From contig NZ_JAIFRO010000003.1 in NCBI RefSeq assembly GCF_019659805.1, positions 1-64,000 of the forward strand: a DNA stretch of 64,000 bases, written 5' to 3'. The notes below the pieces were generated by a model. That model searched no databases, was not told where the DNA came from, and was given only the letters and a program-made list of their open reading frames with translations. Source of the stretch: Bartonella raoultii (GTDB lineage: Bacteria; Pseudomonadota; Alphaproteobacteria; Rhizobiales; Rhizobiaceae). Below, in pieces: positions 1-64,000 of the stretch (positions are counted from its first letter, which is position 1; every line of letters starts with the position of its first letter). Position numbers and translations under genes: made by a program.

Positions 1-368
1 TTATTGTCTCCAGAGATTTCGCGAATATAGTTACAACGACATAAAAGCTCTAAAGCTTGCTTAACGGCTCTATTGTCTTTTAAATGCGTCCAACTTCTTT
101 GATGAATATCACGTAAAGTAAAAACATTGGGTAAATAATCACAGCGTTCAACAATCAATTTTGCATGCTCTGCTGTTAATGTATCCCCCGCCGCATAAAG
201 ACGTTTTGCGTGACTTATCAGATATTTTTCCCAATACAAGGCTTTCTCAAGGGCATTTCTATTGATTTCAAAACGCCCTCCTTCACACAGTTCAAAAATC
301 AACGCAAGGGTTGGAATAGTTTTATCCATCTTCAAAAGACTTAGAGAGAATAGCAAGGGCTTATTCAT
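1..368 (-). pseudogene. C-terminal part of a phage DUF3987-type primase/helicase-like protein (partial)
   Basis: Read on the minus strand, an open frame enters from about position 469 and runs off the left edge of the window. From the first in-frame ATG (366-368) it contains KMDKTIPTLALIFELCEGG, followed by a helical stretch and a winged-helix-like end (VKQALELLCRCNYIREISG). This is how DUF3987 proteins of Rhizobiales prophages end, as I know the family. An in-frame stop lies just upstream (near 470), and the long N-terminal ATPase part expected of the family is absent, so the gene appears 5'-truncated. It lies downstream of a truncated toprim primase, its usual partner, so both look like relics of one replication module. 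Family assignment is from memory and moderately sure; the truncation is seen directly. Confidence 0.5.
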
Positions 369-765
369 CGTTTTTATTTTTGAATATTTTGTAGGTTTGT
401 TTTTTCTAGTTGCTCCATTTTTGATACTATTTCTTTTAAAAACTATAGGAGAATAGCTGATGTCCCATAGCTAAATGCTTTCCAATAATGAGCGATACAG
501 AGATTGGAACAATTCTCCAATCATCATTCTATTTTGAAGCTATGCGAACACTATTAGCGATAATCATAGATAAACTCTATATAGAGATAGAAACAAATTA
601 TGAAGGAAAGAGATAAATAGGTTTAATTTGCAACCGAATAGCTTTTTAACACAATAAAAGGTAGTGAAATAAGCATAACCATTTTTGTAAATTCATCACA
701 TATTGTTATTAATGTTCTTCATAAGTATTTTTTGTAAAAGCATGCGATTACGTAGTTTAAGAAAA
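369..765. other. Non-coding gap in degraded prophage DNA
   Basis: AT-rich sequence between the truncated DUF3987-type fragment and the small membrane protein gene. I see no convincing gene, RNA or repeat. It is presumably what remains after deletion of replication-module DNA. Confidence 0.4.
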
Positions 766-1158
766 TTATTGCCATGGACCACTATAGTCATTGCTGTATT
801 TTGAACTATCGCTTTCTTTATCACGACCCATATCTTGTTCCCTAAATCTCTCACATAGACATATAATTGAAATCACTAAACAAGAAATTACGAGTGCAGC
901 AGCATATCCTTCTTTCAAAGCATAAACAAAATTTGGATAGTTTTCTCCAATAATGCAATGAAGATTTGAAGTACGACCACGTCCTAGACGAGCTGGTTCG
1001 CAAGATCCATCCATAGGTGCTAAAAGAAAGAATACTGTAGTACCGCCCAAAGTTATTAATAAAGATGGAAAAAACGCCCACTCTTTAAATCCAAAATAAT
1101 GCCAAAAAGCTAAAAATAAAAAGAGTATTATAGCTATCAATATTACTATAGGTGTCAT
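766..1158 (-). CDS. Hypothetical membrane protein
   Basis: A 130-residue protein with no family I recognise. Three hydrophobic segments are visible: residues about 2-19 (TPIVILIAIILFLFLAFW), about 28-47, and about 86-102 (AALVISCLVISIICLCE). Between the second and third lies a polar loop with two cysteines (GSCEPARLGRG and NLHCIIGE) that could form a disulphide if the loop is outside the membrane. The C-terminal 25 residues are charged and probably cytoplasmic. A purine-rich AGAGAAA precedes the ATG and can serve as ribosome binding site. It sits alone between two truncated prophage replication genes, so it may be phage cargo (for example superinfection exclusion), but nothing in the sequence proves that. 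Confidence 0.5.
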   Translation of the reverse strand: MTPIVILIAIILFLFLAFWHYFGFKEWAFFPSLLITLGGTTVFFLLAPMDGSCEPARLGRGRTSNLHCIIGENYPNFVYALKEGYAAALVISCLVISIICLCERFREQDMGRDKESDSSKYSNDYSGPWQ

Positions 1159-1409
1159 TTTCTCTTAACTCGTTAGATTATTCATGGAGCTTATGAATGA
1201 TTCCTTTTATTATATCAATATGTATTATATTTAGGCGTAATATCCATTTTATTATTAGAAAAATGATATAATAAACAACTTTGTAGTGATAATAGGGGAT
1301 AAAATTATATACAGTTTTATCCTTATTTATCTGTATTGTATGTAATTATAGCGTTGTGTAATGTGGAATGCCGATTTTTTTATTTAAAGGGGCATTAGAT
1401 AGAAAATCA

Positions 1410-2201
1410 TTAAAATAGGTTCCTTTTGGAGCTTGCATCATCGCCGTCCATTGCAATTGTCAGACGTGCTTTTATGGGGGGTAAATTCATACGCATCATG
1501 CCACTAGTCGAAAGAGACGCCCATACATTCACGGGCTCTGATAACAAACCAGACAGTAAGGAAAGACCGGTTTCAATGCCTTCACAAATAACCAGATGTT
1601 TTGGATTAGCTTGGCTTAAATGTACAGCACCGCCCATGACAGAACCCAACATGGCTTTTGCTGGTTTCTGATCTGTTTTGCAGCCATTGGTTTGTAAAAA
1701 GGTCCTATGAATGGCAAAAGAGCCAGCCCCCTTAACAAGAGCAACCAACGCGGGCAGTGTTATCCCTAATGGGTGTGGACATTTGTCGTGAAAACGTAAA
1801 TCAGCAGGCAATTCACAAGTAATCCCCCGCATACGTAAATAGGTTTCTGCTAAAGTATCTTTTATTGGTTGGCTTTGTTGCCAAATCTTTTGTGCTCTTT
1901 CTGCTTTCTGCTTTACTCGTTTGAGATCAGCAGAAAACTGTTTTGAGAAAGAAAGCGTGTGATCATAAGCTTTATCAAAAAAGGCTTGTTTCCCCAGCAA
2001 GCCAATTCTTCTAAGCGCTTGTATGATCTCTTTAAAAGAGCAGCCCGCATAACAAGTGAGTAAGAGACGCCCATCATGTCCATTAGCAAGAGATAAGCTA
2101 GGCAATTGATCATCATGGGCTGGACAACGGGCACTTCCATAATGCCCATGCCAAACCCCACGCAAGGCATTTGTGATGCCCTGAGAATTTTCATAAAACA
2201 T
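1410..2201 (-). CDS. Truncated CHC2/toprim-type phage primase
   Basis: A 263-residue protein with an N-terminal CHC2-like zinc-binding site (C26, H29, C50, C54) and a C-terminal toprim domain: HLVICEGIETGLSLLSG carries the conserved glutamate, and IAMDGDDA carries the DxD metal motif. Proteins of this type normally continue for some 40-100 residues after DGDD; here the frame ends SSKRNLF and stops, so the C-terminus seems lost. It would synthesise RNA primers for phage DNA replication. It is in the same orientation as the AlpA-like gene and integrase upstream and the DUF3987-type fragment downstream. I infer a decayed P4-like replication module; residual activity is doubtful. Confidence 0.65.
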   Translation of the reverse strand: MFYENSQGITNALRGVWHGHYGSARCPAHDDQLPSLSLANGHDGRLLLTCYAGCSFKEIIQALRRIGLLGKQAFFDKAYDHTLSFSKQFSADLKRVKQKAERAQKIWQQSQPIKDTLAETYLRMRGITCELPADLRFHDKCPHPLGITLPALVALVKGAGSFAIHRTFLQTNGCKTDQKPAKAMLGSVMGGAVHLSQANPKHLVICEGIETGLSLLSGLLSEPVNVWASLSTSGMMRMNLPPIKARLTIAMDGDDASSKRNLF

Positions 2202-2301
2202 TATTATTGTCCTGTTACTTGCGTCACAGAACGGATTTTGCTATTCATTCTTTGAGTGAAAATGGAAAGCCTTGTCCGTCCTTACGTGACAAGGTTTTCT
2301 T

Positions 2302-2502
2302 TTATGCGACGTCGTTATAACGTTGCTGTTTAGCTTGTTCGATTACATTCAAAAGATCCGATTGTAACCAACGCGATAAAAAACCAAATTTTAAAGGTTT
2401 TGGGAGAGAGCCATTGGTCACATGACGGCGGAATGTTGAAACACTCATATGAAGCAATTTTGCACTTTCACGGTCAGTTAAAAGAATATTGTTTTCTGTC
2501 AT
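2302..2502 (-). CDS. AlpA-like / excisionase-type helix-turn-helix regulator
   Basis: A 66-residue protein with a single winged-helix motif of the MerR/AlpA/excisionase type: LLTDRESAKLLHMSVSTFRR, then a short wing and a basic tail (LPKPLKFGFLSRWLQSDLL). AlpA-family proteins regulate prophage integrase expression or act as excision factors. It lies 210 bp downstream of the integrase on the same strand and 100 bp upstream of the primase gene, the usual order in P4-like elements. The length is normal for the family. Whether it acts on transcription or as directionality factor cannot be told from the sequence. Confidence 0.7.
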   Translation of the reverse strand: MTENNILLTDRESAKLLHMSVSTFRRHVTNGSLPKPLKFGFLSRWLQSDLLNVIEQAKQQRYNDVA

Positions 2503-2712
2503 ATTAAAATCCTTTCAAATATTAAAAAATGATACCAAATCATGCCTATTTATTAAGCACATTTTGGAATCATTGGAAAGCTATTTAGTCTATAGAAAAC
2601 AGTATTTTATCATACATTTTCTGATGTGATAATTTATGAGTCTTATTGAGAAAGAATGAGAGAAGAGAGAGAGCAAGTTATCCACAGATAATGGGGTATT
2701 ACACCCCATATC

Positions 2713-3879
2713 TTAAGCTTGACCGGTGACATAAGCCGCCCATTTATCCATATAGACACGGCGCTGTTCTAAATAATCCGTACGACGATAGGCACGCTCT
2801 ACTTTACCGCCGACCGTATGAGCTAGAATAGTTTCAGCGACCTCATAGGGGGCATCGGTTGTTTCAGCAAGCCAATTGCGTAAACTAGAACGAAATCCAT
2901 GGGGGCAGGCATCACGTTTATTGTCTCTCATATATTGAGCCATACACTTATCAGCGAGGGGACCTCGACCGGTTGCAGAAAAGAAGAAATCATTACGAGA
3001 AAGCAATCGTGCTTGTTTTAAGATTTCTAATGCTTCAGATGATAGAGGCACGCGAAATTCTTTTGTTGTATCACGCCTTCCTTTCATATTTTCAGCAGGG
3101 ATAGTCCATATATCCCCCTCAACTTGATCTTTATGAATATGGCGTATAGGATTTGTACGAACACCTGTCAGAATAAGCAGACGCAATGCTAGTTGTGTTA
3201 GGGTTGATGCTTCGCAAAGCGTTTGATAAAAAGCAGGAACATCTCTCCAATCCATTGCTGATCTATTAGTGGTTTTATGGAGTTGTTTACCTAAGAGCGC
3301 GCGTGCTTTTTCTGTTGCCTGTAAGTCAACATTCAATCCCAGAGCAGCCGCATGTTTAAGACAAAGATTAAGACGGTTCAGTGCTTTACGAGCTGTATCA
3401 GCTTTTGTATGCCAAATAGGGACAAGCGTATTGCGTATTTCTGTTTGTGTAATCTCAGAAACGGGCAAACAGCCTAATTTAGGGAGAATATGAAGGCGTA
3501 ATGGTAAAAACCAACTTCCATTTTGACCATCCCCTTTTAATTCAGCTTTACGAGTTTCAAAAGTCTCTAAAGCAATATCTTTTAGATAATGGAGATTGCT
3601 TATTGTTTCACGTTTTTGTTTTTCACGTTCTTTAATGGGGTCACGCCCTTCACGAAGAACGGAACGCCACCCCGTTACCAATTCACGGGCTTGTTTTAAA
3701 GAGACATCTCTTAAATCACCCAAGCCCATTTCGCGGCGGCGCCCATGAAGAGTATAACGGTAAATCCATTGAGCACCTCCATCTTTACGTTTGTGAAGAA
3801 GCAAGCCGGCACCATCATTATATTTGCCAGCCCCCAATGTTGCGACAGCCCTTGCATTAAGACGGTTCATAAGGACCAT
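2713..3879 (-). CDS. int: Prophage tyrosine integrase
   Basis: A 388-residue site-specific recombinase. The N-terminal DUF4102/arm-binding part (about residues 1-85, with RLNARAVATLGAGKYNDGAG and YTLHGRRREMGLGDLRDVSL) is followed by a core-binding domain and the catalytic domain. Visible catalytic residues are the arginine in LTGVRTNPIR, the HGFR box (His and Arg), the histidine in ETILAHTVGG and the nucleophilic tyrosine in ERAYRR. All are intact, so it could be active. The start at 3879 is preceded by AAGGAG at good spacing, which is better than the frame opening at 3915. Its promoter region is shared with the divergent tail genes. No duplicated tRNA end or other att site is visible next to it. 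Confidence 0.9.
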   Translation of the reverse strand: MVLMNRLNARAVATLGAGKYNDGAGLLLHKRKDGGAQWIYRYTLHGRRREMGLGDLRDVSLKQARELVTGWRSVLREGRDPIKEREKQKRETISNLHYLKDIALETFETRKAELKGDGQNGSWFLPLRLHILPKLGCLPVSEITQTEIRNTLVPIWHTKADTARKALNRLNLCLKHAAALGLNVDLQATEKARALLGKQLHKTTNRSAMDWRDVPAFYQTLCEASTLTQLALRLLILTGVRTNPIRHIHKDQVEGDIWTIPAENMKGRRDTTKEFRVPLSSEALEILKQARLLSRNDFFFSATGRGPLADKCMAQYMRDNKRDACPHGFRSSLRNWLAETTDAPYEVAETILAHTVGGKVERAYRRTDYLEQRRVYMDKWAAYVTGQA

Positions 3880-3904
3880 TTTTACTCCTTTCTTATACAA
3901 ATTT

Positions 3905-4047
3905 GATCCACACACTCATCCCGCTTGTGATGTGCAAATGAGTGATTTTTATTGATGCAAGATAAACAGATTTGAAATAAGGGAATCTTACGTTATTCGG
4001 GACTCTCATTCAATATGAATAATGCTAGATTATCATTATAAATCAAT
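3905..4047. repeat. Dispersed intergenic element, copy A
   Basis: The integrase/tail divergent region resembles 50064-50202 in the parC-MFS gap. The copies share 19 identical bases (ATTATCATTATAAATCAAT, 4029-4047 and 50184-50202) and, upstream, an imperfect but collinear match including CGCTTGTG/TGCTTGTG, a GTGATTT word, GAAATAAGGGAATCTTACG-like sequence and spacing. Alignment was done by eye. Confidence 0.55.
3985..4013 (-). promoter_or_regulatory. Candidate sigma70 promoter for the integrase
   Basis: On the minus strand TTGAAT (4013-4008) and TAAGAT (3990-3985) are separated by 17 bases and lie about 105 bases upstream of the integrase ATG. It falls inside the dispersed element. Motif match only. 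Confidence 0.35.
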
Positions 4048-4083
4048 GTCTTGCCTATTCTAGGCACGTTACAGAAGGATTCG

Positions 4084-4371
4084 ATGAAGATCCATAGCCA
4101 TGGAGGAAGCAGTTTTTCTATTTTGAATAACGAAGGGGATAGCGAAAGTTGGTATGGTTATAGCACGATTATTTGGGGCTATATGTTCAATGAGCAGCAA
4201 AGAGCCAAACTTGCAGAACGGCTTGGTGTTCGGGTTGAGGATATACGTGTTCACCATAAGATAGCTTTTCCCCGTTCTCATCTTCATATGCATGATGTTG
4301 TTTTGGAGGGTTCCGGTTCGGGGGAAACACGTCCTGTCAATATAGCTGTACGCTTTGGAATTAAGACGTGA
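4084..4371 (+). CDS. Orphan C-terminal fragment of a phage tail-collar/fibre protein
   Basis: A 95-residue protein starting at ATG 4084, with AGAAGGA at correct spacing. Its end, GSGETRPVNIAVRFGIKT, is nearly the same as the end of the full collar protein immediately downstream, GEETRPVNVSVVFGIKT, and both have a His-rich segment just before (SHLHMHD versus LAPHEHR). It lacks any N-terminal collar domain. The stop codon overlaps the Shine-Dalgarno of the next gene, so they are probably co-translated. It may be a leftover of duplication, or a spare tail-tip cassette that recombines with the downstream gene. The paralogy is seen directly; its role is inference. Confidence 0.65.
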   Translation: MKIHSHGGSSFSILNNEGDSESWYGYSTIIWGYMFNEQQRAKLAERLGVRVEDIRVHHKIAFPRSHLHMHDVVLEGSGSGETRPVNIAVRFGIKT

Positions 4372-4379
4372 GGGGTTTT

Positions 4380-5519
4380 ATGTCGACGGTTTATGATTGG
4401 TCTTTAAAAGCCTTAGAGAATGGCAATGCGGATGCTTTGATCAATTGGTCAGAGGGTCAGCCTCCTAGTACAGTCAACAACAGCGCCCGTATGATGATGC
4501 AACGGATCAAAGAGTATCTCTTAGATACGGGAGGGGTTATTGAGAGTGTTTTTGTATATGATGAAGGACAAAGCACAACGTCGGTTCATTTGCAAAGTAG
4601 GTTGGCTTATCCTGCTTATAGGGACGGTCTTCATTTACGTTTTGTCTCACGTGGTCACAATAGAGGCGCGACGCGTGTTTCAGTTAATACTTTAACCAGC
4701 CAGCCTGTTTATAAGGCCACAGATAAAGGGCTATCGCTTTTATCAGGTGGTGAGTTCCAAGAAGGGTGTGTTTATAGCCTTGTGTATGATGAAGCGCTTT
4801 CAGGTTGGCAAGTTCTCAATCCTACCCGTGATCCAGTTCCAGCGTCAAAAACATTACCGACTGGTTTAATCGGTCCTTTTGCCATGCGCCATTTACCGGC
4901 TGGTTGGTTGTTGTGTGATGGTCAGGCTTATAGTCGTTTACACTATAGGTCTCTTTTTTCGAAGATAGGGACGAGTTGGGGGGAGGGAGATGGTGTAAGA
5001 ACCTTTAATGTTCCAGATTTGCGTGGGATGTTTTTACGGGGTCTTGATGAAGGGCGCAATGTTGATCCTTGGCGTTCTTTTGCAAGCCAGCAAGAGCATT
5101 CTTTAAAAGCCCATGATCATTTTATCGGTTCTATAGCCCCTCATTCTCTCGCCTCCCGTAAGAAGCGTGATGTCTCTTCTTCAGATGCTTTAAAAAGAAG
5201 CAAGCGTTCTCTTGATAGCGATGAGGAATGTTTAGGATTGAGCGGGGATGCCTTGGAAAAGTGTAATCAAGAATTTGATGAAAGAGCGGGCGTTCCAGCG
5301 GCTCCAGAGGTTCCCTTTTGGTTTACAGAATCGGATAAACCGCCCCGTTTACCTTGGTTTATTCGGTCTCCATTTGCCAATTTTTTAATCTCTTCTACGC
5401 CGTTACAAGAGGGTTTGGATCGTCTTGCTCCTCATGAACATAGATTTCTTATCGACAGTTTTGGTGGAGAGGAAACGCGTCCAGTCAATGTATCGGTTGT
5501 ATTTGGCATAAAGACATGA
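4380..5519 (+). CDS. Phage tail-collar domain protein
   Basis: A 379-residue tail fibre/collar protein. The N-terminus (TVYDWSLKALENGNADALIN) resembles the start of Rhizobiales phage tail proteins. A tail-collar domain occupies about residues 158-232: LPAGWLLCDGQAYSRLHYRS, then VPDLRGMFLRGLDEGRN and DPWR. Between about residues 258 and 320 there is a highly charged, Lys/Arg/Ser-rich insertion (ALKRSKRSLDSDEECLG) that is unusual within such proteins. The C-terminus ends ETRPVNVSVVFGIKT. The ATG at 4380 is preferred over an in-frame GTG at 4368 because GAGGGG lies at proper distance. The product is expected in the distal tail; host-binding is inferred from the family. Neighbours are the orphan paralogue and the giant fibre. 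Confidence 0.85.
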   Translation: MSTVYDWSLKALENGNADALINWSEGQPPSTVNNSARMMMQRIKEYLLDTGGVIESVFVYDEGQSTTSVHLQSRLAYPAYRDGLHLRFVSRGHNRGATRVSVNTLTSQPVYKATDKGLSLLSGGEFQEGCVYSLVYDEALSGWQVLNPTRDPVPASKTLPTGLIGPFAMRHLPAGWLLCDGQAYSRLHYRSLFSKIGTSWGEGDGVRTFNVPDLRGMFLRGLDEGRNVDPWRSFASQQEHSLKAHDHFIGSIAPHSLASRKKRDVSSSDALKRSKRSLDSDEECLGLSGDALEKCNQEFDERAGVPAAPEVPFWFTESDKPPRLPWFIRSPFANFLISSTPLQEGLDRLAPHEHRFLIDSFGGEETRPVNVSVVFGIKT

Positions 5520-5528
5520 GGTTATGCG

Positions 5529-5750
5529 ATGTTATCAAAACCCTTTGCGATTTCAGCTTTAAGTGACCCGTCTCAAGTACGGGTTGTTTTGTATTCCGGT
5601 GAGCGCTTTGTGCACGCCCCGTTAAATGGGGTTAGTGATCTTTTGAAAGCTGCTTTGCACTCAGAGCTTTCCGTTTCATTCAAGCGTTTAGAAACTGAAT
5701 TACAAGCTTTGAGGGATGAAGTGGAAGAATTGAAAGCGTGTTTATTTTAA
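5529..5750 (+). CDS. Small tail-associated coiled-coil protein, unknown
   Basis: A 73-residue protein that I do not recognise. The first half is a compact beta-like segment (VRVVLYSGERFVHAPLNG), and the second half is a predicted coiled coil with heptad leucines (FKRLETELQALRDEVEELKA). It starts 10 bases after the collar gene stop and ends 34 bases before the giant fibre gene, so it belongs to the same operon. Position and coiled coil suggest a connector or assembly factor of the fibre, but this is inference. Confidence 0.6.
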   Translation: MLSKPFAISALSDPSQVRVVLYSGERFVHAPLNGVSDLLKAALHSELSVSFKRLETELQALRDEVEELKACLF

Positions 5751-5784
5751 GGCTTTATGAAGAGTTGATGTAAGGAAGCAAGAA

Positions 5785-8700
5785 ATGAGTATACCCCACC
5801 ATACCCATGAATATTATCTCCCAACGGCAACCAAAGAAGAGATAATAGAGGGGCGTTCGCAAGATACGGTTGTTGTTCCCAAGTTGTTAGGGACGGCTTG
5901 CCTTTATTCTTATGAAACTTTTGCGCCGTTAGAACAGGTTGTCGATGTAAGGAAAGAAGTAGAAACGGCAACCGCCCGTGCAAATGGCGCCCAACAAAAG
6001 GCAGAAGAGTCCAAAAGACTATCAGAGCAGGCGCTTACAGAGGTGCAAAGAACGGTTGAAAGTGTTGGCAATGCGCTCACGCGTGCAAACAGTGCACAAG
6101 AGAGTGCAGGAAGAGCAGAGCAGACAGCTTCAGAAGCCAAAACAACAGCGGCAGAAGCACAATTGGTCTCGGCAGAAGCCAAGCTTAAATCGGAGGCAGC
6201 AGAAAGATTATCGCAAGAAACGCAAACGATAGCTTCAAAAGCCAAGAGAATATCGGAAAGCGCGCAAGCAGCTGTTGAGAAGAACATATCAGAAGTTGAT
6301 ACGGCGAAAGGTTTATTAAGCTCAGGATTGGCAACAGTTACACAAGCCAAGCAGGAAAGTGAGAGTGCATTGCGTATAGCAAGAGAAGCCAAGGCGGAAT
6401 CCTCACAAGCCTTAACAGCTTCAGGATTAGCGCAGTCGACCTCAGAAGAAAGCAAGACAGTCTCACAACGAGCAGAAGCCAGTGCTAGAGAAGCCGAACA
6501 ATCTTCTCTGATAGCAAAGAATGGAGCGTTAGAAGCCAAACAGATAGCTGATGCTGCAAAACTTCTCTCAGAAGAAAGCAAGACTTTGTCAGAACTTTCT
6601 AAGACGGCTTCAGATCAATCACTCTTGGTTTCGACACAAGCCAAGCAGGCCAGTGAAGAGGCCAGCAAGCAAGCCTCAGAAGCTTTAAGCAAGTCGGTTG
6701 AATCACGGGCATTGTCGGAGGAAGCCAAGAAAATAGCGACAGAAGGCATACGAGAAGTTAAGCAAGAGGTTTCGTCGATTTCGAAAGTAGCAATGCAAGC
6801 GGAACAAACAGCGACAGAGACGACGCAAGTCGCAGCCACAGCCGTTGCAACATGTCATGAAGTTAAGACAGTTTCTCAGAGAGCCAAGAGTGTTGCAGAA
6901 ACAGCCCAGCAGGTAGCGACAGAAGCGAAGGAGTTAGCAGAATCTTTTAAGGGTGTAGCAGAAGGTGCATCTCGTACAGCCAATGAAGCCAAGGAGGCAA
7001 GTGAAAGAGCTTTGAGGAGCTCTCATCAAGCAGAATCTTCAAGCAACAGTGCTCAGCAGGTAGCGACAGAAGCGAAGCGTTTAGCAGAGCAAGCGGTCAG
7101 TTCAGTCACAGAGGTCACCAAGACCGCTCAACAGGTAGCAAGCTCTGTTGAGACAGCCGTTAGTCTGTCTCAAGAAACACGATCGCTTGCAGAGAGAGCC
7201 CAAAGTCTTTCTGGAGAAGCACAAGCTACGGCTTCAAAAGCATTATCGAAAGCAGAAGAATGCGAAGCCGCATCGGGTGAAGCCTCAAGAGTCTCTTTAG
7301 AAGCCAAGCAGATAAGTGAAACAGTGCAAGCAACAGTAACTTCTCTACAAAGCAGTGTTGATAAAGCAGTTTCAGAAGCAGCAGATGGCAAGAGTAAAGC
7401 AGCAGAAGCAAAACAGCTAGCATTGGAAGCGAAGGATGCCTCCACCAATGCCCTCACTTCTTCTAGGGATGCCAAGGAGCATTCTTCACAGGCGCTTACA
7501 ACAGCCCATGATGCGAAGACAGCTTCCCTAGCGTCTCAAAAGAAAAGTGAAGAGGTTGCAGGTATAGCGAATGAAGCAAAATCTTTGGTTGATAGAGCGG
7601 TTTTGGATGCAAGCGCCGCCAAGCAGGCGTCGACAAGCGCGCTTACAGCCTCCAGTGATGCGAAGCAGCAAGCTTCTGAGGCTGTTGTTTTCGTTAAAGA
7701 GGCCAAAAGTGTTTGTGAAGAATCTAAGGCATTATCCGATAAAGCAATCAAGGTCTCTACGGAGGCCCAACAGGCATCGGAGGCATCACGAACCGCTTCT
7801 CTGGATGCGCAAGCAACAGCAGGCTTGGCATCTACAACAGCCAATGATGCGAAAAGCATAGCAGAGCGTGCACACAGTCTATCGGAAGAGGCAAAGAGCT
7901 TAGCGCAAGAAAGCAAAGCGCGTTTTGAAAGCGTTCAACAAAAGATAGAAGACATCAAAGAAGTTTCAGATACAGCTCTCTCCACAGCGAATGCGGCCAA
8001 ACAAACAGGAGAAGAGACAAGCAAGCAAGCTTCAGAAGCTTTGACGAAGTCTGTTGAAGCCAAGGCTTTATCAGAGGAAGCGAAAAGTGTCTCAGAGACT
8101 GCTCGTAGGAAAGCGAATGAAGCAGAGCAGGCAGCGTCAGAAGCCTCAAAGGTCGCTTTAGAAGCAAAAGCAGTTGCAGAACGGGCTGTTGTTACGGATG
8201 GAGAAACCCTTCGAGGGGGAGAAGCGCTCAAAAGTTTAGTTGAAGAGGTAAAGAAGAAAGCAGAAACAGCAGAAAGTTTAGCTTCAGAAGCAAAAGAGAG
8301 CGCTTCACAGTCCTTGCTAGCTTCTAATCATGCAAGGAGTGAATCAGCAACAGCGGTAAATACAGCGAATGATGCAAAGAGTAAGGCAGAAGAAGCCAAG
8401 ACCCTCTCAGAAGCGTCAAAGAGTATGAGCAGTGATGCAAAGCAATTGGCTACACAAGCCAAGGAAACCTTGACAAGCGCGCTTACAGAAACAAGGGATG
8501 TAAAAGAGCAAGTAGAGGCAGCAAAAAGAATATCAGAAGAAGTAAAGCAAGAGCTTATAGGATTAAAAACGTCATCAGACTTGGCATTATCGACAGCGAA
8601 TGCAGCAAAAGCCACGGGAGATCAAGCCTCTCAACAGGCTACAGAAGCAAAGAGTTTAGCAGAAGATGCCAAGAGTGTTTCAGACAAATTACAGAGCAAA

Positions 8701-11286
8701 ATAGATAAGATAGAGCAATTAGCAGAAAAAGCGCAAGAAACGGCTACAGCCTCCAAAGAAGCGGCTTCTTATGCGAAACATGATGCCGATCAAGCACAAA
8801 AGAAGGCGCAAAGTTCAGAGAATTTATCCTATCAAGCCTTAAATAAAGCCGAAGAAGCCAAGCAATCGGCGGATGGAGCGAGTATAAAAGCGAGCTTGGC
8901 AGAAATGGCAGCAGAAGAAGCCAAGAAAACCGCCGGCTCCACTTTATCGCAAGCTTATGCCGCCAAAGATGAAGCAGATAAAGCCAAGGAAATAGCGAAT
9001 GGAGCAAGAATAAAATCCAGCTTGGCAGAGAGTGCAGCGGAAGAAGCCAAGAAAACCGCCGGTTCTTCTTTATCACAAGCTTATGCCGCGAAAGATGAGG
9101 CGGGTAAAGCCAAGGAAGCAGCACATGGAGCGAGTATAAAAGCGAGCTTGGCAGAAATGGAAGCAAAAGAAGCCAAGCAATCAGCAAGTTCAGCGTGGAG
9201 AGAAGCCAATGAAGCCAAAGATTCTGTAAAGACTATAAAAGAGAGCGTTTCCAATGCGAAAGATGATGCAGAGCAAGCGCGGCAAACAGCAGAAGAAGCC
9301 AAGCAATCGGCGGATGGAGCACGTCATAAAATCAATGATGTTGAACAGGTTATAGAGACGCTCAAAGCCTCACTTGATTTGGTAAAAACGGATGCATCAG
9401 GAGCCTTGTCAACAGCGCAAAAGGCAGAAACAGCCGCTTCAGTTGCGAAAGAAGAGGCAAGTCAAGCGCAAGAAGTAGGCAAGAATGCGAAGTCGACAGC
9501 AGATGAGGCGCTCACGAAAGCGACAGATGCCAAGAGCCATGCTGAATTGGCAAACACCACCTCCAATGAAGCCAAGACACTTGCCGAGCAAGCCACGAGC
9601 AGGCTCAATTCCCTGAATTTATCGGAAATGCGCCAAAGGGTTAATGCGCTTCAACAAAGTGTAGAACAAGCGCATCAATCGTCACAAACAGCGAGCAACA
9701 AGGCTGAAGAAGCGACCCAACAAGCAAGCCAAGCCAAGAGTTTGGCACAAGAAGCCAAGAATACAGCAGAAGGGGTAAAAAGTAGTTTAGAGACATTAAA
9801 AACGACATCAGAGCAAGCACAAGAGAATGCCTCTGAAGCCCTTCGTATAGCCAAAGAAGTCAAAGCCGCCTCAGAAGGTTCAGATGTTGAGGAAGATGAA
9901 GAAATAAGCGAAACGGCAGATGATGAAGCGATGGCCATAGCGTCCGATGCGCAAACAGTTGCTTATGATGCCCGCTTGAAAGCCATGTCAGCGGATATAA
10001 AAGCCGATAGAGCCGATCGCAATGCGCAGAATGCGAAGGAAGAAGCCAAGAATGCGCAGGAAAAAATCGCGGAAGTGAAGGAAGAAATTACAAAAGCGAA
10101 GAAAGAAATCGAAGAAGCCAAGCAAAGCGCGAGTCATGCAATACGAGAGAATAATAGTACGAAGAGATGGCTCACACAGACATTCCAAAAAACGGAGCAA
10201 TTAGAAAAAGACCTAGACGATATGGATCTTTCTGTGAGCAACGTCTCTAATAACATCCGTACGGTCCAAACGAAGGTGGAAGAAGCAAAAACATTAGCAC
10301 AAGAGTTCAAAACGGCTTGTGAACGTAGCGCTTCTGATCTTCTCAAAAAGTTAAGTTGGAATGTTTTTACCCAGTCCACGCCATTTCTGAAGACAGATAT
10401 AACCAAACGGCTCATTTTAGAAGGAGAAACGCATATTTCTGTCAAGGATGGGAGTGATATACAGCTGGTCAGTTTTACGAGCAGTTCTACAGAGGTCGCG
10501 CTTCCTTCTTCAGGTCTTTCAGCCGGTAAGGATTATTATGTCTATTTGGTGAATGGGGGGAGAGAGGACCAAAAACTGATTGTGTCAGAGTATAAAAGTT
10601 CTCCCCGTGATGCAGACATTTCAACATATAATTGGAAGCAGATAGGCGGTTTTCATACGCTTTGTGCAGATGTTGGCTATTCTGCGTATCATCCTTTATC
10701 CGGTTATAAAGCAGGGGATATTTTACCCCGTTCTGTTTGGTGTCTCAATCATCGCCCGCATTGTTCCCCAGAAGGTATGGTCTACGATCCTAGAAGAGAT
10801 CTTTGGGTGGATATCTATCTTCAATCCGGTAAGGGGGAAGATACCAAATCAGCCTATGGTGTTCCGATCACCAGCAATCGTTCTTATACAGATCATGCCA
10901 AGGATATGATGCAGGTAAAGAAAAGGTTATTGGGTCATGAGGATTTTCTTTCAGCGATGTATGGAAGCAATGAAAATAGCAGTATTGAGGGACAACAAGC
11001 GCCTACACCAGCCCATTCAGGAGGTCATAAGGATACACAAGAACGTCGTATGATTTCGCATATTGGTTGTGAGGATGGTTATGTTTCGCAATATTTATCA
11101 GAGTTTTTCCCCGTTCCCAATCAAAGTGATCCTTCAAAGAGTGATATGCATGTTTTGATTGGTGGTGGGAGTTGGCAGGATGGAGCAGAATGCGGTAGTT
11201 TTTTTCGTCAGAGCGTGCATTCTCGTAATTTTACGGATGAGAAGGTAGGAGCGCGTGGATGCTGTCGTCCACGTCGTTTTATTTGA
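5785..11286 (+). CDS. Giant coiled-coil phage tail fibre with C-type-lectin-like tip
   Basis: A 1833-residue protein with three parts. Residues 1-52 form a globular N-terminus (PHHTHEYYLPTATKEEIIEG) that probably docks on the tail. Residues about 55-1510 are one almost uninterrupted Ala/Glu/Lys/Ser/Gln-rich coiled coil built from EAK, SEEAK and ANEAK-like repeats, with few prolines or aromatics; three 42-residue copies are nearly identical. Residues about 1525-1833 are globular, aromatic- and glycine-rich, ending VLIGGGSWQDGAECGSF and then VGARGCCRPRRF. That ending resembles the C-type-lectin/formylglycine-enzyme fold of phage receptor-binding tips such as Mtd (family knowledge, not searched). 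Start ATG 5785 follows AAGGAAGC. At 1.5 angstrom per residue the rod could span about 0.2 micrometres. It is very likely a receptor-binding fibre. Confidence 0.8.
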   Translation: MSIPHHTHEYYLPTATKEEIIEGRSQDTVVVPKLLGTACLYSYETFAPLEQVVDVRKEVETATARANGAQQKAEESKRLSEQALTEVQRTVESVGNALTRANSAQESAGRAEQTASEAKTTAAEAQLVSAEAKLKSEAAERLSQETQTIASKAKRISESAQAAVEKNISEVDTAKGLLSSGLATVTQAKQESESALRIAREAKAESSQALTASGLAQSTSEESKTVSQRAEASAREAEQSSLIAKNGALEAKQIADAAKLLSEESKTLSELSKTASDQSLLVSTQAKQASEEASKQASEALSKSVESRALSEEAKKIATEGIREVKQEVSSISKVAMQAEQTATETTQVAATAVATCHEVKTVSQRAKSVAETAQQVATEAKELAESFKGVAEGASRTANEAKEASERALRSSHQAESSSNSAQQVATEAKRLAEQAVSSVTEVTKTAQQVASSVETAVSLSQETRSLAERAQSLSGEAQATASKALSKAEECEAASGEASRVSLEAKQISETVQATVTSLQSSVDKAVSEAADGKSKAAEAKQLALEAKDASTNALTSSRDAKEHSSQALTTAHDAKTASLASQKKSEEVAGIANEAKSLVDRAVLDASAAKQASTSALTASSDAKQQASEAVVFVKEAKSVCEESKALSDKAIKVSTEAQQASEASRTASLDAQATAGLASTTANDAKSIAERAHSLSEEAKSLAQESKARFESVQQKIEDIKEVSDTALSTANAAKQTGEETSKQASEALTKSVEAKALSEEAKSVSETARRKANEAEQAASEASKVALEAKAVAERAVVTDGETLRGGEALKSLVEEVKKKAETAESLASEAKESASQSLLASNHARSESATAVNTANDAKSKAEEAKTLSEASKSMSSDAKQLATQAKETLTSALTETRDVKEQVEAAKRISEEVKQELIGLKTSSDLALSTANAAKATGDQASQQATEAKSLAEDAKSVSDKLQSKIDKIEQLAEKAQETATASKEAASYAKHDADQAQKKAQSSENLSYQALNKAEEAKQSADGASIKASLAEMAAEEAKKTAGSTLSQAYAAKDEADKAKEIANGARIKSSLAESAAEEAKKTAGSSLSQAYAAKDEAGKAKEAAHGASIKASLAEMEAKEAKQSASSAWREANEAKDSVKTIKESVSNAKDDAEQARQTAEEAKQSADGARHKINDVEQVIETLKASLDLVKTDASGALSTAQKAETAASVAKEEASQAQEVGKNAKSTADEALTKATDAKSHAELANTTSNEAKTLAEQATSRLNSLNLSEMRQRVNALQQSVEQAHQSSQTASNKAEEATQQASQAKSLAQEAKNTAEGVKSSLETLKTTSEQAQENASEALRIAKEVKAASEGSDVEEDEEISETADDEAMAIASDAQTVAYDARLKAMSADIKADRADRNAQNAKEEAKNAQEKIAEVKEEITKAKKEIEEAKQSASHAIRENNSTKRWLTQTFQKTEQLEKDLDDMDLSVSNVSNNIRTVQTKVEEAKTLAQEFKTACERSASDLLKKLSWNVFTQSTPFLKTDITKRLILEGETHISVKDGSDIQLVSFTSSSTEVALPSSGLSAGKDYYVYLVNGGREDQKLIVSEYKSSPRDADISTYNWKQIGGFHTLCADVGYSAYHPLSGYKAGDILPRSVWCLNHRPHCSPEGMVYDPRRDLWVDIYLQSGKGEDTKSAYGVPITSNRSYTDHAKDMMQVKKRLLGHEDFLSAMYGSNENSSIEGQQAPTPAHSGGHKDTQERRMISHIGCEDGYVSQYLSEFFPVPNQSDPSKSDMHVLIGGGSWQDGAECGSFFRQSVHSRNFTDEKVGARGCCRPRRFI
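8875..9252 (+). repeat. Three tandem 126-bp repeats inside the fibre gene
   Basis: The word GGAGC(G/A)AG(T/A)ATAAAA recurs at 8875, 9001 and 9127, exactly 126 bases (42 codons) apart. Copies one and two are close along their whole length (EEAKKTAG and LSQAYAAKDEA in both); the third diverges after about 20 codons. The period is a multiple of seven, so unit gain or loss would keep the coiled-coil register. Confidence 0.85.
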
Positions 11287-11322
11287 GAAACTTCATAGAA
11301 GGATCCAGTCTCATTTTTATTC

Positions 11323-11348
11323 AGCCTCACTTTTGTGGGGCTTTTTTT
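11323..11348 (+). terminator. Rho-independent terminator between fibre and lysis genes
   Basis: AGCCTCAC (11323-11330), TTTT loop and GTGGGGCT (11335-11342) form an 8-bp stem with one G-U pair, followed at once by a run of T to 11348. It ends three bases before the Shine-Dalgarno of the endolysin. Confidence 0.8.
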
Positions 11349-11360
11349 ATGGAGGAGCAA

Positions 11361-12023
11361 ATGCGCAAGATATCGAAGGAAGGTTTAGAGCTTATTAAAC
11401 AATGGGAAGGTTTACGCTTAGAGGCTTATAGAGATGAGGCATGTGTGTGGACGATTGGTTATGGTCACACCAGTTATGCGGGCAAACCTTTGGTGCATAA
11501 GGGCATGTGTATTACGAAAGAACAAGCCGAAGAGATACTTTGTAAAGATTTAGAGCAATTTGAGCATGCGGTAGAGCAGTTTGTCATGGTTTCGTTAACG
11601 GATGCGCAATTCGCGGCATTGGTGTCGTTTTGTTATAATGTAGGCACAACCGCCTTTTGCCAATCGACCTTATTAAAAAAGCTCAATAAAGGGGATTATG
11701 AAGCTGTTCCTACAGAATTACAGAAATGGAATAAGGTAGGAGGTAAACCGCTTCAAGGATTAGTCAATCGTCGCGCCGCTGAAGCAGGGTTATGGGCCAA
11801 GGGATCTTATGTTTGTTCCAATTATCAAAAGGTAGAAACGAAAGAGAGGAGCGGTTTGTTCAAGATAGAAGCGCTTGCACCGATTATAGGGTCCTGTTCA
11901 GGGCTTGGAGGGCTTTTTGCAGGCAATGGTCCTATCCAATGGGTTTTGGCAGGGATGATGGTTCTAGCTGCTGTAACAGGGGTTTTTATAGTCACAAAAC
12001 GCTTTAAGGAACAGCGGTTATGA
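11361..12023 (+). CDS. Phage endolysin, GH24 muramidase with C-terminal membrane anchor
   Basis: A 220-residue T4/R21-type lysozyme that cleaves the glycan strands of peptidoglycan. The catalytic triad has canonical spacing: E16 (KQWEGLRL), D25 (AYRDEA) and T31 in WTIGYGHT. The family core runs to about residue 150 (VNRRAAEAGLW). After a linker, residues about 192-214 form a transmembrane helix (WVLAGMMVLAAVTGVFIV) with a basic tail. There is no N-terminal signal or SAR helix, so targeting may use the C-terminal anchor. The ATG at 11361 is chosen because GGAGGAG sits just before it; the frame opens earlier, inside the fibre gene and the terminator. Its stop overlaps the next ATG (ATGA). Confidence 0.9.
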   Translation: MRKISKEGLELIKQWEGLRLEAYRDEACVWTIGYGHTSYAGKPLVHKGMCITKEQAEEILCKDLEQFEHAVEQFVMVSLTDAQFAALVSFCYNVGTTAFCQSTLLKKLNKGDYEAVPTELQKWNKVGGKPLQGLVNRRAAEAGLWAKGSYVCSNYQKVETKERSGLFKIEALAPIIGSCSGLGGLFAGNGPIQWVLAGMMVLAAVTGVFIVTKRFKEQRL

Positions 12024-12247
12024 TTTTATATCTTAAAAGAAATCTGTCTTTTCTGTTAACGGCTATAGCCGTTTTTTTTATAGCTTTGGCTAAAGCCTTT
12101 CACCTTGGAAAGAAGAGCGAGCGTCAAAAGCAGGTAGAGACAGCATTAAAGAGAGCGACAACACGTTTTGAGGTTGAAAATGAAGTTAATCAAAAAAGTG
12201 ATAGTGGTGTGCGTGCTGCTCTGTCTCGTTGGATGCGGGACAAATAG
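12020..12247 (+). CDS. Inner-membrane spanin (Rz-like)
   Basis: A 75-residue protein with an N-terminal transmembrane helix (residues about 8-27, LSFLLTAIAVFFIALAKAFH) followed by a charged helix (KKSERQKQVETALKRATTRF) and the end LSRWMRDK. The layout (one membrane anchor plus periplasmic helix) is that of an i-spanin. The gene overlaps the endolysin by four bases and contains the start of a lipoprotein gene in another frame, the hallmark of Rz/Rz1 pairs. Similar pairs ending in RWMRD occur in Rhizobiales phages as far as I remember. Spanins fuse inner and outer membranes in the last lysis step. The role is inferred from architecture and context. Confidence 0.7.
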   Translation: MILYLKRNLSFLLTAIAVFFIALAKAFHLGKKSERQKQVETALKRATTRFEVENEVNQKSDSGVRAALSRWMRDK

Positions 12248-12383
12248 ATCAGTTTCTTGTGTTGGTTGGTTGCCCATTTATTTAGATCAACAGGATGTTC
12301 AGGTCATCAGTTCTCACCTCGCAAGGGATATTTTAAAGCATAATCAACAGGGGGCTCACGTGTGTGGTTGGCAAGATGGTTAA
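12180..12383 (+). CDS. Outer-membrane lipoprotein spanin (Rz1-like), nested in the Rz-like gene
   Basis: A 67-residue lipoprotein starting at ATG 12180, inside the last third of the i-spanin gene in a different frame. The signal peptide MKLIKKVIVVCVLLCLVGC ends in a lipobox (LVGC) with acylation at C19. The mature part has WLPIYLDQQDVQVISS and LKHNQQGAHVCGW, a pattern I associate with small lipoproteins next to lysis genes of alphaproteobacterial phages. The nested reading frame, size and lipobox together support an o-spanin. It has two further cysteines in the mature chain that could cross-link. The gene's stop overlaps the start of the next gene. Confidence 0.7.
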   Translation: MKLIKKVIVVCVLLCLVGCGTNRSVSCVGWLPIYLDQQDVQVISSHLARDILKHNQQGAHVCGWQDG

Positions 12384-12594
12384 GAAACAAAGCAGAAAAG
12401 AACAAGATTTAACAGAAAAAGAACGCCAACTGCTCCTTGAGATGCTGGAGACCTATCAAGGCTTAAAGATGATGTCACGTCTTATGAAATGGGGAGCCTT
12501 TGCTGTCTTTATCTTTGTCATGGATTTTTCCCGTTTCATAGATGCCATAGAAAATAGCTTCTCACACTTAAAAAGATGGATAACAAAAAGTTAG
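12376..12594 (+). CDS. Small membrane protein, holin candidate
   Basis: A 72-residue protein from ATG 12376, overlapping the spanin stop by eight bases. The N-terminus is very hydrophilic (KKQSRKEQDLTEKERQLLLE), and there is one hydrophobic segment near residues 34-50 (MKWGAFAVFIFVMDFSRF) and a basic end (SHLKRWITKS). The single hydrophobic segment, basic C-terminus and position in the lysis operon suit a holin-like protein, but no holin family is recognised. It could also be an unrelated membrane protein. It is the last gene of the phage operon. Confidence 0.5.
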   Translation: MVKKQSRKEQDLTEKERQLLLEMLETYQGLKMMSRLMKWGAFAVFIFVMDFSRFIDAIENSFSHLKRWITKS

Positions 12595-12617
12595 ATATTT
12601 CTTCTTTAAAAAAGAGA

Positions 12618-12650
12618 TTGATATTAATCATAAGTTAAACTATGTTTAAC
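12618..12650 (+). promoter_or_regulatory. Promoter and palindromic operator of the toxin-antitoxin operon
   Basis: GTTAAAC-TAT-GTTTAAC (12634-12650) is a perfect inverted repeat with 7-bp arms. It overlaps a possible promoter, TTGATA (12618-12623), 17-base spacer, TATGTT (12641-12646), upstream of dinJ. Ribbon-helix-helix antitoxins usually repress from such palindromes; binding here is inferred. Confidence 0.6.
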
Positions 12651-12696
12651 TGTGTTATACAATATATAATCACTCAAATTTTAGAGAGGAGACATT

Positions 12697-12942
12697 ATGA
12701 GTGTAAAAAGTGAACTTATAGCAGCTAAAGTAGATATAAATCTAAAAAGCGCATTTATGGCTATAGCTGAAAGAAAACATCGTCCAGCATCTCAAATTTT
12801 ACGTGATCTGATTCGTATTTACGTTGAAAATAATAAAATACCTAATCAGGAAACGCTTGAAACTTTTCACAAAACAGACAGAAATGAAGATGTTTTTTAT
12901 GCTAAAAATATTGCTGATTTGATGAAGCAACTGGACATCTAA
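12697..12942 (+). CDS. dinJ: DinJ/RelB-type antitoxin
   Basis: An 81-residue antitoxin. The N-terminal ribbon-helix-helix region (residues about 3-48) has the expected beta strand (ELIAAKVDINLKSAFMAIAE) and a second helix PASQILRDLIRIYVEN; the acidic, flexible C-terminus (DRNEDVFYAKNIADLMKQLD) would wrap the toxin. It is followed after two bases by a YafQ-type toxin, the standard DinJ-YafQ order. GAGAGGAG precedes the ATG. Autoregulation through the palindrome upstream is expected. The pair lies in prophage-derived DNA and could help keep the island. Confidence 0.85.
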   Translation: MSVKSELIAAKVDINLKSAFMAIAERKHRPASQILRDLIRIYVENNKIPNQETLETFHKTDRNEDVFYAKNIADLMKQLDI

Positions 12943-12944
12943 TT

Positions 12945-13214
12945 ATGCGTTCAGTGAGTTATTCAGGAAAGTTTAAAAGGGATGTAAGACGGGCAAAAAA
13001 ACGTGGAAAAGATATGCAAAAGCTTATAGAAGTTATGCAACTTCTAATTCATAAGCAGCAATTGCCGACTATTTTAAATGATCACGCATTACAAGGCAAT
13101 TGGAAGCCTCGTAGAGACCTTCATATAGAGCCAGATTGGTTGTTAATTCATATAGTTGATGAAGAGCGTGTCCATTTTGATAGGACAGGTACGCACTCAG
13201 ATTTATTTAAGTAA
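12945..13214 (+). CDS. yafQ: YafQ-family mRNA interferase toxin
   Basis: An 89-residue RelE/ParE-superfamily toxin that cuts mRNA on the ribosome. All residues that matter in E. coli YafQ are present with the same spacing: H47, H60, D64, W65, R80, H84 and F88 (E. coli H50, H63, D67, W68, R83, H87, F91), in the blocks DLHIEPDWLLIH and RTGTHSDLF. The N-terminus is highly basic (FKRDVRRAKKRGKDM), as in the family. It is complete, so probably functional. It follows dinJ by two bases and is translationally coupled. Confidence 0.9.
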   Translation: MRSVSYSGKFKRDVRRAKKRGKDMQKLIEVMQLLIHKQQLPTILNDHALQGNWKPRRDLHIEPDWLLIHIVDEERVHFDRTGTHSDLFK

Positions 13215-13325
13215 AAAGTCAATTATGAATTCTCAAAAAATTTCTGATTCGCAATAATTGAAGAAAATTTTGAAAATATTTGTTAGAATCAGAAGAAATC
13301 TTTCTTCTCTAACAGGACTTTTTAG

Positions 13326-13694
13326 ATGGTTACACCATTTGGTAAAATCTTACGAAAACTTCGTATTGATCACTCAGAACGCCTTTTAGATATGGCTAAA
13401 AAATTAGGTGTATCTGTAGCGTTTTTATCTTCTGTAGAAATTGGCAAAAAATCAGTACCTATTGGAATGGAAGAGAAGATCATAGAGCTTTATAGCTTGG
13501 ATCAAGAGAGAGCTAGTCTCTTAAGAAGAGAGGCTGATGCTTGTCGTAAGAGTTTTACCATTAAATCTTCTGATTCATTTCGTTCTGAAATTCTTGGTAT
13601 GTTTGTTAGAAGTTTAGAGAGTTTTTCATCACAAGACTTAGTAGAATTTAAAAAATTCTTGGAGACAGTTAGCAAAAAAGGAAGTGCTTTTTAG
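13326..13694 (+). CDS. XRE-family helix-turn-helix regulator
   Basis: A 122-residue protein with an N-terminal Cro/C1-type HTH (residues about 5-60): FGKILRKLRIDHSERLLDMA, then KKLGVSVAFLSSVEIGKKSV, where the recognition helix lies. The C-terminal half (SDSFRSEILGMFVRSLESFS) is helical with no metal or protease motif, so it is not a LexA-like cleavable repressor. It lies 111 bp after yafQ in its own transcription unit and before the tRNA-Glu. It could be a phage immunity repressor or antitoxin-like regulator; no partner toxin follows. The DNA-binding class is sure; the target is unknown. Confidence 0.75.
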   Translation: MVTPFGKILRKLRIDHSERLLDMAKKLGVSVAFLSSVEIGKKSVPIGMEEKIIELYSLDQERASLLRREADACRKSFTIKSSDSFRSEILGMFVRSLESFSSQDLVEFKKFLETVSKKGSAF

Positions 13695-13763
13695 CTATAT
13701 ATTCGAAAATCCTATTCCCATACTGTTATTCTAGCATCCCTTATTGTTATTTATATAAATAAA

Positions 13764-13780
13764 ATCAATATGTTATTGAT
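13764..13780 (-). terminator. Possible terminator of tRNA-Glu
   Basis: ATCAATA-TGT-TATTGAT is a perfect 7-bp inverted repeat. On the minus strand it lies 15 bases after the tRNA CCA end and is followed by a T-rich stretch. The stem is weak because it is AT-rich. Confidence 0.4.
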
Positions 13781-13794
13781 ATAAGAAGAGGTTA

Positions 13795-13869
13795 TGGTAC
13801 GCCCAAGGGGAATCGAACCCCTGTTTCCGCCGTGAAAGGGCGATGTCCTAACCGCTAGACGATGGGCGC
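13795..13869 (-). tRNA. tRNA-Glu (anticodon UUC)
   Basis: The minus strand reads GCGCCCATCGTCTAGCGGTT, then a CCCTTTCACGG anticodon arm (TTC), a GGGGTTCGATTCCCC T arm, the matching acceptor TGGGCGT (closing pair G-U) and an encoded CCA, 75 bases in total. All stems pair. The 3' end faces the prophage-derived region, so this tRNA is a candidate integration site. Confidence 0.97.
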
Positions 13870-14555
13870 AAACCAATGATCAGGCTTATAGAGAGGATCT
13901 TTTTACTTCGCAAGCCCTCTATGCAATTTTTTTTAAAAAAACATGTTTTAAATGCATTCTTTGGAGATTTCTTTTTTTATTTTCTCGAGTTTTTGCAAAA
14001 AATAGAAAGCAGAGTTAGAGACTCTGAAAGAAAGTTTTCATGTGATGATTATGAAAATTGAATAATATTTTTTATGATTCCTTATTACAGAAGTAGCTGT
14101 ACAGGATAAAATCAGTAATTTAAATGAGTTGAATGCTATTTATATCATTTGGGACAAATTATGAGATGAATGGATGATAATTTTTTTTTAAATTTTTCAC
14201 TCTCAAAGAGCTTTTATGAAATTTCTCTTCAAGAGATTATAAATCAAAAAATAATTCTTCTTTATATCCCTATTGTTTGAAAGCGATATGAAATAAACTG
14301 TGTTGTTTACAACTAAAAAGTTATGTGATGCACTCATTGGTCAATTGTAATGTCTAAGTTCATTAATTTTAGAGCATTCTTTATTTTAATAAATATGAAT
14401 ATTTGTATGCTTTGGAAATTTTGATTGAATAAAGAGTTGCTATTATACTAAGAAAAGATCAAGACAAGTAGAGAAGGGGTGCTTTAGCTTTATTGGTGTT
14501 AGTTGATGCATCATTTAAACGTTTTTTTATGAAAAGAGGGATAAGTAATTAGATA
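13870..14555. other. Long AT-rich gap before hom
   Basis: No convincing gene is visible; a 61-codon open frame at 13876-14061 has low-complexity Phe/Leu/Lys content and no family resemblance. The hom promoter candidate lies near the right end. Confidence 0.4.
14421..14449 (+). promoter_or_regulatory. Candidate sigma70 promoter of hom
   Basis: TTGATT (14421-14426), 17-base spacer, TATACT (14444-14449), about 100 bases before the hom start. It is the best promoter match in this gap. Confidence 0.5.
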
Positions 14556-15866
14556 ATGACAGAAACTTTAAAAGTTGGCATTGCAGGACTTGGTACAGTA
14601 GGGGCTTCAGTTTTTCGCATTTTACATGATAAAGAAAAGAGCTTAGCGGGCCAATGTGGACGATTGATTAAGGTTGTTGCTGTCAGTGCGCGTGATAAAG
14701 ACCGTAATCGTGGTATAGATCTGAGTGATGTCAAATGGTTTAATTCACCTATAGAGATGGCTGCTTCTGATGAGATTGATGTTTTTGTTGAGCTCATTGG
14801 GGGCGAATTAGATCTTGTGCATACAGCTGTTAAAAAGGCATTGGAAGTAGGACATCACGTAGTTACTGCCAATAAGGCTCTTCTTGCTCGACATGGCGTG
14901 GAACTGGCAATAAATGCAGAAAAAAAAGGTGTTTTTCTTCATTTTGAAGCTGCTGTTGCAGGAGGTGTTCCTGTTATCAAGGCTATGAGAGAATCACTTG
15001 TTAGTAATCATATATCGCGAATATATGGTATTCTTAATGGAACTTGTAATTATATATTAACGCGTATGTTCACAGAAGGTCTCTCATTTAAAGATTGTTT
15101 GGCAGATGCACAAAGGCTTGGCTATGCTGAAGCTGATCCAACTTTTGATATTGGGGGAAATGATACTGCTCATAAATTAGCTTTATTGACAAGTTTGGCA
15201 TTCGGAACAACCGTTTCATTAGATGATATTTATGTCGAAGGAATCAGCAATATTTCGCAGATTGATATCCGTGCAGCCGATGAATTGGGGTATCGGATTA
15301 AGCTTTTAGGGGTTGCGTTAAAAACCAATTCTGGAATCGAACAGCGTGTTCATCCAACAATGGTACCGGCATCATCAATGATTGCACAGATTCATGGCGT
15401 GACAAATGCTCTTTCAATTCAAAGTGACTTATTAGGTGAACTGCTGTTTTCTGGTCCAGGAGCTGGAGGAGAAGCAACAGCATCTGCGGTTATTGGTGAT
15501 TTGGTTGATATAGCTAAAGTACGGTCTCATTTTCAGTATGCACCTGTTTTAGGAAGCCCAGCATTGCAACTTGCTCCTCACAAAAAAGCGCGTATTTCTC
15601 ACCATGCAGGTGGTTACTTTATTCGTTTGAATGTTCATGATCGTGCTGGTGTTTTTGCTGCGGTTGCAAGGCATATGGCCGATAATCATATTTCATTAGA
15701 GTCAATTGTTCAAAAACCTTTTGTAGAAAGTCAGAGTGTAAAAACAATTATTTTAATAACACATGAAACAACAGAAGTGAATGTACAACAAGCATTGATG
15801 GCTATTGAAAAAGATGGGCACCTTGTTGCAAAATCTCAATTTATTCGTATCGAACCTATGGTATAG
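14556..15866 (+). CDS. hom: Homoserine dehydrogenase
   Basis: A 436-residue enzyme that reduces aspartate semialdehyde to homoserine with NAD(P)H, on the route to threonine and methionine. The N-terminal Rossmann fold starts with KVGIAGLGTVGASVF (residues about 6-20). The catalytic domain carries GILNGTCNYILTRMF and LGYAEADPTFDIGGNDTAHK, the family signature. The C-terminal ACT domain (about 350-430: HHAGGYFIRLNVHDRAGVFA) is the usual allosteric site, probably for threonine. It is monofunctional, without fused aspartokinase, and of normal length. glpX follows in the same direction after a 114-bp gap, so co-transcription is possible. Confidence 0.97.
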   Translation: MTETLKVGIAGLGTVGASVFRILHDKEKSLAGQCGRLIKVVAVSARDKDRNRGIDLSDVKWFNSPIEMAASDEIDVFVELIGGELDLVHTAVKKALEVGHHVVTANKALLARHGVELAINAEKKGVFLHFEAAVAGGVPVIKAMRESLVSNHISRIYGILNGTCNYILTRMFTEGLSFKDCLADAQRLGYAEADPTFDIGGNDTAHKLALLTSLAFGTTVSLDDIYVEGISNISQIDIRAADELGYRIKLLGVALKTNSGIEQRVHPTMVPASSMIAQIHGVTNALSIQSDLLGELLFSGPGAGGEATASAVIGDLVDIAKVRSHFQYAPVLGSPALQLAPHKKARISHHAGGYFIRLNVHDRAGVFAAVARHMADNHISLESIVQKPFVESQSVKTIILITHETTEVNVQQALMAIEKDGHLVAKSQFIRIEPMV

Positions 15867-15980
15867 AGTTAATAATAACAAAGAAAAAAATATAAGTTTT
15901 TTCTCTTGTGAAAAGTTTTCATTTTTGCCAAAAATTCTTTTTTAAATGTTTTTAGTGCTTCATTTGGTAGGATTTTTCGT

Positions 15981-16967
15981 ATGTCCATAACTCACAAAAC
16001 TTTAAATGTACTTGATCGTATTCTAACTCTTGAATTGGTACGTGTAACCGAACGTGCTGCTGTTGCAGCTGCACGTTGGCGTGGACGTGGTGATGAAAAA
16101 GCTGCTGATCAAGCTGCTGTAGATGCAATGCGTCAAGAACTTAATCGTTTGCCTATTGATGGTACAGTGGTAATTGGTGAAGGTGAACGTGATAAAGCTC
16201 CTATGCTTTATATTGGAGAAAAAGTAGGTCTTCAAAATGGAATGGCGATTGATATTGCTCTTGATCCGCTTGAAGGGACGACAATTTGTGCTAAAAATCT
16301 TGCCAATTCTTTAGCTGTCGTTGCTTTTGCAGAAAAGGGTAATCTCCTTTATGCTCCTGATGTTTATATGAAAAAAATTGCTATTGGTCCTGGTTATCCA
16401 AAGGGAGTAGTTGATATAGATGCTTGTCCTGCTGATAATATTCATGCTCTTGCAAAGGCTAAAGGAGTAGCTGTTAATCAAGTGACAGTTTGTATTATGG
16501 ATAGACCTCGCCATACAAAACTAATTAATGAAGTAAGAGCAACAGGTGCATCAATTCGCTTAATTGGCGATGGAGATGTCGCGGCTGTTATTGATACAAC
16601 AGATCCAGAGGAAACAGGTATTGATATTTACATGGGTATTGGTGGAGCTCCAGAAGGAGTGTTAGCTGCTGCTGCTTTACGCTGTATTGGTGGGCAAATG
16701 CAAGGACGTTTACAGCTTGATACAGAAGAAAAAATTATACGTGCTGCAAAAATGGGAATCGACAATCCCAATAAAGCTTATACAATGGAAGAAATGGCAA
16801 AGGGTGATGTTTTATTTTCTGCAACAGGTGTAACGGATGGCAATATGCTTTCTGGTGTTAAATTTACTTCTCGTTATATTCAAACAGAAACTCTTGTAAT
16901 GCGCTCACATACCGGTACAATCCGTAATATTAAAGCACAACATAGAGATTATTCAAAATTTGATTAA
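15981..16967 (+). CDS. glpX: Fructose-1,6-bisphosphatase class II
   Basis: A 328-residue GlpX-type phosphatase converting fructose-1,6-bisphosphate to fructose-6-phosphate in gluconeogenesis. Signature segments are VVIGEGERDKAPMLYIGEKV (metal-binding Glu/Asp), IALDPLEGTTICAKN (the DPLEGT metal site) and MGIGGAPEGVLAAAALRCIG. Length is normal and no residue appears missing. It is in the usual alphaproteobacterial place, downstream of hom. A hairpin after the gene separates it from the convergent ilvE. Confidence 0.97.
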   Translation: MSITHKTLNVLDRILTLELVRVTERAAVAAARWRGRGDEKAADQAAVDAMRQELNRLPIDGTVVIGEGERDKAPMLYIGEKVGLQNGMAIDIALDPLEGTTICAKNLANSLAVVAFAEKGNLLYAPDVYMKKIAIGPGYPKGVVDIDACPADNIHALAKAKGVAVNQVTVCIMDRPRHTKLINEVRATGASIRLIGDGDVAAVIDTTDPEETGIDIYMGIGGAPEGVLAAAALRCIGGQMQGRLQLDTEEKIIRAAKMGIDNPNKAYTMEEMAKGDVLFSATGVTDGNMLSGVKFTSRYIQTETLVMRSHTGTIRNIKAQHRDYSKFD

Positions 16968-17020
16968 TGCCGTTTTTTCTCGTGCTATGAAAAATAGAAA
17001 AATGTGTTGTTAAAAACTAT

Positions 17021-17058
17021 GCTTCCATGAAAGACTTAAGAGATATATTCATGGAAGC
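17021..17058. terminator. Bidirectional terminator between glpX and ilvE
   Basis: GCTTCCATGAA (17021-17031) pairs perfectly with TTCATGGAAGC (17048-17058), 11-bp stem with a 16-base loop, followed by TTTTATAC on the plus strand. It lies between convergent genes. Confidence 0.65.
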
Positions 17059-17098
17059 TTTTATACTTTATCACTGTACTTAGAGATATTTCTTCTTA

Positions 17099-18205
17099 TT
17101 ATGAAATCTCAACAGAATGCACCCAGCCATTTTTATCTTCTCGATCCCCTTTTTGAAGATCAACGAGTTGTGTGCGAAGCTGTTTTGTCACTTCCCCAAT
17201 CATTTCATTTCCAATAACAATTTCACCACCTTGATATTTAAAACAACCGATTGATGTAACAACAGCTGCTGTACCACAAGCAAAGGCTTCTTTGAGATAA
17301 CCATTTTCTGTATCTTCTTTGAGAGATTCAAAAGAATAAGGCCGTTCTTCTATTGTCAATCCCATTTGTTTTGCCAACTGTAAAATTGAATGACGTGTTA
17401 TTCCTGGAAGGATAGAACCATTAAGGGCGGGTGTTACAAGTGTATTATCTGCCATAATAAAGCAAACATTCATACCACCAAGTTCTTCTATCCATTTATG
17501 TTCAATCATATCAAGGAAGAGCACTTGGCTGCAGTTGTTTTCAGTTGCAATTTTTTGTGCAAGTAAACTGGCTGCATAGTTACCGCCACATTTAGCGGCA
17601 CCTGTTCCTCTTGGACCAGCACGGCTATAATCTTTTTCAATCCATACGTTGACAGCTTTTTCTTCTCCTTTAAAATAGGATTCAACAGGAGATGCTATGA
17701 TACAGAAAATATATTTTTTAGAAGGGCGAACTCCTAAAAAGTTTTCATTGCCAAACATGAATGGACGTATGTAAAGGCTAGCATTGGGATGTCCAGAAAC
17801 CCATTTGTGGTCAATTTTTACCAATTGGTGAACAGCGTCTAAAAAAATATCCTTTGGTAATTCAGGCATAGCAAGTCGTTGCGCAGATTCTATAAAACGT
17901 TGTGCATTGGCATCAGGGCGAAATAATAAAATACGCCCATCTTTTGCACGATATGCTTTTAATCCTTCAAAAATTTCTTGTGCATAATGCAGAACGGAAC
18001 TTGCTGGATTAATTTCTAAAGATTTGTATTGAGAGATGGTAGCGTTATGCCAACCTTTATCTTGAGTCCATTGGATAATTCCCATGTGATCTGTAAAAAA
18101 TTCACCAAAGCCAGGACTTTTGAGTATTTCTTCACGATTTTCATCGGACAGAGGAGATGGATGTTTTTCTATTTTAAAGGGAAGTGGTGTTGTGAAAGAT
18201 TTCAT
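17099..18205 (-). CDS. ilvE: Branched-chain amino acid aminotransferase
   Basis: A 368-residue PLP enzyme of fold type IV that transfers amino groups between glutamate and the keto acids of leucine, isoleucine and valine. The PLP lysine lies in GTGAAKCGGNYAASLLAQK, and EELGGMNVCFIM and GSILPGITRHSILQLA bind cofactor phosphate and substrate. ALHYAQEIFEGLKAYR-like sequence near residue 75 is the usual family block. The length fits the longer, eukaryotic-like BCAT subgroup. It stands alone, convergent with glpX. Nothing suggests attenuation in the upstream region. Confidence 0.95.
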   Translation of the reverse strand: MKSFTTPLPFKIEKHPSPLSDENREEILKSPGFGEFFTDHMGIIQWTQDKGWHNATISQYKSLEINPASSVLHYAQEIFEGLKAYRAKDGRILLFRPDANAQRFIESAQRLAMPELPKDIFLDAVHQLVKIDHKWVSGHPNASLYIRPFMFGNENFLGVRPSKKYIFCIIASPVESYFKGEEKAVNVWIEKDYSRAGPRGTGAAKCGGNYAASLLAQKIATENNCSQVLFLDMIEHKWIEELGGMNVCFIMADNTLVTPALNGSILPGITRHSILQLAKQMGLTIEERPYSFESLKEDTENGYLKEAFACGTAAVVTSIGCFKYQGGEIVIGNEMIGEVTKQLRTQLVDLQKGDREDKNGWVHSVEIS

Positions 18206-18504
18206 AAAAAGGACCTTTGAGGATAAGCTTGAATATTATGGATTTTATTTATAATCAAAAGAAATGCTATATTTTTATTATAACTTTATTATTAGCAAAT
18301 CCTTCATGTCAATGTTTTATTATAGATTATAGAAAACATTGAAAGATATTTGTTTCTATTTTCATAATCTTTTTCTCAATTTTATCAAATAATCTGGAAC
18401 CTTTATAAATATTTATCGTTTTCTGGAATAAGTGCCTAAACCATTTTGTATATGCATATCTTTTAATAACATAAAGGTAGGGGAATTGAGAAAAGGAATT
18501 CATT

Positions 18505-18837
18505 ATGATTGATAGAAATTACCAAACATATGAGGAACGTATGGCTGCAGAAAAGATCGATCGAGAACGACGTTATTCGATTGGTAAAGGTCTTTTTACT
18601 ATTATCCTTGCACTCATTATTCTCTGGTTTATTTTTGGCTTTTTGGGATCTTTTTTTACGAAGTCTTCGGAACATACATCTCATTATAATAAAACAGAAT
18701 CAAATCAAACCATAACAGATCCGAAAAAAGGTTTACATTCAACACCTTCACTACCTTATACTTATAAAGATACAACATCAACGTTACCCTATAAGTATAA
18801 TCCTTCAGATAAAATCCCCTCTTCAGAAAGAAATTAA
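18505..18837 (+). CDS. Small hypothetical membrane protein
   Basis: A 110-residue protein that I do not recognise. A charged N-terminus (residues 1-25, YEERMAAEKIDRERRYS) is followed by one transmembrane helix at about 29-51 (LFTIILALIILWFIFGFLGS). The remaining 58 residues are polar, rich in Ser, Thr, Tyr and Pro with two YTYKDT/LPYKYN-like motifs, and probably periplasmic and disordered. AAGGA lies at the right distance before the ATG, which supports translation. It is transcribed alone between divergent ilvE and the convergent SPOR gene. Confidence 0.6.
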   Translation: MIDRNYQTYEERMAAEKIDRERRYSIGKGLFTIILALIILWFIFGFLGSFFTKSSEHTSHYNKTESNQTITDPKKGLHSTPSLPYTYKDTTSTLPYKYNPSDKIPSSERN

Positions 18838-18932
18838 GAAGTAACATCATTTTAAATTTATGCACTTTAAATAATTTGAAATAATTTTAATTGCTAAAGT
18901 TTATAGATTAGCTCATCTATCTGTTTAAATTG

Positions 18933-18967
18933 AATAATGCAACGGTTTTGAAAACCGTTGCATTATT
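18933..18967. terminator. Strong bidirectional hairpin terminator
   Basis: Two perfect 17-base arms, AATAATGCAACGGTTTT (18933-18949) and AAAACCGTTGCATTATT (18951-18967), surround a single G. It ends four bases before the SPOR gene stop and lies about 100 bases after the small membrane protein gene. Confidence 0.8.
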
Positions 18968-18970
18968 TAT

Positions 18971-21418
18971 TTAACGTGTTATGAAACAGCTCCCCCCAGA
19001 GCTTTTGATATCCTGACAAAGTATTATGGCTTCGTTGCGGTTTTGTGTTTGAATACGCACACGGTAATAGGTTCCCTTGCCAGCTATAAAAGCAGACTGA
19101 ATGTTTACAGGGCGCGTACCAATAAGAAATCCAAATCTAGACTTCATATGTTTCAAAGTATCTGTAGCGAGCGCATGTGTTGGTTGTGATGCCAGCTGTA
19201 CATAATAATATTCTGAATTTTGTACGCTTGTTTCGCTGCTTTGTGGAAGTGAGCGTGTATCAACATGTGTTTGTAGCTCTGAATTCTTTTTTGCATAGGA
19301 TGGAACAGGTATAAATGAAAGCTTTGTTTTTTCCTCAATATCAGAATTAGAAGTATTTTCAGCGATTATTTTATCAATATTATTCGTAATATTGTCTTCA
19401 GTTTTACTATTATTTTTATCAGAAGACTGAGAAGAAATTGAAGAAGAATTTTGAGTTTGACCTCTACTTGCTTGATCAACTATTTCTTCAGGTTCATTAG
19501 TAGGTTTTCTTTCTGTATGATGCGGAGAGAGTACAATCGTACCATCTTGGTTTACAACGACGGTCTGTACTTCCTGTGTTGGAATAGTGTGATTGATAGC
19601 TTCTGTTACCGCATGTTCAACATCAGATTCATCAAGGGAAGAGGAGGAAATTCTTGTTGATCCCTGCTGATCTAATGTTTCTAAATCTTCTGGTTGTTCA
19701 GAGTTATCGATAAGAGATTGTTGTGTATTATCTTGTTTTTCATTTTGTTCAATTTCTTGATTATAAATATCTAAATTACTTGTAATATCATTTTCGGCTT
19801 CAGTTTTCTCTTGTTTAAATTTAAAAGGTGTATTGTCAGCGTGGATAATGAGCGTATCTCCATTTTTTTGTGATGACATAAAAAAATGAGAATACCCAAC
19901 AAAACCAATAGCTATTAAGATAAGAAAAACGACGATTTTAGCGAAAAAACTACCAAAAATAAAATTTTTTAAGTTCGATATGACTGATGAATGAGAAGGT
20001 ATTTTTTCTGTGGTTCTGTATGGCGAATTTTCAGTAAAAGAAGAGGTATCATATTCCATATTAGCAGAGGGAGAATAGTTAGCACTCTGCTCGTGGGAAT
20101 TTATATAGACTTCGTCTTTTGGGGAATGTGTAGTTTGATGAAAGATTTCATTGAAAGTTTCATTATGCTGGTGTTGCTGCGAAAAACTTTCCATGTGAGT
20201 ACTCCCTACATTGAGTACATCTGCAAATTCTTCTTTTAAACCATCCGTTGATACAGCATATTCGGGAGCTTCATACGGGATTTCTGGAACCATGATTGGT
20301 CCTGTTTTTTCTACCGTTTCTTCCGCAAATTGATAAGTATCAATATTGGGAGGAGAAGAATCTCTTTGGGTATAATTATGGGAAACAGAATGCTTCTCTT
20401 GTCCTGTATGTAGAGGCTCTGATGCGGAGGGCTTCTTATTTAAATTATGTTGATTAGAGGCAACTTCTTTATGATATTTTGCAGCATATTTTTTTTCTTC
20501 TAAAGTGTTTTTTTCATAAAACTGAGGATAATCAGTCGTATAGCTTTCATGTGCAAAGTTTGCTAAATCAGATGTTTTATTAGCTTGCGTTGAATCTAAA
20601 GATGAAGGAAAGGTACTTGTTGTTTCATTTTCTGTTGTACTTTTTTCCTTTGAAGCAGGATGAGAAGATGAAAAAAAAGTCTCTGTTTCCGTAGAAGGAT
20701 TTGAGATATCACTATAATATTCTTCAATCCAATTTTCTTGATCAGCGGAAACTTTATAAGGATGATTTATGGGAGACTCATAGGTATTTTGATTCCGATC
20801 ATGATTTTGTTGCCTATCTGGAGTATGCGATTTGTGGGTGGCTGTTTGTGAAAAATAGTTATTTTTTTCAGTAGCTTCTGTTTGTAATTTATCGTTGATT
20901 TGTCTATCAGATTCATCAAAAAAGAAATTTTCTAACTGTGGATTAAAATCACTTTTTTCAAAAAAGGAATCAGGATTATTCGTTGTTGCCTTTTGTGCTG
21001 TTTGACGTTTTTGAATAGGGAGTGGAGAGAGCGCATCTAAAATTTGCTCTTCATCGTGCGCGATAAGTGCAGAAGTATCCTCTTCAGATAAAACATTATT
21101 TTGTTCTGAAGGATCAAAAATAGTAGTTGGCGTGGCATCTGCAGTTTGTACGCCGCTGGTTACGCGTAAGTCTTCTTGTTTTTTTTGAGCATCACTTGAT
21201 GTGTTATTTGTTAAATTATTTTCAAACTCTGCTTCTAAAAAGGATAAATCAAAATCATCGTCATGAAATGAAGGCTTAGAAGATTGAGATATTGATTGAT
21301 CATTTTGTTTTTTGCTTTGTATGTTTGGATTAAAAATTTGCCTAAGTCTCGCCAAGGGATCATGGTGCTCATGATCTTGTTTTGTTTCGTGCGGATTTTT
21401 GCGATCGTTATCGCTCAT
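18971..21418 (-). CDS. SPOR-domain cell-division/envelope protein with long disordered cytoplasmic region
   Basis: An 815-residue membrane protein. Residues 1 to about 485 are acidic, Ser/Thr/Gln/His-rich and low in hydrophobic residues, so probably disordered. One transmembrane helix follows (IVVFLILIAIGFVGYSHFF, about 490-512), then a polar periplasmic linker and a C-terminal SPOR domain (last 75 residues; YYYVQLASQPTHALATDTLK and AGKGTYYRVRIQTQNRNEA), which binds denuded glycan at division sites. ATG 21418 is preferred to an upstream in-frame start because the AGAGAAG before it suits a ribosome binding site. It ends the dgt-argS-SPOR operon, a conserved Rhizobiales arrangement. The extent of disorder is an inference from composition. 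Confidence 0.85.
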   Translation of the reverse strand: MSDNDRKNPHETKQDHEHHDPLARLRQIFNPNIQSKKQNDQSISQSSKPSFHDDDFDLSFLEAEFENNLTNNTSSDAQKKQEDLRVTSGVQTADATPTTIFDPSEQNNVLSEEDTSALIAHDEEQILDALSPLPIQKRQTAQKATTNNPDSFFEKSDFNPQLENFFFDESDRQINDKLQTEATEKNNYFSQTATHKSHTPDRQQNHDRNQNTYESPINHPYKVSADQENWIEEYYSDISNPSTETETFFSSSHPASKEKSTTENETTSTFPSSLDSTQANKTSDLANFAHESYTTDYPQFYEKNTLEEKKYAAKYHKEVASNQHNLNKKPSASEPLHTGQEKHSVSHNYTQRDSSPPNIDTYQFAEETVEKTGPIMVPEIPYEAPEYAVSTDGLKEEFADVLNVGSTHMESFSQQHQHNETFNEIFHQTTHSPKDEVYINSHEQSANYSPSANMEYDTSSFTENSPYRTTEKIPSHSSVISNLKNFIFGSFFAKIVVFLILIAIGFVGYSHFFMSSQKNGDTLIIHADNTPFKFKQEKTEAENDITSNLDIYNQEIEQNEKQDNTQQSLIDNSEQPEDLETLDQQGSTRISSSSLDESDVEHAVTEAINHTIPTQEVQTVVVNQDGTIVLSPHHTERKPTNEPEEIVDQASRGQTQNSSSISSQSSDKNNSKTEDNITNNIDKIIAENTSNSDIEEKTKLSFIPVPSYAKKNSELQTHVDTRSLPQSSETSVQNSEYYYVQLASQPTHALATDTLKHMKSRFGFLIGTRPVNIQSAFIAGKGTYYRVRIQTQNRNEAIILCQDIKSSGGSCFITR

Positions 21419-21576
21419 AGCTTCTCTCACATGATGGTTTGCATCTAGGTGCAATATAATAAATGGTTAAATTTGATTTTTTATAATTTAAGATTACAAA
21501 TTTTCCCCCTCCTATAACAGGATATACAAAAAAGTTTATCAATAAAGTACTTATTTTACGTATTTATAGAATTTTT

Positions 21577-23334
21577 TCAACGCATTTCTATTGGCGCTTC
21601 AACTCCAATAATTGTAAGCCCTGATGATAAAATATTTATAATAGCCTGTATGAGTCCTAATCTAGCAAAAGAAAGATCCTTATCATCAGGTTGAATAAAG
21701 CGTAAATGGAGATTATCATTTCCTTTATTCCAATGGCTATGAAAGTTGGAAGCAAGGTCATAAAGATAAAAAGCTAATCGATGTGGTTCTTTATGAACGA
21801 CAGCTTGTTCAATAATACGTGGATATTCGGAAAGTTTGCGTATTAAGAATATTTCATGATCGTCTGTTAGACGGTTAAGGTGCGCAATCATTGCATCATT
21901 TGAAAGATTTTTGATATACAGACTTTCTTGCGCTTGTCGAAAAACAGAGTGACAACGTGCATGTGCATATTGGACATAAAAGATAGGATTATCCTTTGAT
22001 TGTTCTGTTACTTTTGCAAAATCAAAATCAAGAGGTGCTTCACATTTACGGTATAACATCATAAAACGCACTGGATCACGGCCGACTTCTTCTACAACAT
22101 CTCGTAAAGTGACAAATGATCCTGCTCTTTTTGACATACGTACAGGTTGTCCATCGCGAAAGAGCTTTACCAATTGACATAAAAAAACGCTCAATTTGGC
22201 TTTATCACCAGAAACTGCTTTTGCCATTGCTTCTAACCGCTTTACATAACCTGCATGATCCGCACCTAAAATATAAATCATTTCATCAAAATGACGATTA
22301 AATTTATCACGAAAATATGCGACATCAGCGGCAAAATAAGTGTACGAGCCATCAGATTTAACCAAAACACGGTCTTGATCATCTCCAACATCTGTAGAAC
22401 GAAATAAAGTTTGTTCACTAGGCTCCCAATCTTCTATGTCTTTTCCCTTTGGGGGAGGAAGTTTTCCTTTATAGATATAACCATTTAACGTGAGATCATT
22501 GATTGTATTACGAATAGCGCGCGCATTATCTGCATAAAGCATTCGTTCAGAGAAAAAGATATCATGATAAATATTAAGAGTAGCCAAATCTTCTTTAATC
22601 ATTGCCATCATGGCACAAATTGCGTGTTCTTTCACTATAGATAAAGCCTCTTCTTTATCCATAGTGAGTAATTGGTCATCAAATTTTTGGGCAAGTGATT
22701 GTCCCAAAGGGATCAGATATTCACCAGGATAGAGCCCTTCTGGAATTTCATTGATGTTTTCTCCAAGAGCTTCACGATAACGTAAAAGGACAGAGTGTGC
22801 GAGCACTTCAATTTGTTTACCAGCATCATTAATGTAATATTCTTTTGTAATGTTATAACCAACAAATTGTAGTAAATTGGAAAGAACATCTCCAACAACA
22901 GCACCTCGACAATGTCCTACATGCATTGGTCCTGTAGGGTTTGCTGATACATACTCAACATTGATGCGTTTTCCTTGTCCTATGGGAACACGACCGTAAG
23001 ATGTTCCTGTTTCAAGTATAGATTTTATTATATCTTGCCAAAAAGATTTGGTAAGTTTGATGTTGATAAATCCAGGGCCGGCAACATTAATACTTTCAAT
23101 AGAGGAAATATTTTTGAGCAGTTCGATAATTTTTTCTGCAAGTATACGTGGACTAAGCCCGATAGACTTTGCAAGAACCATAGCAGCATTGGTTGATACA
23201 TGGCCATGTGAAGAATCGCGCGGAGGATCGACAGTGATTTTTGATAAATCTAGCTCTTCTCCATTTTTTCCTTTTATATCAGATAATTCAATTGAATCTT
23301 TTATTTTTTTTTCAATCTTTTTAAAGACATTCAT
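21577..23334 (-). CDS. argS: Arginyl-tRNA synthetase
   Basis: A 585-residue class I aminoacyl-tRNA synthetase. The N-terminal additional domain is followed by the HIGH signature variant in [19 protein letters not shown] (near residue 130-148) and the second ATP-binding motif in [19 protein letters not shown], a KMSK-type loop. The C-terminal DALR anticodon-binding domain starts near residue 455 ([16 protein letters not shown]). Length is standard. It lies 30 bp after dgt on the same strand and is probably co-transcribed. Confidence 0.97.
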
Positions 23335-23364
23335 ATTTATTTTCCATTACGTATTCAAAAACAA

Positions 23365-24567
23365 TTAAATGAAATTATCTGTGTGGTCAAATAAACGTTG
23401 ATATTCACGGAGAGCATAGTGATCGGTCATACCCGATAAAAAATCAGCAATGAGACGTGCTAACTCTTGATGTGTTCGGTGTGCTATTTTGTTGTGCCAA
23501 CTTTCAGGCATTTTATTTGGATTATTATAATAACAGTCAAATAATTTTTGTACAATGCATTTTGCTGTATTACGGCGATTGAGAATTTGATCATGGTAAT
23601 AAAGATTTTTATATAGAAAGTCTTTTAGTTCTTTTTCGTGGAGGGTCATTGTAGGGGAAAAGGTGATGATGGTTTGTTTTGCTTGGTAAATATCGTTTAT
23701 ACTTGTTGGTTTGAGTTGTGCCAAGTTTTTTTGTGACTGTTCGATCACATCATTCACCATTGTTGTGATTTGTCTGCGTACCAGCTCGTAGCCAAGCCGA
23801 TTTTGGTCGAGATGTGGATGCTCCTTTTGTATTTCTTTTAATAATGTTGCAGTCAGAGACACTTCTTGAAACTGATCAAGTGTCAAAAAATGCGCATGTA
23901 ATCCATCATCAATATCATGTGCATTATAAGCAATATCATCAGCAATAGCGGCGCATTGTGCTTCTAATCCAGCAAAGCAATCGAGTTGAAGATCCTGCTT
24001 TGTATTATATTGTAAAATATCGATAGGAATATCTTTATTATTTGTGTAAGGACCTAAAAGGGGGCCGTTATGTTTCACAAGTCCTTCGAGTGTCTCCCAT
24101 GTAAGGTTTAGTCCATCAAAATTTGCATAGCGCTGTTCTAGATGCGTAACAATGCGTAGTGCTTGTACGTTATGATCAAAACCGCCATAATGGGCCATTG
24201 CTTCATTAAGGGCTTCTTCTCCTGCATGGCCAAAAGGTGTATGACCAAAATCATGCACAAGGGCAATGGCTTCAGCAAGATCTTCGTCTAGGCAGAGCGT
24301 ACGGGCTAATGTTCGTGCAATCTGAGAAACTTCTATCGAATGAGTCAATCGTGTACGGTAATGATCATTTTCATCTGCAATAAAAACTTGGGTTTTATGT
24401 TTAAGGCGTCGAAATGCATTAGAATGGATAATACGGTCTCTATCTCGTTGGAAAGGTGAGCGTGTGATGTTGATAGGTTCATAGAATAATCTACCACGGC
24501 TAGTTTGCGGGTTACTACTATAGATTGCTCGAGATTGGTAATTGAAGTTGATATTGCTTATATCCAT
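23365..24567 (-). CDS. dgt: dGTPase-like HD-domain triphosphohydrolase
   Basis: A 400-residue HD-superfamily enzyme that removes triphosphate from dNTPs, chiefly dGTP. The metal site residues are visible: H in [21 protein letters not shown] in [20 protein letters not shown], and a distal aspartate in [19 protein letters not shown]. The sequence [20 protein letters not shown] near residue 42 is typical of the alphaproteobacterial subgroup. It heads the dgt-argS-SPOR operon and is divergent from erpA, sharing a 112-bp promoter region. Confidence 0.95.
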
Positions 24568-24679
24568 TGCAAGCGGTCCATTCTCATCCTAAAGTTAGAT
24601 TGCCGTATGATTATAAACTTCTCTTTGATTTTTTATTTTAAATACTCTTTCTTGATGGTTAAATGCAAGGATATATAAA

Positions 24680-25003
24680 ATGTGTGTAAATATTTCAGAT
24701 GTTGCTGCTAAGCGGATTGCGCAGATACTTTTAAATGAACCTGATAAAATAGGATTACGTATTTCTGTAGAAGGTGGTGGATGTTCAGGTTTTTCTTATA
24801 AATATGATTTGGTTTCTGAAACGTGTGAAGATGATCTCGTTCTTCAAAAAGATGGAGCAACTGTTTTGATTGATTCACTATCACTTCCCTTCATGAAAGG
24901 GGCTGAAATCGATTTTGTGGATGATCTTATGGGGCAATCTTTCCAAATTCATAATCCCAATGCTGTTTCAGCATGTGGGTGTGGTGTGAGTTTTTCAATT
25001 TAG
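24680..25003 (+). CDS. erpA: Iron-sulphur cluster insertion protein ErpA/IscA family
   Basis: A 107-residue A-type carrier that delivers Fe-S clusters to apoproteins. The three cluster-ligand cysteines are C35 (GGGCSGFSY), C99 and C101 (SACGCGVSF). The preceding block KIGLRISVEGGGCSG and the tail FQIHNPNAVSACGCG are family-typical. Length is normal. GCAAGGA lies eight bases before the ATG. It is divergent from dgt, as in other Rhizobiales. Confidence 0.93.
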   Translation: MCVNISDVAAKRIAQILLNEPDKIGLRISVEGGGCSGFSYKYDLVSETCEDDLVLQKDGATVLIDSLSLPFMKGAEIDFVDDLMGQSFQIHNPNAVSACGCGVSFSI

Positions 25004-25064
25004 AATGGTGACTTTAGTGATATTGTTTATTGCAAAAAATATGACTTTGATCAACAATAGGGGA

Positions 25065-26036
25065 ATGGGCATTCTTATAAAAATATTGCGCCGATATTTA
25101 TGTTTAGGAGCGTTGCTTACTTTGTTGATTTGGAGTTACTGTGCTTTTGCTGAAGAAGAGAGGGGGCAAGATCATCAACAAGGACAATTAAAAAGTTTTA
25201 TTTTAAAGTCTCAAAATCGTGAAAAAGAAGAAGACATCATTTCTAAATCTCAGCTCATATTGCATGCTCGGTTAACAAATAGTAGTGAAAATATCGTGAA
25301 GGGGCTTGTCTGGCGGGTTTATGCGCCTATCCTAGGGATTGATAATAAATTACCGTTAGTTGCAATTTATGAAGGGGGGAGTGCACATTTTGATTTAGAA
25401 CCAGGAAGTTATCTTGTTCATGTTTCATTTGGCCATGCCAGTGCAGTGCGTCATGTTAGTTTAGAAAATGGGCAGAGTCTTATTAAAAATTTTAATCTTA
25501 ATGCGGGTGTTGTTATTTTAAATTCTACACTGCTAAATGGTAAAATTGATGAAAAAGAATTACGTTTTACTATCTATGAAGATGAGAAGGAAAATGATGA
25601 GACTGGTGTAATTTTATCAAATGTTAAGCCTCAGTCTATGATACGTTTGAATACAGGACGCTATCATGTTGCTTCCCATTATGGTTCTATTAATGCGACT
25701 GTTCGTTCGGATATTCAAGTAGAGGCAGGTAAAATCACTGAAATTACCCTTGAACATCAAGCAGCCCAAATCATATTAAAGCTGGTACGGCAAGAAGGAG
25801 GTGAAGCGCTTGCTGATACAAGTTGGTCTATCACAAATGATTCTGGTGATATTGTTTATGAAACGGTTGGTTCTTACGTTTCGCTTGTGTTAGCGGAGGG
25901 GGAGTATATTGCAATTGCTAAAAATAAAGATAAAATTTATCAAAAAGTGTTTTCAGTTGTTTCTGGTCATGATGAAGATATTAGTGTGGTAGCAAATACA
26001 CAAAATATGCAACAAATTGATGAAGAAATAGATTGA
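25065..26036 (+). CDS. Secreted hypothetical protein with beta-rich repeats
   Basis: The mature protein follows a signal peptide, MGILIKILRRYLCLGALLTLL then IWSYCAFA with likely cleavage before EEERG. The start at 25065 is chosen because it gives a standard signal peptide; in-frame ATGs at 25005 and 25041 are alternatives. The body has repeated beta-sandwich-like units: LVWRVYAPILGIDNKLPLVA, FDLEPGSYLVHVSFGHASAV, LNTGRYHVASHYGS, LVLAEGEYIAIAKNKDKIY, each with a 'G-x-Y-x-V' strand resembling carboxypeptidase-regulatory-like or PEGA-type folds. It is probably periplasmic. Function is not known to me. The gene starts 60 bases after erpA in the same direction. Confidence 0.7.
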   Translation: MGILIKILRRYLCLGALLTLLIWSYCAFAEEERGQDHQQGQLKSFILKSQNREKEEDIISKSQLILHARLTNSSENIVKGLVWRVYAPILGIDNKLPLVAIYEGGSAHFDLEPGSYLVHVSFGHASAVRHVSLENGQSLIKNFNLNAGVVILNSTLLNGKIDEKELRFTIYEDEKENDETGVILSNVKPQSMIRLNTGRYHVASHYGSINATVRSDIQVEAGKITEITLEHQAAQIILKLVRQEGGEALADTSWSITNDSGDIVYETVGSYVSLVLAEGEYIAIAKNKDKIYQKVFSVVSGHDEDISVVANTQNMQQIDEEID

Positions 26037-26077
26037 AAGTTTGTTTATGAACTGTAAAATGTAATGGATAAAGGGTT

Positions 26078-26866
26078 TTGGCTGTAGAAGTTTCAACAGT
26101 AAGTGTATTTTTTGCCGGTGCGTTATCTTTTTTATCACCGTGTGTTTTGCCGTTAGTTCCACCTTATTTGTGCTACATGGCAGGTATTAGTATTGATGAT
26201 TTTCGTTCAGAAAACCGTCATGAGAAGGTATTTGTACAGCGAGCACTTTTATTTTCTGTATTTGCTTTTGTTCTTGGTTTTACAACTATTTTTGTTATTT
26301 TAGGTGCGAGTGCAAGTACAATTGGTAGGTTTATTGGTTATTATCGTGATTGGTTAGCCCTTGCTGCTGGGATTATTATTATTATTTTTGGTTTAAATTT
26401 TTTGGGTCTTTTTAAGATTGCTTTTTTATTTCGTGAAGCGCGTTTTCAAACGCACAAAGCGCCTACTGGTCCTTTGGGAGCGTATATTATTGGCTTAGCT
26501 TTTGCATTTGGCTGGACACCGTGTATTGGTCCAATTTTAGGACCTGTCATAACTCTTGCCGGAACAAAAGAAACTGTGGGTGAGGGAGCATTCCTTTTAG
26601 GTATTTATGCTTTAGGTCTTGGTGTACCTTTTGTTTTAGCAGCCTTATTTTCGAGTCATTTTATGAGATTCTTAGGAGCTTTTCGTATTCATTTAGGAAA
26701 AGTTGAAAAAATTATTGGTATTTTTCTCGTTCTTACAGGTCTCTTATTTTTAACAGGGACTATGCAGAGTTTATCATTTTGGCTTTTAGAAAAATATCCT
26801 TTATTGAGTGATGTTGAAGGTATTGGTTGGCATCGTATTACAAACTTTTTTGGATTTTCTCATTAA
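26078..26866 (+). CDS. ccdA: Cytochrome c biogenesis protein CcdA
   Basis: A 262-residue, six-helix membrane protein that carries reducing equivalents from thioredoxin to the periplasm for haem attachment to cytochrome c. The redox cysteines lie in [20 protein letters not shown] and [19 protein letters not shown]; both are proline-flanked as in the family. Start is read as TTG at 26078, which gives the usual N-terminus; no in-frame ATG fits. AAGGG lies closely before it. The gene precedes glmU by 14 bases, so the two are probably co-transcribed. It is unaccompanied by other ccm genes here. Confidence 0.92.
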
Positions 26867-26880
26867 TTTTATGTGTTTTT

Positions 26881-28230
26881 ATGGTTAGAAATTGTCTTTC
26901 TATTATTCTTGCAGCGGGTGAAGGGACGCGTATGAAGTCGTCTCTTCCTAAAGTACTTCATAAAATTGCTGGATTACCCCTTATATGTCATGTCATAAGA
27001 CAAATAGAATTGATAGATACTTCTCAATTAGCAGTTGTTGTGGGGTTTGGCGCGGAAAATATTATAGAAATTGTTCAATCTTTTGCAAAAGGAGCAATGA
27101 TTTTTGAACAAAAAGAACGTTTAGGGACCGCTCATGCTGCTTTGTCTGCTCGTTTAGCTTTACAAAAAGAGGTTGATGATGTTCTTATTGTTTTTGGTGA
27201 TACTCCTTTAATTGAGAAGGATTCATTGTTAAAAATTCGGGCGCAACTTGCTGATGGAGCGGATGTTGTTGTTTCTGGCTTTCATGCTCTAGACCCTACA
27301 GGTTATGGGCGTCTTCTTGAGAAGAATGGTAAGCTAATTGCAATTGTGGAAGAAAAAGATGCTTGTGATGAAGAAAAAAAGATTTCTTTCTGTAATGGTG
27401 GAATATTGGCTCTTAATGGGAAGTATGCGCTCTCTCTTTTAGAAAAGATTGGTAATAATAATTCAAAACAGGAATATTACTTAACAGATATTGTTTTTAT
27501 TGCATCGCAGGAAGGATTAGATATTCGAATCGTTGAGGTGCCTTTTGATAATGTTGTAGGGATTAATACTTGTCTTGAGCTTTTTGAGGCTGATTCTTTA
27601 TGGCAAAAGCGTAAAGCACGTGATTTTATGTTATCTGGTGTTAGAATTCTTCAACCGGAAACTGTTTATTTTTCTTATGATACAGAGATTGAGCCAGGGG
27701 TATTAATTGAGCCAAATGTTTATTTTGGATTGGGAGTAAAAGTGCAGTCTGGTGCGATTATTCATGCATTTAGTTATTTAGAAGGAGCAGTGGTTGGTAT
27801 GGATGCGCAGATTGGTCCTTATGCACGTTTGCGCCCTGGGACAGAGTTGGCAAGATCAGTAAAAATTGGAAATTTTTGTGAAGTTAAGAAAGCTAAGGTA
27901 GGAGAGGCTTCAAAAATTAATCATTTAAGTTATATCGGTGATGCTGAAATTGGTGCATATACCAATATTGGAGCAGGGACTATTACTTGCAATTATGATG
28001 GATTTCACAAATATAAAACAACGATTGGTAATAATGCCTTTATTGGATCTAACTCAGCACTTGTTTCTCCATTGGAGATAGGGGAGGGCGCTTATATTGC
28101 TTCAGGAAGTGTTATCACGAAAAATGTTCCTATAAATAGTATGGTTTTTGGGCGTGCACGACAAGTAATAAAAGAAGATTATGCAATAAAGTTGCGTGCG
28201 CGCTTATCAGAAAATAAACAAAAAAAATGA
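26881..28230 (+). CDS. glmU: Bifunctional GlcNAc-1-phosphate uridyltransferase / glucosamine-1-phosphate acetyltransferase
   Basis: A 449-residue enzyme for the last two steps of UDP-GlcNAc synthesis. The N-terminal pyrophosphorylase has [20 protein letters not shown] (nucleotide loop) and [13 protein letters not shown]; the C-terminal left-handed beta helix carries the acetyltransferase residues in [20 protein letters not shown] and [17 protein letters not shown]. The start at 26881 is taken because it begins directly before the nucleotide loop, as in the family. glmS, which makes the precursor glucosamine-6-phosphate, follows after 177 bp in the same direction. Confidence 0.97.
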
Positions 28231-28407
28231 TCACTTTAGGTCTTTTCTATGCTTTATGATAATCAATCGATTGCGTAGGAGGTTTATTTTCTTAAAGGTT
28301 GTCATGCTCCATATTTAATTTATTTTATACTTTAAAATTTTTGAATAAAAGATATTGGATTATCTTATGGAATTTTTGAAATTTGGGATGTGAGTGGGAG
28401 CTTTTAA

Positions 28408-30231
28408 ATGTGTGGAATTATAGGAATTCTTGGAAAGAAATGTGTTGTTCCTTCTTTGATTGATGGTTTAAAGCGTCTTGAGTATAGAGGGTATGATTCA
28501 TCTGGTATCGCGACAGTATATAATGGACATCTTTGTCGTACGCGTGCTGAAGGTAAGCTCATTCACTTAGAAGAAAAATTAAAAAAAGCTCCTCTGCAGG
28601 GAAATTTAGGGATTGGCCATACACGTTGGGCTACTCATGGAATTGCTGTGGAGCGGAATGCACATCCTCATATAACTGAAAAGCTTGCAATTGTTCATAA
28701 TGGTATTATTGAAAATTTTGTAGAATTACAAAAAGAACTCATACAAGATGGTTATATCTTTGAAACAGAAACGGATACAGAAGTTATTGCACATTTAATT
28801 ACGCGCGCATTAAAAAGTGGACTTTCTCCCCAGGAAGCAATGCGCACAAGTTGGAAGAGGTTGCAGGGTGCCTTCGCTATTGTTCTTATTTTTGAAGGTG
28901 AAGATAATCTTATGATTGCTGCCCGCTCTGGTCCACCACTAGCAATTGGTTATGGAAAGGATGAATTTTTTGTTGGATCGGATGCAATTGCTTTAGCTCC
29001 ATTTGTTGACCGTATTAGTTATATGGAAGATGGAGATTGGGCTGTTTTAACACGCGAAGGGGTAACTGTTTATGATACGTATAATCAACCGGTAAAACGT
29101 TCTATTGTAAATTTTTGGGAAGAAGCTTTATTGATTTCTAAAGGTAATCATCGTCATTTTATGCATAAGGAGATGTTTGAACAGCCGGAAGTGATCTCTC
29201 ATAATTTGGCGCATTATCTTGATCTTGGCAATTATACTGTTCGTCCATTTGAAAATTGGATTGACTGGAAAAATATTAATCGGCTTTTCTTTGCTAGTTG
29301 TGGAACAGCTTATTATTCAACTTTAGTTGCTCGTTATTGGTTTGAAAGTTTTGCTGCTTTAAGTGTTGATAATGATGTTGCCTCGGAATTTCGGTATCGT
29401 GAACCACCTATAAGCTCTGATGTTTTATCTATGTTTGTTTCTCAATCTGGTGAAACAGCCGATACATTGGCTTCTTTACGTTATTGTCGTGAGCATGGTG
29501 TAAAAACAGCAACAATTGTGAATGTTGAACAATCTACAATGGCAAGAGAGGCGGATTTTATTCTTCCAATACTTGCTGGACCAGAAATTGGTGTGGCTTC
29601 AACAAAAGCTTTTACCTGCCAATTGGCAACACTTGCTGCGATTGCGCTTGGTGCTGCAAAGCAACGTGGAACTCTTTCAGAGAAGGAAGAAAAGCATTTT
29701 GTTCAGCAATTAGCAGAAATTCCACGTATTTTAAATGACGTTTTAAAGCTTGATGATCAAATTGCTCATATTTGTCGTGATTTAGTACATGCAAAAGGGG
29801 TCCTTTATCTTGGGCGTGGTACTTCTTATCCAATCGCTTTAGAGGGAGCACTGAAATTGAAAGAGCTTTCTTATATTCATGCTGAGGGGTATGCGGCTGG
29901 TGAATTGAAGCATGGGCCAATTGCGTTGGTGGATGAGACAATACCAGTAATTGTTGTGGCACCTTATGATCGATGGTTTGAAAAGACTTTTTCTAATATG
30001 CAGGAAGTAGCAGCGCGTAATGGCCGTATTATTTTAATAACTGATAAAAGAGGGGCAGAGGTAGCGCGTTTTAATACTTTGTCATCTCTAACTTTACCTG
30101 ATGTTCCAGAATTTATTGCGCCTATTATTTATGCTTTGCCTATTCAATTAATTGCTTATCATACGGCAGTTTTATTAGGAACAGATGTTGATCAACCCCG
30201 TAACTTGGCAAAATCAGTTACTGTTGAATAG
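28408..30231 (+). CDS. glmS: Glutamine-fructose-6-phosphate aminotransferase (isomerising)
   Basis: A 607-residue enzyme that makes glucosamine-6-phosphate from fructose-6-phosphate and glutamine. The N-terminal glutaminase domain begins with the nucleophile C2 (MCGIIGILG) and has LGIGHTRWATHG; two SIS sugar-isomerase domains follow (SCGTAYYSTLVARYWFES and LGRGTSYPIALEGALKLKEL). The C-terminus AKSVTVE is the family end. GGGAG lies seven bases before ATG 28408. No glmS ribozyme is expected in this group or seen in the leader. Confidence 0.98.
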   Translation: MCGIIGILGKKCVVPSLIDGLKRLEYRGYDSSGIATVYNGHLCRTRAEGKLIHLEEKLKKAPLQGNLGIGHTRWATHGIAVERNAHPHITEKLAIVHNGIIENFVELQKELIQDGYIFETETDTEVIAHLITRALKSGLSPQEAMRTSWKRLQGAFAIVLIFEGEDNLMIAARSGPPLAIGYGKDEFFVGSDAIALAPFVDRISYMEDGDWAVLTREGVTVYDTYNQPVKRSIVNFWEEALLISKGNHRHFMHKEMFEQPEVISHNLAHYLDLGNYTVRPFENWIDWKNINRLFFASCGTAYYSTLVARYWFESFAALSVDNDVASEFRYREPPISSDVLSMFVSQSGETADTLASLRYCREHGVKTATIVNVEQSTMAREADFILPILAGPEIGVASTKAFTCQLATLAAIALGAAKQRGTLSEKEEKHFVQQLAEIPRILNDVLKLDDQIAHICRDLVHAKGVLYLGRGTSYPIALEGALKLKELSYIHAEGYAAGELKHGPIALVDETIPVIVVAPYDRWFEKTFSNMQEVAARNGRIILITDKRGAEVARFNTLSSLTLPDVPEFIAPIIYALPIQLIAYHTAVLLGTDVDQPRNLAKSVTVE

Positions 30232-30755
30232 AGACTTGTTTTTGTAAAATGAAAATAAAGATCTAAATCAACAGCATTAGAGAGAAATCTTATAGAAAAA
30301 TAAAAGAAGTACAGGAGACAAAGAAGAGTGGTTAGAGAATTAGATGTTTGAAAGAAAAAAACTATATTTTATAAATAAATATCTTCTTTATGGTAAATTC
30401 GCTTATATAACTGCATCATATGATAATACAAATCAGTATTAACAATAGAAAAGTATTGTACTTTTTACCTTAAATAAAAGTAATATTGTGTACATATAAA
30501 AATTTAGCTGAATAATAATTTAAAATATTAATTTTTATTATAAAAAATCATTTTAATTCATTTATAATACATATATTTTATAATAAAATTTTAATATTTA
30601 TTTATTTCGTAAGTAATTTATAACAACTTTACTTATATTAATTATATAAATCTATCTATACTTTATTCTATGTTAATTCTAATGAAAAGATAAAAGTTAT
30701 CATAAAGTATTTGCAATAGCTAACGAATGCTTTTTATTTCATTTCTTTTTTATTA
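30232..30755. other. Very AT-rich intergenic gap
   Basis: The gap between convergent glmS and recG is extremely AT-rich (runs such as TAATATTTATTTATTTCG). I see no gene, RNA or strong hairpin in it. Confidence 0.5.
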
Positions 30756-32864
30756 TCATCCTGCTCGTAATAGACGTGTAGCATCGTCTCGTCCGAAAAG
30801 ATAAAGTAGTAAACGTAAAGCTTGTCCTTGTTCTGAAGAAAGATGCGGATCACGTTGTAGGAATAAACGTGCATCTCTTCTTGCTATTGATAAAAGATCA
30901 TTATGTACAGCAAGATTTGCTATGTGGAACTCAGGCATGCCAGATTGTTTTGTGCCTAAAAGCTCTCCTTCCCCTCGCAGGCGCCAATCTTCTTCAGCGA
31001 TTTTAAAACCGTCTTCTGTATTGCGTATAATATTAAGGCGTTTTGCTGCCATTTTTGTTAGAGGATCCTTGTAAAGCAGAATACAGGAAGATTTTTTTTC
31101 TCCTCGACCAACACGTCCACGCAATTGATGGAGCTGTGAAAGGCCAAAATGTTCCGCGTGTTCTATGATGATAATGGAAGCATCTGGAATATCTACTCCT
31201 ACTTCAATGACTGTCGTTGCAACTAAAATCTGTATATTTCCGCATTTAAAAGATGTCATAGCTGCGTCTTTTTCAACTGTAGACATTTTGCCATGGATCA
31301 TACCAACGCGTGTTCCAAATTGTTTTTTGAGAATAGCAAAGCGATTTTCAATGGATGTGAGTTCAAGAGTTGTTGATTCTTCAACTAAAGGACAAATCCA
31401 ATAAATTTTTTCTCCTTTTTCTAATGCGATTGCAATTCGCTCTATGAGTTCATGAATACGTTTCAAAGAGAGTGTTGCTGTTGTAATAGGTTGTCGTCCC
31501 ACTGGTTTTTCTGTGAGTTGAGAGACATCCATATCTCCAAAAGCTGTTAAGACGAGAGTGCGCGGAATTGGGGTAGCAGTCATTACCAGCATATCAGGTT
31601 TATGTCCTTTTGCTGTAAGAGCAAGACGTTGATGTACACCAAAACGATGTTGTTCATCTATAATGGCTAAAGAAAGATTATGATAAGAAACGCTCTCTTG
31701 TATGAGTGCGTGGGTTCCAATAATAAAAGACACTTGGCCTGAGTGAATGGCATTTAAAATATTTGTGCGTACTTTGCCTTTTTCTCGTCCCGTTAAAAGA
31801 ACTGTTTGTAATCCAATCTTTTCGGCAAGAGGTGCAATTGTTGCAAAATGTTGCCGAGCCAAAACTTCTGTTGGAGACATTAAAGCTGATTGTCCTGAAT
31901 TTTCAGCAATTTGTGTCATTGCCATTAGTGCAACAACAGTTTTTCCTGCTCCAACATCACCTTGCAGAAGCCTTAGCATAGGTTCTGATGAAGCAAGGTC
32001 ATTGCTAATGTCACTTATTGCTTTCGTTTGCCCTTTTGTAAGTTGAAAGGGAAGATTTTTCAGCAGTTGTTTAGTATAAGTTCCTGTTAATGGTCGAGAA
32101 GCTCCAACAAGAGATTTTGTTTTTAAACGTACTAAGCCAAGAGCCAATTGACAAGCAAGCAATTCATCATAGGCAAGACGTTTTCGTGCTGTACTTTCTA
32201 GAGAGACATCATTGGGATCAATGGGGGTATGTATACGGCGTAGTGCAACGGAAAAAGAAGAAAAGTTTTGCTGTTTTTTAATATTTTCTTCTATCCATTC
32301 AGGTAAGAGAGGAATATAATCGAGAGCATTTTGTATAGCACGTCTTAGTGTTTTTGCTGATAATCCTGCGGTAGAAGGGTAAATGGGTTCAATTAAGGGA
32401 ATTTGATTTGATTGGTCATTTGCGACGATATGATCAGGATGGACCATGGAAAGTTGTCCATTAAATCGCTCTAGTTTTCCTGAAACGATAACTTTTCTTC
32501 CTTCTGGGAGTTGTTTTTGTAACCAAAAACGTTGTGTATGAAAAAAGACTAAATTTATTTTTCCTGTGTGGTCATGTGCGATAACACGATAGGGAGTTCT
32601 ACGACGGCCTACTGGAGGAGGTTGATGTTGGTCAACAACAAGTTCGAGTGTTACAGTGTTTCCTTCTTGTGCTGATGTGATGCTAAGACACATTCTGCGG
32701 TCTATAACGGAATGAGGCATTAATTGAAGAAGATCAATAAGGGTTGGTTCACGTTGACTTGAATTGATGTTTAAGACTTTTGCTAGTAAGCTGTATATTT
32801 TCGGTGTTATCCCAGAAAGGGTCCGAATAGAATTAAAAAGAGGAGCAATGGAGTTTGGAGGCAT
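30756..32864 (-). CDS. recG: ATP-dependent DNA helicase RecG
   Basis: A 702-residue branch-migration helicase that rescues stalled forks. The N-terminal wedge/OB domain (about residues 1-250, with GRRRTPYRVIAHDHTGKINL) precedes the superfamily-2 helicase core: Walker A LLQGDVGAGKTVVALMA, motif II LAIIDEQHRFGVHQR, motif III VMTATPIPRTL and motif VI LHQLRGRVGRGEK. The TRG region (GEGELLGTKQSGMPEFHIA) is intact. Length is standard. Transcribed alone, divergent from dnaE. Confidence 0.97.
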   Translation of the reverse strand: MPPNSIAPLFNSIRTLSGITPKIYSLLAKVLNINSSQREPTLIDLLQLMPHSVIDRRMCLSITSAQEGNTVTLELVVDQHQPPPVGRRRTPYRVIAHDHTGKINLVFFHTQRFWLQKQLPEGRKVIVSGKLERFNGQLSMVHPDHIVANDQSNQIPLIEPIYPSTAGLSAKTLRRAIQNALDYIPLLPEWIEENIKKQQNFSSFSVALRRIHTPIDPNDVSLESTARKRLAYDELLACQLALGLVRLKTKSLVGASRPLTGTYTKQLLKNLPFQLTKGQTKAISDISNDLASSEPMLRLLQGDVGAGKTVVALMAMTQIAENSGQSALMSPTEVLARQHFATIAPLAEKIGLQTVLLTGREKGKVRTNILNAIHSGQVSFIIGTHALIQESVSYHNLSLAIIDEQHRFGVHQRLALTAKGHKPDMLVMTATPIPRTLVLTAFGDMDVSQLTEKPVGRQPITTATLSLKRIHELIERIAIALEKGEKIYWICPLVEESTTLELTSIENRFAILKKQFGTRVGMIHGKMSTVEKDAAMTSFKCGNIQILVATTVIEVGVDIPDASIIIIEHAEHFGLSQLHQLRGRVGRGEKKSSCILLYKDPLTKMAAKRLNIIRNTEDGFKIAEEDWRLRGEGELLGTKQSGMPEFHIANLAVHNDLLSIARRDARLFLQRDPHLSSEQGQALRLLLYLFGRDDATRLLRAG

Positions 32865-33242
32865 AAGGAAATTTACCCTGCACGTTTCATTTTTTCTAGT
32901 ACTTTATCAAAGAGTTTTGGGGATAAGTCTTATATGTAGAGGTTGCTTTATTTACACTTTGAATCTTAAACAAAAAAATCAAGATTCGAAAGAATAAATA
33001 AAAAGAGTATATTTATGTTTCTCATTTTATAAAAGTGTTTCCTTTTTTATGTATTTATTTGCTTTTAAAGAGGGATTTTCTTATTAAAAGTTTCTTATAA
33101 ATAGCGATAAAATTAAGATATTTTGCCCATATGAAGAGTGGTGAATCTATAAGTTTTAGGATATGATAAGCTTAATGCTTCTCTTTTAATTAAGAGAGAT
33201 ATGGGATGTTTTATATTTACTTTATAGTAGGAAATTTTAAGC

Positions 33243-36200
33243 GTGGCAAAAGATAAAAGTAAAATTCGAGATGATAAAAACTCTCTTCCTCGTTTCATTC
33301 ATTTGAGAGTGCATTCAGCTTATTCATTGCTCGAAGGGGCTTTAAAAATTCCACAAATTGTCCAACAGGCAATTTCAGATCATACGCCAGCAGTTGCAAT
33401 TACGGATACGAATAATTTATTTGGTGCTTTGGAGTTTTCGCAACACTGTCTTTCACATGGTATTCAACCCATTATTGGCTGTCAACTCACAGTTGATTTT
33501 GAAGATAAAAATGATAATACTCGTTTAGAGAAAGGACGCCAACCTTCTGATTTTTTTTCTCTTGTTTTGTTGGCTGCAAGCGATATTGGTTATGCTCATT
33601 TAGTGCGTCTTGTTAGTCGTGCATATCTTGATAAATGCGATACTGAACCTCCTCATATCAAAGCTGATTGGTTGTCATCACACAGTGAAGGGATTATTGC
33701 TTTAACTGGTGGTAAAGGAGGACCGATTAATTTTTTTCTGGCAGAAGAAAAACAAGAACGTGCTGTTGAATGCTTAATGTATTTGAAAGAAATTTTTAGG
33801 GACCGTCTTTATGTGGAATTACAACGCCACGGGTCTTATGACCGCAAAGTAGAAGCGGCGCTTGTTGAGCTAGCTTATGCGTATGAAATTCCTCTTGTTG
33901 CAACCAATGAAGCTTTTTTTCTAAATAGGGAAGGGTATGAAGCGCATGATGCGCTGATGGCAGTCTCTGAAGGACAACTTGTTTCTAATCCAGATCGTAA
34001 ACGTGTAACACCAGATCATTATTTAAAGTCACAAGATGAAATGGTCGCGCTGTTTTCTGATTTACCAGAAGCTTTAGAAAACAGTGTTGAAATTGCATTG
34101 CGTTGTCATACTGCTACGCCAATTCGAAAACCTATTTTGCCTCGTTTTATAGAGCAGTCTTTTGAGCCAAATATAACTTTAGAAAAAGAAGATAATGAAT
34201 TGTTAAGTCAGGCTAAAGCTGGCTTAAAAATGCGGCTTGAAACAATTGGATTAGCCGAAGGATATACGATTGCTGATTACGAGAAGCGGCTTGATTATGA
34301 GGTTTCTGTTATTACACGTATGCAATTTTCTGGTTACTTTCTGATCGTTTCAGATTTCATAAAATGGGCAAAAGCGCATGATATTCCTGTCGGTCCAGGG
34401 CGTGGTTCTGGTGCTGGTTCGCTTGTTGCTTATGCATTAACTATTACGGATGTTGATCCTTTGCGTTTTTCTCTTCTTTTTGAACGTTTTCTCAATCCAG
34501 ATCGTGTTTCTATGCCAGATTTTGATATTGATTTTTGTCAAGAACGGCGTGAAGAAGTCATTCATTATGTTCAAAAAAAATATGGACGTGATCAAGTCGC
34601 TCAAATTATTACTTTTGGAAAGTTACAGGCACGTGCTGTGTTGCGTGATGTTGGACGTGTTCTAGAGCTTCCTTATCGTCAAGTGGATTATCTAACAAAA
34701 TTGGTGCCTGCTACACCAGGCAGTCAGGTTGAATTGGCCGATGCGATCAAGGATGAACCTAAATTTGAAGAAGAAAAGAAAAAAGATCCAGCCATTGGAC
34801 ATGCATTAGATATAGCACTTCAGTTAGAAGGGTTGTATCGTCATGCATCAACCCATGCAGCGGGAATTGTTATTGGTGACCGACCACTGTCAGAACTTGT
34901 TCCAATGTATCGTGACCCTCGTTCTGATATGCCTGTCACACAATTTAACATGAAATATGTTGAACAGGCTGGTTTAGTAAAATTTGATTTTCTTGGATTA
35001 AAAACCCTTACTGTTTTGAAGATGGCGGTGGATTTTGTTAGCAGAAAGGGTCATAAAATAGATTTGTCGCATATTTCTTTAAATGATGAAAAAACCTACG
35101 CAATGATGGCACGTGGTGAAACAGTAGGTGTATTTCAGGTGGAAAGTTCTGGTATGCGTAAAGCGCTGATAGGGATGAAGCCAGATCGTATTGAAGATAT
35201 TATTGCTCTTGTCGCACTTTATCGCCCTGGCCCAATGGAGAATATCCCAACCTATAATGCACGCAAACATGGAGAAGAGGAAATTGCATCAATCCATCCT
35301 AAAATTGATCATCTGATTCAAGAAACACAGGGGGTTATTGTCTATCAGGAGCAGGTGATGCAGATTGCTCAAGTGCTTGCTGGTTATTCGCTTGGAGAAG
35401 CAGATTTATTACGCCGTGCTATGGGAAAAAAGATTCACAAAGAAATGCAAAAACAGCGTACACGCTTTGTAGATGGAGCTGTTGCTGGTGGTGTTGATAA
35501 GGAGCAGGCCGATATCATTTTTGATCTTTTAGCAAAATTTGCAGATTACGGGTTTAATAAATCTCATGCTGCCGCTTATGCGATTGTTTCTTATCAAACA
35601 GCTTATATGAAAGCACACCATCCTGTTGAGTTTTTAGCTGCTTCAATGACATATGATATGACAAATACAGATAAGTTAAATGATTTTCGGCGTGAAGCAT
35701 TAAGGTTAGGTATTAAAGTTATTGCACCTTGTGTGCAGACATCACACCGTGTTTTTGAGGTTGGTGATAACTGTATTTATTATTCTCTTGCGGCCATTAA
35801 AGGTGTAGGAGAAGCCGTTGTTGACCATATTGTCGCGTGTCGTGGAAAGAAAACTTTTAAAGATCTAGAAGATTTTTGCGAGCGTATTGATCCGCGTATT
35901 GTTAATAAGCGGGCGATGGAAAGTCTGATTTGTGCTGGTGCTTTTGATTGCTTTAATATTGCACGTGAGGTTTTATTAGCGAGTCTTGGAATACTTCATG
36001 CACGTGCACTTCGTATTTTAGAGAATAATTCTAGTGGACAAATTGATATATTTGGGATGACTGGCGGGTTAAAAGAGCCTCTCATTTTATCGCAAGCGTC
36101 TCCTTGGTTACTGACTGAAAAACTTTATAGAGAGTTTCAAGCAATAGGTTTTTACTTTTCTGCGCATCCATTGGATGAGTATCAAGCTATTCTTGCTAAA

Positions 36201-36731
36201 AAACGTGTGCAAACTTGGGTTACTTTTGCCAATGCTGTTAAAGGAGGAGCAAATGCGGCTAGGCTTGCTGGAACTGTTGTGGCAAAACAAGTACGTAAAA
36301 CAAAATCTGGTAAAAAAATGGGGATTATTCATTTTTCTGATACGAGTGGACAATATGAGACAGTTCTCTTCTCTCAGGCACTTTCAGATTATGAGGAGTT
36401 ATTAGAACCTGGAAAATCTTTTATCATTACTGTAAGTGCTGAAAACCGTTCTGAGGGTATCAGTTTACGACTTGAAACAGTACAATCTTTAGAAAAGGAA
36501 GCTTTACAGCATCACAAAATGATGCGACTCTTTATAAAAACAGTTGATATGCTTGCAGAAATTGAAAAAAATTTAAATCTTAATGGGAATGGAGAGGTAG
36601 GAATTATTCTGATTCAAGATAATGGATTGCGGGAAGTTGAAATTACGCTCCCCAAACGATATAAAGTCAATGCACATGTTGCAAGTGCTATGAAATTAAT
36701 ACAGGGCGTTGTCGATGTAGAATTGAGTTAG
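33243..36731 (+). CDS. dnaE: DNA polymerase III alpha subunit
   Basis: A 1162-residue replicative polymerase. The N-terminal PHP domain (FIHLRVHSAYSLLEGALKI) leads into the C-family polymerase core with DIPVGPGRGSGAGSLVAYAL and the catalytic aspartates of VSMPDFDIDFCQERREE; the block YGFNKSHAAAYAIVSYQTAY belongs to the finger region. An OB domain (about residues 1000-1080) and a C-terminal part follow. It uses a GTG start at 33243, which gives the usual N-terminus. Length fits DnaE1. It is alone on its strand; no neighbouring lipoprotein-export genes of the usual Rhizobiales context are seen. Confidence 0.97.
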   Translation: MAKDKSKIRDDKNSLPRFIHLRVHSAYSLLEGALKIPQIVQQAISDHTPAVAITDTNNLFGALEFSQHCLSHGIQPIIGCQLTVDFEDKNDNTRLEKGRQPSDFFSLVLLAASDIGYAHLVRLVSRAYLDKCDTEPPHIKADWLSSHSEGIIALTGGKGGPINFFLAEEKQERAVECLMYLKEIFRDRLYVELQRHGSYDRKVEAALVELAYAYEIPLVATNEAFFLNREGYEAHDALMAVSEGQLVSNPDRKRVTPDHYLKSQDEMVALFSDLPEALENSVEIALRCHTATPIRKPILPRFIEQSFEPNITLEKEDNELLSQAKAGLKMRLETIGLAEGYTIADYEKRLDYEVSVITRMQFSGYFLIVSDFIKWAKAHDIPVGPGRGSGAGSLVAYALTITDVDPLRFSLLFERFLNPDRVSMPDFDIDFCQERREEVIHYVQKKYGRDQVAQIITFGKLQARAVLRDVGRVLELPYRQVDYLTKLVPATPGSQVELADAIKDEPKFEEEKKKDPAIGHALDIALQLEGLYRHASTHAAGIVIGDRPLSELVPMYRDPRSDMPVTQFNMKYVEQAGLVKFDFLGLKTLTVLKMAVDFVSRKGHKIDLSHISLNDEKTYAMMARGETVGVFQVESSGMRKALIGMKPDRIEDIIALVALYRPGPMENIPTYNARKHGEEEIASIHPKIDHLIQETQGVIVYQEQVMQIAQVLAGYSLGEADLLRRAMGKKIHKEMQKQRTRFVDGAVAGGVDKEQADIIFDLLAKFADYGFNKSHAAAYAIVSYQTAYMKAHHPVEFLAASMTYDMTNTDKLNDFRREALRLGIKVIAPCVQTSHRVFEVGDNCIYYSLAAIKGVGEAVVDHIVACRGKKTFKDLEDFCERIDPRIVNKRAMESLICAGAFDCFNIAREVLLASLGILHARALRILENNSSGQIDIFGMTGGLKEPLILSQASPWLLTEKLYREFQAIGFYFSAHPLDEYQAILAKKRVQTWVTFANAVKGGANAARLAGTVVAKQVRKTKSGKKMGIIHFSDTSGQYETVLFSQALSDYEELLEPGKSFIITVSAENRSEGISLRLETVQSLEKEALQHHKMMRLFIKTVDMLAEIEKNLNLNGNGEVGIILIQDNGLREVEITLPKRYKVNAHVASAMKLIQGVVDVELS

Positions 36732-36794
36732 ATCAAGAATTGCGTGATTTGTAACTTGATTTTGAGAGTGTTTTTTCATGGTAACTTAAAATAT

Positions 36795-36835
36795 AGCTTC
36801 GCATTGAATTGTAAATGCTGAAGCTTCTTGCTTTT
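36795..36835 (+). terminator. Possible dnaE terminator
   Basis: AGCTTC-GCAT (36795-36804) pairs with ATGC-(T)-GAAGCT (36815-36825) with one bulged base, followed by TCTTGCTTTTTG. It lies 64 bases after the dnaE stop. Confidence 0.45.
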
Positions 36836-36933
36836 TGGGAAAACTATAGTGCAGAATTTTTTGCAGAAAAAGTTAAGAAGATAAAGCTTTTATCGATATA
36901 TAATCAAAGGGATTGAGGAAAATTTTACCAGTT

Positions 36934-38175
36934 TTAATCATCTCTTTCAGAGAGTTTCATAGCGTCATACATATATAGCCAGTGTAGACTCGACATGATA
37001 CTCTCGGGTGTACGTATTTTCATGATGAAATTACGTGCAATTGCTATGGGGCCTGTTGCATGATAGGCCATTTTATTAAAATCGCCACGTTTTTTCACGG
37101 CTGTAATGCGAGGGGAGCGTGTTTTTTCATAGAGTGAAAGTGCTTTTGTTAATGGAATATCTTTAAGAGAAAGCACTTCTGCTAATGTCGCAGCGTCTTC
37201 AATTGCCATCGCTGCACCTTGTGCTGCAAAGGGAAGGGCTGCGTGTGCACAATCACCAACAAAGACTTGTCTTTCTAAGCCTAAAAAGCGATTTTGTTTC
37301 ATTTGAAAGATGGGCCAGTAACTCCATTCATCACTGTGATCAAAAATCTGCAAGATTTGAAAATTCCAATCTTTAAAAAGTGTTTTTAGTTTCTCTTTAT
37401 TTCCCTTATGTGCCCATCCTTCTTTTGAATTTTCTCCATGTGTAATAGCAACAAAATTAAAAACTTTTGTTGATGATTGAATAGGGTAGACAACAAGATG
37501 ATTTTTGGGCCCCATCCAAGCCGTAATTGTCTCCGTATTTTGTAATAAAGAACAAAAATTTTTAGGAAGCTTTTCAAACTCTATTGTTGCACGCCAAGCA
37601 ATAAATCCTGTAAAATTCGCTTTTTCATGAAAAGGAGCCAATTGTCGTAATGTGGACCAAACTCCATCACATCCAATGAGGAGAGGTGTTGTATAAAGCT
37701 GGTGTTGTTCTGTTTTTGTGGAAGGATTTGTTTTTATTGTTTTGATATGTATCTTATTTGTTGTCGCTTGGGTAGAATCGACAAGAGTTTCTCCTATTCT
37801 ATATGTGATAAGAGGGTTTTTAACAGCGGCATTGTGTAAAATTTTTTGTAAGTTAGCACGATGAATCGTAAGATAGGGTTTTTTCCAATTTTTTTCTGAG
37901 AGATTGATAAGATCAGCACGTAGATGTGTTTTTAAAGAGATGCCATCTCTTAATTCAAGAAACTGTGGTACTATAGCCACTTCGGTAAGTTTGTTCAGAA
38001 TTCCCCAGCGTGCAAGGATACGTGTTGCATTTGGCGTGAGCTGAATACCTGCACCTATATTCTCAAGCTGTTTACATTTTTCAATAAGAGTGCTTGCCAT
38101 TCCTTTATGTGCTAGCGCTAAAGCACAACTCAAGCCTGCGATTCCTCCTCCTACAATAATTGGTGATTGATTCAT
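36934..38175 (-). CDS. FAD-dependent monooxygenase (UbiH / salicylate hydroxylase-like)
   Basis: A 413-residue class A flavoprotein hydroxylase. FAD binding is shown by the N-terminal PIIVGGGIAGLSCALALAHK dinucleotide fold, and the second FAD motif GDCAHAALPFAAQGAAMAIE. The middle block LLIGCDGVWSTLRQLAP is the family's DG motif. Such enzymes hydroxylate aromatic rings; ubiquinone precursors or salicylate-like compounds are possible substrates. The overall sequence (QLTPNATRILARWGIL) looks nearer to salicylate-hydroxylase-type proteins than to UbiH proper. The neighbouring zinc-finger gene is on the same strand upstream, 33 bases away, and likely co-transcribed. The substrate is unknown. Confidence 0.85.
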   Translation of the reverse strand: MNQSPIIVGGGIAGLSCALALAHKGMASTLIEKCKQLENIGAGIQLTPNATRILARWGILNKLTEVAIVPQFLELRDGISLKTHLRADLINLSEKNWKKPYLTIHRANLQKILHNAAVKNPLITYRIGETLVDSTQATTNKIHIKTIKTNPSTKTEQHQLYTTPLLIGCDGVWSTLRQLAPFHEKANFTGFIAWRATIEFEKLPKNFCSLLQNTETITAWMGPKNHLVVYPIQSSTKVFNFVAITHGENSKEGWAHKGNKEKLKTLFKDWNFQILQIFDHSDEWSYWPIFQMKQNRFLGLERQVFVGDCAHAALPFAAQGAAMAIEDAATLAEVLSLKDIPLTKALSLYEKTRSPRITAVKKRGDFNKMAYHATGPIAIARNFIMKIRTPESIMSSLHWLYMYDAMKLSERDD

Positions 38176-38208
38176 GAGTGATTTTGGATCTTATCAGAAG
38201 AAAATACA

Positions 38209-38457
38209 TTATACTGCATTGTTTGGATGATATAAGCATCCTGTTGGATTTGTTTGATTATGCGATAATGAGGGAATATAGCGATAAAGCGTTGAACAAT
38301 AAGGGCAAACTTTTTCATCTGCGGCTCCCATATCGATAAAAATATGGGGATGATCGAAGGGTTGTGTTGCACCCACGCACATAAATTCTTTTACACCAAT
38401 TTCGATTATTTTATATCCAAGGTCATTTTGGAAATGGGGAATATTGTGATCAGCCAT
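38209..38457 (-). CDS. CHCC-type zinc-finger domain protein
   Basis: An 82-residue zf-CHCC protein, relative of the mitochondrial complex I subunit NDUFS6. The putative ligands are C27 (EFMCVGATQ), H36 (PFDHPHIFID), C51 and C54 (VCPYCSTLYRY). The length and motif spacing are typical of alphaproteobacterial members. It precedes the FAD monooxygenase on the same strand. A role in respiratory complex or redox-cofactor assembly is inferred from the family. Confidence 0.88.
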   Translation of the reverse strand: MADHNIPHFQNDLGYKIIEIGVKEFMCVGATQPFDHPHIFIDMGAADEKVCPYCSTLYRYIPSLSHNQTNPTGCLYHPNNAV

Positions 38458-38792
38458 GCTGTATAAACTCCGAGTGTATTATTTGAAAAGATATGCTTTA
38501 GATCTTCTCTTCTATGGGTATTAGTTTGTAATAAAGCTTATAATAATGCAAGGTGCTTTTAAGATAAACGAACTCTCTTTTATGCCTCACAGGTCTGTTA
38601 GCGTGTTTTTCTAAATTTTATGTATAGAAATAGTTTCAAGTATTTTTAAATATGTAATGTGACTAATATAAGAAAAATTACTCATTGATATATGATGATT
38701 ACGGTAACATTTTGTAAAATGTTATATGTGATATTTTTAAATAAGTTTTTTAAAGTATAAAAAAACTTTAATTATAATATGGGGAACAGAGG
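38458..38792. other. Intergenic region upstream of ppk
   Basis: Divergent region between the zinc-finger gene and ppk. Apart from the perfect palindrome at 38705-38724, no gene or RNA is evident. Confidence 0.4.
38705..38724. promoter_or_regulatory. Perfect 20-bp palindrome upstream of ppk
   Basis: TAACATTTTGTAAAATGTTA has 9-base arms around GT and lies 69 bases before the ppk start. It could be an operator for a dimeric regulator; no T run follows, so it is not a good terminator. It does not look like a Pho box. Confidence 0.4.
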
Positions 38793-40961
38793 GTGATAAA
38801 TAAAATTTCTCTATCAAATATAACGATGGAAAATCCAGCGCGGTTTGTTAATCGAGAATTTTCATGGTTACAATTTAATCATCGTGTATTAATGGAAGCT
38901 GCTAATCAAAACCATCCTTTATTAGAGCGAGTACAATTTCTTTCCATTTCAGCAGCAAATCTTGATGAGTTTTTTATGGTTCGTGTTGCTGGCCTTGTTG
39001 CCCAAATTCGTGCGCATGTTACTAGATGCAGTGCAGATGGGCATACACCACGAGAACAGTTAGATTTTGTGTTAGCAGAGATTTCAAATTTACAAATGTA
39101 TCAACTGCAAGAATTGAGTCTTTTACGTTACGAATTAAAACGGCATGATATTGAAATTATTTGTCTTGATCAACTTTCAGAAATTGAAAAACTGTGGCTT
39201 GAAAAATATTTTCTTGATATAATTTTTCCCGTTCTAAAGCCTTTATTTGTTGATTCTTTTCATTCTTTTCCTTTTATCTCTAATTTAGGGCTCTCATTTG
39301 CTCTTCAATTATCTAAGGAGGGTGATCAACATGCATATACAGTATTGTTGCCACTGCCAATGTCTTTAAAACGTTTTATTCTGCTTCCTCAAAAAGGAAA
39401 TAATTTTCGCTTTATCATGTATGAAGACGTTATAAAGCTTTTTATAAATCATGTTTTTCCTGATTTTGATGTTAAGGGAATTGGTATATTTAGAGTTATT
39501 CGTGATAGTGATATTGAAGTAGAAGAACAGGCGGAAGATCTCGTTCATTTTTTTGAAACAGCCCTTAAAAGGCGTCGTCGCGGTCAGGTCATTCGAATTG
39601 AGTTTGATGCGAAGATGCCAGAGAATTTGCAGAAATTTATAACAAAAGCCCTTGCTGTTCCTGATAATTGTATCAGTGTTATTGAGGGTTTTTTAGCGCT
39701 TAATATGGTTTCAGAAATTGTTTCTATTCCACGCGATGATCTTAAATTTACTCCCTATACGCCTCGTTTGCCTGAATCTATTCGTGCGCATAAGGGGGAT
39801 TGTTTTGCGGCTATTCGTGAAAATGATCTTGTGATTCATCATCCTTATGAATCCTTTGATGTTGTTGTACAATTTTTACATCAAGCTGCTTGCGATCCTG
39901 ATGTGATAGAAATTAAACAAACTCTTTATCGTACATCCAATAATAGTCCCATTGTCAGTGCTTTGATTGAAGCTGCTAAACGGGGGAAGTCTGTGACTGC
40001 TTTGGTTGAAGTTAAAGCGCGTTTTGATGAGGAAGCAAATATTCGTTGGGCACGTGATCTTGAATGTGCAGGTGTTCAAGTTATTTTTGGTTTTATTACA
40101 TTAAAAACACATGCTAAAATGTCACTTGTTGTGAGGCGTGAAGGTAAGTATCATTGCTCTTATGTTCATCTTGGAACAGGAAATTATCATCCAGTGAATG
40201 CTAAAACTTATACTGACCTTTCTTTTTTTTCTACTGATAATAATATTGCTCATGATGTTGCGCTGCTATTCAATTATATTGCTCAATATGAGCGTCCAAA
40301 TGAAGCAATGAAAATTGCTTTTTCTCCTTTAACGTTGCGCAGTCGTATTTTGAAGCATATCGAAGGAGAGATTACCAATGCACAGCAAGGAAGACCTGCT
40401 GCTATTTGGATGAAAGTTAATGCACTGGTTGACCCTGAAATTATTGATGCTCTATATTGTGCCAGTCAAGCAGGTGTACAGATTGATTTGGTGGTGCGTG
40501 GTATATGTTGCTTACGTCCTGCTATACTAGGAGTTTCAGATAATATTCGCGTAAAATCAATAGTAGGGCGTTTTCTTGAACATAGCCGCATTTTTTGTTT
40601 TGGAAATGGCGAAGATTTACCGAATGAGAACGCGCTTGTTTACTTGGGATCTGCTGATATGATGCCCCGTAATCTGGATTATCGTGTTGAAATATTGGTT
40701 CCTATTTTTAATAAAACAGTTCGTAAACAGATCCTTTTACAAATTATGTTGGCTAATATTATTGATAATCAACAAAGCTTTGATATACTCAGTGATGGAA
40801 TATCTAAGCGTATTACACCGAAAGAAAATGAAAGTCCATTTAATGCGCAGGAGTATTTTATGACCAATGCAGGCCTTGCGGGATGGGAAAAATCTTTTGG
40901 ATCTTCTGCTTCGCATCTGGTTGCATTGCACCGGCAGCAAGCTGAAGTGTGTAAAGATTGA
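38793..40961 (+). CDS. ppk: Polyphosphate kinase
   Basis: A 722-residue PPK1 that makes polyphosphate from ATP. The N and head domains start with ARFVNREFSWLQFNHRVLME; the catalytic C domains have GFITLKTHAKMSLVVRREG (with the histidine expected to be phosphorylated), HLGTGNYHPVNAKTYTDLSF and LGSADMMPRNLDYRVE. A GTG start at 38793 is used, with GGGGA six bases upstream; an ATG at 38826 is an alternative. ppx follows six bases later, forming a synthesis-breakdown operon. Confidence 0.96.
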   Translation: MINKISLSNITMENPARFVNREFSWLQFNHRVLMEAANQNHPLLERVQFLSISAANLDEFFMVRVAGLVAQIRAHVTRCSADGHTPREQLDFVLAEISNLQMYQLQELSLLRYELKRHDIEIICLDQLSEIEKLWLEKYFLDIIFPVLKPLFVDSFHSFPFISNLGLSFALQLSKEGDQHAYTVLLPLPMSLKRFILLPQKGNNFRFIMYEDVIKLFINHVFPDFDVKGIGIFRVIRDSDIEVEEQAEDLVHFFETALKRRRRGQVIRIEFDAKMPENLQKFITKALAVPDNCISVIEGFLALNMVSEIVSIPRDDLKFTPYTPRLPESIRAHKGDCFAAIRENDLVIHHPYESFDVVVQFLHQAACDPDVIEIKQTLYRTSNNSPIVSALIEAAKRGKSVTALVEVKARFDEEANIRWARDLECAGVQVIFGFITLKTHAKMSLVVRREGKYHCSYVHLGTGNYHPVNAKTYTDLSFFSTDNNIAHDVALLFNYIAQYERPNEAMKIAFSPLTLRSRILKHIEGEITNAQQGRPAAIWMKVNALVDPEIIDALYCASQAGVQIDLVVRGICCLRPAILGVSDNIRVKSIVGRFLEHSRIFCFGNGEDLPNENALVYLGSADMMPRNLDYRVEILVPIFNKTVRKQILLQIMLANIIDNQQSFDILSDGISKRITPKENESPFNAQEYFMTNAGLAGWEKSFGSSASHLVALHRQQAEVCKD

Positions 40962-40967
40962 AATACA

Positions 40968-42479
40968 ATGACATATATAAATGCTCAAGGTCGGATAAAA
41001 GGCTGTAAGCCTGTTGCTGTTATTGATATTGGATCTAATTCTGTTCGTCTTGTTATCTATGAAGGTCTTGTTCGTTCCCTGACAGTTTTATTTAATGAAA
41101 AAATTCTTTGTGGTCTTGGTCAAGGGGTGGCAAAAAATGGATTTTTAGAAGAAAAATCAATGAAAATGGCGTTGCAAACTCTGAAACGATTTCGTGCGCT
41201 TTGTCGACAAATTGGAGCAGATGAAATTTATGTATTAGCAACAGCAGCAGCACGAGAAGCAAAAAATGGGTTAGAATTTATTCAAAATGCTGAAAATGTT
41301 TTGCAAAATAAAATATACCTTCTTTCAGGACATGAAGAGGCTGTATATTCAGCCTATGGAGTTATGTCTACTTTTTATCAACCAAAGGGTATTTCTGGAG
41401 ATCTTGGTGGCGGAAGTCTTGAACTTATCGCAATTGATAATTCTGATGTAGGTGAAGGGATAACTCTGCCATTAGGGGGATTAAAGCTACGGTATATGTC
41501 CAATAATGACATTTCTGTAGCCACAAAAATTGTACATGAGCATTTTGATAAATCTGCTATTTTTCGTAAAGGTATGGCACGTTGTTTTTATGCTGTAGGA
41601 GGAACTTGGCGTAATTTAGCAAAACTTTATATGGTAACAAAACATTATCGGCTACCTGTCATGCATGGTTATGAAGTTGATACTGTCGAAATGCAAGATT
41701 TTTTGCATCTTGTAGCAAGTGGCAATATTGATAATATGAAAGGGATATTGGCTGTTTCAAAAAATCGTCGTCAACTTTTGTCTTATGGGGCAATTGTTCT
41801 TATTGAACTTATTCAGTGTATAGGGTTCGAAAGGATAATTTTTTCTGGAGCAGGAGTCCGTGAAGGTTTTCTTTATTCACGATTACCGCAGGCAATTCGT
41901 CATTCAGATCCTCTCATTGCAGCATGTACGGAAATGGCTATTCTACGGTCACGTTCACCCAAACAGGCAGAAGAACTTATTGATTTTACAACAAGTGCTT
42001 TTAAAGCTTTTGGGATTTCAGAAACTGAAAATGAATGCCGTTATCGTAAAGCAGCTTGCCTTCTTGCGGATATTGGCTGGCGTATACATCCAGATTATCG
42101 CGGTAATGAGGCGGCTAATCAGATAGCGTTAGGATCTTATCCAGGAATTTCTCATGAAGGACGTCTTTATGCAGCCCTTGCTGCTTTTTTTCGCAATACA
42201 AGTTCATTATTTGATGAAGAAACTCTTCCTATTTTTCAATTAGCAACCCAAAATATCATTGAAAAAGCACGTATTCTTGGTGAAGTTATGCGTATTGCAC
42301 ATCTTTTTAGTGCTTCTACAGTAGGAATTCTACCACATTTTTCATGGCAAAAAAAAACAGATTACATTGCATTATGTATTCCAAGTTGTTATGCTGATTT
42401 ATTAGGAGAGCGCCCTCTCACTCGGTTGAAAAAATTATCAAAAATAATAAAATTTCCTCTTGCCTTTGAAACATTCTGA
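40968..42479 (+). CDS. ppx: Exopolyphosphatase / Ppx-GppA family phosphatase
   Basis: A 503-residue ASKHA-fold enzyme that removes terminal phosphates from polyphosphate and possibly from pppGpp. The actin-like phosphate loops are VAVIDIGSNSVRLVIYEGL and SGDLGGGSLELIAIDNSD; LATAAAREAKNGLEF is the third family block. The C-terminal helical (HD-like) domain, about residues 310-500, has FHR-like helix content (GLEYA-type replaced by HEGRLYAALAAFFRN). It starts six bases after ppk, so expression is coupled and polyphosphate level would depend on relative activity. Confidence 0.95.
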   Translation: MTYINAQGRIKGCKPVAVIDIGSNSVRLVIYEGLVRSLTVLFNEKILCGLGQGVAKNGFLEEKSMKMALQTLKRFRALCRQIGADEIYVLATAAAREAKNGLEFIQNAENVLQNKIYLLSGHEEAVYSAYGVMSTFYQPKGISGDLGGGSLELIAIDNSDVGEGITLPLGGLKLRYMSNNDISVATKIVHEHFDKSAIFRKGMARCFYAVGGTWRNLAKLYMVTKHYRLPVMHGYEVDTVEMQDFLHLVASGNIDNMKGILAVSKNRRQLLSYGAIVLIELIQCIGFERIIFSGAGVREGFLYSRLPQAIRHSDPLIAACTEMAILRSRSPKQAEELIDFTTSAFKAFGISETENECRYRKAACLLADIGWRIHPDYRGNEAANQIALGSYPGISHEGRLYAALAAFFRNTSSLFDEETLPIFQLATQNIIEKARILGEVMRIAHLFSASTVGILPHFSWQKKTDYIALCIPSCYADLLGERPLTRLKKLSKIIKFPLAFETF

Positions 42480-42485
42480 TTTTTT

Positions 42486-42521
42486 GAACTTAAGTTATAA
42501 AAATTTTCTGTTTTTAAGTTC
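42486..42521 (+). terminator. Weak terminator candidate after ppx
   Basis: GAACTTAA (42486-42493) and TTAAGTTC (42514-42521) form a perfect 8-base stem with a 20-base AT-rich loop seven bases after the ppx stop. No clear T run follows, so this is uncertain. Confidence 0.3.
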
Positions 42522-42669
42522 GCTCATAATTCAATTTTCATTTACCTATATCCATGATGAAATTGAGCTAAAATACTGTTATTCTATGATAAGATGTTTT
42601 GATTTATAAGATTTTAGATCTTTATATTTAATAAGTTTTTATTTTATTTCAGTGAGATAGGAAGATTCT

Positions 42670-43318
42670 CTAAGGCTCCATTATATTGTATATCACTTCT
42701 AAATTTCTACAAAATCGTGCTATTTTTTTTATATTTGTATCATGATCTTTAGTATAAGCAATGTTTACGCTAGATACGAGATCAATCATTTGTGTTTGGG
42801 GACTAATACCATTTCCACTTGGAGAATTCAGAAATTTTTTAGCATAATAGATCATTTGATTTTTAGAGTTATTAGATAAATTATATGCCCAAATGAAATC
42901 TATTTTTTTTCCAGTTATACTCGTAGTATAATCTGTCTATTATATTTGGTAATTTTGCCCATGACATCCCTTCATTATAATCGCCGCGTAATAAATTCAT
43001 AAAGCGCCCACAGAGAACAACACGAATGTGGCGATGCCAAATGATATCAAACTTTGGGGATATATCCTGATAATTGTGGCTATATACATAGTTTCTTGCT
43101 TTTTCTTGCTTTATAAAATGTTCAGATGATATATCTCTCTCACTTATGTATTGTTTATAAAGGTTATTATACTGTTCTAGAGTATCTACTCGAGTACAGC
43201 CCAACAATACTAGTATAAAGAAAGAAGATATAAATACTTCAATATGTACTATATTATTGCGTATAGAATAACACAATATATGTAAAAATATTGCTTTATT
43301 CATTACTTTAGATCTCAA
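42670..43318 (-). pseudogene. Frameshifted lipoprotein gene with A8 tract
   Basis: On the minus strand a 145-residue frame (from 43318, or MNKAIF at 43303) has a hydrophobic N-terminus ending in a lipobox, FFILVLLGCTR, followed by a polar, Tyr-rich body. It stops at 42881 soon after an eight-A run (42903-42910 on the plus strand). With seven A the reading continues as KKIDFIWAYNLSNNSKNQ straight into a second frame that ends at 42670 (ICRNLEVIYNIMEP-like end). The restored product would be about 210 residues. I do not recognise the family. It may be a pseudogene or a gene switched on and off by slippage at the tract; a sequencing error is the third possibility. Confidence 0.6.
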
Positions 43319-43919
43319 TATAATCTTGTATTTTTTTAATACGTATATTGATATTTTTATTATTTGGAAGGAATTTATTCTGAATCAGAAAATAGAAAGA
43401 TATATTTCTTATATGATAAAAAAGTAGCTCATATTGAGCTCTATTATAGTATATATGAAATAATTTTTCACAAAATTATATATATATATTTTTTTTTGAA
43501 AGGTATAGTGGTTAAAATGATTGGAGAATGTTGGGAATAAAAAAATTATAAGGATTTAATATTTTATTGAAAATACGGAATGTTTAAAAATTTATTTAAT
43601 CCTTTTCAATGAGTTACTATCTCTTGATACAAGGGGAGAGGTGGAATTTGTTTTAATCGCAATAGGCAGCAATATGAATGATCGCCTATTAAGACCATAA
43701 AATTCATTTTCTTGATTATGATGAAATACAGGGACAGCTTTTATTGGGAGCTTATAGATGAGATTGCCATAGTTATAACAGATGTTGGTTATTCTTTTCT
43801 GTACGACATTGTAAACTGTATTTTAGACATTTTTATATGAACGCACACAGTCTTTCTTTTTAAAAGGTTTTAGTCGTGCAAATTTTACTCATGTAGAGTA
43901 TTATCATTTTTTGGTTAAT
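43319..43919. other. Long AT-rich gap, possible decayed coding DNA
   Basis: This stretch holds a short (TA)n run near 43480 and many stops in all frames. A plus-strand segment near 43649-43692 reads VLIAIGSNMNDRLL, resembling the start of FolK-type proteins, but stops follow at once. No functional gene is seen. Confidence 0.4.
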
Positions 43920-45071
43920 TTAGAGTTGTTTGGTACTTATTTTTCCATTGTTAAAATAAAATCCTATTTTTCCCTTTAGCATTTGTTCAGCTTTTTGACC
44001 AAATATTTCGTAGCGCCAACCATTCATAGCGGGAATATTTTTCTTTATACATCCATTGGCTATTTTTTCTAAATCATTCGTTGTTGCAATAATTTTAGGA
44101 GCAATACCATTTTCATTTGCAACGAGTTTTAATAATACTTTGAGAAGATCAATGGCAGCTATTGTTGTATCATTAAGTGGACTATATTTTGGAAGAGTTG
44201 GTAATGTAGCAAGATCAACTTCTAACCCCTCATGAATAGCTTCTATTAATGTTTGTGCAATTGAAAATTTATCCCATTTTTTGTTAAGACCACGCAAATG
44301 TTTTAATGCTATTTCATCTTTTGGTTGTTGGATTGCAATTTCGATAAGGCATTCATCTTTCATCATATGACGGCGTGGAATGTTATATTTTTTCGCTTGA
44401 CGTTCACGCCAAGCGGCTATTTTTTGTAACACAGCAAGTTCACGCGGTTTTTTAACTTTTCCTTTTACCTTTTTCCATGCTTCTTCTTCAGGCATATCAT
44501 AGGTTTGGGGGGTTGATAGAATCTTTATTTCGTCATCCATCCAATGCATACGTTTGTTTTTTTCGAGTTGTTTTTTCAAGAAGAAGTAAACGTCTCTTAG
44601 ATAAGTTACATCGGCAAGCGCATAGAGTAATTGTTTTTCAGAAAGAGGGCGATAACTCCAGTCGGTAAAGCGGGATGATTTGTCAATTTGATGACCGGTA
44701 CAACGTTGTACAATTTGCTCATAGGAAATAGAATCACCAAATCCGCAGATTGATCCCGCTATTTGTGTATCAAAGAGAGGGGTAGGAATGATTCCTCCAA
44801 GATAATAAATCATTTCGATATCTTGGCGTGCAGCGTGAAATACTTTTACAATATTTGGATTTTTCATGAGATCAAAAAATGGCTGTAAATTAATATCTTG
44901 TGCCATTGGATCAATCAGAATTGTTGTATTTGGTGATGCAAGCTGAATTAAGCATAGTTGAGGCCAAAAGGTCGTTTCACGGATAAATTCAGTATCAACT
45001 GTTACAAAATCAGAGGTATATAAAGAGGAAAGTGCAATTTCAAGATCTGTGGTTTGTGTAATAAGATTCAT
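43920..45071 (-). CDS. rnd: Ribonuclease D
   Basis: A 383-residue 3'-5' exoribonuclease that trims tRNA and other RNA precursors. The DEDD catalytic residues are visible in FVTVDTEFIRETTFWPQLC (Asp, Glu), KVFHAARQDIEMIYYLGG (Asp) and QLLYALADVTYLRDVY (Tyr, Asp). An HRDC domain follows at about residues 205-290 (LAVLQKIAAWRERQAKKYNI). Length is normal. It is divergent from aspS, sharing a 132-bp region. Confidence 0.95.
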   Translation of the reverse strand: MNLITQTTDLEIALSSLYTSDFVTVDTEFIRETTFWPQLCLIQLASPNTTILIDPMAQDINLQPFFDLMKNPNIVKVFHAARQDIEMIYYLGGIIPTPLFDTQIAGSICGFGDSISYEQIVQRCTGHQIDKSSRFTDWSYRPLSEKQLLYALADVTYLRDVYFFLKKQLEKNKRMHWMDDEIKILSTPQTYDMPEEEAWKKVKGKVKKPRELAVLQKIAAWRERQAKKYNIPRRHMMKDECLIEIAIQQPKDEIALKHLRGLNKKWDKFSIAQTLIEAIHEGLEVDLATLPTLPKYSPLNDTTIAAIDLLKVLLKLVANENGIAPKIIATTNDLEKIANGCIKKNIPAMNGWRYEIFGQKAEQMLKGKIGFYFNNGKISTKQL

Positions 45072-45203
45072 TATTCTACTATAGCTGGATAATTAAAAGT
45101 TGTTTTTATTTATTTTTTTTGTTTCTTTATTCTCATATCTTGACAAATGGTGATTAAAAAGCGTTTTTAGCGCATGTGAATATTATAATCAAAGGTAAAA
45201 ACT

Positions 45204-47000
45204 ATGCACCGTTATCGCAGTCATAATTGCGCTGCCCTTCGTAGATGTGATGTAGGAACACAGGTTCGTCTTTCTGGATGGGTTCATCGTGTTCGTGACC
45301 ATGGAGGTATCCTCTTTATAGACTTACGTGACCATTTTGGAATTACACAACTTGTTGCTGATCCTGCTTCGCCAGCTTTTAAAGTTATTGAAGACGTGCG
45401 TTCTGAATGGGTTATTTGTGTGGATGGAGAGGTATGTGCACGCTCTGAAGAAGTTATTAATACAACTCTTCCGACAGGTGAGATTGAAATTTTTGTGAAA
45501 GAAGTAGAAATTCTTTCAAAGTCTCATGAGCTTCCTTTACCTGTTTTTGGTGAACCTGATTATCCAGAAGATATTCGATTGAAATATCGTTTTCTTGACT
45601 TACGTCGGGAAACTATGCACAAAAATATTATGCGTCGTACTGAAATTATTGCTGCTATTAGACGGTCTATGCAAGAGAATGGTTTTACAGAATTTATGAC
45701 GCCGCTTTTGACAGCATCATCGCCTGAAGGAGCACGTGATTTTTTGGTTCCAAGCCGTATTCATCAGGGGAAGTTTTATGCACTGCCACAAGCACCTCAG
45801 CAGTATAAACAGTTATTGATGATGTCGGGTTTTGATCGTTACTTTCAAATTGCTCCCTGTTTTAGAGATGAAGATCCACGAGCAGATCGTCTTCCAGGTG
45901 AATTTTATCAATTAGATGTTGAAATGAGTTTCGTTGAGCAAGAAGATGTTCTTGTGACAATGGAACCTATTATGCGTTCTTTGTTTGAAGAATTTGCAAA
46001 TGGAAAGTCTGTAACGCAAAGCTTTCCTCGTATTTCTTATGACGAAGCAATGCAAAAATATGGATCTGATAAGCCTGATTTGCGTAATCCTATCATTATG
46101 GAAGATGTTTCTTGGCATTTTTGTGATTCTGGTTTTAAAGTTTTTGCTCAGATTTTAGCAAATGATAAAAATGCTAAAGTATGGGCTATTCCGGCGAAAA
46201 CAGGCGGAAGTCGTGCTTTTTGTGATCGTATGAATGCGTGGGCTCAAAGTGAGGGACAACCAGGACTTGGCTATATTTTTTGGCGTGAGGAAGAAGGAAA
46301 ATTTGAAGGTGCGGGGCCTATTGCTAAAAATATTGGTGAGAAAAGGACTGAAGAAATCCGTACGCAGCTTAAACTTAAAAGTGGTGATGCTTGTTTTTTT
46401 GTTGCAGGTGATCCGAAGAAATTTGCATCTTTTGCTGGAGCAGCGCGCACACGGGTAGGGGAAGAGTTAAACCTTATCGATAAAGAGTGTTTCTCCTTAG
46501 CGTGGATTGTTGATTTTCCATTTTTTGAGTGGAATGAAGATGAGAAAAAGCTTGATTTTGCACATAATCCTTTTTCTATGCCTCAGGGAGGGCAAAAGGC
46601 TCTTACGTGTCAAGATCCTCTTACTCTTAAAGCTTTTCAGTATGATCTTGTTTGCAATGGCTATGAGATTGCATCGGGGGGCATTCGTAACCATTCACCA
46701 GAAATGATGCTCCAGGTTTTTAACCTTGCAGGTCTTTCTAAAGAAGTTGTGGAAGAGCGTTTTGGTGGTCTTTATCGTGCATTCCATTATGGAGCTCCAC
46801 CGCATGGTGGTATGGCAGCAGGTGTTGACCGTATTATTATGCTTTTGCAAGGTGTCAAAAACCTGCGTGAGGTTGCTTTATTTCCTATGAATCAGCAAGC
46901 TCTTGATCTTTTAATGAGTGCTCCATCTGATGTTTCTGCTGCACAATTACATGATTTAGGGATCCGTATTGCTCCTCTTACTAGAAAAAGTGGTTCATAA
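45204..47000 (+). CDS. aspS: Aspartyl-tRNA synthetase
   Basis: A 598-residue class II synthetase. The N-terminal OB anticodon-binding domain ([20 protein letters not shown]) is followed by the catalytic domain with [20 protein letters not shown] and [20 protein letters not shown] (motif 2 region), a GAD insertion, and motif 3 in [20 protein letters not shown]. Bacterial length with GAD domain is kept. Many alphaproteobacteria use a non-discriminating enzyme that also charges tRNA-Asn; this cannot be decided by eye here. Confidence 0.97.
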
Positions 47001-47590
47001 ACTACTTGTTTGTTTCACTTTCTTATGAATTTATAGCTTGTATGTCTTTAATTGCATGAGATGTATGTATTGCTAATAAAAAAGCTCTTAGATGGCATAT
47101 TTTCTTTCAGTTTTTACGTATTGTAAAAAAAATAGATATTTTTTCTATATTATAGAATAGGGGAAAATATTATTTAATATGAGGCTGTTTTTGAAAAATT
47201 TGCGCTTTGTGAGCTTTAAATGCTTCATCAAGGTGGATTTTAACTGCATGTATTTTAATATGTGCTTTTATGAAAAATCTAAAGGTGTTGATTGCTAAGT
47301 TTAAAGATGGATGTATTTTTTATTTTCTTTGGTTCTTTGTATTAAATTTCGAAACAAGACTTTTCAGATTAATGTATTAAGGATTTCCATACCTTTTAAA
47401 GCCAAAATGTAATACAGCTGTGCACAATTTTTCAAATTGATATAATTTTCTGTTCATGTTTTAATCAGAATATTTATTTTTATATAGTCGATTTTTTTTA
47501 TAAAAAGTCGTCGATTCATAAAACATTGTACTTAAAAGCTTTCTTATAGAATAATTTCTCATTATTGGGGAAATTGTTTATGTTAACACT
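47001..47590. other. Long AT-rich gap between aspS and parC
   Basis: A 590-bp gap with no convincing reading frame, tRNA or clear terminator. It presumably carries the parC promoter. Composition is typical of decayed intergenic DNA in reduced genomes. Confidence 0.4.
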
Positions 47591-49840
47591 ATGTCTGATG
47601 AAATGAACTTACCTTTTGATAAAGAACATATTCAACCAATAGAATTACGTTCTGCTTTGCAGGAGCGTTATTTGGCTTATGCACTTTCTACTATTACGCA
47701 TCGTGCATTGCCTGATGTGCGTGATGGGTTAAAGCCTGTACATCGGCGTATTATTCACGCAATGCGTCTTCTGAAACTGAATCCCGGACAGTCTTATGCG
47801 AAATGTGCTCGTATTATCGGGGATGTTATGGGAAAATTTCATCCGCATGGTGATGCATCTATTTATGATGCGTTGGTGCGTTTAGCTCAGAGCTTTGCTG
47901 TTCGTTATCCATTGGTTGATGGACAAGGCAATTTTGGTAATATTGATGGTGATAATGCTGCTGCTATGCGTTATACGGAAGCACGTATGACGGAAGTGGC
48001 TGCATTGTTACTTGAAGGGATTAATGAAAACGCTATTGATTTTCGTTTAACCTATAATGAGGAGGATGAAGAACCCGTTGTTTTACCGGGGGCTTTTCCT
48101 AATCTTTTAGCCAATGGTTCCTCAGGTATTGCTGTTGGTATGGCAACTTCTATTCCACCGCATAATGTTGCTGAATTATGTGATGCTGCGTTACATTTAA
48201 TTGCTTATCCCAATGCAAATGATGGAGAATTAAATCAATTTGTACTCGGGCCTGATTTTCCAACAGGTGGGATTTTGATTGAACCTAAAAAGAGTATAGA
48301 AGAATCTTATCGTGTAGGGCGTGGATTCTTTCGTTTGCGTTCGCGTTGGCATAAGGAGGTTGGTAACCGTGGTTCTTATGTGATTGTCGTGACAGAAATT
48401 CCTTATCAAGTTCAAAAATCACGGCTTATTGAAAAAACAGCTGAGTTATTGCTTGCACGGCGTTTACCAATGCTTGAAGATATTCAAGATGAATCGGCAG
48501 AAGATATTCGTATTGTTCTTATGCCTAAGAATCGTAGTGTTGACCCTGAACTTCTTATGGAATCTCTTTTTAAATTGACTGACTTTGAAGTGAGATTTCC
48601 TCTTAACCTCAATGTTTTGTCTTTAGGAAAAATACCAAATGTTCTTTCTTTACGTGAAACTTTGCAGCAATGGCTTCAGCATCGTCAAGAAGTTCTTATT
48701 CGCCGCTCTCATTATAGGCTTGGTGAAATTGATGCTCGATTAGAAATTTTACAAGGATATCTTATCACGTATTTGAATCTTGATGAGGTTATTCAGATTG
48801 TCCGTGAAGAAGATGAACCCAAAAAAGAACTGATTAAGCATTTTGAATTAACAGAAAATCAAGCTGAAGCTATTCTTAATATGCGGTTGCGCTCTCTACG
48901 TAAACTTGAGGAATTTGAAATTCGGAAGGAATTTGACACCTTGAAAGCTGAAAAAGAAAAGATACTAAATGTATTAGACTCTCCTAAAAAGCAATGGAAA
49001 ATAATTTCAGAGGAAATAATAAAAGTTCGTACAGCCTTTGGTCCTGAAACCTTTTTAGGAAAAAGGCGTACGACATTTGAAGAAGCACCACAGCATGATA
49101 TTGATGATATTCATCAGGCGATGATTGAAAAAGAACCCGTTACGATTGTTATTTCTGAAAAAGGGTGGATGCGTGCTTTAAAGGGACATTTAAATGATTA
49201 CAAAGCACTTGCTTTTAAAGAAGGAGATTGCTTAAAGCTTGCATTTCCTGCATTCACAACAGATAAGATTGTTCTTATAAATACTGGGGGAAAATTTTTT
49301 TCTATTGGTGCAAATAATTTGCCTGGAGGACGAGGGCATGGAGAACCCATTCGTCTTTTAGTTGATATGGATGATGGACACGATGTTTTGACAGCTTTTG
49401 TACATAATGCGCAAGAAAAACTACTTTTAGTTTCATTGTATGGGAATGGGTTTATTGTTCCTGCAACCGAAGTGATCGCAAATACACGAAAAGGAAAGCA
49501 AGTTATGAATGTGAAATCTCCTGATCAAGTAAAGCTTTGTGTTCCAGTTAAAGGCGATCATGTTGCAGTAATTGGTGAAAATCGCAAAATGCTCATTTTT
49601 TCTCTTGAACAAATACCAGAAATGAATCGCGGTAAAGGTGTACGTTTGCAACGCTATAAAGAGGGAGGAATTGCTGATGCTAAAACCTTTAATTTATCAG
49701 AAGGATTAAGTTGGCAAGATACAGCTGAACGTTGTTTTAACCGTCAAGCTGATGATCTTATTGAATGGATGGGAATACGTGCTGGGGTAGGACGTTTGGT
49801 TCCAAAAGGTTTTCCAAAATCAGGAAAATTTGTTAATTGA
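47591..49840 (+). CDS. parC: DNA topoisomerase IV subunit A
   Basis: A 749-residue type IIA topoisomerase subunit that decatenates daughter chromosomes. [20 protein letters not shown] starts the breakage-reunion domain, and the active-site tyrosine is Y128 in [11 protein letters not shown]. The C-terminal beta-pinwheel (from about residue 510) is of the shorter ParC type, without the GyrA box, which decides against gyrA. The quinolone-resistance region reads [17 protein letters not shown], with A89 and D93 at the places of E. coli ParC S80 and E84. Start codon ATG 47591; the ribosome binding site is weak. Confidence 0.93.
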
Positions 49841-50246
49841 ATTGTATCGTTAATTGTTTTATTGAGAGTATTTTTCAATGCTTTTCAGTACATCTCAGAA
49901 CTGCATTTGTAAGCGATATGGTAAAAATGTACTATAACGACTCTTTATGTTGCTAAAAACATAATTTAACTCTTTTATTATTTTCAGTCATTAATATTAC
50001 AACAGTCCATACATTGATTCTAATTTATAAGAAGAAATTTTCTTCTTTTCTAAAGGTATTGTTCCCCACATATGATCCTGCTTGTGGCGTGTGAGAAAAG
50101 TGATTTGAATTGCTTTACCATAAAGGACTATTTAAAATAGGAGCATTTTACGATACTCACTTTTAAAGTTGGGATAATCATAAATTATCATTATAAATCA
50201 ATATATTAATATAATAAATAAAAGTATTTTTCATTTTTTTAGAATA
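49841..50246. other. Intergenic gap holding the second dispersed element
   Basis: Between convergent parC and the MFS gene. It contains copy B of the element found at the integrase/tail region and no gene. Confidence 0.5.
50064..50202. repeat. Dispersed intergenic element, copy B
   Basis: Collinear with 3905-4047: shared TGCTTGTGxxGTG word, GTGATTT, ATTTAAAATAGGAGCATTTTACG-like block and a 19-base identical end (50184-50202). Here it has no integrase or tail gene beside it, so it may mark a lost element. Confidence 0.55.
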
Positions 50247-51503
50247 TTATTTATAAAGATTATGGTGATGCTGCCTAAAAAGATGTCCATGTTCAGCCCA
50301 CAAGATAAGAAGTATGGCGATAAGGCCAGAGAAGAAAAAACCTGCTGAATTAGGTATGATGGTCTCGTTAAATTGTTGTGCAATAAAAAAGCTAAGGCTT
50401 GTAGCGATAGATGTTTGAAGAAAACCAGATATAGAAGATGCGGTTCCAGCTATTTCTCCGACAGTTTCGAGAGCAAGTGTATTAAAGTTGGCCATCATGC
50501 CACCACAAGAAAACATAAGTATACAGTATAATAACATGTAGAAGGAAAAAGGGATGACGCCATTTGTGAAGAGAGATCCAATAAATAAAACACATGAGGT
50601 AGCACAAAAAAGCAAAAGCATAGTGTGTGCTATACGACGCATGCCAATCTGTCCAACAAGTCGAGAATTAAAGTATGAGGAAAGAGCTTGGAATGCAGCT
50701 CCTGTTGCAAAGGCCGCTGGAAACCAGAGTCCAAGATTATAGATTCCCTCATATATTTGTTGCGAAGTATTAACAGTGGTAAAAATACAGCCTAAAACAA
50801 TAGAAGCAGCCAATGTATAACAAATTGTTGTACGATTCTTTATAACTAACCAGAAATTATGTCTGATTGAAGAAAAGGAAAGAGAACGTTGTGTATAAAG
50901 AGTTTCAGGTAAGCGCAATTGAATCCAAAGCATCAACACAAAACCAATTATTGCCATGAATATAAAAATAAATTGCCAATGTCCAAACAGTAAAATAACT
51001 TGCCCTGTCGCAGGCCCAATCATTGGAGCAATAAGAAAAACCATCATGACAATAGACATAACTTTTGCCATTTCTCGGCCACTATAAAGATCACGTACAA
51101 CAGAAACTGTAAGTATGCGCATAGCAGCGCCACCTACTCCTTGTAAGATCCGCAAAATTAGCAATAAAGAGAAACTCGATATAAAGGCACAACAAATTGC
51201 TGAAAATGAATAAATAGCAAGACAAATAAGAATAGGTTTACGTCGTCCATAATGATCGCTTATTGGACCAAAAAATATCTGTGTGATGCCGTAACTGATA
51301 AGATAACCAGAAATAATATAATGCTGATCATTCTCATCGAGAACATGAAGGCTATTCAAGATATCAGGCATAGCTGGTAGCATAATGTCAACAGCTATGG
51401 AATTAACGGCCATAAGTGCAGCAATGATAATTACAAATTCTTTATAACCAACTTTTGCTTTAATTGCATCTCTATGCTTTTGTTCATCAACAGAGTATGA
51501 CAT
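50247..51503 (-). CDS. Bcr/CflA-family MFS drug-efflux transporter
   Basis: A 418-residue, 12-helix proton-driven exporter. The N-terminal helix has SIAVDIMLPAMPDILNSLHV, typical of the DHA1 Bcr/CflA group, and motif A lies in ITQIFFGPISDHYGRRKPI; the motif C region is ILRILQGVGGAAMRILTVSV. ATG 51503 is preferred over 51509 because AAGGA is then properly spaced. Substrates could be bicyclomycin, chloramphenicol or other compounds; this is not visible in sequence. It stands between grxD (same strand, 85 bp upstream) and parC (convergent). Confidence 0.9.
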   Translation of the reverse strand: MSYSVDEQKHRDAIKAKVGYKEFVIIIAALMAVNSIAVDIMLPAMPDILNSLHVLDENDQHYIISGYLISYGITQIFFGPISDHYGRRKPILICLAIYSFSAICCAFISSFSLLLILRILQGVGGAAMRILTVSVVRDLYSGREMAKVMSIVMMVFLIAPMIGPATGQVILLFGHWQFIFIFMAIIGFVLMLWIQLRLPETLYTQRSLSFSSIRHNFWLVIKNRTTICYTLAASIVLGCIFTTVNTSQQIYEGIYNLGLWFPAAFATGAAFQALSSYFNSRLVGQIGMRRIAHTMLLLFCATSCVLFIGSLFTNGVIPFSFYMLLYCILMFSCGGMMANFNTLALETVGEIAGTASSISGFLQTSIATSLSFFIAQQFNETIIPNSAGFFFSGLIAILLILWAEHGHLFRQHHHNLYK

Positions 51504-51588
51504 ATGCATCCTTGAAATAAAATTTTAAATTCAATACTGTTCCCTATAAGCAGAAAGGGTCGTAAAGAGGTGAATACAATAAAAGATA

Positions 51589-51921
51589 CTACGCTTTATT
51601 GTAGGGAATATTTTTTTCTTTGAGCAGTTCTTGTAGCTCATTATTTTGAAACATTTCTTTAACAATATCACAACCACCAATAAATTCACCTTTGATGTAA
51701 AGTTGCGGAATTGTTGGCCAATTGGAATATTCCTTAATTCCTTGGCGTAACTCATTAGAAGTTAGGATATTCACTCCTTTATAATCTACTCCTAAATAGT
51801 CAAGGATTTGAACAACCTGCCCTGAAAATCCACATTGTGGAGCCTCAGGGGTTCCTTTCATGAATAAAATGACGTCATTTGTTTTAATTTCGTTATCAAT
51901 AAAATTATGAACAGTGGTCAT
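51589..51921 (-). CDS. grxD: Monothiol glutaredoxin, GrxD/Grx4 type
   Basis: A 110-residue CGFS glutaredoxin with the active cysteine C30 in [18 protein letters not shown], and the glutathione-binding [20 protein letters not shown] block. Monothiol glutaredoxins of this type bind a shared [2Fe-2S] cluster with BolA and act in Fe-S delivery and iron sensing. The bolA gene lies upstream on the same strand, which fits this partnership. Length is normal and GAGGAA precedes the ATG. Confidence 0.96.
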
Positions 51922-52017
51922 TGCTATTCCTCGATATTACAAATTTGCAAGTACGCATTTACTCTAATGTTATTTTCTAATCGTATTGAGATAATGAATG
52001 CAAGAAGAAATTTCAGA

Positions 52018-52251
52018 TTATTTAGGAATATGTGTTTGTAACATTAAGGCATGAAGGTCATTGCCCATATTGCCTTTCAGAGAATCATAAACCATTTTAT
52101 GTTGCTGAATACGGCTTTTACCGCGAAAACTTTCAGAAATAACTTCTGCTGCATAATGTTCTCCGTCTCCAGCAAGGTCGCGAATGATCACAGTTGCATC
52201 AGGAATACCTTTGCGAATAAGTGTTTCAATTGTATGGGCACTCATTGCCAT
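52018..52251 (-). CDS. bolA: BolA-family protein
   Basis: A 77-residue BolA protein: MSAHTIETLIRKGIPDATVI, then DLAGDGEHYAAEVISESFRG with the conserved histidine, and SRIQQHKMVYDSLKG. The start at 52251 (or 52245) is chosen because GAGGAG precedes it; the frame is open further upstream into the purL end. BolA pairs with GrxD in Fe-S trafficking. It lies between purL and grxD on the same strand, an arrangement common in Rhizobiales. Confidence 0.93.
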   Translation of the reverse strand: MAMSAHTIETLIRKGIPDATVIIRDLAGDGEHYAAEVISESFRGKSRIQQHKMVYDSLKGNMGNDLHALMLQTHIPK

Positions 52252-52288
52252 GATAATTCTCCTCAGTTTGATTAAGAGAAACGATTTT

Positions 52289-54499
52289 TTATTCTTTATC
52301 CATAAATTGCGGAAACCAGCTTTCATAAGCTTGTGTAAGTTTTTTTATAGAAAGCGTTAAGACCTCATCTATATTTAGGGAATCACCTTCAACTTTTCCA
52401 AGTTCTGTTAAGGGAACTGTATTTATTTGTGCAAGTTCTTTAAAGGTGTTGAGAGCACAAGGTTTTACTGCTAACAGATAGCGTCCTTGATCTTCTCCAA
52501 AAAGTTCTGCATGACAGGGTAATTTGTTAGTGAGTTTTGCTTTAATTCCTTTTTTTGCTTTGATCACCATTTCAGCAAGTGCAATGGCTAATCCACCATC
52601 AGACAGGTCATGAGCGGCATGAACAAGACCACGATTAATCACATCGCGAACAAATTGACCATGCTTTTTTTCAAGTTGCAAATCTACATGAGGCGGCGCA
52701 CCAGCATCAATTTTCAAAAGATCACGGGCATAGATTGATTGTCCTAAATGTGAACCGCAAGGTCCAATTAAAATAATACTATCTCCATTTTGCATGCCAC
52801 TAATTGTTACCATTTTAGACCAATCATCAAGAAGGCCGACACCAGCAATTGTTGGTGTTGGAGGAATTGCTTCACCATTGGTTTCATTATAAAGAGAGAC
52901 ATTTCCTGAAACGATAGGAAAGTCAAGAATTCTACAAGCTTCACCTATACCTTTAATAGCCAAAACCAATTGTCCCATAATGTTATTTTTTTCAGGATTA
53001 CCAAAATTGAGATTATCTGTTGCAGCGAGAGGGATGGCGCCGGTTGTACTGATATTGCGCCAGCATTCTGCGACAGCTTGCTTTCCCCCTTCGTAAGGAT
53101 CAGCTTCACAATAACGTGGTGTTACATCGGAAGAAAAAGCAAGAGCACGTTTATCGTCATTGTTTACCCGTATTATTCCAGCATCGCCGCCAGGACAAAC
53201 AAGACTGTTTCCTTGTATAATTGTATCATATTGCTCATAAACCCACCGTCGTGAACTTTGATTGGCAGAGTTTAATAATGTAAGCAATGCTTCACCAAGA
53301 TTTTCAACTTTTTTTACATCTTCTACTTTGAGCGTAGTTTTTTTTGCTGGTTCACTCCAAGGGCGATCATAAACAGGTGCCTCATTTCCGAGCTCTTTAA
53401 TGGGAAGGTTAGCGACTTCTACTCCTTGGTGCAACACACGAAAGCGTAAATCATCTGTTGTTTTTCCTATAATAGAAAAATGAAGTCCCCACTTATGAAA
53501 AATTTCAGCTGCTTGCTTTTCTAGCTCTGGTTTAAGGATCATGAGCATACGTTCTTGGCTTTCAGAAAGCATCATTTCATAGGCTGTCATATTTTCTTCA
53601 CGAACAGGAACTTTATCGAGATTAAGCTGTATGCCTAAATTTCCTTTTGCGCCCATTTCAACGGCAGAAGATGTTAGACCTGCTGCTCCCATATCTTGAA
53701 TAGCGACAACAGCTCTCAGTTCCATAAGTTCTAAGCATGCCTCAAGAAGGCACTTTTCTGTAAAAGGATCACCTACTTGAACGGTTGGACGTTTTTCTTC
53801 AATTGCATTATCAAATTCAGCAGAAGCCATTGTTGCTCCACCAACGCCATCACGTCCTGTTTTAGCCCCAAGATAAACAACAGGAAGTCCTATGCCTTGT
53901 GCCTTAGAATAAAAAAGGGAGTCCGTCTTTGCAATGCCAGCTACAAAAGCGTTAACAAGGATATTGCCATTATAACGCTCATCAAAATTTACTTCTCCAC
54001 CAACAGTTGGAACGCCAAAAGCATTACTGTAGCCACCAATGCCCGCAACAACACCAGAGACAAGATGGCGTGTACGAGGATGCTGAGGAGCTCCAAATCG
54101 TAAAGCATTCATTGCTGCGACAGGACGAGCTCCCATTGTAAAGACATCGCGTAAAATACCGCCAACACCTGTAGCAGCACCCTGATAAGGTTCAATGTAA
54201 GAAGGATGGTTGTGGCTTTCCATTTTGAAAACGACACATTGACCTTCACCAATATCAACGACACCAGCATTTTCACCAGGACCTTGAATGACACATTTTC
54301 CTTTTGTAGGGAGTGTTTTTAGCCACTTTTTAGAGGACTTATAAGAACAATGCTCGTTCCACATTGCTGAAAAAATTCCCAGCTCAGTAAATGTCGGTTC
54401 TCTACCAATTAATGTTATAATATGTTGATATTCATCATCTTTTAAGCCGTGTTGTGCAATTAATTCTGGAGTAATGGCAATATTATTGCAAAGATTCAT
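52289..54499 (-). CDS. purL: Phosphoribosylformylglycinamidine synthase subunit PurL
   Basis: A 736-residue FGAM synthase of the small, three-subunit type that needs PurQ and Pur[21 protein letters not shown] is the catalytic N-terminal signature; the two AIR-synthase-like halves carry [38 protein letters not shown] and [20 protein letters not shown] 54499 is the first good start (an in-frame TTG lies upstream). The enzyme converts FGAR to FGAM in purine synthesis. The pur order purC-purS-purQ-purL is on one strand. Confidence 0.97.
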
Positions 54500-54798
54500 G
54501 AGTATTTTATCCGTAAAACTGATCAAAATTTAGCATTTTTATTATTTAAAATCTAGCAATTTAGGTTTTAAATGGTTGTATGATTAATCCATTACAACTA
54601 ATTATAAATTATCAGATGCAATTACGGTTTTTTCTTTGTAGGCTTTCAAAGTCTAAAAGCTATTTTATAATTGATCTTCATGTATTTAGGAAATCATATT
54701 TATTTTTTCTGTAAAACACTTAGTTTGTAAATTTACTGCGTAAAAAATGATATTGCTTTTTGATTTTTAAACTAAGGTGGGGGTATAGGATTTTTTTA
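54500..54798. other. Gap between purQ and purL
   Basis: About 300 bases without a gene. A perfect 8-base inverted repeat (ATTTAAAA at 54544-54551 and TTTTAAAT at 54566-54573) lies just upstream of purL. No purine riboswitch-like structure was recognised. Confidence 0.35.
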
Positions 54799-55470
54799 TC
54801 ATCCATTTGCAAAGTCTAAAGCGCTTTGGAAAAGTAAACGACCATCACTACCTCCATGTGCATCTTCAATAAAATTTTCAGGATGTGGCATCATACCAAG
54901 AATATTACCTGTTTCATTGATAATACCAGCAATATTTTTCATTGAGCCATTAGGGTTTGTATTTTCTGTGTAACGGAAAACAATTTGTTCATTATCTTCC
55001 ATTTTTTTGAGTGTCTCAGTATCAATAAAGTAATTTCCATCATGATGTGCAATAGGACAACGAATGATTTGCCCTTTGGAATAATAACGAGAAAACCTTG
55101 TTTTATTGTTCATAACTTCAAGTTTTATTTCACGACAAACAAATTTTAATGAAGTGTTACGCATTAAAGTGCCAGGCAATAAACCAGCTTCTATCAAAAT
55201 TTGAAATCCGTTACAAATACCTATTATGGTAATACCTTTTTGTGCTTTTTCACGGACTGCTTGCAAGACTGGAGTTCGTGCACCAATAGCACCACATCTT
55301 AAATAGTCACCATAAGAAAAACCACCAGGAATAATAATAACATCTACATCAGGGATTGTAGATTCTGTTTGCCAAATTTTCAATGGCTCAATTCCCGTGA
55401 TATGACGTAACGCTGTAATCATATCTCGATCACGATTTAATCCAGGGAGTTGAATAATGGCGGTTTTCAT
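54799..55470 (-). CDS. purQ: Phosphoribosylformylglycinamidine synthase glutaminase PurQ
   Basis: A 223-residue class I glutamine amidotransferase that supplies ammonia to PurL. The nucleophile cysteine is in [20 protein letters not shown]; the His-Glu pair is in [17 protein letters not shown]. The N-terminal [17 protein letters not shown] is family-typical. It follows purS by 11 bases on the same strand, so translation is likely coupled. Confidence 0.97.
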
Positions 55471-55481
55471 GGGGACTCCAT

Positions 55482-55721
55482 TTAAAGAAGTTCTATTGTA
55501 TAATTTTCAATAACAGTATTTGCGAGTAACTCTTTGCACATTTTTTCAAGTTCTTGCTTTGTGGTTTCACTAGATTGATTATCGAGTACAATATCAAAAA
55601 CTTTTCCTTGGCGAATAGAATGAATGCCTTTAAAAGCTAAACTCTTTAAAGCACCAAGAATTGCCTCTCCTTGCGGATCAAGAACGCTGTTTTTTAGAGT
55701 AACTGTAACGCGTGCTTTCAT
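55482..55721 (-). CDS. purS: Phosphoribosylformylglycinamidine synthase subunit PurS
   Basis: A 79-residue structural subunit that bridges PurL and PurQ. It has [20 protein letters not shown], the typical N-terminus, and a C-terminal strand [14 protein letters not shown]. Its presence agrees with the short PurL. It lies between purC and purQ on the same strand. Confidence 0.96.
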
Positions 55722-55798
55722 TTTTTATGTCCTATTGTTAAAAGTATCTTTTTGAAGAGGTATCCTTAATACAAGGAAGCCTATATTATACTACTTTT

Positions 55799-56563
55799 TT
55801 ATTTTACTAAAACGGGACCACTTGGTCGTGGAGGATCATTTTCATTGATGATACCAAGACGTTTTGCTACTTCTTGATAGGCATTAATAAGTCCTCCCAT
55901 ATCATGGCGGAAACGATCTTTATCCATTTTTTCTCGTGTTTGCATATCCCATAATCGAGCAGAATCAGGAGAAATTTCATCAGCAAGAACGATGCGCATC
56001 GTATCATCTTCCCATAAACGTCCAAATTCCATTTTAAAGTCAATAAGTTGAATATTAACACCTGCAAATAATCCAGAAAGAAAGTCATTAATGCGAACTG
56101 AAAGTTGCATAATATCTTCTAATTCTTGTGGAACAGCCCATCCAAAAGCCGTGATGTGTTCTTCTGTTACCATTGGGTCATCAAGAGAATCGTTTTTATA
56201 ATAAAATTCAATAATGGATTGCGAAAGAGGGGTTCCTTCTTCTAATCCTAAACGTTTAGAAAGAGAGCCAGCAGCAACGTTACGAACAACAACTTCTAAT
56301 GGAATAATTTCAACAGCTTTAATGAGTTGTTCGCGCATATTTATACGCTTAATAAAGTGTGTTGGGATACCTAAACGGCTAAGATGGCTAAAGATATGTT
56401 CTGAGATACGGTTATTTAAAACTCCTTTTCCATCGATAATTTCATGCTTTTTGGCATTAAAGGCTGTTGCGTCATCTTTAAAGAATTGAATATAAGTGCC
56501 TGGTTCAGGTCCTTCATATAGAACTTTGGCCTTGCCTTCATAAATACGGTGGCGACGATTCAT
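55799..56563 (-). CDS. purC: SAICAR synthetase
   Basis: A 254-residue enzyme joining aspartate to CAIR in purine synthesis. Signatures are [20 protein letters not shown] (ATP loop), [20 protein letters not shown] and [12 protein letters not shown] followed by [14 protein letters not shown]. Length is normal. It is the first gene of the purC-purS-purQ-purL run; purS begins 77 bases downstream. Confidence 0.97.
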
Positions 56564-56737
56564 TGTGATTCTCTATATATTTGAGAGCTTTAAAATAGTA
56601 TTGAAATTATAATATTATCCTAGTTGATAAAAATTCTCAATGACTGCTATAAAACTTCATACAATTTTTCTCATTGAAACTCCATCAGAGAGGAGCGGTG
56701 AGGGGGTATCGGTCAAATAAAAAAATTATCCTCTGGA

Positions 56738-57286
56738 TCAAATTTTTGCAAGAAAGTGGGATAAAACCATAAGTCCTTCAGGCCAAGGTCCGTGTCCAGA
56801 TTCTGCATTAATATGACCAGATTGTCCAGCATCAACAAAGAAGGCTCCCCAATCCGTAGCAAGACTTTTTGCTACGGAGAATTGACAAAATTCATCGTTG
56901 CGGCTAGCGATGACCACAGATGGAAAAGGGAGCTTTTTGCGGTGATAAGGACCAAATGTCATTAAATGTTTAGGACGTATTTTTTTATTAGCTACGTCTG
57001 GAGGTGCAACAAAAAAGGCACCACGAATTTTTTCTGTATTTTGTACAGCTGCATGAATAGCTGTAGGAACGCCTAACGAATGGGCTATAATAAAAATAGG
57101 TTTTTGAGCACATGCAATAGCACTTTTAACTTCGTTAACCCATTCTTCACAAACAGGTTTTGACCAATGGGTTTGTTTAACGCGGTGGGCTGTCGATAAT
57201 TTTTGTTCCCAGCGTGTTTGCCAGTGATCAGGACCAGATCCTTTATAGCCAGGAACAATAAGAATATCCAGTTGATTTGCTTTCAT
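56738..57286 (-). CDS. RBBP9/YdeN-type serine alpha/beta hydrolase
   Basis: A 182-residue hydrolase. The N-terminus ILIVPGYKGSGPDHWQTRWE and the nucleophile elbow IIAHSLGVPTAIHAA (Ser in AHSLG) are those of the RBBP9/YdeN group; the acid lies in VIASRNDEFCQFSVAKSLA and the histidine in GQSGHINAESGHGPWPEG. The natural substrate is unknown. In related genomes a small DUF1476 gene is often found between purB and purC; here this hydrolase occupies the place. AAGGAAGC precedes the ATG. Confidence 0.85.
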   Translation of the reverse strand: MKANQLDILIVPGYKGSGPDHWQTRWEQKLSTAHRVKQTHWSKPVCEEWVNEVKSAIACAQKPIFIIAHSLGVPTAIHAAVQNTEKIRGAFFVAPPDVANKKIRPKHLMTFGPYHRKKLPFPSVVIASRNDEFCQFSVAKSLATDWGAFFVDAGQSGHINAESGHGPWPEGLMVLSHFLAKI

Positions 57287-57365
57287 GAATTGCTTCCTTC
57301 ATGATAAGGGCATTAGGGGATAAAATTAAGTGAAAAGAAATTTATTTTGTATATAATTTCTTGTA

Positions 57366-58670
57366 TTATAGTTCAAAGATACGTTTAAAAATTGTATCGA
57401 TATGTTTTGTATGGTAGGAAAGGTCAAATTTCTCCCGGAGTTCTTTTTCACTTAAAGCTTTTGTAACATCTTTGTCTTGGAGTAATTCTTCTAAAAAATC
57501 TTTTCCTTGTTCCCAAACTTTCATTGCATTTCGTTGTACAATTCTATAGGCGTCTTCGCGGCTTATTCCAGCTTGTGTGAGTGCTAAGAGCACGCGTTGT
57601 GAATGAATAAGACCTCTAAATTTATTAAGATTTTTTTGCATATTTTCCGGATAAACAATTAAATTCTCAATGACGGATGTGAGGCGAGCAAGGGCAAAAT
57701 CAAGCGTAATGGTAGCATCAGGACCAATATAACGCTCAACAGATGAATGAGAAATATCTCGTTCATGCCAAAGCGCTACATTTTCCATAGCAGGAATTGT
57801 AAAGGCACGTACCATACGTGCTAATCCTGTTAAATTTTCTGTTAAAACTGGATTACGTTTATGGGGCATTGCAGATGAACCTTTTTGTCCAGGTGAAAAA
57901 TACTCTTCGGCTTCAAGAACTTCGGTTCGTTGTAGATGACGTATTTCTATGGCAAGTCTTTCAATGGATGAAGCAATAACACCAAGCGTTGCAAAAAACA
58001 TAGCATGACGATCACGTGGTATAACTTGAGTAGAAATTGGTTCAGCGCGCAATCCTAATGCTTTTGCGACATGTTCTTCAATACGTGGATCAATATTTGC
58101 AAAAGTACCTACAGCTCCTGAAATAGCACAAGTAGAAATTTCTTCACGTGCTGCAAGAAGACGTTTACGACAGCGGGAAAATTCAGCATATGCAAGAGCA
58201 AATTTAACTCCAAATGTTGTTGGTTCAGCATGAATACCATGACTACGTCCAATGGTAATTGTTTCTTTATGTTCAAAAGCACGCTTTTTCAATGCTTCAA
58301 GAAGTTTATCTATGTCTTTTAGCAAAATATTACTGGCACGCATTAATTGAATATTAAATGTTGTGTCGAGAATATCTGATGATGTCATACCTTGGTGGAT
58401 AAAACGTGCCTCTGGTCCAATAAATTCAGCTAAGTGGGTTAAAAATGCTATAACATCATGTTTAGTGATTGCATCAATTTCATCAATGCGATTGACGTCA
58501 AATTCTGCCGCTGTTCCTTTTTCCCAAATGACTTTTGCTGCTTCTTTGGGAATAACACCTAATTTGGCGAGCGCATCACAAGCATGCGCTTCAATTTCAA
58601 ACCAAATACGATATTTCGTTTTAGAAGACCAAATTGCGACCATTTCAGAGCGAGAATAACGTTCTATCAT
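57366..58670 (-). CDS. purB: Adenylosuccinate lyase
   Basis: A 434-residue fumarase/aspartase-superfamily enzyme acting twice in purine synthesis, on SAICAR and on adenylosuccinate. The signature loop GSSAMPHKRNPVLTENLTGL is present, along with the catalytic HGIHAEPTTFGVKFA and MTSSDILDTTFNIQLM. The start at 58670 (MIERYSRSEMVAIW) is preceded by AAGGAA and matches the family; the frame is open further upstream into rpe. It starts ten bases after the rpe stop, so the two are co-transcribed. Confidence 0.97.
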   Translation of the reverse strand: MIERYSRSEMVAIWSSKTKYRIWFEIEAHACDALAKLGVIPKEAAKVIWEKGTAAEFDVNRIDEIDAITKHDVIAFLTHLAEFIGPEARFIHQGMTSSDILDTTFNIQLMRASNILLKDIDKLLEALKKRAFEHKETITIGRSHGIHAEPTTFGVKFALAYAEFSRCRKRLLAAREEISTCAISGAVGTFANIDPRIEEHVAKALGLRAEPISTQVIPRDRHAMFFATLGVIASSIERLAIEIRHLQRTEVLEAEEYFSPGQKGSSAMPHKRNPVLTENLTGLARMVRAFTIPAMENVALWHERDISHSSVERYIGPDATITLDFALARLTSVIENLIVYPENMQKNLNKFRGLIHSQRVLLALTQAGISREDAYRIVQRNAMKVWEQGKDFLEELLQDKDVTKALSEKELREKFDLSYHTKHIDTIFKRIFEL

Positions 58671-58680
58671 AATTTTTTCC

Positions 58681-59355
58681 TTATTTTGAGAGGAATGCTG
58701 CTTGGCGCAATGCATGAATACGTGCTTTGTAAAGCTCTTTATTTCCATTTTTATAGATTGCAGAGCCTGCGACAAAAACATTAGCACCAGCTTTTGCTGC
58801 TATTCCGATTGTATCAACGGTGATACCACCATCAACTTCAAGATCAATAGGGCGATGTGCAATCATATTTTTAACGCGTGTTATTTTTTCTTTTATTGCT
58901 GGAATAAAACTTTGTCCACCAAAACCAGGATTGACTGTCATGATGAGGATAAGATCTAATTGATCAAGCAAATACTCCAAAATATATTCTGGGGTACTTG
59001 GATTAATTGCAATTCCAGCTCTTTTCCCCATTGCTTTGATTGTTTGTAGTGAACGATGAAGATGAGAGCTTGCTTCAGCGTGAATGGTTATGATATCAGA
59101 ACCCGCTTTTGCAAAAGCTTCCAAATAGGGATCGACAGGTGCAATCATTAAATGGACGTCAAATATTGCTTTGGTTAATGGACGAAGAGCCTTGACGATA
59201 TCGGGACCGAACGTAATATTAGGGACAAAGTGGCCGTCCATAACATCAAGATGAAGCCAATCTGCACCAGCATCAATGACATCCAAGACCTCTTGTCCAA
59301 GTTTGGAAAAATCAGAAGCCAAGAGTGAAGGTGAAATGAGATGAGAATGAGGCAT
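58681..59355 (-). CDS. rpe: Ribulose-phosphate 3-epimerase
   Basis: A 224-residue TIM-barrel enzyme of the pentose phosphate pathway that interconverts ribulose-5-phosphate and xylulose-5-phosphate. Metal and catalytic residues lie in ISPSLLASDFSKLGQEV, DWLHLDVMDGHFVPNITFGP, FDVHLMIAPVDPYLEAF and IDLEVDGGITVDTIGIAAKA; VNPGFGGQSFIPAI is the phosphate region. AGGAGA precedes the start at 59355. It leads the rpe-purB pair. Confidence 0.97.
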   Translation of the reverse strand: MPHSHLISPSLLASDFSKLGQEVLDVIDAGADWLHLDVMDGHFVPNITFGPDIVKALRPLTKAIFDVHLMIAPVDPYLEAFAKAGSDIITIHAEASSHLHRSLQTIKAMGKRAGIAINPSTPEYILEYLLDQLDLILIMTVNPGFGGQSFIPAIKEKITRVKNMIAHRPIDLEVDGGITVDTIGIAAKAGANVFVAGSAIYKNGNKELYKARIHALRQAAFLSK

Positions 59356-59500
59356 TATGATCTCCTTGGTAGGCTGTTTAGTAGCATGTTGTTGTGTATA
59401 CATAAATATTATTTATGGTATGACCTAAAAGAAAGGGTACATATGATCGTTTTTTCTGGGGAATATCACTTGGAATTTAAAAGCTGTATAAGTGAGAGAT

Positions 59501-60037
59501 ATGTCAAATCATACAATATCTGTAATGCCTAAACTTCAACATATTGTTACTGTTTCTTCGCAAGAATATCGAGATGCTATGAGCCATTTTGCAGGGGCTG
59601 TGCATATTGTTACAACAAGTGGTATTAAAGGAAAGCGTGGGGTTACTGTTTCGGCCTGTTGTTCTTTATCTGATAATCCTCCAACACTTCTTGTTTGCCT
59701 TATGCGTCATAATCTTAAGAATCAATTATTTGTGGAAAATGGAAATTTTTGCATTAATAGCTTGGCAGGAAAGCATCGTTTATTAGCAGATATTTTTTCT
59801 CGGCGTTACAATAATGATTCACAAGCGGAATGTTTTGATGAAGCACAATGGGGAACTTTACAAACTGGAGCTCCTAGTCTTTTAGATGCTCTAGCATCGT
59901 TTGATTGTCGTTTAATTTGTTGGCACGAGCATGCAACCCATTGTATTTTGATTGGAGAAGTTCTTGCTATAAAGCGTAATCAAGACAATGATGCTTTGAT
60001 GTATTTAAATCGTCAATATCATACTCTGCCTTTATAA
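59501..60037 (+). CDS. Flavin reductase-like FMN-binding protein
   Basis: A 178-residue protein of the flavin reductase domain family (HpaC/RutF-like). The blocks YRDAMSHFAGAVHIVTTSGI, RGVTVSACCSLSDNPPTLLV and NQLFVENGNFCINSLAGKH are family-typical for FMN binding, and the C-terminal HATHCILIGEVLAIKR is the usual end of the split barrel. Such proteins reduce FMN for partner monooxygenases. None adjoins it, although a FAD monooxygenase lies about 21 kb away. ATG 59501 is preferred over GTG 59492. Divergent from rpe. Confidence 0.88.
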   Translation: MSNHTISVMPKLQHIVTVSSQEYRDAMSHFAGAVHIVTTSGIKGKRGVTVSACCSLSDNPPTLLVCLMRHNLKNQLFVENGNFCINSLAGKHRLLADIFSRRYNNDSQAECFDEAQWGTLQTGAPSLLDALASFDCRLICWHEHATHCILIGEVLAIKRNQDNDALMYLNRQYHTLPL

Positions 60038-60359
60038 AAATTATTCTTTTTGCATTATGAGACAATACATTGTCGATATGTTAAAATATGAGCTTAATAA
60101 TGGTCTAAGGAATATGCTTGTATGATTTTGAATCTATTTTTTTATGCTTTTATAGTTTTTAAAGCATAACTTAGAAAAAAAATCTATTGAGATCCTTGGC
60201 ACGTAATTGTTAAGAAAAATTATACTATACAAAAAATAAATAAAACTATGGTGGCTGTAAACACATTTATAAGGTGCGCTAAAAAGTATTTTCCACTTGC
60301 GTTGATTTGATATTGCACAATATATAGACTGCACGTCTATATGTGGAGGTTTTGGTGGC
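60038..60359. other. Upstream region of dksA
   Basis: A 322-bp gap, AT-rich on its left side, with the dksA promoter and palindrome at its right end. No gene was seen. Confidence 0.4.
60297..60342 (+). promoter_or_regulatory. dksA promoter candidate with palindrome
   Basis: TTGCGT (60297-60302) and TATATA (60321-60326) are 18 bases apart. The palindrome ATATAGAC-TGCAC-GTCTATAT (60322-60342) overlaps the -10 box and start site and abuts the GTGGAGG ribosome binding site. It could be an operator or a leader hairpin. Confidence 0.45.
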
Positions 60360-60776
60360 ATGAGTGAAGAGATTGATGGTCAATATCACCCTAGTGAAGA
60401 TGAGCCTTTTATGAATGAGAGACAAAAGGCGTATTTTCGTGCTAAATTGGTTTCATGGAAGAATGATATCTTAAGAGAAGCACGGGAAACTTTGGAAAAT
60501 TTACAAGAAGAAAATGTTGGTCAACCTGATTTGACAGATAGAGCATCTTGTGAAACTGATCGTACAATTGAACTCCGTGCTCGTGATCGCCAAAGAAAAC
60601 TTATTTCAAAAATAGATGCTGCTTTGGAACGTATTGATAATGGTACTTACGGTTTTTGTGAGGAAACTGGTGAGCCTATTAGTTTAAAACGTCTTGAAGC
60701 TCGTCCAATCGCTGTCTTATCATTAGAGGCACAAGAACGCCATGAACGGCGGGAAAGAGTTTATCGTGACGATTAA
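60360..60776 (+). CDS. dksA: RNA polymerase-binding transcription factor DksA
   Basis: A 138-residue DksA that acts with ppGpp in the RNA polymerase secondary channel. The coiled-coil tip residues are kept: D57 and D60 in PDLTDRASCET (E. coli D71 and D74). The zinc-finger part is modified: GTYGFCEETGEPISLKRLEA keeps only one of the four E. coli cysteines (C100), and the second pair is replaced (VLSLEAQERHE). Zinc-poor DksA of this form is known in Rhizobiales; folding without zinc is inferred. GTGGAGG precedes the ATG. Confidence 0.93.
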   Translation: MSEEIDGQYHPSEDEPFMNERQKAYFRAKLVSWKNDILREARETLENLQEENVGQPDLTDRASCETDRTIELRARDRQRKLISKIDAALERIDNGTYGFCEETGEPISLKRLEARPIAVLSLEAQERHERRERVYRDD

Positions 60777-60823
60777 AATGAATTGCGATCATGAATGAAA
60801 TGCAGATCTAAGAAACGTATATT

Positions 60824-61363
60824 TTATTTTTTAAGGGGAGGAATCGATAAAGATGGCTCTTGTCGTCCTTCGATTTCAGCGGTGATCGCTGAATCTTCCA
60901 TGTGTTGTCTCATAAAAGAGGATGGAGTATTACTTTGCGGATTCTTTTTTTCATTTACGGAAAAAGATCTTTGTTCGGTAAAATTTGGATTTGGATTGGT
61001 TTGCGTTGTTGTTAGTATTGTTTGCATCTCCTTTTTTTGTTGATATCCAGCTTTTTGTCTGATGTTTGTATTGATAATCGTCGATTCTATTACAACATCT
61101 TTTAATCCACCAATAAGAAGTAAATGCTCTGTATCATCACAACGTACCAAAACGAGTTGATGTGTACGATTGATAGCAATTTTATCGCATAGGGTTAAGC
61201 GTGGCAGATTCTTTTTTCTGTTAGCTCTAAATCTTCTTGCATTTAAACGACGTAAAAGTAAGATAATTATAGTAATGGCGGCGATTGTTATTATAAAAAA
61301 TATCAAGCTTATTGTTATGTTTTCTGCAGATGTATCTATTTTATTGGATAACCAGACATACAT
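60824..61363 (-). CDS. FliO-like membrane protein
   Basis: A 179-residue protein with a transmembrane helix near residues 16-37 (ITISLIFFIITIAAITIIIL) followed by a basic stretch and a small beta-rich domain, LTLCDKIAINRTHQLVLVRC and EHLLLIGGLKDVVIES, that matches the FliO/MopB pattern. The last 75 residues are polar and disordered. FliO assists flagellar export-gate assembly, but no flagellar gene is nearby. In Rhizobiales such a FliO-like gene lies beside cckA and dksA, so it may have another role. It is divergent from cckA. Confidence 0.7.
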   Translation of the reverse strand: MYVWLSNKIDTSAENITISLIFFIITIAAITIIILLLRRLNARRFRANRKKNLPRLTLCDKIAINRTHQLVLVRCDDTEHLLLIGGLKDVVIESTIINTNIRQKAGYQQKKEMQTILTTTQTNPNPNFTEQRSFSVNEKKNPQSNTPSSFMRQHMEDSAITAEIEGRQEPSLSIPPLKK

Positions 61364-61573
61364 AGAATTTCTCTCAGTTTAGAATCAAAATATTATTTTT
61401 TATTGTGTTTAATTTATAAATATATCTTTAAAAGCTTTACTTAAATATAGACAAGATCTTTTTAACGTTAAGTGTTTTTGCTAAGAGATATAGTATCATG
61501 GTATATCCCTCATAACAATGATTATGGAGGAAATTTGTGGTATAAGAAATGACCATAATCAAGGTAAAGAGAG

Positions 61574-64000
61574 ATGGATAAAGGTTTTGAGAATCATGAA
61601 AAATCATGGTCTTCTTCTCTGTATCGGGGAGTTGTGATTTTTAATGTTGTTTTTTTTATAGTTTTTTTATTTTGTGTAGGGTTTCTTGTTTCTTTAAATC
61701 CGCAAAGCTTTTTGCAAAAGCTTATGTTAATTTCTTTTTTGAGTTTAGCAGTTATAGGAGCTTTTACACTTATTTTTATAGCAATGGGTACTTTTAGATA
61801 CTATACTGCGCAGCGGCGTGAAGATTTTGATCTTAGTCTCTTTGATACCATTGATGATGTAATTATAGTCTCAGATCTTTCAGGTTTTGTTTATTATTCT
61901 AATCAAAACTATCAAAAAATTGTTACCTATAAGCCTGAATCTTCTTGTTATATGGTAATTGCTGCTCTTCCAGGAGCTGGTGCAATTGCGTATCGCTTAA
62001 AAGTGGCAGCATGTAAGAATCTGGTAGCACAAGAAGAATTAAAGGTTGAGCAGCCGATTTTTAAATACTCTATACAAAAAAAATCTGCTTGGTATCATAT
62101 TTCTGTTCAACCGATTGAAAAACAGAGAAAAAAGCTTTTATTTTGGCGTATTGCTGATATTTCGCATTTACAAGAGAATCGTGAAGTTTTTGTCTCAAAC
62201 CTTCAAGAAGCTGCTAATCATTTAAACCAAACGCCTATTGGTTTTTTATCTGTTAACGCACAAGGGAGCATTCTTTATTCTAATACAATTTTTGCAGAAT
62301 GGTTTTCAATTGATTTGGCAAACTTTATTGTTGGTCAATATCATTTTGATCAATTATTTAATAGCGTTGGAACCAATAATGCTTGGAATGATATTTATTT
62401 ACAGAGTGAGAAATATCAAAGTTTAGGTTATTCTTGGCCTTATATATTTTCGTTATATTTAAATTTACAAAGCGGTGTTACGAAAAGATTGAATTGTTTT
62501 ATGTCTTCTTCTTTAGAGGATGAACATATTTATCGTATTGTGATAATCCCACATCAGTTACAACAAAAAGAAAAAAATGATGAATCACAATTACCACATT
62601 TGTTGATAGAGTATTTTGATGCGAGTCCTTTTGCAATCGCCGTGACAGATGTGAATGGATACGTTCTTCATATGAATAGAGTCTTTTCATCACTTATGGG
62701 ATGTATAGGTAAAACACTTAATCTTTATGAAGTTATACTTCAGCGTGATTGTGTGCAGCTAGAGCGTGCATTTCAGAAAGTTACGAAAAATAAAAATTAT
62801 TCTGTTTCATTAGAAACAGTATTAGAGAAAAATGAAGAACGCCATTTACGTCTCCATGTTGTTTCTTTTCCTCCATATTATGATGATGTATTGCAAGATT
62901 TGGTTATTATCTCTGTTGTAGAAATAACAGAACAGAAAACGCTTGAAGATAAAATGATGCAAAGTCAAAAAATGCAAGCTGTTGGACAATTGGCAGGTGG
63001 CATTGCCCATGACTTTAATAATGTTCTAACAGCAATTTTAATGTCATGCGACCTCCTTTTAAATATCCATCGTAGTTCTGATCCTGCTCATGCTGATCTT
63101 ATCAATATAAAAAATAATGCTAATCGCGCAGCTGCACTTGTGCAGCAGTTACTTGCTTTTTCTAGAAAGCAAACACTTCGACCTGAAAAAGTTGATTTTA
63201 CAGAATTTTTATCAGACATTCGCAATCTTATTTTGCCTCTTTTAGGTAATAATATTCAGTTAAAAATTATTCATGGAAGAGACTTGTGGAGCGTTGAAGT
63301 TGATCAAGCATCTTTTCAGCGTGTTATTATGAATTTGGTTATTAATGCACGTGATGCTATGGAAGATGGGGGAATTGTTACTATTGCGACAAACAATATT
63401 ACAAAACAACAAAGTGCTGAATATGATAATGTTGGTTTCGCAATTGGGGAATATGTGCAATTGACGGTTTCAGATACGGGAACCGGTATACCTGTTGCAA
63501 TACAAGAAAAAATGTTTGAACCGTTTTTTACAACAAAAGAAGTAGGAAAAGGAACAGGTCTTGGCCTATCAATGGTGTATGGAATTATCAAACAAACAGG
63601 TGGGTACATTTACTGCGATAGTAGAGAAGGAGAAGGAGCAACTTTCCATATTTTTCTTCCACGTTATATTTCTCATAATAATCAAGAAGTTTCTCTGCAA
63701 ATTGAAAAAGGTGAAGAGAAAGAAAAAAATACAGATTTAACAGGATCAGCGACGATTTTATTGGTTGAAGATGAAGACTCTGTCAGAATGGGTGGAGTAA
63801 AAGCTCTTCAAATGAGAGGATATACTGTTTTAGAAGCAGCAAGTGGAGTAGAAGCACTTACTCTTCTTGAGGAAAATAAGGGAGATATCGATATTATTGT
63901 TTCTGATGTGGTAATGCCAGAAATGGATGGACCAACTTTGCTTAAGGAAGTACATAAAAGCTATCCTAATATAAAATTTCTTTTTGTTTCAGGGTATGCA
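61574..64000 (+). CDS. cckA: Hybrid sensor histidine kinase CckA (partial, cut by window end)
   Basis: At least 809 residues of the CtrA-pathway kinase. Two N-terminal membrane helices (about residues 20-42, [20 protein letters not shown], and 50-71) are followed by PAS-like sensor regions ([20 protein letters not shown] and [20 protein letters not shown]). The kinase core has the H box [18 protein letters not shown] with H479, N box [18 protein letters not shown], and G boxes [15 protein letters not shown] and [19 protein letters not shown] receiver domain follows with phospho-acceptor D778 ([14 protein letters not shown]). CckA passes phosphate through ChpT to CtrA and CpdR. The end of the receiver domain is outside the window. 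Confidence 0.93.

Follow-up and report, generated by a model that had tools for sequence, protein, structure and literature searches.

A single gene in the 64,000-nt stretch of Bartonella raoultii DNA analysed here (contig NZ_JAIFRO010000003.1, positions 1 to 64,000; hereafter the window) very probably (roughly 0.85) codes for the distal tail fibre by which a Bartonella prophage of the short-tailed, P22-portal type binds its receptor. The 1833-residue open reading frame is present exactly as originally predicted (Table 1), and joins a small N-terminal segment to a giant alanine-zipper coiled coil and a tip predicted to adopt the fold of Mtd, the receptor-recognition protein of Bordetella phage BPP-1. 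Together, fold and genomic context support well the predicted role of a phage receptor-binding fibre. Mtd and alanine zippers form trimers and, by analogy, three chains may wind into one rod; the N-terminus would dock on the short tail, and a lectin surface built from the last 40 residues would bind a receptor on the bacterial surface ahead of DNA entry. It is likely to be the host-recognition protein of a prophage group that is common in Bartonella, with tips found in 30 of 71 genomes (one genome per species; some are fragments, and that of G085 is a 24-bit match).

Table 1. Features of the fibre gene and its surroundings in the window, in order of position.
Feature	Position	Strand	Basis
Tyrosine integrase adjoining the truncated prophage	2713..3915	-	Pfam, PHROG
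Tail-collar fibre 2, 3' remnant (337 aa when intact, in another copy)	4051..4371	+	PHROG; copy comparison
Prophage tail-collar fibre protein 3	4368..5519	+	Pfam, PHROG
Tail-fibre gene, 1833 aa, ATG start	5785..11286	+	ORF list; Pfam and PHROG tail matches
N-terminal docking segment (putative), aa 1-55	5785..5949	+	Conserved in aligned Bartonella fibres
Alanine-zipper coiled coil, aa 56-1525	5950..10359	+	Pfam Alanine_zipper, composition, heptad analysis
Longest unbroken heptad register, aa 324-1273, 950 residues	6754..9603	+	Register fit
126-bp tandem repeat (42 aa, six heptads) within the coil, present in 2.6 copies	8855..9177	+	Repeat analysis
Mtd second domain, aa 1547-1653	10423..10743	+	PF21916, E 5.7e-11; structure model
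C-type-lectin/FGE-like domain, ~aa 1657-1833	10753..11283	+	Predicted model; bounds are the span of FGE-type matches
Two-residue absence in the window copy	11070..11085	+	Alignment
Equivalent of the variable-repeat position of a diversity-generating retroelement (DGR), GGxW....R....GARG, last 41 aa	11161..11283	+	Alignment
Terminator-like hairpin between fibre and lysozyme	11323..11342	+	Consensus match only
Phage lysozyme (endolysin), within ORF 11259-12023	11349..12023	+	Pfam, PHROG; start codon chosen by eye

The nearly unbroken coiled coil of about 1450 residues that had been predicted is borne out by 1470 residues without a single proline (308 Ala, 199 Ser, 188 Glu and 148 Lys), the prolines of the protein being confined to residues 4, 13, 32 and 48 and then to residue 1533 onward. 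The protein matches Pfam Alanine_zipper (E 5e-22), and the spectral power of the apolar residues in the coil reaches 124.7 at period 3.5, whereas none of 200 shuffles exceeded 5.1. Heptads with alanine at both core positions, which define an alanine zipper, were found in residues 350-1250 (73% Ala at one position; 53% Ala and 26% Ser at the other). By the register fit, the coil does not fall into short segments: a 268-residue heptad run (56-323) precedes the 950-residue run, and tip-ward of residue 1273 there are eight shorter blocks, of 83, 101 and, for the rest, 6-19 residues. Because residues 350-1250 of the protein itself served to train the register profile, the length of 950 residues describes the sequence and is no independent prediction of it. 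With a helix rise of 0.1485 nm per residue, 1470 residues would give a rod of about 218 nm if fully helical, as in the original prediction of about 0.2 micrometres. The first 55 residues are conserved across aligned Bartonella fibres (n = 21 distinct sequences); residues 1-100 had no match in Pfam or PHROGs, and residues 1-60 had none in the phage collection.

The tip had been suggested to resemble a C-type lectin, and the fold test named beforehand agreed with this: structure model and fold search gave an Mtd fold with a C-type-lectin/FGE-like domain, and the Mtd second-domain family PF21916 matched the fibre at 43.2 bits (cut-off 24.6). An alignment of 18 Bartonella tips produced a poor model (pLDDT 48), which was not used. 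Only an 80-sequence alignment gave a good one, as a single chain, and the fold is therefore partly read off relatives. The 80 tips were those left once tips truncated at the 3' end, containing X, of the wrong length or similar to others had been removed; alignment A2 omits L044, L056, L065, L106 and L166, and L042-like repeats were set aside. In BPP-1, also a short-tailed phage, the Mtd fold is hypermutated to switch hosts, and the N-terminal part of Mtd is presumed to attach this separate protein to the fibre. The Bartonella tip resembles Mtd (PDB 1yu0-1yu4) in having the second domain followed by the C-type-lectin domain, and in the variable patch at the extreme C-terminus (GGxW...GARG), but differs in that the N-terminal part is absent and the tip is fused to its own giant rod. 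The N-terminal beta-prism was not found in the tip: matches of the tip model begin at Mtd residue 47-48, and the Mtd N-terminus is without a counterpart in the tip alignment. This lowers the case for a complete Mtd but not the case that the fibre carries an Mtd tip. Fibre and tip are a single chain.

The fibre gene is flanked by tail-collar genes on one side and a phage lysozyme gene on the other. Four nearly identical copies of it exist in the host genome (1833, 1835, 1835 and 1786 aa), one being shorter by 49 residues, or seven heptads. In the fuller copies, genes for terminase, P22-type portal (PF16510 in one of them), capsid protein, transglycosylase and three collar fibres are followed by the giant fibre and the lysozyme; the most complete prophage occupies about 161-199 kb of C24. 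In the window copy the portal and other head genes were not found, and the integrase region directly abuts the 3' portion of collar fibre 2, the missing part of which has full-identity matches at only three places in the host assembly. Identical repeats may have been collapsed in assembly, which bears on these missing genes. The window copy also lacks two tip residues that are kept in the other three host copies and in 17 of 17 other rows of alignment A1. Because head genes and these two residues are missing, the window copy may be inert.

Such a long rod could instead be a surface adhesin that Bartonella has exapted for binding to its host or to sister cells, with no part in a virion, and it is true that Bartonella use very long coiled adhesins, that this host has four YadA_anchor open frames, and that its genome has four near-identical open copies of the fibre, one of which lies in an element lacking head genes. 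Yet no signal peptide is visible by eye in the fibre, its Pfam matches do not include a YadA anchor, the gene order (collar fibre, then fibre, then lysozyme) resembles that of phages, and the tip belongs to a family of phage receptor-binding proteins. We consider this explanation very improbable, and the originally proposed adhesion to an animal host or sister bacteria is not supported.

At four truncated prophages, including that of the window, a similar end (ATTATCATTATAAATCAAT-like) lies at most about 140 bp from an integrase start (window 3915-4056; L036 ~15812; L200 7600-7830; L202 3440-3740), while the phage position beyond it differs, being in the collar fibre, the 3' part of terminase, the tip and the tip, respectively. 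These shared ends could possibly be integrase-anchored deletions of variable extent, or mark a low-specificity satellite that integrates into prophages. A primase-like frame (window 1410-2201) lies by the integrase, and the two may be the left portion of another element, one that extends past the start of the contig.

In BPP-1, mtd has an annotated template repeat and a reverse transcriptase (RT) alongside, but neither was found for the Bartonella fibre. A DGR-type RT motif was detected at 57 of 100 tip loci judged non-Bartonella (viral contigs being so classed by tip identity and N-terminus, without a host label) and at none of 39 Bartonella loci, which include the viral contig L116, counted as such by its N-terminus; the scan misses some, the other 43 non-Bartonella loci being negative partly for short flanks. 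When the comparison is confined to loci with 2 kb or more of downstream sequence, the counts were 53 of 82 and 0 of 25, at a median distance of 986 bp. Pfam RVT_1 was absent from all 30 tip-bearing Bartonella genomes and matched four of the 71, all four without a tip; as a control, 15 of 15 chosen genomes or records of other tip loci matched, 14 above cut-off, some perhaps through unrelated reverse transcriptases. A 134-base query against the host assembly, in search of a template repeat, returned only the four identical target copies. A DGR target hairpin has a GRNA loop and lies just after the target, as defined in passages of PMC3240598. A strict, perfect-stem scan found hairpins at the ends of 5 of 30 Bartonella tips, the window not among them, and in no case was the loop GRNA; at RT-bearing loci it succeeded in 12 of 48, a proportion which makes the scan weak. 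Since DGR machinery was not found here, the tips probably vary by other means.

Comparison of tips between strains, suggested in the original prediction, found the last 40 residues to be the most variable part between Bartonella loci, with the GG and R/ARG positions constant; the two end motifs that had been quoted lie within the last 41. This is the usual variable-repeat position and might mean that a DGR still diversifies the tip, acting in trans or from an unassembled element. We regard this as highly unlikely, given the RVT_1 counts above, the patch of 41 residues that is identical in the four host copies with no other copy in the assembly, and a codon use that departs from that of RT-bearing loci and seems unlike mutagenised AAY codons. 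Patch codons ending in C or T amount to 0.637 in Bartonella against 0.718 at RT-bearing loci (p 1.7e-4; 24 and 44 loci), and codons for K, Q, E, M or W to 12.5% against 4.7%, in a comparison where the stretch finder set the wrong position for a few patches from outside Bartonella.

More likely, tip diversity would be maintained by recombination among related prophages and their remnants. Two tips of one genome have 96% in common in the first half and 40% over the last 41 positions; at the DNA level they are 0.94 identical up to the vicinity of the domain boundary, where some 120 bp suffice for a drop to 0.70, and in the patch the value is 0.48. One of them, compared with another species, climbs in DNA identity from 0.88 to 0.96. 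Orphan lectin-domain pieces in two genomes have 0.93 to 1.0 DNA identity to the full-length gene of the same genome in nearly all shared 90-bp windows. Such patterns fit domain exchange among prophages, on the basis of few pairs. Orphan pieces occur at L200 (7800-8273), L201 (7880-8383) and L202 (2941-3546), each followed by a lysozyme gene, and those of L200 and L202 adjoin an integrase; the pieces of these three genomes are possible donors for tip exchange.

Outside the window genome, total fibre length ranges from 514 to 1771 aa and the coil from about 17 to 219 nm, in 22 distinct Bartonella records that have the N-terminal motif and are uncut by contig ends, at least two of them (L065 and L106) with broken tips; eight further records without the motif are outside this count. 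Some Bartonella loci represent the same strain in two collections, and of the viral places the best 80 of 96 were kept (79 loci). Whole-coil spectral power is low (2.2 to 5.9) in L040, L050, L051, L052, L058 and L061, which is read as register shifts that cancel, and the register fit was used in its place. Between close relatives, 14 of 19 coil gaps have a length divisible by seven, the others being 18, 24, 4, 239 and 57, of which the first two sum to 42; these come from seven non-redundant gapped pairs among 15 close pairs, and gap placement in repeats is uncertain. Rod length probably changes by the gain or loss of whole heptads. Such gaps would be expected if the register is under selection and also, in the absence of selection, if repeats recombine in register.

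It could be argued that the gene is in decay and owes its length to repeat slippage without function, considering that the window element is without head genes, that its fibre is short of two conserved tip residues, and that several Bartonella tips are fragmentary or carry stops. This is unlikely, however, in view of the length changes that mostly preserve the heptad register, while the 950-residue register, the lack of proline and the four open copies favour recent selection on the family, though not on the window copy.

Beyond Bartonella, 4 of 296 other genomes of the same order match the tip alignment, G241 strongly (E 2.9e-52) and the remaining three weakly (E 4e-5 to 7e-4), and a search of the plasmid collection gave no match. 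G241 belongs to another family of the order; just downstream of its 384-aa tip relative lies a further short match to the tip end (L188 and L193; G241:C89:11386-12836), which could be a DGR template repeat.

Among described systems, Vibrio cholerae HE-09 has a kappa-prophage tail fibre fused to mtd in one gene (PMC3521204, section 7), as in Bartonella; that fusion has RT, atd and TR, and a giant alanine-zipper rod does not figure in that section. Excerpts of PMC10743442 describe tentaclins and other DGR-target lectin-fold proteins of gut phages, with a C-type-lectin domain proposed as phage receptor binder, as is likely for the Bartonella tip, but of another topology and DGR-linked, the second target proteins being without the beta-sandwich. 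Searches of open-licence literature turned up no account of an Mtd tip without a DGR on a giant alanine-zipper rod in Bartonella; the Bartonella fibre protein is not described in the accessible portions of PMC3610622 and PMC11080155, and those of PMC4786415 mention Bartonella and the tropism determinant apart, not together. Mtd is a model of machine-made receptor diversity, and the same tip in many Bartonella species without a detectable DGR offers a natural comparison of binder variation with and without one.

Trimeric autotransporter adhesins of the BadA type resemble the fibre in being very long rods (BadA of Bartonella henselae has 3082 residues and is about 240 nm long; PMC2483945), but are exported bacterial proteins with a membrane anchor, and no sequence relation is claimed. 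The host fibre is among the longest seen, and the same host has four YadA-anchor frames (G000:C22:175350-207625) of 5977, 2716, 1906 and 1391 aa. A phage fibre of BadA-like length may be needed to pass the adhesin layer, or may bind it, an idea drawn from one genome. More tentatively, and with considerable doubt, it could be speculated that a Bartonella phage lineage took an Mtd tip, lost the retroelement and came to carry the tip on an extensible rod by gene fusion; at present it would shuffle lectin-domain cassettes among resident prophages and remnants, the rod being tuned in whole heptads to outreach the giant trimeric adhesins of the host. A one-chain rod that changes length largely in register makes fibre reach comparable across species, and against the thickness of the host surface layer.

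Terminator-like hairpins in the region numbered 11, against 7.8 expected. Two small neighbouring ORFs (81 and 89 aa; window 12697-13214) have a toxin-antitoxin-like layout by eye and a counterpart of about 90% identity beside the prophage remnant in L202, and a Type ISP restriction-modification enzyme (1664 aa; L036 5952-10946) adjoins the second prophage copy.
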